Below, piece after piece: positions 1 through 64,000 of a stretch of DNA of 64,000 bases. The DNA is from Microbulbifer sp. YPW16. GTDB lineage: Bacteria > Pseudomonadota > Gammaproteobacteria > Pseudomonadales > Cellvibrionaceae. The position numbers were made by a program, and so were the translations under genes. The stretch spans positions 914,501 to 978,500 of the forward strand of contig NZ_CP089928.1 of the NCBI RefSeq assembly GCF_021290385.1, in the 5' to 3' direction. How positions within the stretch are numbered: the first letter of the stretch is position 1; each line of letters starts with the position of its first letter. Below the pieces are notes generated by a model. The model did no database searches. It was not told the origin of the DNA and saw nothing but the letters and a program-made list of their open reading frames with translations.

Positions 1-203
1 CACCTGGAGCAAGCGGAGCCGGGGCCCGATTACTTTCGGCGCGACAGTCACCGGGTCGGGACGACCGCTGGGGAGGGCGCGGGTACGCTTACAAGGAAGG
101 ACCATCTCGATGCCGACCTTGCAGCCGTCACTACTCCGGTGACTACCTCAAGTGGTACAAACAAAAATCCATTTTTATTTGCAGAGCCTTCGGTCCAGTT
201 GGG

Positions 204-1040
204 CTATGGCAGGTAGGTCATGGGGTCAACAGGCTGACCGTTGCGACGGATCTCAAAGTGGAGCTTGTTGCGGCTGGTACCACTTGAACCCAGTTCCGCG
301 ATCCTCTGCCCCGCTCTCACCGCGCTGCCCTCTTTCACAAGAAGCTTGTGATTGTGGGCATAAGCACTGAGGAACTCCTCGCTGTGCTTGACGATCAGCA
401 GGTTGCCGTAACCTCTCAGCGCACTTCCCGCGTAGATCACAGTGCCATCGGCTGCTGCATGGACAGAGTCCCCCTTTTCCCCGGCAATATCAACTCCCTT
501 GCGCAGGGGATCCCCGGAAGTAAATCGACTGATCAGCTTGCCCCGGACAGGCCACTGCCAGCGGATCTGTCCGGCAGTCCGCGTCGCCGCCGGTTTTTTA
601 ACCGGCTTGGGTGTCAAGGATTTTGAGCGAACTGGCGCCTTAGGCTTTTCCTGTTCCGCCTTGCTGACCGGGGCGCTGGCAATGGTAGTGACCACGGGCT
701 TCGACAGATCCCTGGGCTCCGGCCGGGGTTGCGGGTGCGGCTGTGGACGGGGCCGGGTGCGCGACTGCGGGCGGGACACCGTTTGCACTGGCTTGCCCTG
801 CAGCTTGAGTCGTTGGCCGGGATAAATACTGTAGGGAGCACTGATCCCGTTCAGCGCTGCCAGCTCCCGGTAATCACGGCCATAGCGCCAGGCGATGGAA
901 TAGAGTGTCTCGCCCTTGCTCACGATGTGGTGGCCGATGCGGATACTGGGGGGCTGGGCCAGGGAGCTGGTAGGAGCCGCAGGACTGGCACAGCCGGGTA
1001 TTACTGCCGCCAGCATGACTAAGGTTAATATTTTAAACAC
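204..1040 (-). CDS. nlpD: NlpD-type murein hydrolase activator lipoprotein
   Basis: An outer-membrane lipoprotein that in the NlpD family activates a cell-wall amidase during septum splitting. A LysM domain (GETLYSIAWRYGRDYREL, about residues 43-85) is followed by a basic, proline-rich linker and a C-terminal LytM/M23 domain. The LytM zinc ligands look degenerate: RKGVDIAG replaces the usual HxGxD, and KLHFEI lacks the first His of HxH. This fits NlpD, which activates rather than cuts. The GTG start at 1040 gives a clean signal peptide ending in IPGC (278 residues). An ATG at 1121 has a better ribosome site (AAGAGA) but would put a His/Cys-rich 27-residue tail before the signal peptide, so the start is unsettled. 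It is the most downstream gene seen of the minus-strand pcm–popT–nlpD group; rpoS, its usual next neighbour, is not visible. Confidence 0.9.
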   Translation of the reverse strand: MFKILTLVMLAAVIPGCASPAAPTSSLAQPPSIRIGHHIVSKGETLYSIAWRYGRDYRELAALNGISAPYSIYPGQRLKLQGKPVQTVSRPQSRTRPRPQPHPQPRPEPRDLSKPVVTTIASAPVSKAEQEKPKAPVRSKSLTPKPVKKPAATRTAGQIRWQWPVRGKLISRFTSGDPLRKGVDIAGEKGDSVHAAADGTVIYAGSALRGYGNLLIVKHSEEFLSAYAHNHKLLVKEGSAVRAGQRIAELGSSGTSRNKLHFEIRRNGQPVDPMTYLP

Positions 1041-1264
1041 ACAATGAAATTTGTGACCAAAATCACAACCATTGTCGCGCCACTCGCAGTGTTTAAAATG
1101 TTGAATCAAGTGACATTCCATTATTCTCTTTTTACATCAACCCGGGACATTTATGGAAAAAGTGTATAAAAAAATGTCCCGAAATTGTGCCCGAAACCCA
1201 TAGAAAACGCTGCCTGTCCGACCTGAAACAGGTCACAGCCAAATAAAGTGCCTTTTTCCGCCCC

Positions 1265-2209
1265 TTATTTGTGCGTCGAATCCACTGCCTTGCCCAAATG
1301 GTCCACTGCCAGTACCAGCAGGACCGCGACCAGGGCCGCCACCATGGCCTGCAACACCAGAGGCTCGGCGCCAGTTTCCCCGGCAAAACGCCCGGGCAGC
1401 GCGTTGGACAACAGCGGGGTCAACTTGTCCCCCGTCGCCACCGCCTCGTCCGGGAGCTTCCAGGGCCAGACGATTTTCAGGCTTCCCATCAGAACACCAG
1501 CGAGAAATGCCAGTGTGCGGGCCGGGAAATGATGCATCAACCAGGATAACAGCCGGCTGAACAACATCAGTCCGGTTACCGCACCGGCGGCGAAATACAA
1601 CAGGCTTGCGACCTGTAATTCATGCACAGCCTCAAGTACCCGCGGGTAGATCCCGATCAGCAGCAGGATAAAGGAACCCGATATACCGGGCAGTATCATG
1701 GCGCAGATTGCCAGCGCTCCGGAGAGGAACAGGTTCAGGGGGGTTGCAGACACCTGCCCGGGGCGGAGCTCGCTCACGCCCACCGCCAGCAGTATACCCA
1801 GCGCCAGGCAGGCCACCACCGACCAGCTCCAGCGTGGCACCTGGCGCATGATAGGGACCGTGGAAGCGAGGATCAGGCCGAAAAAGAAAGCCCAGACAAC
1901 AATCGGGTAGTGATCCAGCAGGTAGCCGATCAAGCCGGCAAGGCTGAAGACACTCAGCAGTACGCCGCAGAACAGTGCCAGCAGGAAGTTGCCATTGATG
2001 TACTGCCAGGCCACCAACGGGCCATGGCGCCTGAGCACTGTCAGGCAGTGCGGGCCGATCCGGCTCAGGCTGTCGAGAAGTTCGCCGTAAATGCCGGTGA
2101 TAAACGCAATGGTGCCACCGGAAACACCTGGCACTACATCCGCGGCGCCCATACCCATGCCCCGCAGTACCACGCCCCAGTAGCGGCTCTTCAGTGACTG
2201 GCCCGGCAT
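1265..2209 (-). CDS. popT: DUF368 undecaprenyl-phosphate translocase (PopT family)
   Basis: A 314-residue polytopic inner-membrane protein of the DUF368 family. Members have been shown to recycle undecaprenyl phosphate across the membrane for cell-envelope synthesis. The family signatures are visible: GMGMGAADVVPGVSGGTIAF near residues 17-36 and a second copy of the same kind, ILPGISGSFILLLIGIY, near 167-183, giving an internal pseudo-repeat. About eight hydrophobic segments follow one another. The ATG overlaps the stop of pcm by one base (TGATG), so translation is probably coupled. This position between pcm and nlpD is common in marine gammaproteobacteria. The transport role is known for the family, not tested here. 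Confidence 0.88.
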   Translation of the reverse strand: MPGQSLKSRYWGVVLRGMGMGAADVVPGVSGGTIAFITGIYGELLDSLSRIGPHCLTVLRRHGPLVAWQYINGNFLLALFCGVLLSVFSLAGLIGYLLDHYPIVVWAFFFGLILASTVPIMRQVPRWSWSVVACLALGILLAVGVSELRPGQVSATPLNLFLSGALAICAMILPGISGSFILLLIGIYPRVLEAVHELQVASLLYFAAGAVTGLMLFSRLLSWLMHHFPARTLAFLAGVLMGSLKIVWPWKLPDEAVATGDKLTPLLSNALPGRFAGETGAEPLVLQAMVAALVAVLLVLAVDHLGKAVDSTHK

Positions 2210-2880
2210 CAGCGGATGACTCCCGATAACAGCGGCACGAAGCGGACCGGCTCCAGCCGCTCCACCTCAAACCGGTCGCTATCCTCACGCCTGGTCACCA
2301 GGGTCAGGAACTGGCGCTCGGTACCTACCGGGATCACCAGCACCCCATCCGGCGCCAGTTGCTCTTTCAGTTCCATTGGCACGGTGGACGGGGCGGCAGC
2401 TGTTAGGATCGCATCGTAGGGACCTTTCTCGGGCCAGCCGAAACCCTCAGTGCTTACCCGTGTCTCCACATTGTAAATATCCAGCTCCCGCAACCGGCGG
2501 CGTGCCTGCCCCAGCAGGGGCGCAATACGTTCCACGGAATACAGCTGGTCCACCAGCCGGGCGAGAATAGCTGTCTGGTAACCGGAACCGGTACCGACTT
2601 CGAGCACCCGGTGCAGGGATTTTGCCCGGCTCAACAGCAACTCTGTCATGCGCGCGACAATGTAGGGTTGGGAGATAGTCTGGCCGTAGCCGATGGGGAG
2701 CGAGGTATCCTCGTAAGCCCTGATGGCAAGGGCCTCATCGAGAAACAGGTGACGCGGGGTGGATGCCATCACCTCCAGCACGTCGTCGTTCTGGATTCCC
2801 CCTTCCCGCAGGCGCTGTATCAGGCGATTGCGGGTGCGCTGGGACGTCATCCCCAGCCCTTCGCGTTTCAAGCGGTCCAT
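2209..2880 (-). CDS. pcm: protein-L-isoaspartate O-methyltransferase
   Basis: A cytoplasmic SAM-dependent enzyme that methylates L-isoaspartyl residues in aged proteins so that they can revert to aspartate. The 223-residue protein has the family N-terminal helix (TRNRLIQRLREGGI), the HLFLDEALAIRAYEDTSLPIG region, SAM motif I VLEVGTGSGYQTAILARL (about residues 92-109) and the PYDAILTAAAP motif. ATG 2880 has AAGGGA upstream; an ATG ten codons in (2850) also has a plausible ribosome site. surE, which normally precedes pcm, is absent; truD ends 80 bases upstream. Confidence 0.95.
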   Translation of the reverse strand: MDRLKREGLGMTSQRTRNRLIQRLREGGIQNDDVLEVMASTPRHLFLDEALAIRAYEDTSLPIGYGQTISQPYIVARMTELLLSRAKSLHRVLEVGTGSGYQTAILARLVDQLYSVERIAPLLGQARRRLRELDIYNVETRVSTEGFGWPEKGPYDAILTAAAPSTVPMELKEQLAPDGVLVIPVGTERQFLTLVTRREDSDRFEVERLEPVRFVPLLSGVIR

Positions 2881-2898
2881 AGTGTCCCTTTCAACTGG

Positions 2899-2920
2899 CG
2901 ACGGGCCCCGGGGCCCGTCG
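2899..2920. repeat. perfect GC palindrome between truD and pcm
   Basis: Two 11-base arms, CGACGGGCCCC (2899-2909) and GGGGCCCGTCG (2910-2920), are exact reverse complements with no spacer. The palindrome lies just upstream of the pcm start in the short truD–pcm gap where surE would usually lie. In RNA it would form a very stable hairpin, but there is no T-run on either side, so it is not a classic intrinsic terminator. It could stabilise or segment the message, or be a scar of gene loss; function unknown. Confidence 0.6.
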
Positions 2921-2960
2921 GCGTGCCGGCCTGTCGCCGGTTATGATTCTTTGTTGTCGT

Positions 2961-3929
2961 CTATTTTATGGCGGCATCCGCAACGTTGGCCAGTTCTGCC
3001 AGCTCCCGCAGAACCGCGGTGGCGAAAGCACCGACCGGCAGTGCAAACGTTAACTCCAGGTCGTCCCCCAGCCACTCGTGCTGCAGTCCCTCCGGAACCA
3101 GCACCAGGGGCCGCCGTTCCTGCTTCAGGCCACAGTGCTCCAGCCAGTTGCACCAGGACTGCCAGGGTTCGATCGCAGCAGCCTCGAGCTCGGCCAGATC
3201 AGCGCCGGCCGGATTCCTGCCGCGCCCCCACAGGGGGCCGGTGGGGATACTCTCGGGCTCCCCGTCCATCAACTGCCGCCAGCTGTCCTCACGCACCCGA
3301 CGCGCCACCACCTGGTTAAAAAGCCAGCTGCGGGCCGCCGACATGGCAAAAGCCCGCTCACTCTTGCGACTGCGCCCGCCCTCCTCTGCCAGCCGCCGTG
3401 CCAGAGACAGGTTGCCGCCCTCGCGCCCGAAGCGCTGCTCGCCAAAATAATTCGGGACCCCGGCAGCGAGACGACCGATCAGCCTGTCCGCTGCATCGCG
3501 ATCGCCACGCACATCACGCAGCCGGATCCGGAAGCGGTTGCCCGCGTGCTCGCCGCGACGCAATTTGCGCGCGCCGCGTCCGTGCTGAAGCAGCTCAATC
3601 TCTTCATTGACCACACCGCTCCAGTCGGGTTCGGGTTTCTGTGCCAGCCAGACGCTGAACCACTGCGTGGTAACCGCATGGCGATCCTTGAGACCGAAAT
3701 AGCTCACGTCCCGGGGTGCCACGCCGGCCACCCGCGCAAGCTGCTGCGCAACCCAGCCGGTGTTGGCGCCACGCTTGCGAACCTGCAGGTAGACGTGCTC
3801 ACCCGACTCGGCGAGGGTCGGGGCAGCCAGCTCCTCCACGACAAAGTCCGCGGGTTCGCGCCGGAATTCGGCGTGGGTCACCGGGCCGCCCAGTGCGCGC
3901 GGCCAATCCAGGTCCCACTGCTCAGTCAT
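2961..3929 (-). CDS. truD: tRNA pseudouridine(13) synthase
   Basis: Converts uridine 13 of tRNA-Glu to pseudouridine. The 322-residue protein shows the TruD signature [17 protein letters not shown] around residues 76-92; its Asp is the family's catalytic nucleophile. The N-terminal [19 protein letters not shown] and the [17 protein letters not shown] motif (about 153-170) are also typical. The ATG at 3929 gives the start [15 protein letters not shown] and overlaps the ispF stop by 8 bases; an upstream in-frame GTG would run far into ispF. Co-transcribed with ispD and ispF, as in many gammaproteobacteria. Confidence 0.95.
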
Positions 3930-4407
3930 GTGCGCGCTCCAGTAGCACCGAGGCCATGGCGGCGATGCCCTCACCCCGACCGGTAAAACCCAGGCGCTCA
4001 CTGGTAGTCGCCTTTACGCTCACGTCGGCGGTGCCGACAGCGCAGTCAGCGGCAATATTGGCCCGCATCTCCGCGATATGGGGTGCCATTTTCGGTTTCT
4101 GGGCTATCAGGGTGCAATCGGCATTGCCCAGCCGGTAACCGCGCTGGTGTAGTTCCCCAACCACGTGTCGCAGCAGCTCGCGACTGTCCGCGCCGGCAAA
4201 CCGACTGTCGGTATCGGGAAAGTGATGGCCAATATCCCCCAGGGCCAGCGCCCCCAGGAGAGCATCGGCCAGCGCATGGAGCAATACATCACCATCGCTG
4301 TGGGCAACAAGCCCGCGGCTATGGGGAATCCTGACACCGCCAAGAATGACATGGTCCCCTTCTCCGAAGGCATGTACGTCGAAGCCCTGGCCAATTCGAA
4401 TACTCAC
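3922..4407 (-). CDS. ispF: 2-C-methyl-D-erythritol 2,4-cyclodiphosphate synthase
   Basis: Fifth enzyme of the methylerythritol phosphate isoprenoid pathway; it cyclises CDP-methylerythritol 2-phosphate, releasing CMP. At 161 residues it matches the family's usual length. Metal ligands are visible in [10 protein letters not shown] (residues 5-14), followed by [19 protein letters not shown] and the C-terminal [17 protein letters not shown]. The start is a GTG at 4407 preceded by AGAGAAG; a longer frame would run back into ispD with no homology. Feeds octaprenyl and undecaprenyl chains, linking functionally to popT nearby. Confidence 0.95.
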
Positions 4408-4456
4408 TCGCGATTCTTCTCTCTGTTGCTTACCCGAAACCAACCCGGCAGTTTGC

Positions 4457-5176
4457 TCAACGACTGGTTTCCGTCGCTGCATAACGCAACCGCAGGACCG
4501 CCTCGACCAGCGGGATATCCGCGGGCAACGTTACCTTGATATTGTCCCTGCGGCCCTCCACCAGGCGGGGGCGATGGCCCTCCAGCTCCAGCGCGCTGGC
4601 CTCGTCGGTAATCCCCTCGCCCCGCTCCAGGCCCCTGCGCAGGCAGCGCTGCAATTCTCCCAGTGGTGCGCGCTGGGGTGTCTGCGCCTGCCAGATATGC
4701 GTCCGGTCCAGGGTCTCGGCCACCCGCTCGCAGTCCCCCTCCGACACGCCCAGCTTCAGGGTGTCACTGGCCTTCTGCGCCAGCAGTGCCATCGGCTCAC
4801 CCTCATCATCGAGCAGCGCATGGATATCATCCAGGGAGATACAGGGTCGGGCCGCATCGTGTACCAGCACCTGGGTTTCCGGCGCGACCCTGCCGGCCAG
4901 GAAGTTGAGCCCCTCGAGCACGGAATGTGCGCGCTCCGCACCGCCGGTCACCCGGTGAACGCGGGGATCCAAGGATTCGGGGATATGCTCGTAGTAGGGG
5001 TCATCGTCGGACACTGCCACCACAACCCCGGCCAGCCCCGGCCAGGTCAGGATGTTGCGCAATGTAAGGGAAAGAAGCGGCCTGCCCAGCAGCGGCAGGT
5101 ATTGCTTGGGCCGGTCAGCACCCATGCGCCGGCCTGCGCCCGCAGCGGGAACTACTACCCAGAAGTCGGAGATCAC
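4457..5176 (-). CDS. ispD: 2-C-methyl-D-erythritol 4-phosphate cytidylyltransferase
   Basis: Third enzyme of the methylerythritol phosphate pathway, attaching CMP to methylerythritol 4-phosphate using CTP. The 239-residue protein opens with the nucleotide-binding signature [20 protein letters not shown] (residues 8-27) and carries [12 protein letters not shown] near residue 105. The start is a GTG whose bases overlap the ftsB TGA stop (GTGA), so translation follows directly from ftsB. The order ftsB–ispD–ispF–truD is the standard gammaproteobacterial operon. CTP comes from pyrG in the same block. Confidence 0.95.
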
Positions 5177-5463
5177 TGGTTCTTGCCCTCCCCCGGCTCG
5201 AGAAAGATAAACAGTGTTTCTCCCTCCTTGATCAGGCCGAGGTCGTAACGCGCCTTGGCTTCCACGCCCTCGGTGCCTTCCTTGACACTGCGCACCTCAC
5301 GCAACAACTGTCGGTTTTCACGCAACAGCGCCGCGTTCTTCTGTCGTTGCTCATCCAGCTGGCGCTGGAGACGTGAAACTTCCGCCAGACTGCCCTCGCC
5401 CACCCACAGGCGATACTGCATGACAAGCAGGGTGACGAGGAGGAAAGCCAGCAGCCATTTCAT
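5173..5463 (-). CDS. ftsB: cell division protein FtsB
   Basis: A 96-residue bitopic divisome protein, with a short cytoplasmic end, one membrane helix (WLLAFLLVTLLVMQYRLWVG, residues 3-22) and a periplasmic coiled coil (SRLQRQLDEQRQKNAALLRE). In the family it forms the FtsQLB complex that licenses septal peptidoglycan synthesis. The C-terminal ARYDLGLIKEGETLFIF is the conserved FtsB motif. The ATG at 5463 gives the expected length (about 100 residues in Escherichia coli); longer in-frame starts add an unlikely basic tail. No strong ribosome site is seen. Confidence 0.93.
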   Translation of the reverse strand: MKWLLAFLLVTLLVMQYRLWVGEGSLAEVSRLQRQLDEQRQKNAALLRENRQLLREVRSVKEGTEGVEAKARYDLGLIKEGETLFIFLEPGEGKNQ

Positions 5464-5581
5464 AGAGAATCTACGCAGTTTCAATAATCGATACCAGCAG
5501 GGGCGAACCTCCAGCCCGCCCCACCCGGTGCAAACCATCGATCAGGGCGAACGCCGGGCTCTCCCTTTCATGCGCCGGATC

Positions 5582-6889
<1,308 letters not shown>

Positions 6890-6952
6890 TTATTGAATTG
6901 AATCTGTTTGCTCACAGGGGCAGTCGCCCCAACTGTTTGTTCTGTTCCGGCG

Positions 6953-7813
<861 letters not shown>

Positions 7814-7880
7814 TCACCCACCCCGCGACGGCGGGGGGAGGTGGTATATCCGCGAGGGCCCCTGCGGGCCCTGTAACTTA

Positions 7881-9527
<1,647 letters not shown>

Positions 9528-9639
9528 TCAATCTGAATGCCCGATGGAATCGGGTTGCGGGGCTGGCACAGGCCACGCCGGCTGGCGTATTCCTCTGCCT
9601 CGAGATGGGACGCCAGACTACCAGAATGCGCAGATCTGC

Positions 9640-10947
9640 TCAATCAGAAAACGTCTCTGGTTGCCATCCCGGTGTACCAGGCAGGGAGCCTTCCCTATCT
9701 CCCTGGCACAGGAACAGGTCACCGACCGCCAGCATCTGCTCCCCCTCAAAGATTAGCGGAACCCGCTCCCGCAGCCAGGGCTCCAGCCCGTACTCCTGCA
9801 ACAGCTTCTTGAGGGTCTGGGAATGCCCCCGGCCCACCGGCCTGGCCCGCTCACCGCCGCGACGGAAACGCACCCGGTAATCCCCGGGGGGCCAACCGCG
9901 CCGGGGGACCACTGTTCCGGCCCCCGGAACCTGCAGCTCCGCCTCTCCGGACCACGCGAGCTCCAGGCCCGGATCGATCGGCGCCAGGGGCGGCAGCAGG
10001 TAAAGGCGCCCCCGATAACGCCGGGCGCACAGTGGGCCCAGCTCCACCGCCGGCAGGCGGTCTTCCCGGGCAGCGCCCAGCTGGCGCAACAGCTCCGCCA
10101 GCTGAACCGCCGCCGGCATATCGCCCGCTCGACCGTGTACCCAGTAGCGCAGCAGGTTCTTGCACCGCGCCTGGCTCAGCGTGCCCAGGTGATCCAGGTC
10201 AACACTCTCCCCGCTGCGCTCTCGGCGCAGGCCACAGGCCTGGAGATCCTCCCGGGCCAGCTCCCGCAGCAACTCGGCGGCCTCCCCCAGGTTGGCAACG
10301 GCACGCCCGATCCGATCGCGCACCGGCCAGCGGGAGCGGAGCCGGGGCATCACCTCCCGGCGCAGGAAGTTGCGATCAAAACGTGTATCCGCATTACTTT
10401 CGTCATCCACCCAGGCCAGCCCCGCTGCCCGGGCATAACGCTCCAGCTCTGCCCGGCCAGAGCCCAGCAGGGGACGCACCAGCACCCCGGCGCCCAGCGG
10501 GCGAGTGGCCGCCATTGCGGCCAGCCCCTGTACACCGGCTCCGCGCAACAGGCGCAACAGGAAGGTTTCCGCCTGGTCGTCGCCGTGGTGGGCTGTCAGC
10601 AGCTGGTCGCCCTCCCGCAGGAGCCCCGCAAAAACGGCATAGCGCGCGCGCCGGGCTGCCTCCTCCGGCCCGCGGCCATTGTCATCTACGGTGACACTGC
10701 GAGTGGTTAACGGGATACCCAGCGACTCGGCCAGCCCGCGGCAATGGGCCTGCCACTCACCGGCATTGGGGGAGAGCTGGTGGTTGATATGAATCGCGTG
10801 GCAGGGCTCGCCCAGCGCGTTGAGCAGGTGAAGCAGCACACAGGAATCGAGCCCCCCGCTCAACGCCACCCAGCGGCGCCCCGTACAGGGGTGTTCCGCC
10901 AGTACCGACGCCAGGTTCCGGCGCAATACGTCGAGTTGATCCTGCAT
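9640..10947 (-). CDS. tilS: tRNA(Ile)-lysidine synthase
   Basis: Modifies cytidine 34 of the CAU tRNA-Ile to lysidine with ATP and lysine, changing its decoding from AUG to AUA. The PP-loop SGGLDS sits at residues 30-35, and GDDQAETFLLRLLRGAG and a C-terminal TilS_C domain (RRGGERARPVGRGHSQTLKK) follow. The ATG at 10947 is preceded by GCGGGGGA; an ATG 24 bases upstream lacks a good site. In many gammaproteobacteria accA is the upstream neighbour, but here a sugar porter and a DegV gene on the other strand intervene. Confidence 0.94.
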   Translation of the reverse strand: MQDQLDVLRRNLASVLAEHPCTGRRWVALSGGLDSCVLLHLLNALGEPCHAIHINHQLSPNAGEWQAHCRGLAESLGIPLTTRSVTVDDNGRGPEEAARRARYAVFAGLLREGDQLLTAHHGDDQAETFLLRLLRGAGVQGLAAMAATRPLGAGVLVRPLLGSGRAELERYARAAGLAWVDDESNADTRFDRNFLRREVMPRLRSRWPVRDRIGRAVANLGEAAELLRELAREDLQACGLRRERSGESVDLDHLGTLSQARCKNLLRYWVHGRAGDMPAAVQLAELLRQLGAAREDRLPAVELGPLCARRYRGRLYLLPPLAPIDPGLELAWSGEAELQVPGAGTVVPRRGWPPGDYRVRFRRGGERARPVGRGHSQTLKKLLQEYGLEPWLRERVPLIFEGEQMLAVGDLFLCQGDREGSLPGTPGWQPETFSD

Positions 10948-11333
10948 ATTCCCCCGCGCCGGGCGCTCCATGTATAACCTTCAGGCAGGCCCGGCTTTTG
11001 AATACCTGCAGCCCTTGAATAACTGTGAAAGTGCCGGCGACTCCGGCCCGGCGCTTTCCCGCGCCTAGTGTACAACAATGCAGTCCCCGGGCCCGGCTGG
11101 CAGCGAATTACGGCCAGCTACCACTCATCAACTCAAGTGCCTGGCATATTCAGACGGATAGGGCGCCATATTTTTGTGCAGCATCGCATGCTGATGCGCC
11201 CAGCCGGGCCTACGCCGGGGCAGGCCGGCCCGAAAGAGCAACTGCTTACAATAACTGGCCGGTCAGCGCCGCTAGAATCCCGTGAAACTGACAATCATAT
11301 CCAAAAACACAATAAATCAACGGGAGCCCGCCA
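10948..11333. other. 386-base divergent intergenic region
   Basis: Separates the minus-strand tilS start from the plus-strand sugar porter start and must hold promoters for both. I see no convincing coding frame, tRNA or terminator. The last 60 bases before the porter are comparatively A-rich (around 11285-11320). Specific operator or promoter boxes could not be assigned. Confidence 0.5.
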
Positions 11334-12773
11334 ATGGAAGCGATTGAGAGCCAAGTAAACCGGGGCGACACCGAAGTACAGGAGTCCCCCCCCCTCGCAT
11401 TCATCCTGCTGATCTGCAGCGTGGCCACAATCGGCGGCTTCCTGTTCGGGTTTGACAGCGGTGTGATCAACGGCACCATCGACGGCCTCCAGAACGCCTT
11501 CGACTCCAATAGTGTCGGCACCGGTTTCAATGTCTCATCCATGCTGCTGGGGTGTGCTGTTGGCGCCTTCAGCGCCGGCAGAATGGCGGACATCTGGGGC
11601 CGCAAGCGACTATTGTTACTGGCTGCCATTTTCTTCCTCGTCAGCGCCTGGGGCTCGGGCATTGCATCCTCGTCGCTGGAGTTCGTGATCTACCGGCTTC
11701 TTGGGGGCCTTGCTGTCGGCGCCGCCAGCGTCCTGTCTCCGGCCTACATCAGCGAGGTGGCACCTGCCGCTTGGCGCGGCAGGCTATCCACCATCCAGCA
11801 GGTGGCGATCATCTCCGGCCTGTTCTCGGCTTTTGTCAGCAACTACCTGCTGGCCCAGGTGGCGGGATCCGCAATGACGGAATGGTGGTATGGCTATGAA
11901 GCCTGGCGCTGGATGTTCTGGGTGGAAATGCTACCGGCGGCCGTATTCCTGGTGGCTCTGGTATGGATTCCTGAAAGCCCCCGCTACCTGGTAATTTCAC
12001 GACAGGACAGCCGCGCCCGTACTGAGCTGGGCCGACTTTACCCCGGACAGGGCGCAGCAGACGCGAAACTGCGTGAGGTGCAGGCGTCGGTGGCCGAGGA
12101 TCACCGGCCCCGTTTTGCCGACCTGCTGGACAGCGCCGGCAGGATTCGAGGCATCATCTGGGTTGGTATCGGGCTGGCCGTGTTCCAGCAGCTGGTGGGC
12201 ATCAATGTGGTGTTCTACTACGGCGCCGTGCTCTGGCAATCCGTGGGCTTTTCCGAATCCGATGCCCTGATGATCAATATTATTTCCGGTGCCGTCAGTA
12301 TTGGCGCCTGCCTGGTGGCCCTGGGACTGATCGATCGCATTGGCCGCAAGCCGCTGCTGTTCTTTGGTTCAGCGGGCATGGCTGTCACCCTGGCGATGAT
12401 GGTGGTCGCCTTCAGCAGTGCCAGCCTGGACCAGGGCGGCAAACTGGTATTGTCAGACCAGATGGGACTGCTGGCGCTGACCGCTGCCAACGCCTATGTG
12501 TTCTTTTTCAACTTTTCCTGGGGCCCGGTGATGTGGGTGATGCTGGGCGAGATGTTCCCCAACCAGGTACGTGGCTCCGGCCTGGCCGTGGCAGGCCTCG
12601 CACAATGGGGCTCCAATTTTGCCATCACCCTGAGCTTCCCCGCCATGCTGGCGGCTATCGGTCTCGCCGGTACCTATTCCGTCTACATGTTCTTCGCCAT
12701 CCTGTCAGTGCTGTTTGTGGTGCGCTGGATTAACGAAACAGCGGGCCTGGAACTGGAACAGATGCCCGGCTGA
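11334..12773 (+). CDS. MFS sugar porter (sugar:H+ symporter family)
   Basis: A 479-residue, twelve-helix inner-membrane carrier of the sugar porter family of the major facilitator superfamily. Signatures seen: GRMADIWGRKRLLLL after helix 2, PESPRYLV after helix 6, QQLVGINVVFYYGAVLW in helix 7 (the QQ pair and Asn contact sugar in XylE/GalP relatives), and the second-half copy RIGRKPLLF. It likely imports a hexose or pentose with protons; the substrate cannot be read from sequence. The start is preceded by CGGGAG. It is oriented against the flanking housekeeping genes and is followed by a strong hairpin and a DegV gene. Confidence 0.88.
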   Translation: MEAIESQVNRGDTEVQESPPLAFILLICSVATIGGFLFGFDSGVINGTIDGLQNAFDSNSVGTGFNVSSMLLGCAVGAFSAGRMADIWGRKRLLLLAAIFFLVSAWGSGIASSSLEFVIYRLLGGLAVGAASVLSPAYISEVAPAAWRGRLSTIQQVAIISGLFSAFVSNYLLAQVAGSAMTEWWYGYEAWRWMFWVEMLPAAVFLVALVWIPESPRYLVISRQDSRARTELGRLYPGQGAADAKLREVQASVAEDHRPRFADLLDSAGRIRGIIWVGIGLAVFQQLVGINVVFYYGAVLWQSVGFSESDALMINIISGAVSIGACLVALGLIDRIGRKPLLFFGSAGMAVTLAMMVVAFSSASLDQGGKLVLSDQMGLLALTAANAYVFFFNFSWGPVMWVMLGEMFPNQVRGSGLAVAGLAQWGSNFAITLSFPAMLAAIGLAGTYSVYMFFAILSVLFVVRWINETAGLELEQMPG

Positions 12774-12780
12774 TCCCCCG

Positions 12781-12805
12781 GCGGGCGGCATCGGATGCCG
12801 CCCGC
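12781..12805 (+). terminator. 12-base-pair GC hairpin after the sugar porter
   Basis: Arms GCGGGCGGCATC (12781-12792) and GATGCCGCCCGC (12794-12805) pair perfectly, starting eight bases after the porter stop. No T-run follows at once (ACCTCCCC). It may be a terminator of weak type or an mRNA 3' stabiliser. Confidence 0.5.
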
Positions 12806-12997
12806 ACCTCCCCTCCCGGCACAAAACTTTTTCCCACGTTTACCCCTTCGGTTGGCAACATGGGGCCAAATCTTCCGACTCTATTGTTCGAAAAGTACAA
12901 CAGTGCATATCCGCTGGGCTTGCCCGAACGCAAGTGATAAATTCCGCGCAAAGGACAATCACCACAAATTCCAGAAAAATCTGAACAAGAGTCATAC

Positions 12998-13906
12998 ATG
13001 GTCCAGCTAGTTGTGGATTCCGGATGCGATCTTCCGGATGAGTTTCTGCGCAAATTTTCCATCCCGGTCCTGCCCCATACCGTGAGCGTGGGCAAGGATG
13101 TCTTCGGTGACCAGCGCAACCCTGCGCAGATGGCTCACTTTTATACCCTGTCCCTGGTTGATCGCTCCCACCAGATTGTTACCGGCCCCGCCCCCACTGC
13201 AGAAATAGAGAACACCCTGCGGGGCCTGGTCCAGAAGGGCCAGACAGATATCGTGGTACAGACCATCAATGCTGCCAACAGTCCAACTTACGCCAATGCG
13301 GTGGCGGCAGCAGAGAACCTGGCCGCTCACGGAACCAACGGGTCAGTGCAAGTCCACACCGTGGATACCCACTCCCTGTTCTCTGGCCAGGGGCTGCTGG
13401 CCCTGTACACGCTGTCACTGATCCGCCGCGGCCTCGATGGTGCCCAGGTTGCCACACGCACCGAGGAATTCCGCCGCAAGGTCCATGGTTACGCAGCAAT
13501 CCGCGACGTCTACTATGTACGCGAGCGGGCACGCAGCAAGAACGAAAACAGCATCAGCTGGCTGAAGGCCATGGCCGCGCGCCTGCTGAAACTGAACCCG
13601 ATCCTGTCCATGCACCATGAGGGCAGTACCGTCACCAACACCCTGCGCGGTTACGATCGCTGTACCGAAGCCCTGTTCCGGCTGGCTGCCGACAAGATTC
13701 GCGGCGGGGAGCTGCTGATGCCGATTGTGATGGTAAGTATCGCCGGGAAACTGGAGGACCTGGAGAAAGTGCCGGGTTACCAGCTGCTGAAGACCGCCGC
13801 GGCAGAAAACGATGTGAAAATTTACCACTCGGTGATGAGCCTCTCCGGCGGTATCAACCTGGGCCCGGGCACGGTGGCCCTGGCGCTGGCAGCCGACAAG
13901 CCCTGA
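12998..13906 (+). CDS. DegV family fatty-acid-binding protein
   Basis: A 302-residue soluble protein of the DegV fold, whose members bind fatty acids; in Firmicutes the related FakB delivers them to a fatty-acid kinase. The start VDSGCDLPDEFLRKFSIPVLP matches the DegV opening, where the Ser/Asp region binds the head group; HTVDTHSLFSGQGLLAL and the C-terminal VMSLSGGINLGPGTVALAL are also DegV-like. No FakA-type kinase lies nearby, so the partner is unknown. The ATG has AAGAG upstream. A bidirectional terminator follows. Confidence 0.85.
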   Translation: MVQLVVDSGCDLPDEFLRKFSIPVLPHTVSVGKDVFGDQRNPAQMAHFYTLSLVDRSHQIVTGPAPTAEIENTLRGLVQKGQTDIVVQTINAANSPTYANAVAAAENLAAHGTNGSVQVHTVDTHSLFSGQGLLALYTLSLIRRGLDGAQVATRTEEFRRKVHGYAAIRDVYYVRERARSKNENSISWLKAMAARLLKLNPILSMHHEGSTVTNTLRGYDRCTEALFRLAADKIRGGELLMPIVMVSIAGKLEDLEKVPGYQLLKTAAAENDVKIYHSVMSLSGGINLGPGTVALALAADKP

Positions 13907-13953
13907 CCGGGCCGGGGACCAGTGACCCGGCAGGAGACACAAGGGGCGAATAT

Positions 13954-13991
13954 AAAAAAGCCACGGCAGGGAAACCTGCCGTGGCTTTTTT
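13954..13991. terminator. bidirectional intrinsic terminator (degV/accA)
   Basis: A 17-base inverted repeat: AAAAAAGCCACGGCAGG (13954-13970), a GAAA loop, and CCTGCCGTGGCTTTTTT (13975-13991). The GC stem is flanked by an A-run and a T-run, so it can end transcripts from degV on the plus strand and accA on the minus strand, which converge here. Confidence 0.93.
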
Positions 13992-14020
13992 AGTGGTTAC
14001 CCGTTACCAGGGACTAGCTG

Positions 14021-14974
14021 TCAGGTGATATTGCCGTAGCTCATCAGGCGCTGGTAGCGCTTCTCCAGCAACTCGTCGATCGGCACCCTGCGCAGCTGGT
14101 CCAGCTGCTCCACCAGGCGCTCCTGCAGGCGCGACGCCATAGCGCCCGGATCCCGGTGGGCGCCACCGAGGGGCTCCTCGATGGTCTCGTCGACGATTCC
14201 CAGTTCTTCCAGCACGCTGGAGGTCACGCCCATCGCCTCCGCCGCCAGCGGTGCCTTCTCGACGGTTTTCCAGATGATGTTGGCGCAGCCTTCCGGGGAA
14301 ATCACAAAGTAGGTGGAGTACTGGAGCATATTCAGCTGGTCGCCCACGCCGATCGCCAGTGCACCGCCGGAAGAACCTTCACCAATCACCGTGCAGATAA
14401 TCGGGGTACGCAGCCGGGACATGACCGCGAGGTTCTGGGCAATGGCCTCACTGATGCCACGCTCCTCACTGTCGATCCCCGGGTAGGCCCCGGGCGTGTC
14501 AATCAGGGTCAGCACCGGCATCTGGAAACGCTCTGCCATCTCCATGATGCGCAGGGCCTTGCGGTAACCTTCCGGCTTGGGCATACCGAAGTTGCGCGCC
14601 ACCTTGTCGTTGACGGAGCGCCCCTTCTCTTCACCGATCACGGCTACCGGCTTGCCGTCGAGGCGCGCAATACCGGAGATGATGGCCCTGTCGTCACCAA
14701 AGTGACGATCACCATGGAGCTCGTCCCAGTCAGTGAACATACGCTCGATGTAATCTTTCGAATACGGGCGCTGCGGGTGACGGGCCACCTGCACCACCTG
14801 CCAGGGGGACAGGTCGGCATAGATGGACTCTGTCAGGCTGCGACTCTTCTCACGCAGGCGGGCAACTTCGTCAGCGATATTCAGCTCATTGTCGTCGCCG
14901 ACGTGCTGCAGCTCCTTGATCTTGCTTTCGAGCTCAGCAATCGGCTGTTCAAACTCGAGGAAATTGAAATTCAT
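14021..14974 (-). CDS. accA: acetyl-CoA carboxylase carboxyltransferase subunit alpha
   Basis: With AccD it transfers carboxyl from carboxybiotin to acetyl-CoA, giving malonyl-CoA for fatty acid synthesis. The 317-residue protein (319 in Escherichia coli) starts at the ATG giving [19 protein letters not shown]. Crotonase-like core motifs are present: [19 protein letters not shown] and [20 protein letters not shown], the latter forming the oxyanion region. It lies 165 bases downstream of dnaE on the same strand, the common arrangement. A longer frame starting at 15007 lacks homology. Confidence 0.97.
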
Positions 14975-15139
14975 GCAATCCGCGCCTTTAAACTGTAAAA
15001 ATGCCACCGGGCGATAATGGCGGCATAGCTTACCGCCATAGAACCGGGCAGTCGACCCGCGTTGCCAGTATGGCCACTCTGGCGTCCGTAATCTCCTTCC
15101 TGGCCAGGGCGTCCAATGTCACCGGTCCGCCATCCGACC

Positions 15140-18100
15140 TTACCGCTCAACATAGTCGAGTACCACACGGTCGCGCCCCAGCAGCTCGCGCAGGGACTGG
15201 ACCATCTGGTCGTTCGGCTCCACTTTCCATTCCGGCGGCAGCTGGAATGTCCCGCGGGCATCACTGCGCTCCACTTCCATTAGCACCCCACAGCTACCGC
15301 CCACGTAGGGCCGCAGGCAGGCGGACAGGCGCTGGGCCAGCCCCGCCGGCGCACTGGCGCTGTCCAGCTTGAGACGCACGCCGGTCACACTGCCCTGGCG
15401 CAGCTCGTCCAGGGTTGCCACACCGTTGACGGTCATTTTCAGGCCACCACTGTAATCGTCGTGGGCCACTGGGCCGTCCAGCACCAGCAGGGAATCCTTG
15501 GCCAGTTTCTCGCGATGCTCGCCGAAAGCCTCGCTGAACACCGCCGCCTCGATACGGGCGCTGCGGTCGTCCAGGGTGACAATAGCCATGGAATCACCGC
15601 GCTTGGTCTTCATGACCCGCAACGCCACCACCAGTCCCGCCACTTTCTGCGACTCGCGGCCCGGCTTCAGGTCCGCAATTCGGGACTTCACCAGGTGCTG
15701 GAGTTCGTCCTCATACTCGTCAATCGGGTGCCCTGTCAGGTACAGGCCGAGCGTATTCTTTTCCCCCTCGAGGCGCTCGCGGATTCCCCAGGGCCGGGCG
15801 CGGCGGAATTCCGCGTAGACATCGCCCTCGGCGGCAGTGGGAACCACCTCGCCAAACAGGTCCATCATCCCTGCACTGTTGTTGCGCGACTGCTGCTCGG
15901 CCGCCTTCACCGCCTCATCCACGGCACTGAACAGCACCGCGCGAGCATAGTTGAGGCCATCGCTGCCCTCGCCGCCCGGCCCGATACTATCCAGGGCACC
16001 GGAGCGCACCAGCGCCTCCAGGGCGCGCTTGTTGACCTTGCGCGGGTCAATACGGGAACAGAAATCGAACAGGTCGGTGAAGGGTCCGCCCTCGGTGCGC
16101 ACGGCGATAATATTCTCGATCGGGCCTTCACCCAGCCCCTTGATGGCACCCAGGCCGTAGACAATGCGGTTGTCCATATCCACCGAGAACTGGTAGGCAC
16201 CCAGGTTTACATCCGGTGGCACCATCTCCAGGCCCATGGCCCGGCACTCCTCGATAAATGTCACTACCTTGTCGGTCTTGTCCATATCCGAGGACATGGT
16301 GGCGGCCATGAACTGGGCCGGGTAGTGGGCCTTGAGCCAGGCGGTCTGGTAAGACACCAGTGCGTAGGCAGCGGAGTGCGACTTGTTGAAGCCGTACCCG
16401 GCGAACTTCTCCACCAGGTCAAAGATTTTCATCGCCAGGTCCGGGTCGACACCCTGCTCTTTCGCGCCGGCGGCAAAGATCTCCCGCTGCTTCGCCATCT
16501 CCTCGGGTTTTTTCTTACCCATGGCGCGGCGCAGCATGTCGGCACCGCCCAGGGTGTAACCCGCCAGTTCCTGGGCGATTTGCATTACCTGCTCCTGGTA
16601 GACGATCACCCCGTAGGTGGGCTCCAGGATCGGCTTGAGCTTCTCATGCTGGTACTTGGCGTCCGGGTAGGCCACCTGGGCGCGGCCGTGCTTCCGGTTG
16701 ATGAAGTCATCCACCATGCCCGACTGCAGCGGTCCCGGGCGGAACAGGGCCACCAGGGCGATCATGTCCTCGAGGTTATCCGGCTGCAGGCGCTTGATCA
16801 GGTCCTTCATGCCGCGGGATTCCAGCTGGAATACCGCGGTGGTCTCGGCCCGCTTGATCATCTTGTAGGTTTCGGCGTCGTCCAGCGGCAGTGCCTCGAT
16901 GACCAGCGGCTCCCTGCCCTCGCGGGCACGCTGTTCGTCGACCATATCCTTGGCCCAGTCGATGATCGTCAGGGTGCGCAGGCCGAGGAAGTCGAACTTC
17001 ACCAGGCCCGCATCCTCCACATCGTTCTTGTCGAACTGGGTCACCAGGCCGGCGCCGGTCTCGTCGCAGTAGAGCGGCGCAAAATCGGTCAGTTTGGTAG
17101 GGGCTATCACCACACCACCGGCGTGCTTGCCCACGTTCCGGGCCACGCCCTCCAGCTGCAGGGCCATCTCCCAGATTTCCTGGCCCTCCTCGTCGCCATC
17201 GAGGAACTCGCGCAGGATCTCCTCCTGCTCGAAGGCCTTCTCCAGGGTCATGCCCGGGTCCGGGGGAATCATCTTGGAAAGCTTGTCCGCCAGGCCATAA
17301 GACTTGCCCTGGACACGGGCCACGTCCCGCACCACCGCCTTCGCGGCCATGGTGCCGAAAGTAATGATCTGGCTCACCGCATCGCGGCCGTAGTTGTCGG
17401 CCACATAGCCGATCACGCGGTCGCGCTTCTCCATGCAAAAGTCGACGTCGAAGTCGGGCATGGAAACCCGTTCCGGGTTGAGGAATCGCTCGAACAGCAG
17501 GTCGTACTGCAGCGGGTCCAGGTCGGTAATCTTGAGGGCGTAGGCCACCAGCGAGCCGGCACCGGAACCCCGCCCCGGCCCCACCGGGATATCGTGGTCC
17601 TTGGCCCACTGGATAAAGTCCATCACGATCAGGAAGTAACCCGGGAAGCCCATCTGGATAATGATGTCCAGTTCGAACCGCAGCCGGTTTTCATAGGCGG
17701 TGCGGCGCTCGGCATAGTCCGGGGCCGACTGGTCGAGGATGGTTTCCAGTCGCACGTCCAACCCCTCGAAGGAGATCTTCTCGAAGAACTGGTTCTCGGT
17801 CATACCCTCGGGAATCGGGTACTCCGGCAGGAAATACTTACCCAGCTGGATCGGTGCCGAACAGCGCCGGGCGATCTCCACGGTGTTCTGCAATGCCTCG
17901 GGGATATCGCTGAACAGCTCCTGCATTTCCTCCGCGGTGCGGAAATACTGCTCCGGGGAATAGCGGCGCTCACGGCGCGGGTCGTCCAGGGCACGGCCGT
18001 CGTGAATGCACACCCGCACCTCATGGGCCTCGAACTCACTTTCCTCGAGGAAACGTACATCATTGGTGGCCACCACCGGCAGTTGCAACCGCTGGGCCAG

Positions 18101-18655
18101 GCCCACTGCCGCATGCAGGTAATCCTCATCTCCCGGGCGGCCGGTGCGTTGCAGTTCCAGGTAATAACGGCCGGGGAAAACCCCTGCCCATTGCCGGGCC
18201 AGGTCCTCAGCCTGGGCGGTGCGGCCGGCAACCAGTGCACGGCCCACATCCCCGTACCGGGCACCGGACAATGCCAGCACTCCCTCGGCGTACTCGGGCA
18301 GCCACTCGCGACGGATATAGGCGTTGCCGTGGTATTGGCCCTCCATCCAGGCGCGGGAGATCAGCTCGGTGATATTCAGGTAGCCCCGTGTGTTCATCGC
18401 GAACAGCGAGATCAGTGTCGGCTGCTCCTCACCGCCCTCACTGAGCCAGAAATCCGCACCGGTTATGGGCTTGATCCCGGCGCCCAGGCAGGCCTTGTAG
18501 AACTTGATCTGGCCGTAGAAATTGGTCTGGTCCGTGAGCGCCACGGCCGGCATCTCCAGCTCTGCGGCGCGGGCCACGAGCGGCTTGATCCGCACCAGGC
18601 CGTCGATCAGCGAGTATTCAGAGTGGACTCGTAAGTGAACAAAGGGTTGGGTCAT
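15140..18655 (-). CDS. dnaE: DNA polymerase III subunit alpha
   Basis: The replicative polymerase subunit, 1171 residues. The N-terminal PHP domain begins FVHLRVHSEYSLIDGLVRI. The palm carries PGRGSGAGSLVAYAL and the catalytic acidic motif VSMPDFDVDFCMEKRDRV. The GYGFNKSHSAAYALVSYQTA motif and a C-terminal OB fold (VAGLVVALRVMKTKRGDSMA) follow. Full length with no frameshift. The opposite strand stays open across nearly the whole gene, a codon-bias shadow. The gene is followed by accA, as in Escherichia coli. Confidence 0.98.
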   Translation of the reverse strand: MTQPFVHLRVHSEYSLIDGLVRIKPLVARAAELEMPAVALTDQTNFYGQIKFYKACLGAGIKPITGADFWLSEGGEEQPTLISLFAMNTRGYLNITELISRAWMEGQYHGNAYIRREWLPEYAEGVLALSGARYGDVGRALVAGRTAQAEDLARQWAGVFPGRYYLELQRTGRPGDEDYLHAAVGLAQRLQLPVVATNDVRFLEESEFEAHEVRVCIHDGRALDDPRRERRYSPEQYFRTAEEMQELFSDIPEALQNTVEIARRCSAPIQLGKYFLPEYPIPEGMTENQFFEKISFEGLDVRLETILDQSAPDYAERRTAYENRLRFELDIIIQMGFPGYFLIVMDFIQWAKDHDIPVGPGRGSGAGSLVAYALKITDLDPLQYDLLFERFLNPERVSMPDFDVDFCMEKRDRVIGYVADNYGRDAVSQIITFGTMAAKAVVRDVARVQGKSYGLADKLSKMIPPDPGMTLEKAFEQEEILREFLDGDEEGQEIWEMALQLEGVARNVGKHAGGVVIAPTKLTDFAPLYCDETGAGLVTQFDKNDVEDAGLVKFDFLGLRTLTIIDWAKDMVDEQRAREGREPLVIEALPLDDAETYKMIKRAETTAVFQLESRGMKDLIKRLQPDNLEDMIALVALFRPGPLQSGMVDDFINRKHGRAQVAYPDAKYQHEKLKPILEPTYGVIVYQEQVMQIAQELAGYTLGGADMLRRAMGKKKPEEMAKQREIFAAGAKEQGVDPDLAMKIFDLVEKFAGYGFNKSHSAAYALVSYQTAWLKAHYPAQFMAATMSSDMDKTDKVVTFIEECRAMGLEMVPPDVNLGAYQFSVDMDNRIVYGLGAIKGLGEGPIENIIAVRTEGGPFTDLFDFCSRIDPRKVNKRALEALVRSGALDSIGPGGEGSDGLNYARAVLFSAVDEAVKAAEQQSRNNSAGMMDLFGEVVPTAAEGDVYAEFRRARPWGIRERLEGEKNTLGLYLTGHPIDEYEDELQHLVKSRIADLKPGRESQKVAGLVVALRVMKTKRGDSMAIVTLDDRSARIEAAVFSEAFGEHREKLAKDSLLVLDGPVAHDDYSGGLKMTVNGVATLDELRQGSVTGVRLKLDSASAPAGLAQRLSACLRPYVGGSCGVLMEVERSDARGTFQLPPEWKVEPNDQMVQSLRELLGRDRVVLDYVER

Positions 18656-18805
18656 ATTCTTCTGTATTGAATTCTTCTTGCGCGCATCCCATCACTGCCC
18701 CCGTTGCCACGGCCATTGGCGACGTGGGGAATCCGGGTCACGGGGTTTCCCGACGGACAGCTATTTCCCGAATGCGCTTTACCTTGCGAAATTTTAGCGG
18801 CCAGG

Positions 18806-19033
18806 CTACCAGAGCCGACCCATCTGCCGGGCGCGCTCGGTACAGCGTTGCAACACCGAGCGCCGCTCGTCGTTGTTCATATTGCCCCAGCGGCTGATCT
18901 CCGTGCCGGTGCGAAAACAGCCCTCGCAGATATCTTCCGCGTTGAGGGCACAGACCGAGATGCAGGGGGATTTTACCGGTTTGCCAGCTGCCGGCGTTGC
19001 GGTAGACACGGGATTCTGGACTTTCACGGTCAT
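18806..19033 (-). CDS. DUF1289 small cysteine-motif protein
   Basis: A 75-residue protein of the DUF1289 family (YdhL-like). The family signature is clear: [20 protein letters not shown], followed by [18 protein letters not shown]. The four cysteines suggest a small metal or iron-sulfur site, but no function is established. Its ATG overlaps the stop of the upstream gamma-carbonic-anhydrase gene by four bases (ATGA), so the two are translationally coupled. Confidence 0.85.
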
Positions 19034-19560
19034 GGCGAGTCGAGGGCAACCAGCTCTTCGGCGAAGCGCCGGCCGTTTTCAGCATAGTGATCGCTGCTGG
19101 CCTTCAGCAGCTCAAGCATCGACTCGTCCAGGGTTTTGACCACCTTGCCCGGGCTCCCCAGGACCATGGAAAAATCCGGGACTTCCATTTTCTCGGTGAC
19201 CAGCGCATTGGCACCGATCACACAGCCCCGACCGATCCTGGCGCCATTGAGGATAACCGCGTTGATGCCGACCAGGGTGTAGTCACCGATTTCGCAGCCG
19301 TGCAGCATTGCCTTGTGGCCCACCGTCACCCCGGTACCAATCGTCAACGGGATACCCGGGTCAGTGTGCAGCACCGCACCGTCCTGGACATTGCTATCCT
19401 CGCCGATGGTGATGCGATCACAGTCACCGCGCACCACTGCGTTGAACCACACCGAGCTGCGACTGAGCATTCGCACATTGCCGATCACATGGGCACCCGG
19501 GGCGATGTAATGCCCCTCACCCTCGAGCTCTGGCTGGTTTTCACCCAGTCTGTACAGCAT
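19030..19560 (-). CDS. gamma carbonic anhydrase family protein (YrdA-like)
   Basis: A 176-residue left-handed beta-helix protein built of hexapeptide repeats, of the YrdA/PaaY/CaiE gamma carbonic anhydrase group. Likely metal-ligand histidines are seen in GAVLHTDPG and [18 protein letters not shown]. Some members hydrate CO2 with zinc, others lack activity, so activity here is unproven. The ATG at 19560 has a perfect GGAGG five bases upstream; a longer frame reaching 19755 encodes a basic tail without homology. Confidence 0.87.
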
Positions 19561-19758
19561 CTGGCCTCCGGCTGTGGATCTTCTCAAGCGGCCATTATCC
19601 CGCCCGTGGCCGGTCATTGCCAGCGGCTTGCGCACGATTCGGGGGAGGAAATGGCGCAGGGGGGAAATGCCTGAAAAAGTGGCTGGAAAAGTGGTCGGGA
19701 GGGACCGCCCGGGGAGACGGGGCCGGCAGGAGGTCCGGGCCCACCTGTGCCCCACCGC

Positions 19759-20271
19759 CTACAGCAGTACGCCCTGCCTGGAAAAGCGGGCGCCCTCGAG
19801 GCTGAGCAGGCGGGCCTTGAGGTCCAGGCCTCCCGCGTAGCCGGTCAGGGTGCCGTCGGCGCCGATAACGCGATGGCAGGGAATCACGATGGCGAGGGGA
19901 TTGGCGCCATTGGCCCGCGCAACCGCACGGACCGCCCTGGGGTTACCCAGCGCTTCCGCCTGCTGCAGGTAGCTCCGGGTCTCGCCGTAGGGGATATCCT
20001 GCAGGGCAGCCCAGACACGCTGCTGGAAAGGCGTGCCGGGGGGCTGCAGCGGCAGCTCGAAAGCCCGCCGGCGACCGTCCAGGTACTCCCCCAGCTGGGT
20101 CGACGCCATGTCCGTCAGGGCGCACGTCCCCCGCTGCCACCCGGGCCCCATCCCCGGGCACCTGCCGTCGCGGACGAAGCCCAGCGCCACCAGTGCCGCC
20201 TGTGGGCCACTGTCCTCTGCGGCGACACAGACATCACCGAGCACGGTAGGATAAATCTCGTAAACAATCAT
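19759..20271 (-). CDS. ogt: methylated-DNA–protein-cysteine methyltransferase
   Basis: A suicide repair protein that takes the methyl group from O6-methylguanine onto its own cysteine. The active-site motif IVIPCHRVIGADGTLTGYAG lies near residues 127-146, preceded by the helix-turn-helix-like PFQQRVWAALQDIPYGETRSY. Its 170 residues match Ogt. The ATG overlaps the stop of the Ada/AlkA fusion by four bases (ATGA), so both are made from one message. Confidence 0.95.
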   Translation of the reverse strand: MIVYEIYPTVLGDVCVAAEDSGPQAALVALGFVRDGRCPGMGPGWQRGTCALTDMASTQLGEYLDGRRRAFELPLQPPGTPFQQRVWAALQDIPYGETRSYLQQAEALGNPRAVRAVARANGANPLAIVIPCHRVIGADGTLTGYAGGLDLKARLLSLEGARFSRQGVLL

Positions 20272-21725
20272 TCACTGTCCCCAGTTTGCAGCGATTGCCA
20301 CAGCAGTAATGCTCCATAAGCCCGCCAGGGCCGCCATTGCTCCGCCCGGTTCCTGGCCGCACCCGGCGAGGCCCGCTCGCCGCCCTCCCCCAGCGCCTGG
20401 AGGATACCAAGGTCTGACGCCGGGAAGGCATCGGGCAGCGACAAGCCGCGCATGGCTATGTACTGCGCGGTCCAGTCGCCGATGCCCGGCAATGCAGTCA
20501 ACTGCGCACACCATCGCTCCAGGTCGGTCTCGGTGAAGTCCACCCGCCCTTCCAGGGTCGCCGCCACGAAAGTCCGCAGGGTCGCCGCCCGCGCCCGTGT
20601 CACCCCCAGGCCCTCGAAATCCGCCCCGGCCAGTTCCCGGGCCCCCGGGAAGAGCCGCCACTGCCGGCCACTGGTATCCACAAAGCGCCCCCCGTAACGC
20701 TCCACCAGCCGCCCGGCTATGGTTGTCGCCGCGGCGACCGATATCTGCTGGCCCAGAATCGCCCGCAAGGCGTACTCAAACGGATCCCAGGCGCCCGGCA
20801 GCCGCACCCCGGGCAACAACTCCAGCTGCCGTGCCAATAATGGGTCCACAGACAGTACCTGCCCGATTTCACCGGTATCCACGTCCAGGTCAAACAACCG
20901 GCGCAACCGCTGGTTGAGGACAAAAAGGCCCCGCCCATCGCCGGAATCCAGCTCCACCACCAGGCGGTGCGCCGCCGCATCGTCGCTGACACTCAGCACA
21001 CCTGGCCCACCGCCCTCCAGGCAAAAGCTCCGCTGGTATATCCCGTCGTTTACCTCTTCGATTCCCCTGAGTGCCCGGGCACGGAAAAAGTCCAGCAGCT
21101 TCTGCCAGTCAAAGGGCGGCCGGTAAGGCAGGTAAAACCGGATCCCACCCCGGACCGCAGTCCCGCTCCGGGTCTCCTTTCGCACCTCCGTGGGGGTTCG
21201 GTGGCATACCTGCTGGAAAACCGCATTGAAACGGCGCGTGCTGTTGAAGCCGGCCTCGAACGCCACCTGGCCCACGGGCATGCGTGTCTCACGCAACAGT
21301 CCCAGCGCAAACATTACCCGTTCCACCTGCCAGTACTGCAGTGGGCTCATACCCAGGTGCTCGTTGAACAGTCGCCGCAGGTAACGGCTGCTGATTCCCA
21401 GCCGTTCCGCCAGCGATTCTACTGACGCCCCCTCGCGCTCACTGCGCATCAGGGCCAGCGCCCGCTGCACGGTGGTACCCACCAGGCCCCAGGCGGGACT
21501 GCCGGGCGCAGCATCGGGACGGCATCGCCGGCACGGCCGGTACCCGGCTGTCGCCGCCTCGGCCGCTGTTCGAAAGTATTCAACATTCTTTTCCAGGGGT
21601 GCCCGGGCCGGGCAGATCGGGCGGCAGAAAATACCCGTGGTTTTTACCGCGGTGTAGAACAGACCATCAAATCTCTGGTCCCGGGCCAGCCGGGCACGGG
21701 AACAGGTTTCACGGGACAGGGCCAC
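20268..21725 (-). CDS. alkA: Ada metal-binding domain/AraC regulator/AlkA glycosylase fusion
   Basis: A 485-residue alkylation-response fusion. Residues 1-75 are an Ada N-terminal domain with four zinc cysteines (FCRPICPAR and YRPCRRCRPD); in Ada one of them accepts methyl from phosphotriesters and switches the protein to an activator. An AraC-type helix-turn-helix follows (LAERLGISSRYLRRLFNEHL, then GFNSTRRFNAVFQQ). The C-terminal half is an AlkA/HhH-GPD 3-methyladenine glycosylase with LTALPGIGDWTAQYIAMRGL and the catalytic Asp region FPASDLGIL. The GTG at 21725 has AGAGGAG upstream; an in-frame start at 21866 adds a poor tail. It probably activates its own operon with ogt. Confidence 0.92.
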   Translation of the reverse strand: MALSRETCSRARLARDQRFDGLFYTAVKTTGIFCRPICPARAPLEKNVEYFRTAAEAATAGYRPCRRCRPDAAPGSPAWGLVGTTVQRALALMRSEREGASVESLAERLGISSRYLRRLFNEHLGMSPLQYWQVERVMFALGLLRETRMPVGQVAFEAGFNSTRRFNAVFQQVCHRTPTEVRKETRSGTAVRGGIRFYLPYRPPFDWQKLLDFFRARALRGIEEVNDGIYQRSFCLEGGGPGVLSVSDDAAAHRLVVELDSGDGRGLFVLNQRLRRLFDLDVDTGEIGQVLSVDPLLARQLELLPGVRLPGAWDPFEYALRAILGQQISVAAATTIAGRLVERYGGRFVDTSGRQWRLFPGARELAGADFEGLGVTRARAATLRTFVAATLEGRVDFTETDLERWCAQLTALPGIGDWTAQYIAMRGLSLPDAFPASDLGILQALGEGGERASPGAARNRAEQWRPWRAYGALLLWQSLQTGDSE

Positions 21726-22081
21726 TGGCAACTCCTCTTCAGATGGGGCCAGTCTATGGGTATTCCAGCCGGGTGACGAGTCACATTCGGAACTGACAGG
21801 CCCGGACGTGATAACAGGGCCTAACCACCGCCAGCAAGCCCCGGTGATGGCGGCAGGGGGGTGCAAAGCCAGGGTGAGTTATCCAGTACCGGGATAACGC
21901 TTTAATGATGGATACGATGCCCGGTTGGCTGCCCGCCCCCTATGTCGCTCCCACCTCCTTTTCGACACATCGGCAGATATCTCCTAAACCTGAAGAGGGG
22001 TCCGGGAGATTCGCCCCGGCTGCTGTCGCCGGAGCACAGGGAAGTGATGGCACAAGGGATAGTGTGCCCGGAGTTGTTTAG
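21726..22081. other. 356-base divergent region before the first TSP3 gene
   Basis: Lies between the minus-strand Ada/AlkA start and the plus-strand TSP3 lipoprotein start. I find no gene in it. It holds one inverted repeat (21878-21898) and a purine-rich leader; a CGGAG lies about eleven bases before the TSP3 ATG. Promoters for both directions must be here, but boxes cannot be assigned with confidence. Confidence 0.5.
21878..21898. promoter_or_regulatory. possible operator: GTTATCC-N7-GGATAAC
   Basis: A perfect 7-base inverted repeat with a 7-base centre in the divergent promoter region. Its symmetry suits a dimeric regulator or a self-regulating Ada-type site, but no known binding consensus is matched. 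Confidence 0.25.
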
Positions 22082-24628
22082 ATGTTCCGTTTACGGGCTT
22101 TGGTTGTCCTGGTTGCGCTCGTCCTGTCCGGCTGCATATTCGATTCGGACGACGACAACGGCCGCCCGCGCAATAATGATGCCGATGGCGATGGCATCAT
22201 CGACCTGCAGGACAACTGCCCCGCAACCCCCAACCCCGACCAGGCCGACTTCAATGGCGATGGTGACGGCGACGCCTGTGGTCCCCCGCCATCAGCCAGT
22301 CCACCGACAACACCGGAACCCGCACCGCCACAGGACACCGACAACGACTCGGTTCAGGACGATGCCGATAACTGCCCGGATACCCACAACCCCAGCCAGG
22401 CCGACCAGGATCGAGACGGCATCGGCGACTCCTGCGATCGTGACCTCGATGGCGACGGGGTCAATAACGACGTCGACAATTGCCCACTGAACCCCAACCG
22501 CGAGCCCGCCAGTATTCCCGATATTGTGCAGCTGGACCTGGACGAGGATGGTATCGGCGATGTGTGCGACAACGATCGCGACGGCGACGGTTTTACCAAC
22601 GCCCTCGACAACTGCCCTGACAACACCAACGACCTACAGGGAGACAGCGATGGCGACGGCATCGGCGACCCCTGTGATGAGGAAGTCGACTCGGACCTGG
22701 ACGGGGTCCCGGATCCGCTGGATAACTGCCCCGATCGTCCCAACGAATTCCAGGCCGACCTGGATGGTGACGGCTTCGGCAATCCCTGTGACAACGATGA
22801 CGACGGCGATGGGATCCGCGACAGCAGCGACAATTGTCCCCTGCGCGCCAATACAGACCAGTCCGACCGCGATGGTGACGGCCTGGGGGATCGCTGTGAT
22901 CTGGATGATGACGGCGACAGCATCGATGATATCGACGATAACTGCCCGGTTCAGGCAAACGCCGACCAGGCCGACCTCGACAATGACCTGGTGGGCGACA
23001 CCTGCGACCGCGACCGGGATGGCGACAGTGTGGCCAACGACAATGACAACTGCCCGGGCCTTGCCAACCCCGACCAGGCCGACAGTAATGCAGACGGCGT
23101 TGGTGACCTCTGTGGCGCTTCTCCTCCCGGCGACGGTCCCGATCTCTGCCCCGGTAGCGACCTCGCCAATCCGCCGGACCCGGACAGGGACGGTTTCGGC
23201 AACAGCTGCGACCCGGATGACGACAATGACACCTTTCCCGACAGCGATGACAACTGTCCGCTGGTGATCAACCCCGACCAGCGCGACACGGACGCTGATG
23301 GCCTTGGCGACGCCTGCGACAGGGATGACGACAGCGATGGCCGGGAGGACGGCAACGACAACTGCCCCCTTCTTGCCAATAACAGCCAGGCAGACGATGA
23401 CGGCGATGGTCGCGGCAATCCCTGCGACCCCACGCCGCAGGGCCTGGACCGGGATGAGGATGGCATCGCAGACAGTGAGGACAACTGTCCCGACACAACC
23501 AATCCCGGCCAGGAAGACAGCGACCGGGACGGCATTGGCAATGCCTGTGCAGCACCGACCCCGGACCGCGATGATGACACGGTGCTGGATTCAGAGGACA
23601 ACTGCCCCGATATCCCGAACCCGCAACAGGAAGATGACGACAACGACGGGATCGGGGATGCCTGCGAGGAAGTCCGGCCGGATGCGGACCGCGACGGTAT
23701 CCGCGACGACCGCGACAACTGCCCGGACATCGCCAATGGAGCGCAGTCCGATATCGACCTGGACGGCCGTGGGGATGCCTGCGATAACGACCTTGATAGC
23801 GATGGGGTTGCCAACGGCACCGACAACTGCCCGTTTACCGCCAACGCGGACCAGCTCGACGATGACGACGACGGCGACGGCAACCTCTGCGAAACCGACC
23901 GGGACGGGGACGGCATTCCGGATTCGGCGGACAATTGCCCGGACATTCCCAATGCCGACGGCGCCGACCGCGACAATGACGGCATCGGTGACCTATGCGA
24001 TGCCGACCTCGACGGCGATGGCGTGGGGAATACCTCCGATAACTGCCCGCTCCAGGCCAATACCGGGCAGGAAGATATTGATGATGATGGCCTGGGGGAC
24101 GTATGCGACACCAATGAACCGGTCTCCTGTGGCGACCGGGATGGGTTCAGGGCGCTCTCCGGTTTCGATACCGACTTCACCGTGGGTTCAGGTCCCGACT
24201 GCCCCCTGTGCCCGGTATTCACCCCGGAAAACGTTCCCGATGATTTCTTTGCCAATGCCGGGCGCCTGGCGGTACCCATAGACTCGGCGGGCAGCGCTTT
24301 TATCCGGATAGTGGATACCAATGAGGCGTATACGGGACCTTTCAGGGCCGGCTTTATCCTCGAGTCCGCCACCCTGCACCTTGATCGCATAATCCTCGAA
24401 GGCCTCACCCTGCGGACATTACTCGACGGGGTGGACACCGGCGAGCGTGCTCACGGCCGGGAGCTGCTGGTGTTCAGGCTACAGGGTGAGTCCGGTTTTC
24501 GCCGCCTGGTAACATTCAAAACCGACGCGGATTTCGATGCTGTCGAGGTTCGACTCGACGGCCTGCCATATTCTGTAAACCAATTAGACATTTACCTGCC
24601 GTGCCTGGCCCCAGTCCCACCTCCATGA
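22082..24628 (+). CDS. thrombospondin type 3 repeat lipoprotein (first paralogue)
   Basis: An 848-residue secreted lipoprotein. The signal peptide ends VALVLSGC (Cys18), and the next residue Ile suggests outer-membrane sorting. Residues about 31-680 hold roughly 17 thrombospondin type 3 repeats of about 36 residues (consensus DNCP.x.ANPDQADxDGDG, then IGDxCD). Each repeat is rich in Asp positioned to bind calcium and has two cysteines. Repeat 3 carries an insertion and the ninth is degenerate (DLCPGSDL). Residues 683-848 form a non-repetitive domain with CxxC and a final Cys, also found in the downstream paralogue at 25078. Likely a rigid, calcium-stiffened surface stalk; binding partner unknown. 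The repeat-rich DNA also keeps long false frames open on both strands. Confidence 0.88.
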   Translation: MFRLRALVVLVALVLSGCIFDSDDDNGRPRNNDADGDGIIDLQDNCPATPNPDQADFNGDGDGDACGPPPSASPPTTPEPAPPQDTDNDSVQDDADNCPDTHNPSQADQDRDGIGDSCDRDLDGDGVNNDVDNCPLNPNREPASIPDIVQLDLDEDGIGDVCDNDRDGDGFTNALDNCPDNTNDLQGDSDGDGIGDPCDEEVDSDLDGVPDPLDNCPDRPNEFQADLDGDGFGNPCDNDDDGDGIRDSSDNCPLRANTDQSDRDGDGLGDRCDLDDDGDSIDDIDDNCPVQANADQADLDNDLVGDTCDRDRDGDSVANDNDNCPGLANPDQADSNADGVGDLCGASPPGDGPDLCPGSDLANPPDPDRDGFGNSCDPDDDNDTFPDSDDNCPLVINPDQRDTDADGLGDACDRDDDSDGREDGNDNCPLLANNSQADDDGDGRGNPCDPTPQGLDRDEDGIADSEDNCPDTTNPGQEDSDRDGIGNACAAPTPDRDDDTVLDSEDNCPDIPNPQQEDDDNDGIGDACEEVRPDADRDGIRDDRDNCPDIANGAQSDIDLDGRGDACDNDLDSDGVANGTDNCPFTANADQLDDDDDGDGNLCETDRDGDGIPDSADNCPDIPNADGADRDNDGIGDLCDADLDGDGVGNTSDNCPLQANTGQEDIDDDGLGDVCDTNEPVSCGDRDGFRALSGFDTDFTVGSGPDCPLCPVFTPENVPDDFFANAGRLAVPIDSAGSAFIRIVDTNEAYTGPFRAGFILESATLHLDRIILEGLTLRTLLDGVDTGERAHGRELLVFRLQGESGFRRLVTFKTDADFDAVEVRLDGLPYSVNQLDIYLPCLAPVPPP

Positions 24629-25077
24629 CCGCAGGCGGATTGCTGTGCTATGCCCGCCTGGCCACAGGATCGAACACTGACCTGTCGCGAAACCGGCACA
24701 GCACTGAACGCCGCCCCGGCAACCGAACCGGCAGAGAAGTCAGGCGGCCAAACGAGGGGGCCAACCTGAAAGGCAGTTAACAACAAATAGTCATATCGCC
24801 AGGTTCAACACTCGTTAGCTTTGACGCCAACATATAGACACAATTCACACTTTAGATTAGAAAGCCATCACGCAATAAAGAAAAATTTTCTATAGGCAAA
24901 GGAAAGCCGCCGGGATCCAGATCCACCCGGCGGCGTGCCAGGGGCGACAGGGAAGTTGCTGTTCAGGCTGAAGTCACCAACCGTGCAGGGACGCCGGTTT
25001 GTGTGGTCCCGACCATTGCATCTACGCCAGATTCCCGCCCCGGGCAGACAACAAAAACCTGCTCCGGAGAAACCCGC
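24629..25077. other. 449-base gap between the two TSP3 genes
   Basis: No gene seen. About 24780-24905 is markedly A+T rich against the GC-rich surroundings and is the likely promoter region of the second TSP3 gene. It is followed by a stable hairpin (24906-24934) and a leader of about 140 bases. The nonamer CAGGGAAGT occurs both here (about 24948) and in the leader of the first TSP3 gene (about 22038), which may or may not be meaningful. Confidence 0.5.
24906..24934. promoter_or_regulatory. hairpin in the leader of the second TSP3 gene
   Basis: Arms GCCGCCGGG (24906-24914) and CCCGGCGGC (24926-24934) enclose an 11-base loop. There is no T-run on the plus strand, so termination of the upstream gene is doubtful. 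It may be a leader structure or a weak minus-strand terminator. No riboswitch class could be matched. Confidence 0.3.
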
Positions 25078-28000
25078 ATGATGCGCTTCCCGATCTTTCT
25101 TCTCTTTGCATCGCTCACCCTTCTCTACGCCTGCACAGCGGATGAGAGCGGTCGCAGGGAGACAACCACCTTCAACAGCGCCTCCGCGGCCCCGCTGGAC
25201 ACCGATGGCGACGGCATCACGGACCAGGATGACAATTGTCCGGACATGGCTAATCCCGGCCAGGGCGATGCCGACGGCGATGGCAGCGGCGACGCCTGTG
25301 ACAGCGATCGGGATGGAGATGGTATAAACAACAGTGCCGATAACTGCCCTTCGACCGCCAATCCAGACCAGGCCGATGGTGACAGCGACGGTACCGGTGA
25401 TGCCTGCGACAACGATATCGACGGCGATACCGTCGGGAACAGTGCCGACAACTGCCCGCTGGTTGCGAACAGTGATCAGGATGACCTCGATGGCGATGGT
25501 ACCGGCGACAGCTGTGACAATGACACCGATGGTGATGAGGTCACCGACAGCCTGGATAACTGCCCCATGGCAGCAAATCCGGGCCAGGAGGACCAGGACA
25601 ACGACGGCATTGGCGATGCCTGTGATGCCGACAGTGATTCTGATGATGACGGCCTCGACGACGGCGCGGATAACTGCCCGGCCGTGGCCAACCCGGAGCA
25701 GGACGACACCGATGGCGACGGTACTGGTGATGCCTGTGACGAGGACGATGATGGCGACAGCGTCGACGATGGATCAGACAACTGCCCGGCCACGGCCAAC
25801 GAGGACCAGGCAGACCTGGACGGGGACGGCATTGGCGACGCCTGCGACAACGACCGCGATGGCGACAATACCCCCACCGCGCAGGACAACTGCCCTGATA
25901 CACCCAATCCCGGGCAGGAGGACACGGATAATGACTCCATTGGTGATGCCTGTGATGACTTCACCGACAGCGATGGTGATGGCATCGCCGAGGACAGCGA
26001 CAACTGCCCCGCCACCGCCAATCGCGATCAGGCCGATGCTGACGGCGACGGCACCGGTGATGCCTGCGACAGCGATACCGATGGCGACGGCACCGAGAAC
26101 AGCAGCGATAACTGCCCCCTGATTGCCAATGCAGACCAGCAGGACACAGATGGTGACGGCAACGGAGATGCCTGTGACGAAGACAGTGACAACGACGGTG
26201 TCGATGATGTGAACGATAACTGTCCGCTCAATGCCAATGCCGAGCAGACCGATGCGGACGGCGACGGAATCGGCGACAGCTGTGATGATGATGTCGACGG
26301 GGACAATGTCGACAATGACGCTGATAATTGCCCCTCTGTTGCCAACGAGGACCAACAGGACACCGATGGAGACGGGTTCGGTGATGCCTGCGACGACAAT
26401 ACCGACAGCGATTCAGATGGCGTACCTGACGAAGCCGATAACTGTCCCGAGGATGCCAATGCCGACCAGCAGGACCAGGACGACGATGGTATCGGTGATG
26501 CCTGTGATACCGACCGCGATGGCGACGGCGATGAAAATACCGGCGATAACTGCCCGGCGGTTGCCAATCCCTCACAGGCCGATACCGACAATGATGGTAT
26601 CGGCGATGCCTGTGACAGTGACGACGACAACGACTCGATCGCCGATGAGGACGACAATTGCCCCTATATTCCCAATTCCGACCAGGCCAATCGCGACGGC
26701 GACCAGTACGGCGATGCCTGTGACAGCGATGAGGACGGTGATGGGGTCGGTGATGACGTGGATAACTGTCCCGCACTCGCCAACGAAGAGCAGTTGAATA
26801 CCGACGGCGACGCGCAGGGCGATGCCTGTGACAGCGACGATGACAATGACGGTATCGAGGATGACACCGACAACTGTCCGCTGGTTGCCAATACAGAGCA
26901 GTCGGACCTGGACGGCGATGGCACCGGCGATGCCTGCGACGATGATCGCGATGGCGATGGCCTCCCCGACGACCGCGATAACTGCCCCGGTGAGGCAAAC
27001 CTCGACCAGGCTGACCAGGACGGCGACGGCATCGGCGACGCATGCGATGCGGACAGTGATACCGATAATGACGGCCTGGATGACGGCGAGGACAACTGCC
27101 CGGCGGAGCCCAATGCCGGCCAGGACGACCTCGATGGCGACGGTGTCGGCGATGCCTGCGACGCCGATGTCGATGGCGACGGCTTCACTAACGATGAGGA
27201 CAACTGCCCCATGACCGCCAATGACCAGGCGGATGCCGATGGGGACGGCCTCGGTGACGTCTGTGACGAAGACCTGGATGGCGATTCCGTCAACGACAGT
27301 GAAGACAATTGCCCGGTCGACTACAACCCGGACCAGTCGGACCAGGACGGTGACGGCCCGGGCGATGCCTGCGACCTGGACCGCGACGGCGACGGCGTGG
27401 ACAACGGGGACGACAATTGCCCGGCAGTGTCCAACCCGAACCAGCTCGACGCGGATGGCGATGGTATCGGGGATGCCTGTGACCCCGATGTGGACAACGA
27501 CGGGGTGGCCAACGAGGAGGACAATTGCCCGCAGACTGCCAACCCAGAGCAGGACGATTTCGACAATGATGGTATCGGCGATGCCTGCGACAACGGCCTT
27601 GCGGCCACCTGTGAGTCAGTCGGCGACTTCCAGCCGATTACCACCAGTGATTCCAAGCTGGCCCACGGCATTGTCACTCCCTGCCTGGAATGCTCGGTTA
27701 CCAGCCCTGGCCGGGTCACCAACGATGTGATCACCGATGCCGCGCGGATCGAGGTATCGGCTGGGGCCGGTGGCGGTGCCTATATCGATGTGACCAAGAC
27801 CACGGTGCTGTCCGGCAGGCATCGCATAGGCTTCCTGGTGGAGAAGCCTGCCTCTCTCCTGGACCTGGTGCTGCTGGAAACCGTACGCATCAGCACCATG
27901 CTTGGCGGCCAGCCCACCGGTGACAGCGGCACAGGCAGCTCTCTGGTGGTCTTCGATGTGGACGGTGCCGTGAACCAGCGCGTGATCACTATCAACTCGG

Positions 28001-28101
28001 TACAGCCTTTCGACCGGGTACGGCTGAGCCTTGGCAGCCTGCCCACCGAAGTGAACCAGCTGGATGTGTACATGGCTTGCCTGGCCCCGATCAACCGCTG
28101 A
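25078..28101 (+). CDS. thrombospondin type 3 repeat lipoprotein (second paralogue)
   Basis: A 1007-residue secreted lipoprotein with signal peptide ending LTLLYAC. Residues about 40-840 hold about 22 thrombospondin type 3 repeats, more regular than in the first paralogue, with period mostly 36 residues (108 bases), sometimes 38. Typical units read [20 protein letters not shown] then DACD. Residues 845-1007 form the shared C-terminal module: a Cys, then CLEC exactly 24 residues later as in the upstream paralogue's CPLC, and an ending [14 protein letters not shown] matching SVNQLDIYLPCLAP. The ATG pair at 25078/25081 has CGGAGA upstream; a GTG at 25003 would precede the signal peptide. Probably a long calcium-dependent surface rod made by duplication and repeat expansion. 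Confidence 0.88.
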
Positions 28102-28106
28102 TCGGC

Positions 28107-28145
28107 AACCGGCTCCCGGGCAGCAGCCGGGGGCCGGTTTTGTTT
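28107..28145 (+). terminator. intrinsic terminator after the second TSP3 gene
   Basis: Near-perfect arms AACCGGCTCCCGG (28107-28119) and CCGGGGGCCGGTT (28127-28139), followed by TTGTTT, six bases after the stop codon. Confidence 0.75.
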
Positions 28146-28261
28146 CGCTCACGTAGCGCCGCCAGTTCCCGCTGCGGTGGCCTTACCGGGGTACATCGGG
28201 CGTAGCGAAATACTTCGGAGCTTCCATCAAGGCAGCTGCAGCCCCGGGGTTGTCCGACCGC

Positions 28262-28295
28262 TGGTCGCGGCCATGGGCCGCTCCTACAGCAGGCG
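28262..28295. repeat. REP-like palindromic element
   Basis: GCGGCC-ATG-GGCCGC flanked by GCTCCTACAG resembles the extragenic palindromes (GTAGGAGCGGCC type on the other strand) scattered through many pseudomonads and relatives. It lies between convergent genes, as such elements usually do. Only one clear copy is seen in this window. Confidence 0.5.
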
Positions 28296-28304
28296 ATTAC
28301 AAAC

Positions 28305-28334
28305 AAAAAACCCGGCAGTGATGCCGGGTTTTTT
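28305..28334. terminator. bidirectional intrinsic terminator
   Basis: AAAAAACCCGGCA (28305-28317), loop GTGA, TGCCGGGTTTTTT (28322-28334). It ends the minus-strand M49 peptidase gene and could backstop the TSP3 gene. Confidence 0.92.
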
Positions 28335-28355
28335 GTGGGAGGGGTTTATGGGACC

Positions 28356-30053
28356 TTACTTCAGTCCCAGCACTTCCTTACCCTGGATAAAGGTGACGTC
28401 CACCGGGATATCCGCATCAGACAGGCGATCCAGGTCGGCCTGCAGCTCGGCGCCAACGACGCCCTTGCTGTCCAGCAGCTCCTTCGATTTCTCGTAGTCA
28501 CCGTCACCCTGGATGGTCAGGATCAGGTTGGACAGGCTGGTCATGGCTTCCTGCATCTTGTCGAAGTCCACACTGTACTGCCCGGTTTCCGGATCGCGGG
28601 TAAATGCGCCCTGCTCCTTGAAGTAATTGAAACGCATCATGTTGGCCTTGCCGTGGGCACTGGCGGCACCGAAGCGCACGCTGCGGAAGATACTGGCCAG
28701 GAAGGTGACGTAATTGTCCATCAGTTCCCCTTCCTCGATCTCGCCCTTCTCGTGCAGGCGCGTCACCATGTAGAGGCCAAGGATATCCGCCTTGCCCTCT
28801 TCCAGCGCCGACGAGGTTTCCTTCAGCGCCTGGCGCACATTGCTACCATCGGTCACGGTTTTCTTGATCCCCAGTCCATGTGCCACCTCGTGGAACATGG
28901 TATTGGAGAAGAAAGCCGGGAAAGTGATGTGCTGGCGCTGGTCCTCGGCGATCAGTACTTCACTGATGGGTACCAGGATCTTGTCGAACTTGGCGCGCAT
29001 GGCGTTTTTCAACTGCAGGCGGCGGGTGCCCTTGGCCAGCTGGACCTCTTCATCATTGGGCAGGTTGATGGCGATGGTCTTGGAACCCGCATTGCTGTGG
29101 CCGGCGTAAAAGACTACATCGTAGGCGTTCAGGTCGGAATCGGTGCCCGGCACCTCGGACTTGTACTTGTCATCCACCGGCAGGCCCTTTTGCAACTCGG
29201 GCAGGAAGGCGGCGAACTTGGCCAGCTTCTCACTCCACTCCATGTCCTTCAGCAGGACGTAGGACTCGTACGCGGTGCGGTAGGCGAACAACTGGTCCTC
29301 GTAGTTCTCGATCGGGCCGATCACCACGTCGATTTCATTGTCCTTCATGTCCATCCAGGCCATATCGCTGGGACGGAAATCGTCAGACAGCAGCGCGTCG
29401 GCGCGCATGCTCAGGTAATTGGCAAACTGCTCGTCCTCGGCCAGCTCGGACGCCTGGCGCAGGATTTCCGCAGCCTTCTCCAGGTCACTCTTGTAGGCCT
29501 CGCTGTAAGGCACCAGCTTCAGGTTGCCATCCTGGTCGCGGCGTACCAGGGAGTAGAGGCCATCCTTACCCGGCTGCTGCCACTGCTCGAACTCCTTCTT
29601 GGTCATGTCTTCCGGATAGAACTCGGCACCGGGCGGCTTGGGGCCGTAGCCATCGATGAATGGCTCGTTGTTGTTGAGCCGGTCCCAGGGACCGTAGTTG
29701 ATCCGTGCAAACTCGCGCTTGGCGCTGTCCTCGATGCCCGGTAGCAACTCTTCTGCGGGACCAAATGACTGCAGCCAGAAGAGACGATCCATGATCTGGC
29801 TGGCATCGATCAGCAGGCCGATCATCTGCCGCTGGTCGTCCGAGAGGTCGGACAGGTCCGCGTTCAGCTCAACCGGAACATAGATATCAAAGCGGCCATT
29901 GGCTTCGGCAGCTTCCTGCTCGGAGGGCTCCGCCTGGGTCTGTTCGACCGCAGTACCGGTCTCCTCGATTACCTCGGTCTGCTCCCCGCGGGGGGAGCAG
30001 GCGCTCATGACAGCCAGCGCCAGTAGCGCGGTGGCAAATTTTGCAGTCTTCAT
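28356..30053 (-). CDS. M49-like zinc dipeptidyl peptidase lipoprotein
   Basis: A 565-residue lipoprotein with signal peptide ending AVMSACSP and an acidic, Glu/Gln-rich spacer. It resembles the dipeptidyl peptidase III (M49) family: a zinc site HEVAHGLG (His388, Glu389, His392) and a downstream EEGKADILGLY supplying the third ligand. Most M49 enzymes have a six-residue HExxGH site; here it is the five-residue HExxH form. Other M49-like features are FYAGHSNAGSKTIAINLPND and RFGAASAHGKANMMRFNYF. It probably trims peptides in the periplasm or at the outer membrane. The ATG has AGAGG upstream. Peptidase activity is inferred. Confidence 0.82.
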   Translation of the reverse strand: MKTAKFATALLALAVMSACSPRGEQTEVIEETGTAVEQTQAEPSEQEAAEANGRFDIYVPVELNADLSDLSDDQRQMIGLLIDASQIMDRLFWLQSFGPAEELLPGIEDSAKREFARINYGPWDRLNNNEPFIDGYGPKPPGAEFYPEDMTKKEFEQWQQPGKDGLYSLVRRDQDGNLKLVPYSEAYKSDLEKAAEILRQASELAEDEQFANYLSMRADALLSDDFRPSDMAWMDMKDNEIDVVIGPIENYEDQLFAYRTAYESYVLLKDMEWSEKLAKFAAFLPELQKGLPVDDKYKSEVPGTDSDLNAYDVVFYAGHSNAGSKTIAINLPNDEEVQLAKGTRRLQLKNAMRAKFDKILVPISEVLIAEDQRQHITFPAFFSNTMFHEVAHGLGIKKTVTDGSNVRQALKETSSALEEGKADILGLYMVTRLHEKGEIEEGELMDNYVTFLASIFRSVRFGAASAHGKANMMRFNYFKEQGAFTRDPETGQYSVDFDKMQEAMTSLSNLILTIQGDGDYEKSKELLDSKGVVGAELQADLDRLSDADIPVDVTFIQGKEVLGLK

Positions 30054-30138
30054 ATGGGCCTCTGCCTATCGTTATCTTTGCAACGGCTCGCAACATTAGA
30101 GCGGTGCGGCCCAATTATCAAGAATGTGGCCGCAGGGT

Positions 30139-31971
30139 TCAGTGGTCCCGGGACACACTGTTCAATTCCTGATCAACCACAGCACCTTCCTCGCCCTGCT
30201 CCTGTTGCATACGCCAGAGGGCAGCATAGTGGCCCGCCTGTCGCAGCAGCTGCTCGTGGCTGCCTTGCTCCACGATACGCCCCTCGTCCAGGACCAGGAC
30301 CACGTCCGCATCCACCACTGTGGACAGGCGATGGGCAATCACCAGGGTGGTCTGTTCCCGGGCCACCTGCCGCAGTGCCTCCAGGATGCCTCGCTCTGAG
30401 CGGCTGTCCAGGGAGGAGGTGGCTTCGTCGAAGACCATGATTGGTGGGTGTTTGAGCAGGGCCCGGGCAATCGCCACCCGCTGGCGTTCGCCACCGGAGA
30501 GTTTCAGCCCCCGCTCCCCCACCAGGGTGTTGGCGCCCTCCGGCAACTGGCTGATGAAACCGTAGAGCTGGGCGTGCCGGATGGCTTCGAGCACTTCATC
30601 ATCGCTGGCATCGACACGGCCGTAGCGGACATTCTCCAGCAGTGACTGGTTGAAGAGCACGGTATCCTGCGGCACCACGCCGATGGCGCGACGCAGGGAA
30701 GCCTGACTGACGGTACGAATGTCCTGCCCGTCGACCAGGATCCGCCCGGCAGAGGCATCGTAGAAACGGAACAGTAACTTGAACAGGGTCGACTTGCCGG
30801 CGCCGCTGGCACCGACAATGGCAACTTTCTGGCCCGGCTTCACGGTAAAAGTGATTCCATTGAGGATTTCCCGGTCCGGGCGGTAGCCAAACCGGACAGC
30901 CTCAAATTCCACCTGGCCCTCCGTTACCTGCAGTTCGCCTGCCCCGGGCATATCCTTCACCCCTGGCGCCACCTCCAGCAACGAGAACATTTTCTCGATA
31001 TTGGCCAGGGAGCCCTTCATTTCCCGGTAGACAAAGCCGAGGAAGTTGAGCGGGATAAAAATCTGCATCATAAAGGCATTGATCAGCACAAAGTCGCCAA
31101 TGGTCATTTGCCCCTGGGTGACCCGCGCAGCGGCCAGCACCATCGCTGCGGTCATTGCGGTGGCGATAATCACTGCCTGGCCGGCGTTGAGCCCGAAAAG
31201 GGACAGCCGGTTCTTGCGCCGCGCCTGCTCCCACTGGGCCAGTTCCACGTCGTAGTGGCCAGCCTCGTACAGCTCATTGCCGAAATACTTCACCGTCTCA
31301 TAGTTCAGCAGGCTGTCCACGGAACGGCTGCTGCTGCGGGATTCAGCCTCATTCAGCTCACGCACAAAACGCGTCCGCCATTCAGTGGCCACTACCGAGA
31401 ACCCGATGTAAACCACCACCGCACCCAGTACCAGCAGCGCAAACACGCCGCTGTAATTCCACCACAACAGCACTGCCACCATGCCGATTTCCAGCAGGGT
31501 CGGGACAATGTTGAAGACCATGAAGCGCATCAGGAAACCGATACCGGAAATGCCGCGCTCGATATCCCGCGACAGGCCCCCGGTGCGGCGGTTGAGGTGA
31601 AAGTCCAGGTCGAGGCGGTGCAGGTGCTGGAAGACCTCAAGCCCGATACGCCGCTGGGCGCGCTCGGTGACCCGGCCGAAAATGGTATCCCGCAGCTCGC
31701 CAAACAGCACACTGGAAAAGCGTACCGCGCCGTAGGCCAGCAACAGCCCCAGTGGCAACGCGATCGCGGCAGCCGCACCACCGGCGGCATCCAGGTCGTC
31801 GACGATATGCTTGAGGATAAAAGGCAGCCCCACACTCGCCAGCTTGGCGCCCACCAGGCACAGCAGCGCAAGCACCACCGCGCGGCGGAATTCCAGCAGG
31901 TAGGGAAACAGGGTTTTCAGCGCGCCCCAGTGCACATCTTCCAGGGCGACCGCGGACTTGGGTCTGGGCAT
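30139..31971 (-). CDS. Atm1-like ABC exporter (fused membrane and ATPase domains)
   Basis: A 610-residue half-transporter that should work as a homodimer in the inner membrane. The N-terminal half is a six-helix exporter domain (RRTGGLSRDIERGISGIGFL; SLLNYETVKYFGNE is characteristic of the Atm1/ABCB7 branch). The C-terminal ATPase has Walker A GASGAGKST, signature LSGGERQRVAIARALL, Walker B IMVFDEATSSLDS and H-loop IAHRLSTV. Atm1-type relatives export glutathione-linked sulfur or metal conjugates, so a role in metal or thiol homeostasis is likely but not proven. The ATG at 31971 was chosen; a TTG at 32067 would add 32 residues of low-complexity sequence. Confidence 0.88.
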   Translation of the reverse strand: MPRPKSAVALEDVHWGALKTLFPYLLEFRRAVVLALLCLVGAKLASVGLPFILKHIVDDLDAAGGAAAAIALPLGLLLAYGAVRFSSVLFGELRDTIFGRVTERAQRRIGLEVFQHLHRLDLDFHLNRRTGGLSRDIERGISGIGFLMRFMVFNIVPTLLEIGMVAVLLWWNYSGVFALLVLGAVVVYIGFSVVATEWRTRFVRELNEAESRSSSRSVDSLLNYETVKYFGNELYEAGHYDVELAQWEQARRKNRLSLFGLNAGQAVIIATAMTAAMVLAAARVTQGQMTIGDFVLINAFMMQIFIPLNFLGFVYREMKGSLANIEKMFSLLEVAPGVKDMPGAGELQVTEGQVEFEAVRFGYRPDREILNGITFTVKPGQKVAIVGASGAGKSTLFKLLFRFYDASAGRILVDGQDIRTVSQASLRRAIGVVPQDTVLFNQSLLENVRYGRVDASDDEVLEAIRHAQLYGFISQLPEGANTLVGERGLKLSGGERQRVAIARALLKHPPIMVFDEATSSLDSRSERGILEALRQVAREQTTLVIAHRLSTVVDADVVLVLDEGRIVEQGSHEQLLRQAGHYAALWRMQQEQGEEGAVVDQELNSVSRDH

Positions 31972-32117
31972 AGTAAAACTCGGGAGAAACCGGCCCACAG
32001 TATACGGCCCGGAATCGCTGGCTGCAGCCGCCGCGGAAGCTGGCCCGCCGGGTTCCGGCAGGCTCAAGAAGCACCGTTCGCCCGCCTGGGGGCTCCCGCG
32101 GCTCCGGGAGGATTAAG

Positions 32118-32729
32118 TCAGTTCAGTGCCCGCAACGGCACATCGTTGCGGTGGGAAATATCGGCATCGAGGATCTTCACCAGGAACTCGGTCAGGATGC
32201 CGGCAGTAAAGCCCCAGATTTCGTATTCCTGGAACTGGTAGGCCGGCAGGTAGATGGCCCGCTCATCGATGGTGATCTGGTCCGTGCGGATACGCGGGTC
32301 CTCCAGGAAAAACGACAGCGGCACGCGGAAGATCGCGTCCAGCTCTCCCGGGTTCGGTACCAGTGCCACGTCCGGTGAGACCACCCCAAGCCAGGGCGTC
32401 ACGTGCACGTTCCAACGGGTGCTGCGCGGCCACAGCGGCCCCAGCACCCGCACCGCTTCCGCTGGCAGGCCGATTTCCTCCTCGGTTTCCCGCAGGGCCG
32501 TATGCAGCAGGGATGCATCCCCGGTTTCCCAGCGCCCACCCGGCAGGGAAACCTCACCGGAGTGCGTCGACAGGTGGGCGGATCGCAGGGTGAGAATGAC
32601 TTCCGGGTCAGGCTCTTCGGTCAGCGCCAGCAATACCGCGGCATGACCACTCAGGTCCGGCGCGGCGGGCACCCGGGACTCCAACTTGTCCCGGAAATGG
32701 CGGAATCTACGCTCGATCTTGTCCAGCAT
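32118..32729 (-). CDS. Nudix CoA pyrophosphatase (NudL-like)
   Basis: A 203-residue Nudix hydrolase of the CoA pyrophosphatase group, which splits coenzyme A or its oxidised forms into 3',5'-ADP and phosphopantetheine. The Nudix box runs from GGRWETGD to HTALRETEEEIGL, with Asp where the general motif has the first Glu, a feature also of NudL proteins. The preceding LTLRSAHLSTHSGEVSLPGG is the NudL-specific stretch. It lies alone between the ABC exporter and the RND pump on the same strand. Confidence 0.88.
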   Translation of the reverse strand: MLDKIERRFRHFRDKLESRVPAAPDLSGHAAVLLALTEEPDPEVILTLRSAHLSTHSGEVSLPGGRWETGDASLLHTALRETEEEIGLPAEAVRVLGPLWPRSTRWNVHVTPWLGVVSPDVALVPNPGELDAIFRVPLSFFLEDPRIRTDQITIDERAIYLPAYQFQEYEIWGFTAGILTEFLVKILDADISHRNDVPLRALN

Positions 32730-32837
32730 CGTAATATTGTCTTCTCACCTTCAGCACGTGCCCCGGGCACGGTATGCAGTTCACCTGTACTTACTATACG
32801 GCAAGCAACACCTGAGACCACATTTTCCGGCCAGGAT

Positions 32838-35800
32838 TCAGGGTTCCGCTGGCGGGCCCGCCCGGTGCGTGGCCGGAATATGCCCGCCCTTGATTTTCTC
32901 CCGCAGGGACTGCACCAGCGCGTAGTAAACCGGCACCAGTAATGTGGCGAAAATCGCCGCTGCAGTCATGCCCCCGAAAACCGCCAGCCCCAGCGAAATG
33001 CGACTGGCCGCCCCGGCGCCGGAGGCCACCAGCAGCGGCATCACTCCCAGCACAAACGACAACGCCGTCATCAGCACGGCCCGGAACCGCAGGCGGGTGG
33101 CACTTATCGCCGCCTCGGCCACGGACTTACCGGCATCGCGTTCGTTCGCGGCAAACTCCACGATCAGGATTGCACTCTTGGCCGCCATGCCGATCAGCAA
33201 TACCAGGCCGATCTGGGTATACAGGTTATTGACCGCCCCCGCCAGCAGGTTAACCAGCAACGCCCCCGCAATGGCGATCGGCACGCACAACATCACCGCA
33301 ATCGGAATCATCCAGCTCTCGTACTGCGCCACCAGGAACAGGTATACGAATACGATGGCGAGGAAAAACAGGATGGGAGCCATATTCCCCGAGGTGATTT
33401 CCTGCAGGCTGGACCCGGTCCATTCGTAGCTATAACCCGCAGGCAGGCGCTCCGCCACCTTTTCCATGGCCCGCATCGCCTCGCCGCTGGAATAGCCCGG
33501 GGCCTGGGCACCATTGATGGTGACGCTGTTATAGAGGTTGTAGCGGTCAATGGTCTGGGGGGCCACTGTGGGCGAGATCTCGACAATGGAGGTAACCGGT
33601 ACCAGCTCGCCGCTGTTGGCGCGGACGAAAAATCCCGACAGGTCCTGCTCGTCGCTGCGGAACTGTTCGTCACCCTGCAACATGACCCGGAAAACCTTAC
33701 CGAACAGGTTGAAGTCGTTGACGTAGAAGCCACCCAGCTGCGTCTGCAGGGTGTTGTAGACATCTGTCAGCTGCACCCCGAGGGTATGGGCCTTGTCCCG
33801 GTCGACCTCAAGCTCCAGTTGCGGGGTGCTGGCCTGGAAACTGGTAAACGCCTGGGCGATTTCCGGCCGCTGGTTGGCCTGGCCGAGGACATCGTAGAGG
33901 ACGCCTGCCAGCTCGGACGCATCACGCCCCATCAGGTCGGTAAGGATAAATTCAAAGCCGCCGATGGTGCCCACCCCGGGCAGCGGCGGTGTTGGAAACA
34001 CCATCACCCGCGCCTCGGGAACTGCCGCCACGTTCTGCTGCACCCGTTGCATCACTGCCATCTGGTGCTGGGAGCGTTCCGGCCGCTCGTCCCACGGGCG
34101 CAGGATCCCGATCATGAACGCAGAGTTGGAACTGACATTGTTCGCCAGGATATTGAATCCCGGCACCGCCATCACGTGGGCCACTTCAGGCTCGGCACGC
34201 ATGATTTCGCGGATCTGCTCGACCACCGGGCCAGTGCGATTCAGTGAGGCCCCTTCGGACAACTGTACGTGGACCAGGAAAAATCCCTGATCCTCGTCCG
34301 GTATAAAGCCCGAGGGCACCGAAGTAAACAACCAGTAGCAGAGAGCGACTATCCCGACGACTGACAGCGCACCCATCAATGGCCGGGCCACCCAGAACGC
34401 GACCATGGCCATATAGGATCTGGTCAGCCGGTGCAGCGTCTTGTTGAACCAACCGAAAATCCCGGTCTCCTTCATCCCGGCCACTTCGCCGCCCTCACTG
34501 CGCTTGAGCAGGGTGGCACAGAGAGCCGGGCTGAGCGTCAGCGCATTGAGGGAGGAAATGATCACCGCCATGCTGATGGTGACTGCGAACTGCCGGTACA
34601 TGCCCCCGGTCAGGCCCGGCATCAGCATGACCGGCACAAACACAGCCAGCAGCACCAGCGTGGTGGCAATTACCGGCCCGGTCACTTCCTCCATGGACTT
34701 GAGCGCAGCCTCCCGTGGCGGCAGGCCCTCTGACATCAGGCGCTGGGTGTTTTCCACCACGATAATGGCATCGTCCACCACAATGCCGATGGCCAGGATC
34801 AGCGCGAACAAGGTGACCGTATTGATGGTCATACCGAATGCCAGCATCAGGGCAAAGGTACCGATCAGCGACACCGGGATGGCAATGGCGGGGATCAGGG
34901 TGGAGCGGATATCCTGCAGAAACAGGAATACCACCAGGATTACCAGCACCAGTGCGATCAACAGAGTCTCCACGACTTCCCTGATCGATGCGCTGACAAA
35001 CTCGGTGGTGTCGTAGAGTATTTCCGCCTCCAGTCCCTCCGGGAAACGCTCTTTCAGCACCGCCATGCGTTCCCGGATGCCCTCGGCCACGTTAAGGGCA
35101 TTGGCATCCGGCAGCTGGTAGACCGCGATCACCGCCGCCGGCTTGCCGTCCAGGCGGCCATAGGCACTGTAGAACTCGCTCCCCAGTTCCACCCGCGCTA
35201 TATCTTTCATCCGCACCATGCCACCGGCGGGGTTGGCCCGCAGGCTGATATCCTTGAATTCCTCCACATCCACCAGCCGCCCCTGGGCGAGGATGTTGTA
35301 CTGGAACTGCTGGTCCTTGCCGATCGGCGGTGAGCCGATCTGGCCGGCGGCGACCTGCATATTCTGGGCGCGTACCGCATTGATCACATCCTGCGCGGTA
35401 ATATTCAGCACTGCCATCCGGTCCGGGTTCAGCCAGATGCGCATGGCATAATTCAGGGAACCGAGAATACTGACGTCACTGACCCCCGGTACCCGTGCCA
35501 GCTCGTCGCGGATAAATATCTGGGCATAGTTGGCCAGGAAGAGTTCATCGAATTTTTCCTCGGGGGAGATCAGGTTGACCACCAGCAGCATGGTATTGGA
35601 CTGCTTACGCACGATCACGCCATTGCGGCGCACCTCTTCCGGCAGCGCGGGTGTGGCCTGCTGCACCCGGTTCTGCACATTGACCTGCGCGATATCTTCG
35701 TCCGTGCCGCTCTCGAAGGTCACCGTCAACCGGTAACTGCCGTCATTGCCGCTGGAAGAGGACATGTACAGCATGTCCTCAACGCCGTTAACCTCCGCCT

Positions 35801-35999
35801 CCAGGGGTACCGCCACGCTGTCCCGCATGACCTCAGCACTGGCGCCGTCAAACCGGGTGGTGGCGGTGACGGTCGGCGGGGCCAGGTCGGGAAACTGGGC
35901 AATGGGCAGCAGTGGCAGGGACAGCAGCCCCGCCAGGGTGATCAGGATTGAAATCACAAACGCGAACCTGGTCCGCCGGATGAAAAATGCGCTGATCAA
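32838..35999 (-). CDS. RND multidrug efflux permease (HAE1/AcrB family)
   Basis: A 1053-residue inner-membrane proton-driven exporter of the hydrophobe/amphiphile efflux family, expected to work as a trimer with the adaptor encoded upstream and an outer-membrane channel. It has twelve membrane helices and two large periplasmic loops. The proton-relay residues are present: the Asp pair in GIVVDDAIIVVEN (helix 4) and Lys in GMAAKSAILIVEF (helix 10). MISAFFIRRTRFAFVISILI is the typical start, but the codon is TTG (35999) behind GGGAG; no in-frame ATG gives this N-terminus. Substrates unknown. Confidence 0.93.
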   Translation of the reverse strand: MISAFFIRRTRFAFVISILITLAGLLSLPLLPIAQFPDLAPPTVTATTRFDGASAEVMRDSVAVPLEAEVNGVEDMLYMSSSSGNDGSYRLTVTFESGTDEDIAQVNVQNRVQQATPALPEEVRRNGVIVRKQSNTMLLVVNLISPEEKFDELFLANYAQIFIRDELARVPGVSDVSILGSLNYAMRIWLNPDRMAVLNITAQDVINAVRAQNMQVAAGQIGSPPIGKDQQFQYNILAQGRLVDVEEFKDISLRANPAGGMVRMKDIARVELGSEFYSAYGRLDGKPAAVIAVYQLPDANALNVAEGIRERMAVLKERFPEGLEAEILYDTTEFVSASIREVVETLLIALVLVILVVFLFLQDIRSTLIPAIAIPVSLIGTFALMLAFGMTINTVTLFALILAIGIVVDDAIIVVENTQRLMSEGLPPREAALKSMEEVTGPVIATTLVLLAVFVPVMLMPGLTGGMYRQFAVTISMAVIISSLNALTLSPALCATLLKRSEGGEVAGMKETGIFGWFNKTLHRLTRSYMAMVAFWVARPLMGALSVVGIVALCYWLFTSVPSGFIPDEDQGFFLVHVQLSEGASLNRTGPVVEQIREIMRAEPEVAHVMAVPGFNILANNVSSNSAFMIGILRPWDERPERSQHQMAVMQRVQQNVAAVPEARVMVFPTPPLPGVGTIGGFEFILTDLMGRDASELAGVLYDVLGQANQRPEIAQAFTSFQASTPQLELEVDRDKAHTLGVQLTDVYNTLQTQLGGFYVNDFNLFGKVFRVMLQGDEQFRSDEQDLSGFFVRANSGELVPVTSIVEISPTVAPQTIDRYNLYNSVTINGAQAPGYSSGEAMRAMEKVAERLPAGYSYEWTGSSLQEITSGNMAPILFFLAIVFVYLFLVAQYESWMIPIAVMLCVPIAIAGALLVNLLAGAVNNLYTQIGLVLLIGMAAKSAILIVEFAANERDAGKSVAEAAISATRLRFRAVLMTALSFVLGVMPLLVASGAGAASRISLGLAVFGGMTAAAIFATLLVPVYYALVQSLREKIKGGHIPATHRAGPPAEP

Positions 36000-36091
36000 A
36001 AAAGTCCACTCCCTGTCGGCAAAATTCCATCTCCCTGTCGCCTGGCCGCACCCCGGCCCTGCATCCCGCCGCTGCCTGCGCCGGCGACCGC

Positions 36092-37348
36092 CTACTTGCT
36101 GTCCGTAGGCACGAGGTCTTTGCCGATGCCGGACCCATCCCGCTTATCCTTCTCACCACTTGCCCCGCGCCCAGGGCCCTCGCGACTTCCGGCACGGTAG
36201 TCGGCATAGGGGTTACGGGCGGAGGACTGGGGATCCACCGGTTGCTCCGCGACCACCCGCTGCAGCCCATTGACGATCACGGTTTCGCCGGCTTTCAGGC
36301 CCTCTTCCACGGCCCACAGTTCTCCCTCACGCTGGCCCAGCTCCAGGTACCGGCGATGCGCGATATCCTGGCTGTCCACGACGAATACATAGCGCCCCTG
36401 CATGTCTTCCAGCACCGCCGACTGCGGCACCAGCGGCTTGACCTGTTCGCTGCCGCCATAGACCCGGACTGACACACGGGCAAACTGCCCCTGGATCAGC
36501 AACTGGTTCGGGTTGGGGAATTCGGCCCGGACCGCCACAGAGCCGGTATTCGGGTTGACCTTGTTGTCGACAAAAGCAATGGTGCCGGGGTGGGGATAAA
36601 AACTGCCGTCCGGCTGCTCGATGCGGATATCCCGCTGTTCCGGCCGCAACCCGGCCTGGGCGCGGCGCTCCGCGGTAATCTGGACCGAGAACACCCTATC
36701 CTCTGGCACCTCGAACAAGACGAATACCGGGTCTGTATTGAGTATGGTCGCGAGCGGCTCCGACTGCGGTCCCACCAAAGCACCAACGGGAAAGGCGGAC
36801 CGCCCGATGCGACCTGTCAGGGGAGCATAAATGCGCGTGTAGGAAAGATTGAGTTCCGCCGTGCTGACGTCAGCCCTGGCCTCTTTCAGGCTGGCCTGGG
36901 CCTGCTCAAAATCCCCCTTCAACCGGTCAAAATCCGACTTGCTGATAAAGCCCTTCGGCACCAATTCGCGCCCGCGCCCATAGTTGCGCTCGGCCACCTC
37001 CAGCGCTGCACGGGCCCTGGAGACGGCGGCGCGGCGATTTTCCAGCGTGGCAACAAACGGCTGCGGATCAATCTCGTAAAGCAGTTCGCCTTCCCTGACC
37101 AGGCTGCCTTCCTCAAAGTAGCGCCCCTGGATATTGCCCTCCACCCGTGGCCTTACCTGCAGCTCATCGGTGGCCTCGACCCGGCCGACATACTCGAACC
37201 GGGGAATGACCGGTTGCTCGCGCACAGAGAGTATCTCCACCGGCGGCGGGGGTGGCGCGGTTTGCTCCGGTCCCCGGTCACCACAGGCAGCGAGCATGAT
37301 CGCCAGCAAACCCAGGCACAACCCGGGGATCTGAATGCGGGAGTTCAT
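36092..37348 (-). CDS. RND efflux periplasmic adaptor lipoprotein (AcrA/MexA family)
   Basis: A 418-residue membrane-fusion protein linking the RND permease to an outer-membrane channel. The signal peptide ends LLAIMLAACG, followed by a proline run (PPPPPVEI). The lipoyl half-motifs (GRVEATDELQVRPRVEGNI and LSYTRIYAPLTGRIGRSAF) flank an alpha-hairpin (ARAALEVAERNYGRGRELVP). A hydrophilic, Gly/Lys-rich tail of about 40 residues ends the protein. Starts at 37348 or at ATG 37384 are both possible; the former gives a conventional signal peptide. First gene of the operon; no TolC-like gene follows. Confidence 0.9.
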   Translation of the reverse strand: MNSRIQIPGLCLGLLAIMLAACGDRGPEQTAPPPPPVEILSVREQPVIPRFEYVGRVEATDELQVRPRVEGNIQGRYFEEGSLVREGELLYEIDPQPFVATLENRRAAVSRARAALEVAERNYGRGRELVPKGFISKSDFDRLKGDFEQAQASLKEARADVSTAELNLSYTRIYAPLTGRIGRSAFPVGALVGPQSEPLATILNTDPVFVLFEVPEDRVFSVQITAERRAQAGLRPEQRDIRIEQPDGSFYPHPGTIAFVDNKVNPNTGSVAVRAEFPNPNQLLIQGQFARVSVRVYGGSEQVKPLVPQSAVLEDMQGRYVFVVDSQDIAHRRYLELGQREGELWAVEEGLKAGETVIVNGLQRVVAEQPVDPQSSARNPYADYRAGSREGPGRGASGEKDKRDGSGIGKDLVPTDSK

Positions 37349-37549
37349 GGCCGGACTGTCACCATACCCGAAGGCCTTGTTCATCCTTCAACTATAGATG
37401 TTGCCTGTGACAGCCCGCCCGGGCAGTGCCTTTGGCGCCAGGGCCCAGGTGCGGAATGGCCGGGTACGCAGATGAACTGGATAACGCCATTTTTACTTCC
37501 CGCTGGAATATTGATGCAACTGCGGGACATGCAACCACACCATCTACAC

Positions 37550-37564
37550 TTGCTGTTGTAGCAA
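37550..37564. promoter_or_regulatory. possible operator upstream of the arginine antiporter
   Basis: TTGCT-N5-AGCAA is a perfect inverted repeat 16 bases before the antiporter start. It faintly resembles FNR/ANR boxes (TTGAT-N4-ATCAA), which control arginine deiminase operons in pseudomonads, but bases and spacing differ. Confidence 0.25.
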
Positions 37565-37580
37565 TTGGTGGGTATTCCCG

Positions 37581-39014
37581 ATGGCCTCAGAGCAAGAGCG
37601 CTACCTGAATCGCACCACCATGATGGGCATGGTGGTGGGCTCCATGGTGGGCGCGGGGATATTTTCCCTGCCAGCCACCTTCGGGAACGCCACCGGCCCC
37701 TTCGGCGCACTGATTGCCTGGACCATTGCCGGCACCGGCATGCTGATGCTGGCCTTCGTATTCCAGTTCCTGGCGGTGCGAAAACCGGACCTGGATGCGG
37801 GTATCTTTACCTACGCGAAGGAAGGATTCGGCAACTACCCGGGGTTTATCGCCGCATTCGGTTTCTGGGCCGGCAGCTGCCTGGGGAACACCACCTACTT
37901 TATCCTGATCAAGTCCACACTCGGCGCCGCCATCCCGGCCTTCGGTGAAGGCAACACCGTTCCCGCAGTCTTTGTGTCATCCATCGTGCTGTGGTCGATC
38001 CACTTCATGATCCTGCGGGGAGTCAAGCAAGCCGCCTTTATCAACAAGATCGTGACTGTAGCCAAAATCATCCCCATCATCATGTTCATTGTGATCGTGG
38101 CGTTTGCGTTCAAGAAAGACCTGTTCGTGGAAAACTTCTGGGGTGGTGGTGAATACAATTTCCGCGATGTAATCGGGCAGGTGCGACGCACCATGCTGGT
38201 TACCGTATTCGTGTTTATCGGTGTCGAGGGGGCAAGCGTGTTTTCCCGCTACGCCAGAAATCGCTCCGACGTGGGCTGGGCCACGGTGATGGGGTTCCTC
38301 GGCGTGCTGTGCCTGATGATCCTGGTAACCCTGCTGCCCTACGGCGTCCTGCTCCGTCCGGAGATCGCCGATCTGCGCCAACCCTCCATGGCCGGCGTCT
38401 TGCAGGCGGTGGTAGGAACCTGGGGCGCCGTGTTTGTCAGTGCCGGCCTGATCGTTTCCGTGCTCGGTGCCTACCTGGCCTGGACCCTGTTATGTGCAGA
38501 GGCACTGTTTACCGCGTCCAGATATGAGCTGGTACCGAAAGCGTTCGGTCACGAAAACAAAAACGGCGTGCCGTCGACGGCCCTGTGGCTGACCAATATC
38601 CTGGTGCAGATCTTCCTGATCCTGACCATCTTTGCCCAGTACGCGTTCGACCTGACCCTCGAAATGACCAGTTCCATGACGCTGATCCCCTACCTGCTGG
38701 TGGCCGCCTATGGCCTGAAACTGGGACTGACGCGGGAGACCTACGAATCGGACCCGGGACGGCTCCGCCGCCGCGAGATGGCATTCGCTGCCATTGCCTG
38801 TATTTACTCAATATTCATAATTATCGCCGGGGGCCTGGTGTACGTGCTGCTCGGTTGCATACTGCTGGCCCCCGGCAGCCTGCTGTTTATTTTTGCCCGC
38901 CGCGAACTCAAGCTGCGGACGTTCACGCCAATCGAGCTGGTGCTCTTCTCAGCCATAGTACTCGGGGCCATCGTGGGTATTTACGCACTGGTCACCGGCG
39001 CCATTACGCTGTAA
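37581..39014 (+). CDS. arcD: arginine/ornithine-type antiporter (APC superfamily)
   Basis: A 477-residue, roughly twelve-helix amino-acid antiporter of the basic amino acid/polyamine group. The opening [20 protein letters not shown] carries the APC helix-1 substrate motif GSMVGAGIF, and [20 protein letters not shown] is typical of ArcD-type carriers. Sixteen bases separate it from arcA, so it should supply arginine in exchange for ornithine or, since arcB is missing here, perhaps citrulline. Identification as ArcD rests on family resemblance plus the arcA neighbour. The ATG has GGTGGG upstream. Confidence 0.85.
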
Positions 39015-39030
39015 ACCGGAGATTCGCCAC

Positions 39031-40299
39031 ATGGCCAAAGCCAAACCGGAATCCAAAGCCACACTCGGCGTCCACTCTGAAGTGGGCCAGTTGCGCAAGG
39101 TTATGGTCTGCGCCCCCAGCCTCGCCCATATGCGCCTGACGCCCACCAACTGCGACGACCTGCTGTTCGATGATGTGCTCTGGGTCCAGAACGCCAAGCG
39201 GGATCACTTCGATTTCATGACCAAGATGCGGGATTTTGATATCGAAGTGCTGGAAATGCACAACCTGCTGGCGGAGACGGTGGCGGTACCGGAAGCCAAA
39301 AAATGGCTGCTGGATCGCAAGGTGACCCCCAACAACGTGGGCCTCAGCCTGATGGACGAAACCAGGGCCTACCTGGAAAGCCTGGAGCCGCGCAAACTGG
39401 CGGAATTCCTGATCGGGGGCCTGTCGGTAATGGACCTGCCGGATGAGTTCAGCCAGTCCGAGTTCTTCGAGCTGGCACGGGAAGCCCATGGCGCCACCGA
39501 GTACCTGCTGCCTCCACTGCCCAATACCCTCTACACCCGCGACACCACCTGCTGGATCTACGGCGGGGTATCCCTGAACCCGCTGTACTGGCCTGCGCGC
39601 AAGGAAGAGACTTTCCTGACCACCGCTATTTATAAGTTCCACCCGGACTTCAAGAAAGAAAAGTTCGAAGTCTGGTGGGGCGACCCGGATACCAACTTCG
39701 GGCTGGCTACGGTGGAAGGTGGCGACGTGATGCCGGTGGGCAATGGTGTGGTGCTGATCGGTATGAGCGAGCGCACCTCGCGCCAGGGGATCTCGCAGCT
39801 GGCGGCGGCACTGTTCGAAAAGGGTGCAGCACAACAGGTGATTGTCGCGGCCATGCCCAGGCTGCGCTCCGCCATGCACCTGGATACCGTTTTTACTTTC
39901 GCCGACCGGGATCTGGTAACGCTGTACCCGGAAATCATGGACCAGGTGCGCCCGGTGGTAATCCGGCCCGGGGATTCCAGGGGCAGCCTCCATGTCACCC
40001 TCGAGAACAAGCCCTTTACCGAAGTGGTGGCGCGGGCACTCAACTTCAAGAAACTGCGCGTGGTGGAAACGGGCGGCGACGCCTACGCCGCCGAGCGGCA
40101 ACAGTGGGACAGCGGCAACAACCTGGTCTGCGCCAGGCCTGGTGTGGTGTTTGCCTACGATCGCAATACCACCACCAACACTTACCTGCGCAAGGAAGGT
40201 ATCGAGGTGGTCACCATTGTGGGTGCCGAACTGGGCCGCGGCCGCGGTGGCGGTCACTGTATGACCTGTCCCATCGTGCGTGACCCGGTGGATTTCTGA
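39031..40299 (+). CDS. arcA: arginine deiminase
   Basis: Hydrolyses arginine to citrulline and ammonia, the first step of the arginine deiminase pathway. The 422-residue protein (418 in Pseudomonas aeruginosa) has all catalytic signatures: [37 protein letters not shown] with the catalytic His, and the C-terminal [17 protein letters not shown] whose Cys410 corresponds to the nucleophile. The ATG has CGGAGA upstream. Carbamate kinase and ornithine carbamoyltransferase genes do not follow; an NhaC antiporter does, so ATP-yielding completion of the pathway depends on genes elsewhere, if present. Confidence 0.96.
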
Positions 40300-40352
40300 C
40301 ACCTTGCGGGCCTGTTCTCGCCGGGCCTGCGTCAGCGGGTTAATAGAAACGG

Positions 40353-41822
40353 ATGGATAAGAGCAACAATGCACCTCCGGTGCGTGAGCCATCACTGGCT
40401 GATGCTTTCATTCCCCTCGTTGCCCTGGCGCTGCTGATCGGCAGCTCCCTGGCACTGTTTGGCATGGAGGCCCTGGACGGTCCCATCCAGGCAGCGCTCA
40501 TCATCTGCTGTATGGTGGCGGCACTGATTGCGATGAAGAACGGTCATCGCTGGGAGACGGTGCAGAAGGCCGGCCAGGCGGCGATGGGATCGATTACCAG
40601 CGCCATTTTTATCCTGCTGGCGGTGGGCGCGCTGATTGGCACCTGGAACCTGTCCGGCACCATCCCCACCCTGGTCTATTACGGTATCCAGTTTCTCTCA
40701 CCCACCTGGTATTACGTGGCCACGGCCATTATCTGCGGCCTGATCGCCATGTCGATCGGCAGTTCCTGGACCACCGCCGGAACCATCGGGGTAGGCCTGG
40801 TGGGGATCGCCGCGATGCTGGAGGTGTCCACCGCGATTACCGCCGGGGCGGTGATATCCGGTGCCTACCTGGGTGACAAGAACTCACCGCTATCGGAGAC
40901 CACCATACTGGCGGCCCAAATGGTCAGGGTCGACATCTATACCCATATCCGCAACCAGATGTGGACCTCGGTACCGGCCTTCCTGCTGGCGGCGGTTGTA
41001 TTCACCCTGCTGGGACTCGGCCGGGTGGAGGCACCGGGCCAGAGCGATTTGCAGAGCGCCGTTGAACTGGAGGCGCTCAACGGCATTTACCGCATCACCA
41101 TCCTGAACCTGCTGCCTCTGGCCCTGCTGGTATGGCTGTCGATCCGCAAGTACCCGGCGTCCATCAGCCTGCTGCTGTCCGCGCTGTTTGCAGGAGTACT
41201 TGGCGCTTTCCTGCAGCCGCAGGTCTACGCCGGGTTCGTCGGCGAAGATTCCGGGCTCTCCATCGTGGAGGCCATCAAGGCAACCTGGCTGGCCATGGCC
41301 AGCGGTTTCAGTATGGAATCGGGCATTGCCGATGTAGACCAGCTGCTGTCCCGCGGCGGCATGGCCAGTATGCTGTTCACCCTGTGGCTGATTATGGGCG
41401 CGGTCACCTTCGGTTCCCTGCTGGATGAATTCGGGCTGATTCACCGCCTGATCGATCCGTTGATCGACCGCGCCAAAACCACGGGCGGGCTGTTCCTGAC
41501 CGTATTCGCCAGCGCCTTCGGCCTAAATATCATTGCCGGTGACCAGTACATCGCGCTGGTCCTGCCTACGCGCGTCTACCGCGCCGAGTTTGCCAGGCGC
41601 GGACTCGCGCCCCAGAACCTATCGCGCCTGGCCGCGGACTGCGGCACAGTCACCTCGCCGCTGGTCCCCTGGAATTCCTGCGGCGCCTTTATGGCAGCAG
41701 TGCTGGGCGTGCCCACCCTGGTCTACCTGCCCTTCTGCATATTCAATATCGCCAGCCCGATCCTGAGTCTGCTGCTGGGCTATACCGGTTTCAAGGTAGT
41801 GCGACTCGACAGTCCACCATAG
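40353..41822 (+). CDS. nhaC: NhaC family Na+/H+ antiporter
   Basis: A 489-residue polytopic membrane protein of the NhaC family. Family features include MSIGSSWTTAGTIGVGLVG, GAVISGAYLGDKNSPLSETT and AGDQYIALVLPTRVYRAEF. It is expected to exchange sodium (or malate-lactate in some relatives) for protons. Its place 53 bases after arcA suggests a link with the ammonia-producing deiminase reaction, for example pH or ion balance; this is inference. Some NhaC proteins act as amino acid carriers, an alternative that fits an arginine operon. Confidence 0.87.
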   Translation: MDKSNNAPPVREPSLADAFIPLVALALLIGSSLALFGMEALDGPIQAALIICCMVAALIAMKNGHRWETVQKAGQAAMGSITSAIFILLAVGALIGTWNLSGTIPTLVYYGIQFLSPTWYYVATAIICGLIAMSIGSSWTTAGTIGVGLVGIAAMLEVSTAITAGAVISGAYLGDKNSPLSETTILAAQMVRVDIYTHIRNQMWTSVPAFLLAAVVFTLLGLGRVEAPGQSDLQSAVELEALNGIYRITILNLLPLALLVWLSIRKYPASISLLLSALFAGVLGAFLQPQVYAGFVGEDSGLSIVEAIKATWLAMASGFSMESGIADVDQLLSRGGMASMLFTLWLIMGAVTFGSLLDEFGLIHRLIDPLIDRAKTTGGLFLTVFASAFGLNIIAGDQYIALVLPTRVYRAEFARRGLAPQNLSRLAADCGTVTSPLVPWNSCGAFMAAVLGVPTLVYLPFCIFNIASPILSLLLGYTGFKVVRLDSPP

Positions 41823-41910
41823 AAGCCTCCCGGGGCCTGAGCCAATCCCGATATCCCCAGCCATACGCACCGGCGCTGACGCCGGGGAAACTCGCACGTA
41901 TAATGCCGCC

Positions 41911-42450
41911 ATGAAATTCTGTAGCCATTGCGGCAGCGATGCCGTCACTTTCTCCATCCCCGAAGGCGACGACCGGCCCCGCCACCTGTGCGGCGGCTGC
42001 GGGGCAATCCACTACATCAACCCACGCGTAATCGTCGGCGTGTTGCCCTACCTGGGCGACGAAGTGCTGCTGTGCAAGCGTGCCATCGAACCCCGGCTGG
42101 GGCTGTGGACCCTGCCGGCAGGCTTTATGGAGAATGGTGAGACCAGCGAGGAAGGTGCCCTGCGGGAGAGCTGGGAAGAAGCGCGAGCCAATATCCGCGT
42201 AGACGACCTGTATACCGTGTATGACATTCCGCATATCAACCAGGTTTACCTGATCTACCGCGGCGAGCTGACCGACACCAACTTCGGTGCCGGCCCGGAG
42301 TCGCTGGAAGTGGAACTGTTCCGGGAAGAGGAGATTCCCTGGGACGAGATCGCCTTCCCGATTATGTCAGAGACCCTGGGGCACTACTTCGCCGATCGCC
42401 GCGAGGGACGCTACCCCCTGCACCGCGGTGTGATTACGCGGAAGCTGTGA
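41911..42450 (+). CDS. Nudix hydrolase with N-terminal zinc ribbon
   Basis: A 179-residue protein. Residues 1-35 form a zinc ribbon (FCSHCGSD and HLCGGCGAIHYINPR), then a Nudix domain with box GFMENGETSEEGALRESWEE, where REUxEE is intact. This layout resembles the nucleoside-diphosphate-linked Nudix enzymes of the YjhB/NudC-like kind that act on ADP-ribose or NADH. The exact substrate is not evident. The start is set by the ribbon beginning MKFCSHCG. It runs toward a convergent esterase gene across a GC hairpin. Confidence 0.85.
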   Translation: MKFCSHCGSDAVTFSIPEGDDRPRHLCGGCGAIHYINPRVIVGVLPYLGDEVLLCKRAIEPRLGLWTLPAGFMENGETSEEGALRESWEEARANIRVDDLYTVYDIPHINQVYLIYRGELTDTNFGAGPESLEVELFREEEIPWDEIAFPIMSETLGHYFADRREGRYPLHRGVITRKL

Positions 42451-42472
42451 GCCGGGCAAACCACGAATACAT

Positions 42473-42491
42473 GGCGGCCGTCCCGGCCGCC
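42473..42491. terminator. GC hairpin between convergent genes
   Basis: GGCGGCCG (42473-42480), loop TCC, CGGCCGCC (42484-42491), with no T-run. A transcript barrier or stabiliser between the Nudix and esterase genes is plausible. Confidence 0.4.
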
Positions 42492-42492
42492 T

Positions 42493-43437
42493 TCACCGCC
42501 GATCCAGCGACTGGGCCAGCAGCCAGCGGTAAAGGTCCTCCCCCGCATAGACGCGGACCCACACATCGTGCGGCATATCCTCGTGCACGGTGAAGCGCAC
42601 GTCGCCCCCGAGTTCTTCCAGGCGGTTGATACCGGCGTAAAAATCCGACTTGTCGACAACCCGGTCGCGACCGCCGGCAAAGGCCCATACCGGCAGGCTG
42701 TTGTCAGCGATTGACGGCATCAGGTCCGGGTGGCCCCAGCCCGCTACCGGCGCCACCGCGGCAAAACGCTGGGGGTAACGGCTGGCCATATACCAGCTGC
42801 CGAAGCCACCGTAACTGAGGCCAGTCAGGTAAACCCGCCGCTTGTCGACCCGGTACCCCGATGCGACCTGGTCCAGCATCTGCACCAGGTCTGTCTCCAC
42901 CCTGTCCCAGCCCAGGGGCAAGCCAATCGGCCGCTCCTCCCAGCCGGCGACTTCTTTCCCCGGTCCCATCTCGCCACGGGCCCCCATATAAAGGCGCTCG
43001 GGAACACCATCTGCGAGTCGCTGTGGAATCTGTTCCCGCGAGCGGTCGGCAATATAGGGGACTTTCTCGTCCATACCGAACATATGCAGTTGCGGCACCA
43101 CGATGATAAAGGGCAGGTCGCGTTTCTGGATCCAGGCCTCGTAGAGCGGGCCGTGGACCAGGGTGAAATCCAGCTCATCCCGGCCATTGCCCCGCTCACC
43201 GTTGCCATGCAGGAAGAGCAACAGCGGCCACTTCCGGCCCGGATGGTTTTCGTAGCCCCGGGGCAGGTAGACAAAGAATTCCCGCTCGGCACCGTCCGCC
43301 TGGCTGGTATATGGCAGCCGCACCAGTCGGGGCTCACTCTCCAGCGGTACTGCTCCGGCACTGCCCGACTGCTGCTCGCAGCCCATCACCAGTAAAATAA
43401 CCAGGCAACAGAGATAGCGGACCGATGGTGCCTGCAT
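42493..43437 (-). CDS. alpha/beta-hydrolase esterase lipoprotein
   Basis: A 314-residue lipoprotein (signal peptide ending ILLVMGCEQ) with a serine hydrolase fold akin to phospholipase/carboxylesterase and LpqC-type esterases. The nucleophile elbow is GLSYGGFGSW, the oxyanion region LLLFLHGNGERGNG, the acid FAGGRDRVVD and the catalytic His DMPHDVW. The predicted location is the outer membrane or periplasm. Natural ester substrates (feruloyl, acetyl-sugar or polyester) cannot be decided. The ATG has AAGGAA upstream. Confidence 0.82.
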   Translation of the reverse strand: MQAPSVRYLCCLVILLVMGCEQQSGSAGAVPLESEPRLVRLPYTSQADGAEREFFVYLPRGYENHPGRKWPLLLFLHGNGERGNGRDELDFTLVHGPLYEAWIQKRDLPFIIVVPQLHMFGMDEKVPYIADRSREQIPQRLADGVPERLYMGARGEMGPGKEVAGWEERPIGLPLGWDRVETDLVQMLDQVASGYRVDKRRVYLTGLSYGGFGSWYMASRYPQRFAAVAPVAGWGHPDLMPSIADNSLPVWAFAGGRDRVVDKSDFYAGINRLEELGGDVRFTVHEDMPHDVWVRVYAGEDLYRWLLAQSLDRR

Positions 43438-43514
43438 GGGTAATTCCTTTTGGCGATTATCGTGTTGTTATGCTGCATGCTTTTTCCCTGGCGGCACGGT
43501 CGGGGCTGGCGTGC

Positions 43515-43832
43515 TCAGTTACAGCGGTCGTCCAGCTTCCACAGGTCGAAGGCGGGTTCCTCGTAAGGGTGGGCCGCGCGCATCGCCGCCAGCGCCTCAC
43601 CCACCAGGTCGTCGGCACAGACCAGCTCCACCCGGTATTCATTGACCTGTTCCACCTCACCGCTCTGGCCGATAAACGGCTGGCTGCCCGGCAGTGGCCT
43701 GAACTGGCCGGTGCCGGCTACTTGCCAGCAGCAACTGTCGTAGTCGCCGATCCGGCCGGCACCGGCGACGAACAGGGCCTGCTTGACGGGTTCGAGGTGG
43801 GTCTCGGGAATGTAAACGCAGAGTTTGTACAT
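43515..43832 (-). CDS. YqfO/NIF3-associated PII-like small protein
   Basis: A 105-residue protein matching the stand-alone CutA/PII-like domain that is inserted in some NIF3/YqfO proteins. The start MYKLCVYIPETHLEPVKQAL, the GAGRIGDYDSCCWQVAGTGQ core and the end RAAHPYEEPAFDLWKL are characteristic. The function of these trimeric domains is unknown; ligand sensing has been suggested. Confidence 0.85.
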   Translation of the reverse strand: MYKLCVYIPETHLEPVKQALFVAGAGRIGDYDSCCWQVAGTGQFRPLPGSQPFIGQSGEVEQVNEYRVELVCADDLVGEALAAMRAAHPYEEPAFDLWKLDDRCN

Positions 43833-43954
43833 GGTGTCAGTACCGCCTCCGGGGAGTCATCGTGTCGGACACCGCGGCCCGTGAGTGGGTCGCGGAATAC
43901 TTGCGGCAAGCCAGGCGGGCCGTTGCCGCCCGGCCTGGCAACAGGGAACAACTA

Positions 43955-44809
43955 TCAGTAAAGCAGTGTCATCAGCTTGCGCTGGTACTGGGTCGCCAGC
44001 GGGTCACCCGCTCCCAGGCTTTTGACCATATCCAGGTAGGCCTGCTTGGCCGCACCATCGGCGTAATTGATGTCGCTGCGCAGGATATCCAGCAGCAGGT
44101 CCAGTGCTTCCTGGGTGCGATGGGCCTGGCTGTACTGCACCGCCAGCTTATAGGCGGTGTCGAAATCGCCCGGGTTGCTCTCCAGCGCCTCCTGCAGGGA
44201 CTTGATCTCCGGGGTTTCCGCCGCCTGCTGCTTCAGTTCCAGCTGGGACATCAGCTGCTGGTAATCGCTGTCCTGGTCTGCCAGCAGGATCTTGCCCAGT
44301 ACCTCCTCGGCTTCCTGGGTGCGATTCTGCTCCAGCAGTACCGCCGCCAGCTGCTTGGCAATATCCTGGCGCTCGCCGGACTCGCCGTAGGCCTGGCGCA
44401 GTACCGGCAGGGCCTCGTCCAGCTTTCCCTCAGCCACCAGCGCCTTGCCCTGCTCCAGTTTCAGGTCCCAGGGCTTGGGCAGGTACTTGTCCAGCATCTC
44501 GCGGATCTGCTTCTCCGGCTGGGCACCGGCGAAGCCATCCACCGGCTGGCCTTCCTTCAATACCATCACCGTGGGCAGGCTGCGCACGCCCAGCTGCCCC
44601 GCCAGCATCTGCTCGGTATCGGCATTGACCTTGGCCAGCAGGAACTGGCCGGCATACTCGGAGGCGAGTTTTTCCAGCACCGGCATCAGCTGCTTGCAGG
44701 GTTCGCACCAGTCGGCCCAGAAGTCCACCACCACCGGGCGTTTCATGGATTCCTCGATCAGCACCTGCTGGGCGTTTTCCGCCGTGACATCGACAATGAA
44801 TTCGTTCAC
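43955..44809 (-). CDS. cnoX: CnoX/YbbN-type thioredoxin-TPR co-chaperone
   Basis: A 284-residue cytoplasmic protein: a thioredoxin domain (residues 1-108) with active site WADWCEPCKQLMPVL and cis-Pro motif SLPTVMVL, followed by TPR-like helices. This architecture is that of CnoX (YbbN), which holds unfolded proteins and passes them to GroEL and DnaK under oxidative stress. Unlike Escherichia coli CnoX, whose motif lacks the first cysteine, this one keeps both, so it could also catalyse disulfide exchange. The GTG at 44809 has AGGAG five bases upstream. Confidence 0.9.
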   Translation of the reverse strand: MNEFIVDVTAENAQQVLIEESMKRPVVVDFWADWCEPCKQLMPVLEKLASEYAGQFLLAKVNADTEQMLAGQLGVRSLPTVMVLKEGQPVDGFAGAQPEKQIREMLDKYLPKPWDLKLEQGKALVAEGKLDEALPVLRQAYGESGERQDIAKQLAAVLLEQNRTQEAEEVLGKILLADQDSDYQQLMSQLELKQQAAETPEIKSLQEALESNPGDFDTAYKLAVQYSQAHRTQEALDLLLDILRSDINYADGAAKQAYLDMVKSLGAGDPLATQYQRKLMTLLY

Positions 44810-44881
44810 AACCACTCCTGAATCTGATTTTGGGCGCAGTTTACCCGATCGCCCAATTTCCAACCAACACCCATCACCCTG

Positions 44882-45694
44882 TCAGTGATGCTTCCGGCGC
44901 ACACGAACCCATACCAGGCGCGCCAGGTAGAGCAGGAACAATCCCAGCAGCATCCACGGCAACAGGTAGGCCACTGCCGTCACGGTATCGGCTATCCCTT
45001 CCGACAATTGCCCGCCAAAGCTGCGGAATGCCCCGGCAATGGGCTGCGCAAACGATTTCTGCGACAGCGATAACAGCTGGATTTGCACCCGGTCCATCTC
45101 CACCCGTTGCAGCAGCCGGCTGCGCTTGCCCTCGGCCATTTCCAGGTCGGACTGGACCCGGGCCAACTCCGATGCCACTTTGACCAGAGCCTCGATATCG
45201 TCGGTTGTGCGCTCGCTCAACCCTTCCAGCCGGGCGCGGTAATCCCGCAGCATTTCCACCCGCTTCTGGTTATCCACGATGGCGTCGCCCAGGTCCTCAA
45301 TACTGGTGGAACGCCCGGTTGTAGTACCGCCGCCCGCGGCCACCTCCAGCAATGCCGGCACGCCTCCCGGCAGCAAGCGCACCTCGATCCGCCCGCTGAC
45401 ATAATTGCTGGTATTCAAGCGGCTATCCAGCAGGGTGCAGCGGTACTTCGCATCGTCGGCACACCATGCCAGCAATGACTCGTAACGTTCCTCCAGCTCA
45501 TCCACCGCATACTCCACCGAAACAGAATGGGTATATGCGAGGTACTTTGTGCGCTGGCGCTGGATGTCCGCGACCTTGAGCGCCGCACTCTGCCCGGCTG
45601 GTTCAGCCATCCGGGCAGAATCATCGCTGGAATCGCGACTGCAAGCGCTGGCCAGGAGCAGAACCAGCAGCACAAATAAAAATCGGTTACTCAT
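44882..45694 (-). CDS. DUF4349 lipoprotein with coiled coil and C-terminal membrane helix
   Basis: A 270-residue DUF4349 family protein. The signal peptide ends LLLASACSRD. The extracytoplasmic part includes the conserved NTSNYVSGRIEVRLLPG strand region and a coiled coil (IEALVKVASELARVQSDLEM). One membrane helix (VAYLLPWMLLGLFLLYLARL) precedes a basic tail. Family function is unknown. The first codon is ATG 45694; the preceding TTG is not needed. It sits upstream of cnoX on the same strand. Confidence 0.82.
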   Translation of the reverse strand: MSNRFLFVLLVLLLASACSRDSSDDSARMAEPAGQSAALKVADIQRQRTKYLAYTHSVSVEYAVDELEERYESLLAWCADDAKYRCTLLDSRLNTSNYVSGRIEVRLLPGGVPALLEVAAGGGTTTGRSTSIEDLGDAIVDNQKRVEMLRDYRARLEGLSERTTDDIEALVKVASELARVQSDLEMAEGKRSRLLQRVEMDRVQIQLLSLSQKSFAQPIAGAFRSFGGQLSEGIADTVTAVAYLLPWMLLGLFLLYLARLVWVRVRRKHH

Positions 45695-45849
45695 CAACGG
45701 TATCCATATCGACAGGGAGAATCAGCGGGTCAGCGCAAAGGTTCTCTGCGCCACAACCCGGATGCACAGCGGTAGCGGCGCCCTTATGGAGGTCCCGTTC
45801 CAGGCTGCCACGGGCTGGGGCGCAGTCCACCGCTGATGACTGCTCGCTG

Positions 45850-47187
45850 TTACCAGTCCAGCGAGGATGGCAGTCGCGGTGAGGACAGAAGGGTCGCAAA
45901 CCGTTGCCAGCGTTCTTCCGGGGAGCCGGCCTGCTCCACATAGTCAGCCACCAGCTGTTTGCCCCAGTTATAATTGATTACGTAGGCACCATAGGTGTCG
46001 ACAAAGCGCTTGCGCTGGGCGGCGCGCTCGGGGCTGCGCAGGCCATAGGCCTGGAACAGTTCCACGACTTTCCCACCATCGATCTCGCCGTCGATATACT
46101 GGCGCGCGATCTCATTCTCGGCAAAGCCCAGCTGCTCCTGGAGCTCCAGCACCCGGGCATATTTTTTCGCATCTGCCGGGTCCAGCCCCGCCAGGGGGTA
46201 GAGCACACTCTTTTCAAACCCCAGTTTTTCCCCGCCCGGGAAAGCCAGCTCGATACCGTAGTTGGCGCTGCCCTCGGCAATCAGGGACTGCGGGCTGAAC
46301 AGCGGGTAGACACTGTATTCAATCCAGCCACGGTCCTTTACCAGCGACTGCTCCAGCAGGGCATTGTAGGTGTGGTGGCCCGGGTAACCCTCGTGGCAAC
46401 CCAGGTCGACAGCGCGGTCGATCATCACCGGCAGCTCGGTATTTACCTGGATCAGGCTGTGGGCGTCCCCCTGGTACCAGTTGTAGCCGCTCCAGGGCTT
46501 GTCGGTGACATATTCCAGCTTGAAATCCTCGTTTTCCGGCAGCTCGATATACTGCCGGGTCCGCTCACGGCAGGCATCGATGGCCGCATCGAATACCGCC
46601 GGCAGCTTGTCTGCGGGGATTGCGAACCGCTCCTTGAACTCTTTGACACGGAGATGCAGTGGTTGATCTCCCGGTAGTATTTTCTCCAGTTCCGCCAGCA
46701 CCGGCTCGAACTCGGCCAGCTCGCGTTTCGGCGGCCGGGTGTCGTAGAGCTGCCGGGCATCACTTTCAAAGGTCCGCTCACGTGCGCCCGCCAGTGTTTC
46801 GGCATGTGCCCGGAGCGCGCGCAACTGGGTTTTCAGGTAGTGCTGCCGCAGTGTGTCCATATCGTCGCCCGGCTCGATATCCCCCGGTAACTGGTCGATC
46901 AGCTCTGCGGCCCGCTCGGCCAGCTCGGCGGCACTGGCATCACTGGATTCCGCCTCGGTGCGCAGCGCCTCGGGGCCGTAATAGGCATCGACATAGCTTT
47001 TGTCGTGGTTGCCCAGTTCCAGCACCAGCTTTACGTACTCTCGCGCCAACCGGTCTATATCCACCCGGCTCTCCCCGCCAGGTTCTGACACGGGTTGGTC
47101 GCCCGCGCTCTCTGCCGGTCGCTCACCGCAGCCAGCCAGGGTCAGGAGAGAAAATAAAATGAAGCAAGCCAGGTTGCGAATGGTCAT
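45850..47187 (-). CDS. DUF885-like HExxPGH metallopeptidase lipoprotein (short form)
   Basis: A 445-residue lipoprotein with signal peptide ending LLTLAGCGE. It carries the zinc motif CHEGYPGHHTYN (His265, Glu266, His271) and a downstream LIAEGSANYGIEL likely giving the third ligand, as in DUF885 gluzincin-like proteins. It is shorter than the two DUF885 lipoproteins at 55.3 and 60.7 kb. Last gene of a four-gene operon: its ATG overlaps the C69 peptidase stop by four bases (ATGA). Periplasmic peptide or amide hydrolysis is inferred. Confidence 0.83.
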   Translation of the reverse strand: MTIRNLACFILFSLLTLAGCGERPAESAGDQPVSEPGGESRVDIDRLAREYVKLVLELGNHDKSYVDAYYGPEALRTEAESSDASAAELAERAAELIDQLPGDIEPGDDMDTLRQHYLKTQLRALRAHAETLAGARERTFESDARQLYDTRPPKRELAEFEPVLAELEKILPGDQPLHLRVKEFKERFAIPADKLPAVFDAAIDACRERTRQYIELPENEDFKLEYVTDKPWSGYNWYQGDAHSLIQVNTELPVMIDRAVDLGCHEGYPGHHTYNALLEQSLVKDRGWIEYSVYPLFSPQSLIAEGSANYGIELAFPGGEKLGFEKSVLYPLAGLDPADAKKYARVLELQEQLGFAENEIARQYIDGEIDGGKVVELFQAYGLRSPERAAQRKRFVDTYGAYVINYNWGKQLVADYVEQAGSPEERWQRFATLLSSPRLPSSLDW

Positions 47188-48380
47188 GAGTGCTCCTGCA
47201 TGATGTATCCACGGTTTTCCGGAAGTGGTTTCCCGGTAAAAACTCTTTCGGACCAGTAGCGTGCCCTCTGGTCCGCCACACGATTATCGCCGCGTTCGAG
47301 GGCGGCAAAGACAGCCCGCTCGGCCTCCTCCAGCTGGGGCTGTAGTTCCCGGCGACGAACGGGCTCACGATCGATCCACTGCGCGCACCACGCCCGGTGC
47401 CGCTCCCAGCCGTCGCGCTCACATACGTACCAGCACCCGGCAAAGCCTACCGGCTTGAACAGGCTGCTGCATGTCAGCGCAGTTCCGGTAAAGGCAATCC
47501 GCGGAGCGCCCTGCCCCAGCGCGACAATCATGGCGTTGGCAGTCTGTGATGGCCGCAGCCAGGGAAGCAGGGACCCGGATGGTGCCGCATGCATGCACAG
47601 GTCCGCGTTGCCACCAGGCTGCCGGTATCGATGCTGGCGAAGGATACCGGCAAAATCCGCAAAGCCAACACTATCCGCCTCGAGCGCATTCAGCGCCTGC
47701 AATGCGGCGCCGCGCCGACGGCGTGTGGCGCCGAAAAAAGGCAGCAGGCGGGTGTCGTTGTCACGATCAAAACGGCCGCCCCGTTCGCGAACCGCCTCGC
47801 TGGCAAGTTCGTAATCACTGCCAATGGTCAGCCCGTTGGAGATGGCGTCATACTTTTTTACCCGCCGGGCCACCCATTCGCGCCCGGCAGTTTCCAGCTT
47901 CCAGGTTTCCGTCCTGTCGGCAATCAGGAAACTGTTGTCATAACGCACATTACGTCGCGATTCCCCCTGGCTGAAACCGGCGGGGCCGCCCTGCCCGAAT
48001 TCCCGCAACAGGTCGACGATGACCCGCAGCGCCGCTGCGGCGCTGTCGGCCCGTTCCAGGGCCAGGCGCACCAGGTCCATCCCCAGCAGGGCCACACCGG
48101 CACGCTTTACCCGCCGGGAGAAAATGGCCTCGTTACCAATGGCTACACCACATTCATTCACCCCCATCTCCGCGCCCCACATCCATGCCGGCCGGCCAAC
48201 TACGCAAGCATAGCGATCAGGCACCTGCGGGATCTCAAGCCAGGTACAGCGGAGAACTGAAGCACTGTCGCCGCGCACTGCCGGGATTACTTCAACCCGC
48301 TGCGCCTCCAGGGGGTCGCGGTCGCTGTTCTTGGCCAGCCAGGTGGTGTCGCCAGCGCGGTACACCAGCGTGTCACACAT
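47184..48380 (-). CDS. C69 family dipeptidase (secernin-like Ntn hydrolase)
   Basis: A 398-residue protein starting MCDTLVYRAGDTTWLAKNSD, the C69/secernin opening in which Cys2 becomes the N-terminal nucleophile after Met removal. Other family motifs are WMWGAEMGVNECGVAIGNEA and NSFLIADRTETWKLET. It likely cleaves dipeptides or small acyl-amide compounds in the cytoplasm, since no signal peptide is seen. The ATG overlaps the amine oxidase stop by eight bases, and its stop overlaps the next gene by four, so translation is coupled. Confidence 0.87.
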   Translation of the reverse strand: MCDTLVYRAGDTTWLAKNSDRDPLEAQRVEVIPAVRGDSASVLRCTWLEIPQVPDRYACVVGRPAWMWGAEMGVNECGVAIGNEAIFSRRVKRAGVALLGMDLVRLALERADSAAAALRVIVDLLREFGQGGPAGFSQGESRRNVRYDNSFLIADRTETWKLETAGREWVARRVKKYDAISNGLTIGSDYELASEAVRERGGRFDRDNDTRLLPFFGATRRRRGAALQALNALEADSVGFADFAGILRQHRYRQPGGNADLCMHAAPSGSLLPWLRPSQTANAMIVALGQGAPRIAFTGTALTCSSLFKPVGFAGCWYVCERDGWERHRAWCAQWIDREPVRRRELQPQLEEAERAVFAALERGDNRVADQRARYWSERVFTGKPLPENRGYIMQEHS

Positions 48381-49743
48381 GTTCGGCCCCGGCTGGCAGC
48401 ATCATCCACTTCACTTCGCGCACAGCCCGCTCGGCAGACTCCAGGGCACCCTCCATATAGCCGTACCAGCGCGTGGCGAACTCGGTACCGGCCCAATGAA
48501 TGTTCCCGTTCGGGTCCCGCAGGCGCTCACCGTGGCGGGTCCATGCGCCCGGGGGGAAATAAGCGGCGTAGCACCCGCGGGTCCAGGGCTCGCTGCTCCA
48601 GTCCTTGTCGATATATTCCTCCGGTGAACGAGCCCGCTCGCCGAAAAAGCCGGCAAAACAGTCCAGCACAACCTGCCGGCGTTCATCGGGTGCCATAGCG
48701 CTGTAATGTCGTGCGGCATCGCCCTCGAGGAATCCCATGAGCAGGCCGGAATCCCTTCCCGGCTCGGAGTTATCGAATGTCACCCGCACCGGCCCCCGGG
48801 TACTGGTCACCTGGCCGGACAATTGTGAATCGCGCCAGAAGGGCCGGTCGTAACGGGCGATACACTTGATACAGGCTCCTGCCGGCATTCTTTGCAGCGC
48901 CTGGTCACGCCAGGCCGGCAATTCCGGCTCAAAGCGGATGCGCAGGGCCTGGTTGGGGGGAATGGCGATGATCAGTCGCCGGCAGAGGATTGCGCCCCCG
49001 CGGTAATGCACCTGCAGGCGCTGGTCCGCGGTCCGGCTAATACTCTCGACCGGGCTGTTGAGCCGCACACTTGGCCCCAACTCCGCTGCCATGCGCTCGC
49101 ACAGGCCGGCCGTCCCCCCGCGCACCCGGTCCTGCTGGGCGCCGCCGGTCACTGCCAACAGCTTCTCCAGGGAATCCCCGGAACGCGCGTAAAACAGGGC
49201 ATGCAACAGGGAGATATCGCCGGGCTCGGCAGCAAAGACCGCGCCCACCGCCACAGCAAACAGGCGCCGGGCGGTGCGGGTCCGGCAGTTCTGCCGGATC
49301 CAGGTCTGCAGTGTCATGCCATCCCAGTGGGCTGCCTGGCGATGGGCCCAGGGGGTGGAGGGATCGATGGAACGGGCCATTTTCTCGAAGCGGGCCATGG
49401 CCATACCCAGGTCCACCATGGCGAACGGATTGATCCGCGGGACAGTACCGCGGTAGCGGCGCGCCCCCCGGTCCAGGAACAGCAGGTTGTCGCCCTCGTC
49501 ATGCAGGGGCCAGGTCACCGCCCCCAGTTCCTCTACCAGGCGATACATCCGTTCCTGGCCCGGGCCGAGCCACTGGCCACCCAGGTCCACCGTGTCGCCA
49601 TTGGCAAAAACATGGTTGAGCAGCCGCCCCCCTACCCGGTCGCGTGCCTCGAGCACGCGCACCGAATAATCCCGGTGCAACAGGCGGGCGGCCTGCAGCC
49701 CGGAAATACCGCCCCCGAGAATTGCCACATCGACTTCTTCCAT
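48373..49743 (-). CDS. flavin monoamine oxidase family protein
   Basis: A 456-residue FAD enzyme. The dinucleotide motif AILGGGISGLQAARLLH (residues 7-23) is followed by VLEARDRVGGRL, and the C-terminal HWAGTEFATRWYGYMEGALE is the second FAD-contact motif of monoamine and polyamine oxidases. It should oxidise an amine to an imine/aldehyde with peroxide and ammonia; the substrate is unknown. No signal peptide. ATG 49743 has GGAGA nine bases upstream. Located 24 bases after the nitrilase-fold gene and overlapping the C69 gene. Confidence 0.88.
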   Translation of the reverse strand: MEEVDVAILGGGISGLQAARLLHRDYSVRVLEARDRVGGRLLNHVFANGDTVDLGGQWLGPGQERMYRLVEELGAVTWPLHDEGDNLLFLDRGARRYRGTVPRINPFAMVDLGMAMARFEKMARSIDPSTPWAHRQAAHWDGMTLQTWIRQNCRTRTARRLFAVAVGAVFAAEPGDISLLHALFYARSGDSLEKLLAVTGGAQQDRVRGGTAGLCERMAAELGPSVRLNSPVESISRTADQRLQVHYRGGAILCRRLIIAIPPNQALRIRFEPELPAWRDQALQRMPAGACIKCIARYDRPFWRDSQLSGQVTSTRGPVRVTFDNSEPGRDSGLLMGFLEGDAARHYSAMAPDERRQVVLDCFAGFFGERARSPEEYIDKDWSSEPWTRGCYAAYFPPGAWTRHGERLRDPNGNIHWAGTEFATRWYGYMEGALESAERAVREVKWMMLPAGAEHV

Positions 49744-49767
49744 CGCGCTTCTCCTGCCCAAACGCTG

Positions 49768-50937
49768 TTATTGGTCTGCCATTTCCGGGGTAAGCCCACT
49801 GCGGCCTGGCGGTGGCAGCCAGATGCTGGAAATTACCGCACCATCCCGCTGTGCTCCCTGTAGCACGCGCCCGTGCACCACGGCTGTGGTACGACCGTCA
49901 TCCCCCAGGTCCCACAGGTCGCCCCGCAGGAAAGTATTGATGCCCCCGCGCAGGTGCCGGCCGCGACCGGCCAGGGCGTAGCGGTACCAGGCTTCGCCCT
50001 CGCTGATATGACCCACATCCCCGGGGTCTACGTCTTCCGGCGCGCCCGCGCCGTTATAGCCCTGCCAGGGTTGTGCCCATATGCCACTGGGCGTGGAAAA
50101 CGATGGCACCGCGACGAGATCCGCCCCGGACACCTGGGCCCAGGTATCCGGGTACCAGCTGTCAGCGCAGACCAGGACGGCCAGGCGACCGGCCGGGGTA
50201 TCAAATACCGGCAGTGGTGCCCGGGAGGGACGCGTAAAGGGGAGTTCGCTCTCAATCGGGTAGACTTTGCGCACCGGACCATGGATATCCCCACCGGCGT
50301 CGAATACGAAACTACTGTTGTACAGCGGGCCGTCACCGGGCTGGATCGACTGCCCATCGACGGCGGGGTCCGGCAGCACGATGGACCCGGCAACGACCGT
50401 CACCCCAAACTTTGTGGCGAGCCCGGAAAATACCTCCTGGTATTCACTGGCCATAACCTCCGCCTTGGCGTTGAACAGGGCTGCGGCAAAGGGATCTGCC
50501 GTGTCGCCTGCGGCCACTTCCCGATAGAGAGCGCTGGAAAATGTGGGCAGGTTACCCAGCGCCGCCCATACCATGGCAGAGGCAGTACCGCCTGCACGGA
50601 AAGTGAGCAACCCCTCCCCGGAGGCCACCAGCCAGGTGCCGATATGCTCCGGGAATACCACTACGGTGCGCGGGCCGAGCCAGCCCTCCCGATCGGCCCG
50701 GGCCAGGTAGCCATGCAGCTTGCGGTGCAGCTGAGCCCCATCAATGTAATCGGCTGGCTGCAACCAGGGCTGGATGGACACGAGGTTGGCCGCCCCGGCG
50801 ACGGGTGCATTGAGTTTTTCCAGCACTGGCGGCGCTGGCCCGGCGGCACCCTCCACAGGAGGGACGGCCGGTAGCTGGGCGAGCAGTACCGGGATCGCAA
50901 GGACGAAGAACAGTGACAGCAATCGTTTTCTTGTCAT
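49768..50937 (-). CDS. secreted carbon-nitrogen hydrolase (nitrilase superfamily)
   Basis: A 389-residue protein with an N-terminal signal segment (KRLLSLFFVLAIPVLLA) and a nitrilase-fold amidase domain. The catalytic triad is visible: Glu in VVFPEHIGTW, Lys in RKVYPIESEL and Cys in LAVLVCADSWYP. Its exported nature and the loops around the triad recall vanin/biotinidase-type secreted amidases more than cytoplasmic nitrilases; the substrate amide is unknown. First gene of the operon leading to amine oxidase, dipeptidase and metallopeptidase. The upstream 180 bases hold the divergent promoter shared with the Mut7-C gene. Confidence 0.85.
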   Translation of the reverse strand: MTRKRLLSLFFVLAIPVLLAQLPAVPPVEGAAGPAPPVLEKLNAPVAGAANLVSIQPWLQPADYIDGAQLHRKLHGYLARADREGWLGPRTVVVFPEHIGTWLVASGEGLLTFRAGGTASAMVWAALGNLPTFSSALYREVAAGDTADPFAAALFNAKAEVMASEYQEVFSGLATKFGVTVVAGSIVLPDPAVDGQSIQPGDGPLYNSSFVFDAGGDIHGPVRKVYPIESELPFTRPSRAPLPVFDTPAGRLAVLVCADSWYPDTWAQVSGADLVAVPSFSTPSGIWAQPWQGYNGAGAPEDVDPGDVGHISEGEAWYRYALAGRGRHLRGGINTFLRGDLWDLGDDGRTTAVVHGRVLQGAQRDGAVISSIWLPPPGRSGLTPEMADQ

Positions 50938-51119
50938 TATTTTTTAGTCGCCTGCCGCAGCAGCGGAGCAGGTTTACCGGGCAGGCAAATGATGCCAAAT
51001 AAGGACCAATGTACCACCGCTGGACGATAACTGGCACCCCGTTTGCCAACCTGGCCGCATCAACGGGATCACCGTCCCCAGACTACACTCGTGGTGACCG
51101 TCCCGGAAACCCCCATACC

Positions 51120-51866
51120 ATGGTCCGCACCCAGTTCGAATTCTCTGGCAGCCTGGAGGATTTCCTGCCGGCTCACCGGCGGGGTCGCCCGATCCTGCTG
51201 GAGCGGGACTACCCGGGCGCGGTCAAGGACGCTATCGAGAGCCTGGGCGTACCCCATGTGGAAGTGGACAGGATCGTGGTGGGCGGCCAGGTGGTGGGGT
51301 TCGGCTACCAGCTGGAGGATGGCGACCAGGTGCAGGTCTATCCACAGGCAGGCAACGAATACAGGCTGGTGCCGCCGCCCCTCCCGGAGCCCGCCTTTGT
51401 GCTGGACTGCCACCTGGGCCGGCTGGCCCGCTACCTGCGCCTGCTGGGCTTCGACAGCCTGTTTGAGGGCAATTACCACGACCGGCAATTGCTGGAGATT
51501 TCCCTGGAGCAGGACCGCACCCTGCTGACCCGCGACCGCGACCTGCTGAAACGGAAGGCACTGCGCCGTGGCTACTATGTGCGAGCCACCCGGCCACGCC
51601 GGCAACTGCACGAGGTGGCAGGGCATTTCCGGCTGGCCAGCATGCTGCGCCCTTTCACTCGCTGCATGGTTTGCAACGGGCTGCTATCGCCGGTCGCCAG
51701 GCAGGCGATCGAGGAATACCTGCAACCGCGCACCCGGCGCTACTACGGTGATTTCCTGCAGTGCGGGGATTGCCGCCGCATTTACTGGAAAGGCAGCCAC
51801 TTCCAGCGCCTGCAGCGGCTGGTCGGTGAGATCCGCGGCAGCGGCGTTCCCGATCAGCGCCCCTGA
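51120..51866 (+). CDS. ubiquitin-like/Mut7-C PIN-fold protein
   Basis: A 248-residue two-domain protein. Residues 1-85 form a ubiquitin-like (Ub-Mut7C) domain (VEVDRIVVGGQVVGFGYQLE, GDQVQVYP). Residues 95-245 are a Mut7-C domain: FVLDCHLGRLARYLRLLGFD, LLTRDRDLLKRK and a zinc ribbon (RCMVCNGLL, CGDCRRIYWKG). Mut7-C is a PIN-like nuclease fold related to the C-terminus of animal exonuclease Mut-7; an RNA-processing role is inferred from the conserved Asp residues. The ATG at 51120 is preceded by GGAAAC. The 3' end overlaps the convergent nhaA gene by 13 bases. Confidence 0.83.
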   Translation: MVRTQFEFSGSLEDFLPAHRRGRPILLERDYPGAVKDAIESLGVPHVEVDRIVVGGQVVGFGYQLEDGDQVQVYPQAGNEYRLVPPPLPEPAFVLDCHLGRLARYLRLLGFDSLFEGNYHDRQLLEISLEQDRTLLTRDRDLLKRKALRRGYYVRATRPRRQLHEVAGHFRLASMLRPFTRCMVCNGLLSPVARQAIEEYLQPRTRRYYGDFLQCGDCRRIYWKGSHFQRLQRLVGEIRGSGVPDQRP

Positions 51867-53320
51867 TCCCCGGCACCGCCCGGCTCGGCGGCCTCGGCTG
51901 GCGTCATTTCCTCACCCTCGTCTGTATCGGTAAGTGTACTGAGCTCGTCGGACACCGGCGCCTTGCGCAATACCAGGTAGCCCGCGACACCGGCCACCAC
52001 TGACGCCAGCAGCACGCCGGCCTTGGCCTGCACCAGCAACTCATCTTCGCCGTAAAACGCAAGCTCGGCGATGAAGATCGACATGGTGAAACCGATACCC
52101 CCCAGCAGTGCCACCCCGATGATGTGGTGGAAACTGGCAGCACGGGGCAGCCGGCCCAGCCCCAGCTTCCAGCCGATCCAGGTGGCGCCGACAATACCCA
52201 CCAGCTTGCCGAACACCAGTCCCAGGATCACCCCCTGGGTGATGGGATTAAGCACTGCATCCGAGCTCGTGAAGCTGTCGACCGGGATTCCCGCATTGGC
52301 CAGCGCAAAGATCGGGATTACCAGGAAAGCCACCGGGGTGTGCAGGCGGGTCTCCATCCGCTGCAGCGGCGACTGGGCCAGGTTGACGCCATTACCCAGA
52401 GCCATGACCCGGGCCCGCAGGGCATCGTTGGCGATAATCTTGTCACCGGGCCGGAAGCAGCGGTCAAAGCTTCGAATGATGTCCTTGACGAAGGTACTGA
52501 ACGCCACCGGGTCATACTTGGGCTTTGCCGGCAGTGCCATCGCCGTAATCACCCCCGCCAGGGTCGCGTGCACGCCGGTGACATACAGCTCGTACCAGAG
52601 CAGTACCCCCACGAAAATGTAGGCCGGCGAGCGCCGTACCCCGGCAAACTTCAGCAACCACATGATCACCACCAGCAGGCCCGAGGCCATCAGGGCGGTC
52701 ATATTGACGCTCTCGGTATACCAGATGGCGATCACCAGGATGGCGCCCAGGTCGTCGACGATGGCCAGGGCCACCAGGAAAGTCACCACCGAGCGCGGCA
52801 CCCGATTGCCCAGCAGGGCAATACAGCCCACGGCAAAGGCGATATCCGTGGCCATGGGGATACCCCAGCCCCGCGCGCCCTCGGTCCCACTGTTCAGGGA
52901 GGCGTAGATCAGCGCCGGCACCACCATGCCACCAATGGCGGCCAGGACTGGCAGCACCGCCTGCTTCAGCTCCGACAGCTCACCGACAAGGAACTCCCGC
53001 TTGAGCTCCAGCCCCACCAGGAAAAAGAAGATCGTCATCAGGCCTTCGTTGATCCAGTGGTGCACACTGAGGGAGAAACTCCAGTCACCTGCGTTGATAC
53101 TGACGGGCATGTGCAGGATATGCTTGTAAGCCTCCTGCAGCGGGGAGTTCGCGATAATCAGGGCGATAATCGCGCAGGTGATCAGGAGCAGGCCACTGCT
53201 GCTCTGGCGGTGGATAAACTCCTCAAAGGGCGTGACCAGGCGTCCGAAGGCGCTCTCGAGCGGCGCCTCAAAAACCTTGCCCTTACGAACCCTGAACTTG
53301 CCCAGAACGCTTTTCGCCAT
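51854..53320 (-). CDS. nhaA: Na+/H+ antiporter NhaA
   Basis: A 488-residue electrogenic sodium/proton exchanger of the inner membrane, used for salt and alkaline tolerance. The key residues are visible: ATDIAFAVGCIALLG, the transport Asp pair in ALAIVDDLGAILVIAIWY, and the helix-10 lysine in GLVFGKLVGIVG. It is about 100 residues longer than Escherichia coli NhaA (388), with a basic N-terminal extension and an acidic Glu/Asp/Ala-rich C-terminal tail. Second sodium/proton antiporter in the window, in keeping with a marine habitat. Confidence 0.95.
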   Translation of the reverse strand: MAKSVLGKFRVRKGKVFEAPLESAFGRLVTPFEEFIHRQSSSGLLLITCAIIALIIANSPLQEAYKHILHMPVSINAGDWSFSLSVHHWINEGLMTIFFFLVGLELKREFLVGELSELKQAVLPVLAAIGGMVVPALIYASLNSGTEGARGWGIPMATDIAFAVGCIALLGNRVPRSVVTFLVALAIVDDLGAILVIAIWYTESVNMTALMASGLLVVIMWLLKFAGVRRSPAYIFVGVLLWYELYVTGVHATLAGVITAMALPAKPKYDPVAFSTFVKDIIRSFDRCFRPGDKIIANDALRARVMALGNGVNLAQSPLQRMETRLHTPVAFLVIPIFALANAGIPVDSFTSSDAVLNPITQGVILGLVFGKLVGIVGATWIGWKLGLGRLPRAASFHHIIGVALLGGIGFTMSIFIAELAFYGEDELLVQAKAGVLLASVVAGVAGYLVLRKAPVSDELSTLTDTDEGEEMTPAEAAEPGGAGDQGR

Positions 53321-53428
53321 CAGCCGGTGGTCTCCTTCATCTTTTAAGCATAGAGCTTCTACACAACGGGCGCAGAGAGTAGCATGACGCCTACGTCATC
53401 CACTACAGAAAGAACTATAGTGCCATTC

Positions 53429-54190
53429 ATGACCCGTCTGGATCAGTTACTCGTACAGCTGAAGCTGGCCAATTCCCGCACCCACGCCAAGAAACTGATC
53501 GACAGCGGCAGGGTGCTACTGGATACAGGACAGGGATGGCGCCCGGCGCAGAAGGCCGGCCAGTCGGTCCCGGAGGACCAGCGACTGCAGGTGGAACCCC
53601 TGCCCGAGGACCGCTATGTGTCCCGCGCAGGCCTGAAGCTGGCTGCGATCCTCGACCATACCGGCCTCGACCCAAAGGGCTGGCGGGCACTGGACGTAGG
53701 GTGCTCCACTGGCGGTTTCAGCGACTGCCTGCTGCAGCGGGGCGCAGACCTGGTGGTGGGAGTAGACGTGGGGCGCGACCAGCTGGCACAGCGCCTGCGG
53801 GAGGAGCCGCGCATGAAGCTGTTCGAGGGCATCAATGCCCGGCACCTGGAACCGGGCCAACTGGCGCCATACGGCGAGACCGGGTTTGACGCGGTGGTAA
53901 TGGATGTTTCCTTTATTTCCCAAGCCCTGATCCTGCCCCGCCTGCCACCACTGCTCCGCCCCGGCGGGCAACTGCTCAGCCTGGTCAAGCCGCAGTTCGA
54001 GGTTGGTGCCGACAATATCGGCAAGGGGGGCCTGGTAAAGGATCCGTCCCTGTACCCGCGGGTGCAGGAGAAAATCACTAACCTCTGCGAAACACTGGGG
54101 CTGCAGGTCCGCGACTATATCGAGAGCCCCATCAGGGGCGGCGACGGCAACCGGGAGTTTTTACTCTGGGCCCAGCGAGCAACTGGCTAG
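53429..54190 (+). CDS. tlyA: TlyA family rRNA methyltransferase/hemolysin
   Basis: A 253-residue protein with an N-terminal S4 RNA-binding domain (TRLDQLLVQLKLANSRTHAK) and an FtsJ-like SAM domain (ALDVGCSTGGFSDCLLQRGA, then AVVMDVSFISQALILPRLPP). TlyA enzymes 2'-O-methylate cytidines in rRNA; the hemolysin label is historical. The start at 53429 aligns with the family; an ATG at 53384 with AGAGAG upstream would add 15 residues. The stop codon TAG lies inside the terminal inverted repeat of the adjacent MITE-like element, so the extreme C-terminus (LG-stop) may have been set by insertion. Confidence 0.9.
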   Translation: MTRLDQLLVQLKLANSRTHAKKLIDSGRVLLDTGQGWRPAQKAGQSVPEDQRLQVEPLPEDRYVSRAGLKLAAILDHTGLDPKGWRALDVGCSTGGFSDCLLQRGADLVVGVDVGRDQLAQRLREEPRMKLFEGINARHLEPGQLAPYGETGFDAVVMDVSFISQALILPRLPPLLRPGGQLLSLVKPQFEVGADNIGKGGLVKDPSLYPRVQEKITNLCETLGLQVRDYIESPIRGGDGNREFLLWAQRATG

Positions 54191-54350
54191 TGGGCCGCTG
54201 GTGAAGCCCGGCAACAAAGAAGCACAGCCAAATCGATCAGCTCAAGGCGAGAAAGCGCTGGAATAGCAGCGTTATTTAAAGCTTTTTCAACACATAGCCG
54301 GGCGAGTCGGCGAGGCGACCTGTTGCCGGACTTTGCGTGCGACCCACTAG
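54187..54350. mobile_element. MITE-like inverted-repeat element between tlyA and DUF1272 gene
   Basis: A non-coding 164-base segment whose ends are inverted: GGCTAGTGGG (54185-54194) against CCCACTAGCC (54343-54352), with a second matching block CCGGCAACA (54208-54216) against TGTTGCCGG (54321-54329) at the same distance from each end. CTAG at both tips could be a target duplication. The centre is more A+T rich (TTTAAAGCTTTTTC). The gene-free length, paired tips and location between convergent genes fit a miniature transposable element, though no transposase or second copy is seen. Alternatively it is a large transcription-ending hairpin. Confidence 0.6.
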
Positions 54351-54577
54351 CCGAGGATCTTCTCGAGCTTGGCCTTGAACCGCGGGGATGCGGCTTCCGT
54401 AGGGGAGGATTTGCGCGGCGGGCGCGCGGTGAGTACACCCTGGCAGTTCACACAGGTGTGGCCCAGCTGCTCGTAGCAATCGGGGCAGTAAGTGCACTCA
54501 AAAGAGCAGATATAGGCCCGATCGGTCAGTCCCAGCGATGCACCACAGCGCTCGCAACTCTGCTTCATTTTCAACAT
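54347..54577 (-). CDS. DUF1272 cysteine-rich small protein
   Basis: A 76-residue protein with four CxxC-type pairs (CERCGASLGL, CSFECTYCPDCYEQLG, CVNCQGVL), a probable zinc-binding treble-clef or ribbon of the DUF1272 family. A Pro/Lys-rich tail ends KLEKILG. Function unknown. The start MLKMKQSCERCG aligns with family members. Its stop codon TAG lies in the right-hand terminal repeat of the MITE-like element, mirroring tlyA at the left end. Confidence 0.85.
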   Translation of the reverse strand: MLKMKQSCERCGASLGLTDRAYICSFECTYCPDCYEQLGHTCVNCQGVLTARPPRKSSPTEAASPRFKAKLEKILG

Positions 54578-54625
54578 GGCGGTTCCAGATCCTTGCATTT
54601 ACAAACACCGCAGGCCACCGGGCAG

Positions 54626-54651
54626 GTCGCTCCCACGCGGACGTATCCGCG
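54626..54651. repeat. REP-like hairpin upstream of DUF1272
   Basis: CGCGGA-CGTA-TCCGCG (54636-54651) next to GGTCGCTCCCA. The GGGAGCGACC flank on the other strand resembles extragenic palindromes. Single copy here. Confidence 0.35.
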
Positions 54652-54696
54652 TATGAATCCACCTGCCGGCGCTGGAGACCGCCAGTCGGGTGGCGC

Positions 54697-55041
54697 TTAC
54701 TCTGTCTCGAGCTGCTTATCGGTGCGTGCGGCCATAATAAAATCATTCTTGTGCAAGCCACCGGCCTCGTGGCTCCACCAGGTCACGGTCACCTTGCCCC
54801 ACTCGGTGAGCAGTGCCGGATGATGCCCCACCTCTTCCGCGATCTCGCCAACGCGGTTGGTAAAGGCCAGGGCCTGCTTGAAATTGCGAAACTTGAATAC
54901 ACGCTCCAGCTGCATCACGCCGTCACGGGTGACAGGCGTCCAGTCGGGAATTTCGCGTATCAGTTGTGCAAGTTCCTCGTCACTTACCAGGGGTGCGTCG
55001 GCACGGCAGGCTTCACACTTCTGTTCGGCAAGTTCGGTCAT
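54697..55041 (-). CDS. phhB: 4a-hydroxytetrahydrobiopterin (pterin carbinolamine) dehydratase
   Basis: A 114-residue enzyme that regenerates quinonoid dihydropterin during phenylalanine hydroxylation. Signatures: [35 protein letters not shown], the active-site [20 protein letters not shown] and the end [17 protein letters not shown] 55041 has AGAGGAA upstream. No phenylalanine hydroxylase gene is adjacent. The first 20 residues include two Cys (CEAC), as in many proteobacterial homologues. Confidence 0.95.
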
Positions 55042-55333
55042 GGGGAGTTCCTCTGCTGATTCAATTTTTTGGTTATGCTTGGAATTGCATCCCACTCTAC
55101 TCGCCGCCCCCGACCTAGACAAGCTCGCCGGAAAAAACCGGATTGTATGTGGTTTTTGCCCGCACAGATGGGACAGAGTCCTAAAAAATGAGCAATCAGC
55201 CGCCACAGGCCGGGTGCATCCACCCGCCACTAATTCAAATAAAAACGATTAATGCCCCCCGGCATTCGGGCACAAATGCCGATGCAGATATGCTAATTTC
55301 CCTGCCAAGCATACTTTGACCAAGAGAGGGACC

Positions 55334-57169
55334 ATGAAACGCTCACTCACCACCCTGGCACTGCTGGCGATGTTCAGCGGGTGTACACCGGACAAAGCTG
55401 AACAGTACGATGGCAGCGAATCTGCCACCGCGACCACAGCCGGCGAACATCAGCAGACCGCGACGCAGGATCAGGTCACAGCCGATAAGGCATTTGCGGA
55501 TTTATCGAACAAAATGATTGAACAGCTGTGGCAGCTGTACCCATCCTGGGCTGTGCGCGAGGGCTACTATGCGGTTGCGGACCAGCTGGCTATTCCCGAC
55601 GACCAGCAACGCCAGCGCCTGCTGGAATTTGCCGAGAGCTACCGGGCCCGGCTCGCTGAAATAGATACCCAGGCGCTGGATCCCGGTGCCCGCAGCGACC
55701 TGGCATTGATCCAGAACTTCCTCGACAAACTGGTATGGGAGATAACCGAGTTCAAATCACACCAGTGGAACCCGGCCAACTACAACGTTTCCCACGCGTT
55801 CTCGCTGATCCTGAATACCGATTACGCCCCGCTGGACGAGCGCCTGCGCACCTTCAGCAAGCGGCTGGAGAAAGTACCGGCCTATTACGAGGCAGCAGAG
55901 GCATCACTGGATAAACCGGCATCACCGCAACTGGTGCTGGCCATCCAGCAGAACGAGGGCGCCAAGGGAATTTTCGCTGAAGAACTGGAGGAGAAAATTG
56001 CCGAAAGCGGCCTGGCACAGGCAGAAAAAGAAGAGCTGCGCCAGCGAGCAGAAGCAGCCCGGGAGGCCATCGAGGGCTATATTACCCACCTGCAGACCCT
56101 GCACGCGGAACTGGAGAAAACCCAGGACTACAGGGACTTCCGCATTGGCGAGGAACTCTACGAGCAGAAGTTCGCTTACGATATCCAGATCGGCATGACG
56201 GCCAGCGAACTCTACCAGCGGGCCCTGGCAGAGAAGGACCGGCTGCACAACAAGATGGCGGAACTGGCCGACGAGCTGTGGCCAAAATATTTCCCCGACC
56301 AGCAGCCGCCAGAGGACCGCCTGGAAAAGATCCGCGCGGTACTGGAAGAGCTGTCCCAACACCACGCCACCAAGGAGACCTTCAAGGCCGAGGTGGAGAA
56401 GCAGATCCCTGAACTGGTTGCCTTCGTCAAGGACAAAGACCTGCTCACCCTGGACGAGAGCAAGCCGCTGGTGGTGCGCACCACCCCACCGTATATGCGC
56501 GGTTTTTCCGTGGCTTCCATCAACGCGCCAGGACCCTACGACAAGGAAGCCAATACCTACTACAACGTCATGCCCATCGAGGAGTTAGAGGATGACGCAG
56601 CAGAGAGCTTCCTGCGCGAGTACAACACCTACATGATGCAGATCCTCAATATCCACGAGGCCATTCCCGGGCACTACACCCAGCTGGTCTATGCCAACCA
56701 GTCCCCCAGCCTCGTCAAAAGCATTCTCGCCAACGGTGCCATGATCGAGGGCTGGGCCGTTTACACAGAGCGCATGATGCTCGATGCCGGCTACGGGGAT
56801 TTCTCGCCGGAGCTGTGGATGATGTATTACAAGTGGAACCTGCGCGTGGTCATCAACACCATCCTGGACTACGAGATCCAGGTGAAGGGCATCGACGAGG
56901 AACGGGCCATGGACCTGCTGGTACGCCAGGGCTTCCAGCAGAAAGCCGAGGCCAAGGGCAAGTGGCGCCGTGCAACCCTGAGCCAGGTGCAGCTCACCAG
57001 CTACTTCGCCGGCTATGCAGACATCCTCGCCCTGCGCGAGGAAATGAAGGAGAAACTCGGGGACGACTTCAACCTCAAGGAATTTCACGAGAAATTCCTC
57101 AGCTATGGCAATGCACCAGTGCCGGTGATCCGGGAGCTGATGCTGGCCGAGCTGGACCAGCAAAGCTGA
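55334..57169 (+). CDS. DUF885 metallopeptidase-like lipoprotein (long form, first)
   Basis: A 611-residue outer-membrane lipoprotein; the signal peptide ends LAMFSGCTPD. It is largely helical. The zinc motif is NIHEAIPGHYTQ (His441, Glu442, His447) with downstream MIEGWAVYTERM giving Glu472 as the probable third ligand. This arrangement is that of DUF885 proteins, related to M2/M3-type gluzincin peptidases. Likely an extracytoplasmic oligopeptidase. The ATG has GAGAGGGACC directly upstream, a strong ribosome site; the longer frame begins with TTG. A terminator follows. Confidence 0.87.
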   Translation: MKRSLTTLALLAMFSGCTPDKAEQYDGSESATATTAGEHQQTATQDQVTADKAFADLSNKMIEQLWQLYPSWAVREGYYAVADQLAIPDDQQRQRLLEFAESYRARLAEIDTQALDPGARSDLALIQNFLDKLVWEITEFKSHQWNPANYNVSHAFSLILNTDYAPLDERLRTFSKRLEKVPAYYEAAEASLDKPASPQLVLAIQQNEGAKGIFAEELEEKIAESGLAQAEKEELRQRAEAAREAIEGYITHLQTLHAELEKTQDYRDFRIGEELYEQKFAYDIQIGMTASELYQRALAEKDRLHNKMAELADELWPKYFPDQQPPEDRLEKIRAVLEELSQHHATKETFKAEVEKQIPELVAFVKDKDLLTLDESKPLVVRTTPPYMRGFSVASINAPGPYDKEANTYYNVMPIEELEDDAAESFLREYNTYMMQILNIHEAIPGHYTQLVYANQSPSLVKSILANGAMIEGWAVYTERMMLDAGYGDFSPELWMMYYKWNLRVVINTILDYEIQVKGIDEERAMDLLVRQGFQQKAEAKGKWRRATLSQVQLTSYFAGYADILALREEMKEKLGDDFNLKEFHEKFLSYGNAPVPVIRELMLAELDQQS

Positions 57170-57287
57170 GCGGGAATTCCGTGCGGGGCCGGGCGATAAC
57201 AAGGATCCCGCCACGTCCCCAGTTTACCGCAGGGGCGCACCTCGTGTGCGCCCGGGGATAGCCAGGCAGGAAGCCGGCTACACAAAC

Positions 57288-57325
57288 AAAAAAGGCCGGG
57301 CACCTCGCGGGGCCCGGCCTTTGTT
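57288..57325. terminator. bidirectional intrinsic terminator (DUF885/fumarase)
   Basis: AAAGGCCGGGC (57291-57301) pairs with GCCCGGCCTTT (57312-57322) around a 10-base loop, with A-rich and T-containing flanks. It serves the convergent DUF885 and fumarase genes. Confidence 0.88.
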
Positions 57326-57339
57326 CTCTCAGGGCAGTA

Positions 57340-58848
57340 TTAAACCACGCCCTCCTCGATCTTGGCCTTCCAGACCAGCGGCCCGGTGTTGTGCACCGAC
57401 TCGCCCTGGCTGTCCACGGCCACGGTCACAGGCATATCTTCCACTTCGAACTCGTAGATCGCTTCCATACCCAGTTCCGGGAAGGCCACCACCTTCGCGT
57501 CCTTGATCGCCTGGGCCACCAGGTAGGCGGCGCCACCGACGGCCATCAGGTAAACCGCCTTGTTGTCGCGGATGGCCTCGATGGCGGTCGGGCCGCGCTC
57601 GGCCTTGCCGATCATGCCCAGCAGGCCGGTCTCTTCCAGCATGGTACGGGTGAACTTGTCCATACGGGTGGCCGTGGTGGGGCCAGCCGGACCCACTACC
57701 TCCTCGCGCACCGGGTCCACCGGGCCCACGTAATAGATGAAGCGACCAGCCAGGTCCACCGGCAGGGACTCACCCTTTGCCAGGATATCGACCATTTTCT
57801 TGTGGGCCGCATCGCGGCCGGTCAGCATCTTACCGTTCAGCAGCAGGGTCTCGCCCGGCTGCCAGCTCAACACGTCCTCGCGGGTAACCTCGTCCAGGTT
57901 GACCCGGCGGGTATTGCTGCCGGCCTCACGGGTGATCTCCGGCCAGTCTTCCAGCTTCGGCGGGGCCTGCCGCGCTGCGCCGGAACCATCCAGGGTGAAA
58001 TGGGCGTGGCGGGTGGCAGCGCAGTTGGGGATGATTGCCACCGCCTTGTTGGCGGCGTGGGTGGGATAGTCCTTTACCTTCACGTCCAGCACCGTGGTCA
58101 GGCCGCCCAGGCCCTGGGCACCGATACCCAGCTTGTTGACCTTGTCGAACAGTTCGAGGCGCAGCTCCTCGGCGCGATTGGCAGCGCCCCGCTCCTGCAG
58201 GTCCTGGATATCGATCGGATCCAGCAGTGACTCCTTGGCCAGCAGCATGGCTTTCTCGGCGGTTCCGCCGACACCGATGCCGAGCATACCCGGCGGGCAC
58301 CAGCCCGCACCCATCTGCGGCACCATCTTGAGCACCCAGTCGACCACCGAGTCAGACGGGTTCAGCATGGCGAACTTGCTCTTCGCCTCGCTGCCACCAC
58401 CCTTGGCGGCCACATAGACTTCCACGGTATCGCCGGGAACGATCTCGTAATGGATCACCGCCGGGGTATTGTCCCCGGTATTCTTGCGGGCGCCGTCCGG
58501 GTCCTCGAGGATGGAGGCACGCAGCACGTTGTCCGGGTTGTTATACGCTCGACGCACACCCTCGTTGACCATGTCGGTCACGCTCATGTCCGCATCCCAT
58601 TGCACATTCATGCCCACTTTCAGCTTTACGGTCACGATACCCGTGTCCTGGCAGATGGGGCGGTGCCCCTGGGCACACATACGGGAATTGATCAGGATCT
58701 GGGCCATGGCGTCCTTCGCCGCCGGGTTGGCCTCCTTCTCGTAGGCCTGGTTCAGGGCCTGGATAAAGTCCTGCGGGTGGTAGTAGGAAATAAACTGCAG
58801 CGCATCCGCGACGCTGTCGATCAGGTCATCCTGGCGGATAGTGGTCAT
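57340..58848 (-). CDS. fumA: class I (iron-sulfur) fumarate hydratase
   Basis: Interconverts fumarate and malate in the citric acid cycle. The 502-residue protein is the oxygen-sensitive class I type. Its N-terminal domain carries RMCAQGHRPICQDTGIVTVK, with cysteines for a 4Fe-4S cluster, plus MGAGWCPPGMLGIGVGGT and IIPNCAATRHAHFTLDGSG. The C-terminal domain includes FIYYVGPVDPVREEVVGPAG. ATG 58848 has CGGAGA upstream; the upstream frame is not conserved. Superoxide damages this enzyme class, and a superoxide dismutase gene lies 1.2 kb away. Confidence 0.96.
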   Translation of the reverse strand: MTTIRQDDLIDSVADALQFISYYHPQDFIQALNQAYEKEANPAAKDAMAQILINSRMCAQGHRPICQDTGIVTVKLKVGMNVQWDADMSVTDMVNEGVRRAYNNPDNVLRASILEDPDGARKNTGDNTPAVIHYEIVPGDTVEVYVAAKGGGSEAKSKFAMLNPSDSVVDWVLKMVPQMGAGWCPPGMLGIGVGGTAEKAMLLAKESLLDPIDIQDLQERGAANRAEELRLELFDKVNKLGIGAQGLGGLTTVLDVKVKDYPTHAANKAVAIIPNCAATRHAHFTLDGSGAARQAPPKLEDWPEITREAGSNTRRVNLDEVTREDVLSWQPGETLLLNGKMLTGRDAAHKKMVDILAKGESLPVDLAGRFIYYVGPVDPVREEVVGPAGPTTATRMDKFTRTMLEETGLLGMIGKAERGPTAIEAIRDNKAVYLMAVGGAAYLVAQAIKDAKVVAFPELGMEAIYEFEVEDMPVTVAVDSQGESVHNTGPLVWKAKIEEGVV

Positions 58849-59001
58849 AGCCGTCTCCGGTTTACGTCTCAAGGCGGGCGATTTTACACGAATTGCGGGC
58901 AAATTCCCCGATTGGGGCGTGGGGACAGGATATGGCCGGCAATAGTGGAAAGCAGGGAAGTCGCGGCCCGGGGAATCCGGGCCGCGGCGAGGGGCAAAGC
59001 C

Positions 59002-59766
59002 TTACTGGATGCCGGCGGTGCTGCCACCAGACTGCAGGCTGCGGATGGCGTCGCGCAGCTGTACCAGGTCCTTGTTCACGGAGCGGCGGTAGGCGTCGAT
59101 GGACTCAACAGCCTCCTCGTTGGCGCTCACCCGGCCGCCCAGGTCACTGCGCACCGAGTTGAGCTGGCGCTCCAGGCTGGCGAGCTTGTCCTTGAGGTCG
59201 CGCTGGCTGCTGGTAGTGGTCTCACGCAGCTCGGACAGGGCGAATTCCACGGAAGCAATTTTCTTCACGCTGTCGTTCAGGCCACTGACCTTGCCGGCCA
59301 GCTGCGCGGCCTGCTTCTTGGCCGCAGCAGCGTCCTTTGCGGCAGCGGCGGCCGCTGCCTTGTTGGCGGCGATGTTTTTGCGGTTGGTATCGTGGGAAAC
59401 ACCCCACAGCTTGCGGATCTCGGAGGAATTCTCCTTCACCCGGGCATTCAGGACCTCCACGGACGCCGTTGACTCCTCGTCCGACATTTCGAAACGCTTC
59501 TCGAGTTCCACGATTCGCTCTTCCGCGCTCACCAGTTGCGAGCGGGTGTCCTGCCACTGGGTGTAGAGGAAGCCCGCACCGCCGACGCCGGCGAGAGCCA
59601 GGATCAGGGCCACAACAGCCAGGACTGAGGAGCCACCGGAGCCACCCTCATCGTCAGCGGGCGGCTGCGGGGCGCTGCCACGGGGGGCGCCACCGATCGG
59701 TTTGTTGTCCATTGCCGGGTCTATGGCGGGACCGCGGCCATCCAGGGTCGGCTCTCTGCGTTGCAT
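59002..59766 (-). CDS. membrane-anchored coiled-coil protein of unknown function
   Basis: A 254-residue protein I do not recognise. A Gly/Pro-rich cytoplasmic segment (residues 1-47) is followed by one membrane helix (VLAVVALILALAGVGGAGFL, about 48-67) and a long helical, coiled-coil-rich domain (LVSAEERIVELEKRFEMSDE; AAAAAAAKDAAAAKKQAAQL; LKDKLASLERQLNSVRSDLG). The layout recalls scaffold or cell-envelope spacer proteins. It begins upstream of fumA on the same strand. The start could instead be ATG 59712 (MDNKPIGG); neither has a strong ribosome site. Confidence 0.75.
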   Translation of the reverse strand: MQRREPTLDGRGPAIDPAMDNKPIGGAPRGSAPQPPADDEGGSGGSSVLAVVALILALAGVGGAGFLYTQWQDTRSQLVSAEERIVELEKRFEMSDEESTASVEVLNARVKENSSEIRKLWGVSHDTNRKNIAANKAAAAAAAKDAAAAKKQAAQLAGKVSGLNDSVKKIASVEFALSELRETTTSSQRDLKDKLASLERQLNSVRSDLGGRVSANEEAVESIDAYRRSVNKDLVQLRDAIRSLQSGGSTAGIQ

Positions 59767-60029
59767 CGTTAGATATACCCGATTCGTGCGTTTGGCTCGC
59801 GCACCTGGCCAGTGGCCCGTACACGAGGATTGATTGGTCGATTTCAGCGGCAGTTATACCAAAAATTGACGAAAAAGTAAGCGTTTACCGCTTAAGATTA
59901 GCTGACCCACTTGTCTTCGCCGTATTTGCCCCCATACGCTGTAGTCAGCCACATGCCGGGTTAATTCTGCAATCCGGCGCGTGTAGAATGCCTTCATCCA
60001 CAAACCGAGACATAAGGAAGGAAGAAATC

Positions 60030-60611
60030 ATGGCTCACGTTCTCCCCGAACTCCCCTACGCGATGGATGCCCTGGAACCGCATATCTCCCAGGAAACCCT
60101 GGAGTATCACTACGGCAAGCACCACAAGACCTACGTGGACAAGCTGAACGGCCTGCTGGAAGGCACTGCCGACGCAGAGAAATCCCTGGAAGACGTGATC
60201 AAGTCCTCTTCCGGCGGCGTGTTCAATAATGCCGCGCAGATCTGGAACCACACCTTCTACTGGAACTGCCTGAGCCCCAACGGTGGCGGTGCCGCCTCCG
60301 GTGCCGTAGCTGAGGCCATCGACAAGGCATTTGGTTCCTTCGACAAGTTCAAGGAAGAGTTCACCAACAGCGCTGTGAACAACTTCGGCTCCGGCTGGAC
60401 CTGGCTGGTGAAGAAAGGCGACGGCTCCGTGGCCATCGTTAACACTTCCAATGCCGGTACCCCGCTGACCGAGGCTGACCAGACCCCGCTGCTGACTTGT
60501 GACGTCTGGGAGCACGCCTACTACATCGACTACCGCAACGCCCGTCCGAAGTACATGGAGGCGTTCTGGAGCCTGGTGAACTGGGACTTCGTCAACCAGA
60601 ACTTCGCCTGA
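60030..60611 (+). CDS. sodB: superoxide dismutase (Fe type)
   Basis: Turns superoxide into peroxide and oxygen. The 193-residue protein has the metal ligands in LEYHYGKHHKTYVDKL (His), NHTFYWNCL (His) and TCDVWEHAYYIDYRNARPKY (Asp, His). The Gln in NNAAQIWNHTFYW marks the iron form. The ATG at 60030 has AAGGAAGGAAG upstream; longer upstream frames are not homologous. A strong terminator follows. It protects iron-sulfur enzymes such as the fumarase encoded nearby. Confidence 0.97.
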   Translation: MAHVLPELPYAMDALEPHISQETLEYHYGKHHKTYVDKLNGLLEGTADAEKSLEDVIKSSSGGVFNNAAQIWNHTFYWNCLSPNGGGAASGAVAEAIDKAFGSFDKFKEEFTNSAVNNFGSGWTWLVKKGDGSVAIVNTSNAGTPLTEADQTPLLTCDVWEHAYYIDYRNARPKYMEAFWSLVNWDFVNQNFA

Positions 60612-60625
60612 TCCGGGAGATCGAG

Positions 60626-60651
60626 AAAGCGGGCTGGCGGCCCGCTTTTTT
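60626..60651 (+). terminator. intrinsic terminator of sodB
   Basis: GCGGGC (60629-60634) and GCCCGC (60640-60645) with flanking AAA and a T6 run, 15 bases after the stop. Confidence 0.92.
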
Positions 60652-60720
60652 ACTTTCTGGAGACCGGAAACCCCATAACGGTCCCCCGCTCAACCCCATA
60701 ACTATTTCAATCGGACGGGA

Positions 60721-62649
60721 ATGCGAAACATGCAGTTCAACAAGACCCTGATTGCCGCTGCCATCAGCACGCTGGTAATGGCAGGCTGTGACCGGGCTGA
60801 AAACAACCAGCCCACCACCACTGAAACCGAGGTAGCCGCCGAAAGCAGCACCGCAAATCCCAACGGCAACACTGCGGACGCGGCAGCAGAATCCGCCAGC
60901 GACTCTTCTGTCAACCAGGAGATGGTAACCAAGGCCAACCAGCTGTTTGAGGACCACTTCCAGGAGCTGCTGGAGCGCAGCCCGGAATTCAAGACCTTCC
61001 TTGGCAAGACCGATGATGAGGATTATGGCAAGTGGGACAATCTCTCGCCGGAATTCGAGCGGGAAACCATGGAGATCCAGAAGCGCCAGCTGGAAGAACT
61101 GAAACAGATCGATTCCAGCCAACTGGACGATGCCACCGCGCTGAGCCTGAAACTGGCTGTCCGCAACAAGGAAGAGGAAATCGAGGGCTTCCAGTGGCGA
61201 CTGCACACTTACCCGGTCAACCAGATGTATGCCGTGCACACCGGTGTCGCATCCCTGTTGATCAACCAGCACCGTATCGACGATGTCGAGGATGCCGAGG
61301 CCTACATCTCCCGCCTCAACGCGTTGCCCGGTCACTTTGACCAGCTGATCGCCAACCTGGAAGAACGCGCCGAGGCCGGCGTTATCCCACCCAAGTTCGT
61401 TTTCCCCTACGTTATCAGCGACGGCAAGAACCTGATCAGCGGCGCCCCCTTCACCGACGGGGAAGACAGCACGCTGTTTGAGGACTTCAAGGGCAAGGTT
61501 GAGAAGCTGGAAATTCCGGAAGAAAAGAAACAGGCACTGGTGGAGCAGGCGCAAACTGCCCTGCTGGAGAGCGCCCAGCCGGCTTATGAAAAGCTGATCG
61601 CCCACTTGGGTAAACTGGAGAAAAAAGCCACCAAAGACGACGGCGCCTGGAAACTGCCGGACGGCGATGACTTCTACGCACATCGCCTGAACGTGTATAC
61701 CACCACTGACATGACCGCCGACGAAATCCACCAGAAAGGCCTGGACGAAGTCGAGCGTATTCATGGTGAAATGCGCGAGATCATGGAGCAGGTGGAATTC
61801 GACGGAACCCTGCAGGAATTCTTCGAATTCATGCGCACCGATGAGCAGTTTTACTACCCGAATACCGAGGAAGGGAAAAAGCGCTACCTCAAGGAAGCCA
61901 CGGCAATCATCGACAACATGAAGGGCCGCCTGGACGAATTGTTCATCACCAAGCCGGAAGCGGACCTGGTCGTCAAGGCCGTGGAACCCTTCCGCGAGAA
62001 ATCGGCAGGCAAGGCGTTCTACCAGCGCCCGGCACCGGACGGCTCGCGCCCGGGCATCTACTACGCCAACCTATACAACACTGCGGACATGCCCACCTAC
62101 CAGATGGAGGCGCTGGCCTATCACGAAGGTATCCCGGGCCACCACATGCAGCTGTCCATCGCCCAGGAACTGGAGGGCATTCCCAAGTTCCGCAAGTTCG
62201 GTGGCTATACCGCCTACACCGAGGGCTGGGGCCTCTACTCCGAGCTGGTGCCGAAGGAGATCGGCCTCTACAAGGATCCCTACTCCGACTTTGGCCGCCT
62301 GGCCATGGAGCTGTGGCGCGCCGCGCGCCTGGTGGTGGACACTGGCATCCACAGCAAGAAGTGGACCCGCGAAGAGGCAATCGAGTACCTGGGAGAGAAC
62401 ACCCCCAACCCCAAGGGAGACCAGGTCAAGGCGATCGAGCGCTACATCGTGATGCCCGGACAGGCCACCGCCTACAAGATTGGCATGCTGAAGATTATCG
62501 AGCTGCGTGAAAAGGCCAGGCGGGAACTCGGTGACCAGTTCGATATCCGCGGCTTCCATGACACGGTACTGGCCAACGGCGCCGTGCCCCTCGATGTGCT
62601 CGAGGAGCTGGTGGACGAGTGGGTCGCAGAAGTAAAGGCACAGTCGTAA
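60721..62649 (+). CDS. DUF885 metallopeptidase-like lipoprotein (long form, second)
   Basis: A 642-residue lipoprotein; signal peptide ends STLVMAGCDR, followed by an acidic low-complexity linker. The zinc motif is AYHEGIPGHHMQLS (His468, Glu469, His474) with TAYTEGWGLYSEL supplying Glu501. KRYLKEATAIIDNMKGRLDE and RPAPDGSRPGIYYANLYNT are typical of DUF885 proteins. It is only distantly similar to the 611-residue copy upstream, so the two probably take different peptides. ATG 60721 and ATG 60730 both have usable ribosome sites (GGA and GGGA). An intrinsic terminator follows. Confidence 0.88.
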   Translation: MRNMQFNKTLIAAAISTLVMAGCDRAENNQPTTTETEVAAESSTANPNGNTADAAAESASDSSVNQEMVTKANQLFEDHFQELLERSPEFKTFLGKTDDEDYGKWDNLSPEFERETMEIQKRQLEELKQIDSSQLDDATALSLKLAVRNKEEEIEGFQWRLHTYPVNQMYAVHTGVASLLINQHRIDDVEDAEAYISRLNALPGHFDQLIANLEERAEAGVIPPKFVFPYVISDGKNLISGAPFTDGEDSTLFEDFKGKVEKLEIPEEKKQALVEQAQTALLESAQPAYEKLIAHLGKLEKKATKDDGAWKLPDGDDFYAHRLNVYTTTDMTADEIHQKGLDEVERIHGEMREIMEQVEFDGTLQEFFEFMRTDEQFYYPNTEEGKKRYLKEATAIIDNMKGRLDELFITKPEADLVVKAVEPFREKSAGKAFYQRPAPDGSRPGIYYANLYNTADMPTYQMEALAYHEGIPGHHMQLSIAQELEGIPKFRKFGGYTAYTEGWGLYSELVPKEIGLYKDPYSDFGRLAMELWRAARLVVDTGIHSKKWTREEAIEYLGENTPNPKGDQVKAIERYIVMPGQATAYKIGMLKIIELREKARRELGDQFDIRGFHDTVLANGAVPLDVLEELVDEWVAEVKAQS

Positions 62650-62667
62650 CACCTTAGAGCGGTGAAC

Positions 62668-62697
62668 AAAAGGCGGGCCCCCGGGCCCGCCTTTTTT
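62668..62697 (+). terminator. intrinsic terminator of the second DUF885 gene
   Basis: AGGCGGGCC (62671-62679) and GGCCCGCCT (62684-62692) followed by TTTTT, preceded by AAAA, so it may also act on the convergent universal stress gene. Confidence 0.9.
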
Positions 62698-62745
62698 ATT
62701 GCTATTGCTCCCAAAGACTTTCCACGGCGGATTTCCCCGCAGCTT

Positions 62746-63678
62746 TCAGTGCACCGGTGACTTGAAATCCCCCGGCTTCAGTGCCAGCAGGGAACAGCTG
62801 ATTTTCTGCAGGATGTTTTCCGCCGTATTGCCCATGATAAAACCGGGGATGCCTGTGCGGGCTACGGTACCCATCACCAGCAGGTCGAATTTTTTCTCCT
62901 CCACCAGCAACGGGATAAAACGCGCCGGATTGGCGATGGTGTGATGTATTTCCATCGGGCCACCGATCCCGGCCGCACGGATCAGTACATCCAGCTTGGC
63001 ACGGTGTTTGGCGCCGGCCTGTTCCACCACCCGGTCTATCTCCGCATCCGGCAGGTCAAGCGGGAAGTTCTGGCGCAAGTAAGCATCCACATCGTAATCC
63101 CAGCACGAAACGATATGTAAGGTGCCCTCCCAGGAATCGGCCAGTGCGCGTGACAGCCGCAGCAGGCGGATGGCCAGGTCATAGGCATGCCCCTGCTCGC
63201 ACTCCGGGTCTATTGCCACCAGTACCCGGATATCGCTGCGACCGTGGTGTACCGGCCGGCACAACCAGACCGGGCAGGGACATTTGCGCAGTAACTCCAT
63301 GTCCATGGCCTTGAAACCCTTGCGCTGGCTGCGCCCCTCGACATTCTTGATCACCATGTCGAAGTCTTCATCTATCACCCGGTGGATCACCCGCTCGGCC
63401 GGCGTGCTGCCGCACTCTACCTGCAGGGAAACGGGGAGGTCGTCAGCAGCCAGGCCCTCATCCGCCAGCACCGAATCCAGGGAGGATTTCACGCGGGCCG
63501 CCAGGCCGTCCCCATAAGCGTCGGCATAGTCACCGAACGCCTCCGGCAGCGCCGGACACACCGCCATGATATGTAGCTCCGCACCACTACTCCTGACGAG
63601 ACTGACGGCCTGGTGGAGCCCTTCATTGGGCTCGTCGACCGCGTGGCTTACAAATAGCACTTTATGAAGATTCTGCAT
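62746..63678 (-). CDS. tandem universal stress protein (UspE-like)
   Basis: A 310-residue cytoplasmic protein of two UspA domains. The first begins HKVLFVSHAVDEPNEGLHQA; the second begins IRVLVAIDPECEQGHAYDLA and keeps the ATP-type loop VMGTVARTGIPGFIMGNTAE. UspE-like tandem proteins help in starvation, oxidative stress and motility or adhesion control in other bacteria. The start MQNLHKVLF at 63678 fits the domain edge; there is no clear ribosome site. It is divergent from the thymidine phosphorylase gene. Confidence 0.88.
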   Translation of the reverse strand: MQNLHKVLFVSHAVDEPNEGLHQAVSLVRSSGAELHIMAVCPALPEAFGDYADAYGDGLAARVKSSLDSVLADEGLAADDLPVSLQVECGSTPAERVIHRVIDEDFDMVIKNVEGRSQRKGFKAMDMELLRKCPCPVWLCRPVHHGRSDIRVLVAIDPECEQGHAYDLAIRLLRLSRALADSWEGTLHIVSCWDYDVDAYLRQNFPLDLPDAEIDRVVEQAGAKHRAKLDVLIRAAGIGGPMEIHHTIANPARFIPLLVEEKKFDLLVMGTVARTGIPGFIMGNTAENILQKISCSLLALKPGDFKSPVH

Positions 63679-63879
63679 ATTGGAGAACCAGAAGATCAGA
63701 AAACTGAATAAATACGCATGAGCGCCGGATTCTTGCCCGACGCCACAATTCCCGGTGCCACAATTAAAGGGCCGGGCGGCCGGATTTCCCAGCCGTATCG
63801 GACAGTATGGAGGCGGTTGCGCGGTGGCGCGCGCCAGCAGCATCAAACAGGGGAGACAGCAGCGACATGGATCCAGCCT

Positions 63880-64000
63880 ATGGCACGTGACCAGTACCTG
63901 CGTGCGCACCTGATGGGGATCAACACCCATGAGGAACCGATTGTGTTCATGCGCGATGACTGCGCTATCTGCCGGGCTGAGGGGTTCACGGCCAATACGC
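63880..64000 (+). CDS. thymidine phosphorylase (partial, 5' end only)
   Basis: The window ends 40 codons into this gene. The visible part, including MGINTHEEPIVFMRDDCAIC, matches the N-terminus of the long proteobacterial thymidine/AMP-phosphorylase-type proteins, which split thymidine into thymine and deoxyribose 1-phosphate. ATG 63880 is the natural start by homology but lacks a close ribosome site; an in-frame TTG at 63817 has a perfect GGAGG upstream, so the true start may be earlier. Confidence 0.75.
   Translation, partial: MARDQYLRAHLMGINTHEEPIVFMRDDCAICRAEGFTANT

Follow-up and report, generated by a model that had tools for sequence, protein, structure and literature searches.

Paired Microbulbifer lipoproteins with long thrombospondin type 3 arrays and a common C-terminal domain as candidate surface adhesins

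Two adjacent genes of Microbulbifer sp. YPW16 encode lipoproteins in which a lipobox signal precedes a long array of thrombospondin type 3 (TSP3) units and a C-terminal domain, hereafter the head, that both proteins have in common. Sequence comparison and computation establish the lipobox, the TSP3 identity of the units, the common head, the conserved order of these parts and the action of purifying selection. As judged from the sequences compared, the order anchor-array-head is conserved in relatives from both the genus and the family. The two proteins are most likely surface adhesins, because a stalk anchored by lipid and ending in a conserved domain has the anatomy of an adhesin. We propose with moderate confidence an outer-membrane lipid anchor, a Ca2+-binding TSP3 stalk and an adhesive β-sandwich head: the lipidated N-terminal cysteine would anchor each protein in the outer membrane, the 17 or 22 TSP3 units would bind Ca2+ and thereby form a stabilised stalk, and the conserved head would be displayed at the free C-terminus as the adhesive tip.

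More tentatively, these proteins may represent an undescribed adhesin family, in which the layout of the thrombospondin signature domain is rebuilt from bacterial parts, the head is an unclassified glycan-binding domain and the genes occupy a presence/absence locus. If this were true, the number of units (7-34 at the Microbulbifer locus, up to 45 in the family) would set the reach of the head, and species would differ in what they grip and how far. The proteins offer a tractable system in which the control of marine bacterial attachment by calcium, stalk length and head specificity can be studied.

Organisation of the two lipoproteins

The window, a stretch of 64,000 nucleotides, comes from a genome assembled as a single contig of 4,194,587 bases. 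Both genes are intact ORFs on the + strand, and their neighbours on either side lie on the - strand. The features are as follows, in coordinates of the window, with the basis of each in brackets:

22082..24628, + strand: gene 1, lipoprotein of 848 aa with 17 TSP3 units and a C-terminal head (ORF, Pfam)
22082..22135, + strand: signal peptide of gene 1 with lipobox, MFRLRALVVLVALVLSGC followed by IFDS (sequence, lipobox pattern)
22211..24109, + strand: TSP3 array of gene 1, from the first DNCP to the last GDVCD (Pfam, motif count)
24110..24625, + strand: head domain of gene 1, 172 aa (sequence comparison)
24629..25077, no strand: spacer of 449 bp between gene 1 and gene 2 (sequence)
25078..28101, + strand: gene 2, lipoprotein of 1007 aa with 22 TSP3 units and a C-terminal head (ORF, Pfam)
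25078..25134, + strand: signal peptide of gene 2 with lipobox, LLYAC followed by TADE (sequence, lipobox pattern)
25231..27591, + strand: TSP3 array of gene 2, from the first DNCP to the last GDACD (Pfam, motif count)
27592..28098, + strand: head domain of gene 2, 169 aa (sequence comparison, predicted structure)
28107..28139, + strand: terminator-like hairpin of 13 pairs with a T-rich tail, directly 3' of gene 2 (position only)

The length given for the gene 2 product is counted from the ATG at 25078, the mechanical ORF starting at a GTG at 25003. The end of the spacer and the start of gene 2 (24810-25091) are 71% identical to the matching part of the M. sediminum locus. The region has two terminator-like sites, fewer than the 3.9 expected from shuffled sequence, and it is position alone that speaks for the hairpin. 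No promoter above chance was found near gene 1 or gene 2, and scans of the window for Rfam families and tRNAs returned 0.

The TSP3 assignment of both arrays is beyond doubt. Pfam TSP_3 (PF02412) matches 16 stretches of the gene 1 protein (E 5.5e-134, 436 bits) and 22 stretches of the gene 2 protein (E 6e-213, 688.6 bits), against a gathering score of 25, and is the sole Pfam domain of the two full proteins. With phmmer, PDB chains of COMP and thrombospondin-2 were matched over the repeats (E 1e-51 to 2e-56). Counted by their DNCP/DLCP starts, the units number 17 in gene 1 and 22 in gene 2. They are spaced by 36 aa in 9/16 intervals of gene 1 (range 32-52) and 16/21 intervals of gene 2 (range 35-38). 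A preliminary description of this DNA had proposed two adjacent genes for TSP3 lipoproteins of 848 and 1007 residues with about 17 and 22 repeats; the intact ORFs, the lipobox signals (LSGC followed by I in gene 1, LYAC followed by T in gene 2), the unit counts, the Pfam and phmmer matches and the structural matches given below all bear this out. Elsewhere in the host genome TSP3 is almost absent: 38 of its 39 TSP3 matches lie inside these two genes, and the last is a short one within a 290-aa outer-membrane β-barrel protein.

Every unit (17/17 and 22/22) retains its two cysteines and the acidic C-type motif, and the looser N-type motif is present in 14/17 units of gene 1 and 21/22 of gene 2. 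The decay of units formerly claimed for gene 1 is not supported, although the spacing varies there. Each unit contributes two cysteines, the lipobox one and the head four, which accounts for all 39 in gene 1 and all 49 in gene 2. Acidic residues far exceed basic ones (232 vs 44 in gene 1, 303 vs 23 in gene 2), and membership of the TSP3 family implies that the arrays probably bind Ca2+.

We modelled the last eight units of gene 2 together with the head. Block means were 82-94 over approximately the first 260 residues and the units were nearly devoid of regular secondary structure, with a pTM of just 0.43. The top three Foldseek matches of this model were thrombospondin-2 (two entries) and COMP, at E 4e-24 to 2e-23 and with global TM-scores of only 0.13-0.16. 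The structure prediction suggested in the preliminary description thus upholds a TSP3 type for the predicted units in their local pattern, while the overall shape of stalk and head is not established, because of the pTM and these low global scores.

The arrays make up 633/848 residues of the first protein and 787/1007 of the second. Describing the proteins as consisting almost wholly of repeats, as had been done, overlooked the last 172 and 169 residues, which form a separate domain (about 165 aa in common, 33% identity or 54/164, E 6e-30). No family in Pfam, NCBIfam or PHROGs matches either head, and in searches of PDB sequences head P0004 had no match and the best match of profile A1, at E 0.31, is not credible. 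On this sequence evidence the head adds a domain family absent from Pfam. An alignment of 23 heads contains 11 invariant columns, a CxxC pair among them.

The AlphaFold2 model of the head is almost all-β (pLDDT 85.6, pTM 0.85). Its Foldseek matches in the PDB are weak, with a best E of 1.6e-4 and 11 matches at E 0.001 or better; in the best 50 of 1310 matches, TM-scores are 0.53 or less and identities 8-14%. These best 50 include carbohydrate-binding modules (CBM11, CBM61, CBM29 and CBM32), phage tail fibres, tailspikes, and adhesin domains of Epf and gingipain, together with a complex I assembly intermediate, FlaA1, EphA7 and a Cry endotoxin. Tail fibres and a tailspike were also among the matches listed from a viral structure library. 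The head may also resemble domains of Bacteroidota surface proteins. The predicted fold is thus a β-sandwich with a weak resemblance to carbohydrate-binding modules. Since complex I intermediates, FlaA1, EphA7 and Cry endotoxins are matched too, the fold alone names no function, and glycan binding by the head is only a lead, given weak matches that include proteins without known sugar binding.

Distribution, locus and evolution

We surveyed genome samples of Microbulbifer, its family, its class and its phylum (Pseudomonadota), counting the window genome each time. The head was found in 25/48 Microbulbifer genomes, in 24/120 genomes and 4/32 genera of the family sample, in 6/369 genomes of the class sample (three by weak, partial matches) and in 4/398 genomes of the phylum sample. 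Since 23/48 Microbulbifer genomes lack it, the genus can dispense with its function. All 48 Microbulbifer genomes have some TSP3 matches, often few and weak, so TSP3 alone is no marker of proteins with head and array. All 12 confirmed loci, out of 31 stretches matching a single peptide pattern, belong to Microbulbifer where relatives are named, the nearest being M. sediminum (94% by tblastn). Among the titles listed in literature searches there was none on a lipoprotein family combining a TSP3 array with this head.

The window and the regions around all head matches yielded 57 head-bearing ORFs, 47 of which also encode three or more TSP3 units. The other ten comprise a remnant in M. sediminum (taken as genome G011), three frames truncated at the end of a contig, five frames that are partial or hold a head only, and one 1440-aa protein from outside the order, in which two heads are followed by cadherin repeats. 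At the Microbulbifer locus, mechanical ORFs of the head-and-array kind, excluding contig-cut ones, are 553-1624 aa long and have 7-34 units; arrays reach 45 units in the family. Carriage by plasmids or phages was considered and rejected: head P0004 has no match in plasmids, and the head of L081 none in plasmids or phages.

Head-bearing genes of Microbulbifer mostly carry the head behind a TSP3 array and lie at one locus, which is missing from other species. Both flanks are visible in 15/20 occupied regions; in the other five the stretch includes a single flank or none. On one side lie ogt, usually an Ada/AlkA gene, and dnaE; on the opposite side lies the gene of an M49 peptidase, which is single-copy in 48/48 Microbulbifer genomes. 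Among the 15 two-flank regions, five have the M49 gene at a distance of 2.8-7.3 kb, inverted in one case. For comparison, stretches were fetched from 14 of the 23 head-less Microbulbifer genomes: the M49 and Ada/AlkA genes are some 70-300 bp apart in 6/14, leaving no room for a gene, 1.3-6.2 kb of other DNA occupies the locus in 4/14, and the second flank falls outside the fetched stretch in 4/14. These 14 stretches contained no head and no frame with two DNCP motifs.

The locus holds two genes in the window genome and in G030, whose gene 1 heads cluster together (support 100/98) apart from the gene 2 heads; both are long branches flagged by the tree tool, which makes the depth of the split unsure. 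In M. sediminum, the gene 2 head is 94% identical to that of the window, but gene 1 has been lost: between gene 2 and Ada/AlkA there is only a frame that matches approximately the last two fifths of a head (E 6e-5). G068 has three head-and-array genes in a row and two heads elsewhere.

Comparing units in order, window gene 2 units 1-8 correspond to units 1-8 of M. sediminum and 15-22 to 9-16, window units 9-14 being unpartnered. Two orthologs of 22 units each hold counterparts of the missing block: G035 matches 21 window units in order, including all six of 9-14, and G012 matches 20, including five of the six. Loss of a six-unit block in M. sediminum is therefore the simplest reading. As a control, the unit order of gene 2 was shuffled 300 times per comparison; the observed order score was reached by 0/300 shuffles for nine of ten orthologs and by 1/300 for that of G065. 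For gene 1 and its G030 ortholog the figure was likewise 0/300, while gene 1 and gene 2 have no common unit order (272/300 shuffles reach the score). In distant species the similarity of matched units, about 0.65-0.80, is just slightly higher than the background of about 0.60, and many units are skipped.

Within arrays, DNA similarity between units never exceeds 0.81 (13 arrays), and identical residues in 27 units drawn from both window genes have the same codon at a frequency of 0.549, against 0.526 expected from codon usage. Tandem Repeats Finder detected no more than partial arrays with a 108-bp period (1.8-2.8 copies) in gene 2 and one with a 33-bp period (1.9 copies) in gene 1. When gene 2 units are compared by spacing, similarity is in excess only for units 13 apart; this is a single lag out of 17, with an uncorrected p of 0.0155, and would point to nothing more than an old block duplication. 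These observations led us to reject recent tandem amplification: with order kept between orthologs, no pair above 0.81 and codon sharing near expectation, the units are old, and array length changes by in-frame blocks between species. Repeated unequal recombination, taken as a recent process, is not supported by these values, and the repeat-to-repeat DNA comparison proposed for detecting recent expansions yielded none; a comparison of copy number, likewise proposed, showed that array length differs between species. Frameshifts in relatives, raised as grounds for doubt, were looked for and the genes were found intact there.

Stalk and head are both under purifying selection, the head being more constrained. 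Against the M. sediminum ortholog, the 193 codons of the head and the final unit gave dN 0.041-0.045 and dS 0.76-1.68, and the stalk (545 matched codons) dN 0.10-0.12 and dS 0.58-0.97, the ranges covering two methods and the higher dS values being near saturation.

Cell location and alternative readings

The strict lipobox pattern is found in 38/47 head-and-array ORFs, including both window genes. The nine misses comprise six near-lipoboxes judged by eye, one signal peptide without a cysteine, one ORF cut by a contig end and one without a signal. A lipobox does not reveal on which side of the membrane a lipoprotein lies. In E. coli the residue after the lipid cysteine steers lipoprotein sorting, as in the case of Asp; only 2/38 strict-lipobox ORFs have Asp there, which by this rule favours the outer membrane. 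Default Lol sorting, however, leaves lipoproteins facing inward, and the proteins could accordingly face the periplasm and span or brace the envelope like the TSP3 linkers of OmpA-type proteins. A precedent of that kind appears in the available text of a preprint, where TSP3 repeats join the barrel and the OmpA-like domain of TraB (PMC12045341). Yet Pfam gives TSP_3 only and no peptidoglycan-binding domain, and family arrays of up to 45 units seem long for the periplasm; we regard the periplasmic reading as quite unlikely. Export to the cell surface would be compatible with the GspD encoded in the genome (531.6 bits vs a cut-off of 351.35). The accessible part of PMC7857515 describes both the Lol route of lipoprotein sorting and the export of the surface lipoprotein PulA by type II secretion. 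A search for Slam (PF04575) gave 0 matches, and nothing in the controls either.

If the proteins do reach the surface, they could serve ends other than attachment to a substrate. Acidic arrays might sequester Ca2+ there as a sink or buffer, the head being a mere cap, and the strong acidic excess and the C-type motif present in every unit would suit such a role. A pure sink, however, has no need of a head conserved better than its stalk and invariant at 11 alignment columns in 23 sequences, and the number of units varies several-fold among relatives; the constancy of the head makes us favour a stalk, and we consider the sink very unlikely. Heads might instead bind each other or a matrix and hold sister cells together, as in Myxococcus, where cell-cell cohesion is reported for MtsC in the part of PMC11980579 available to us. 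Both window proteins pass the MtsC model NF047638 (487.9 and 811.6 bits vs a cut-off of 350), but their best stretches cover only profile positions 107-265 and 86-266 of 428, NCBIfam scans of the heads by themselves find no model, and neither protein has a MYXO-CTERM tail. Moreover, two other array-and-head proteins pass with 822 and 1433 bits and a third, of 3 units, fails with 98 bits; the score thus tracks TSP3 copy number. Cohesion of this type is in our view unlikely, and adhesion through the head remains the preferred reading.

Comparison with known systems

The signature domain of thrombospondin and COMP (PDB 1yo8, 2rhp, 3fby) likewise consists of a TSP3 wire followed by a C-terminal β-sandwich. 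The window proteins differ in their lipid anchor and in a head without sequence match to thrombospondin, which is also missing from the best 50 of 1310 structural matches of the head alone. A thrombospondin C-terminal domain after the repeats was found neither by Pfam, on proteins or heads, nor in PDB sequences, and whole-protein identity with thrombospondin was rejected on these grounds.

Myxococcus MtsC is also TSP3-rich and exported, but the match is confined to the repeats, and the window proteins carry an N-terminal lipobox and a head of their own. The elements of a MYXO-CTERM tail (Cys motif, transmembrane helix, Arg-rich end) are lacking: no MYXO-CTERM model is among the NCBIfam matches listed for the proteins or the heads, and both C-termini are without helix or Arg tail, one ending in YLPCLAPVPPP. 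Membership of MtsC was rejected accordingly, and an automatic MtsC label on array-and-head proteins would mislead, the NCBIfam model being passable by repeats alone. By analogy, the best reading is that the proteins act like thrombospondin or MtsC, while belonging to neither family.

Giant adhesins of the RTX and cadherin types have a Ca-stabilised repeat stalk with ligand-binding domains, and one relative joins the same head to cadherin repeats; they differ in repeat fold, type I secretion and the lack of a lipobox. TSP3 also occurs in Gram-negative envelope proteins of the OmpA/TraB type (PDB 5wtl, OmpA family, E 1.6e-6), as short linkers inside barrel or OmpA proteins rather than as long arrays on lipoproteins; Dai et al. 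2017 is cited in this context in the available text of PMC12045341. Another marine bacterium, Saccharophagus degradans, has TSP3 modules in a secreted protein, the laminarinase Lam16A, where the accessible text describes four modules in an enzyme with GH16 and CBM6 (PMC2386152), neither of which Pfam finds in the window proteins. The published bacterial cases compared, as far as the available portions of PMC12045341 and PMC2386152 go, thus concern linkers of short length or an enzyme with a few TSP3 modules, while here long TSP3 stalks are combined with a constant, unclassified head and are spread through a genus and its family.

Array and spacer of the two lipoprotein genes

The spacer between gene 1 and gene 2, the neighbouring lipoprotein genes with thrombospondin type 3 (TSP3) arrays, holds one feature found by eye:

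24906-24934, G+C-rich 9-bp inverted repeat (arms 24906-24914 and 24926-24934)

Within gene 2, units 13 positions apart had a mean likeness of 0.647 vs 0.616 at other spacings (p = 0.0155, uncorrected, for one of 17 lags), and the pairs singled out at this lag were units 3 and 16 and units 4 and 17. This likeness is possibly the trace of an old block duplication.

Genomic surroundings

28356-30053, minus strand, Peptidase_M49 family protein (PF03571, E = 1.7e-15)
L090:5393-6265, minus strand, 290-aa outer-membrane beta-barrel protein, short TSP3 stretch close to its end

The peptidase gene neighbours the array genes in convergent orientation and is present as a single copy in each Microbulbifer genome (48/48); the MSAC motif at the start of its product is lipobox-like. 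Besides genes 1 and 2, the sole TSP3 match in the genome is the beta-barrel protein, encoded outside the window. A 1057-aa open reading frame (15461-18634, plus strand) runs antisense to dnaE (15140-18655, minus strand), probably as a by-product of high G+C content.

The C-terminal head in other genomes

L044:11748-11951, minus strand, leftover of the gene 1 head in M. sediminum
L101:4400-8722, minus strand, 1440-aa protein from a source outside the order, two tandem heads followed by cadherin/Big_9 repeats

M. sediminum has lost nearly all of gene 1, of which a remnant of the head, the C-terminal domain common to both lipoproteins, persists. A single genome (G068; stretches L084, L085 and L119) carries five heads, three of them in consecutive lipoprotein genes with 33, 15 and 7 units and two located elsewhere. 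Since two tandem copies precede the cadherin/Big_9 repeats in the 1440-aa protein, the new head is a portable module.
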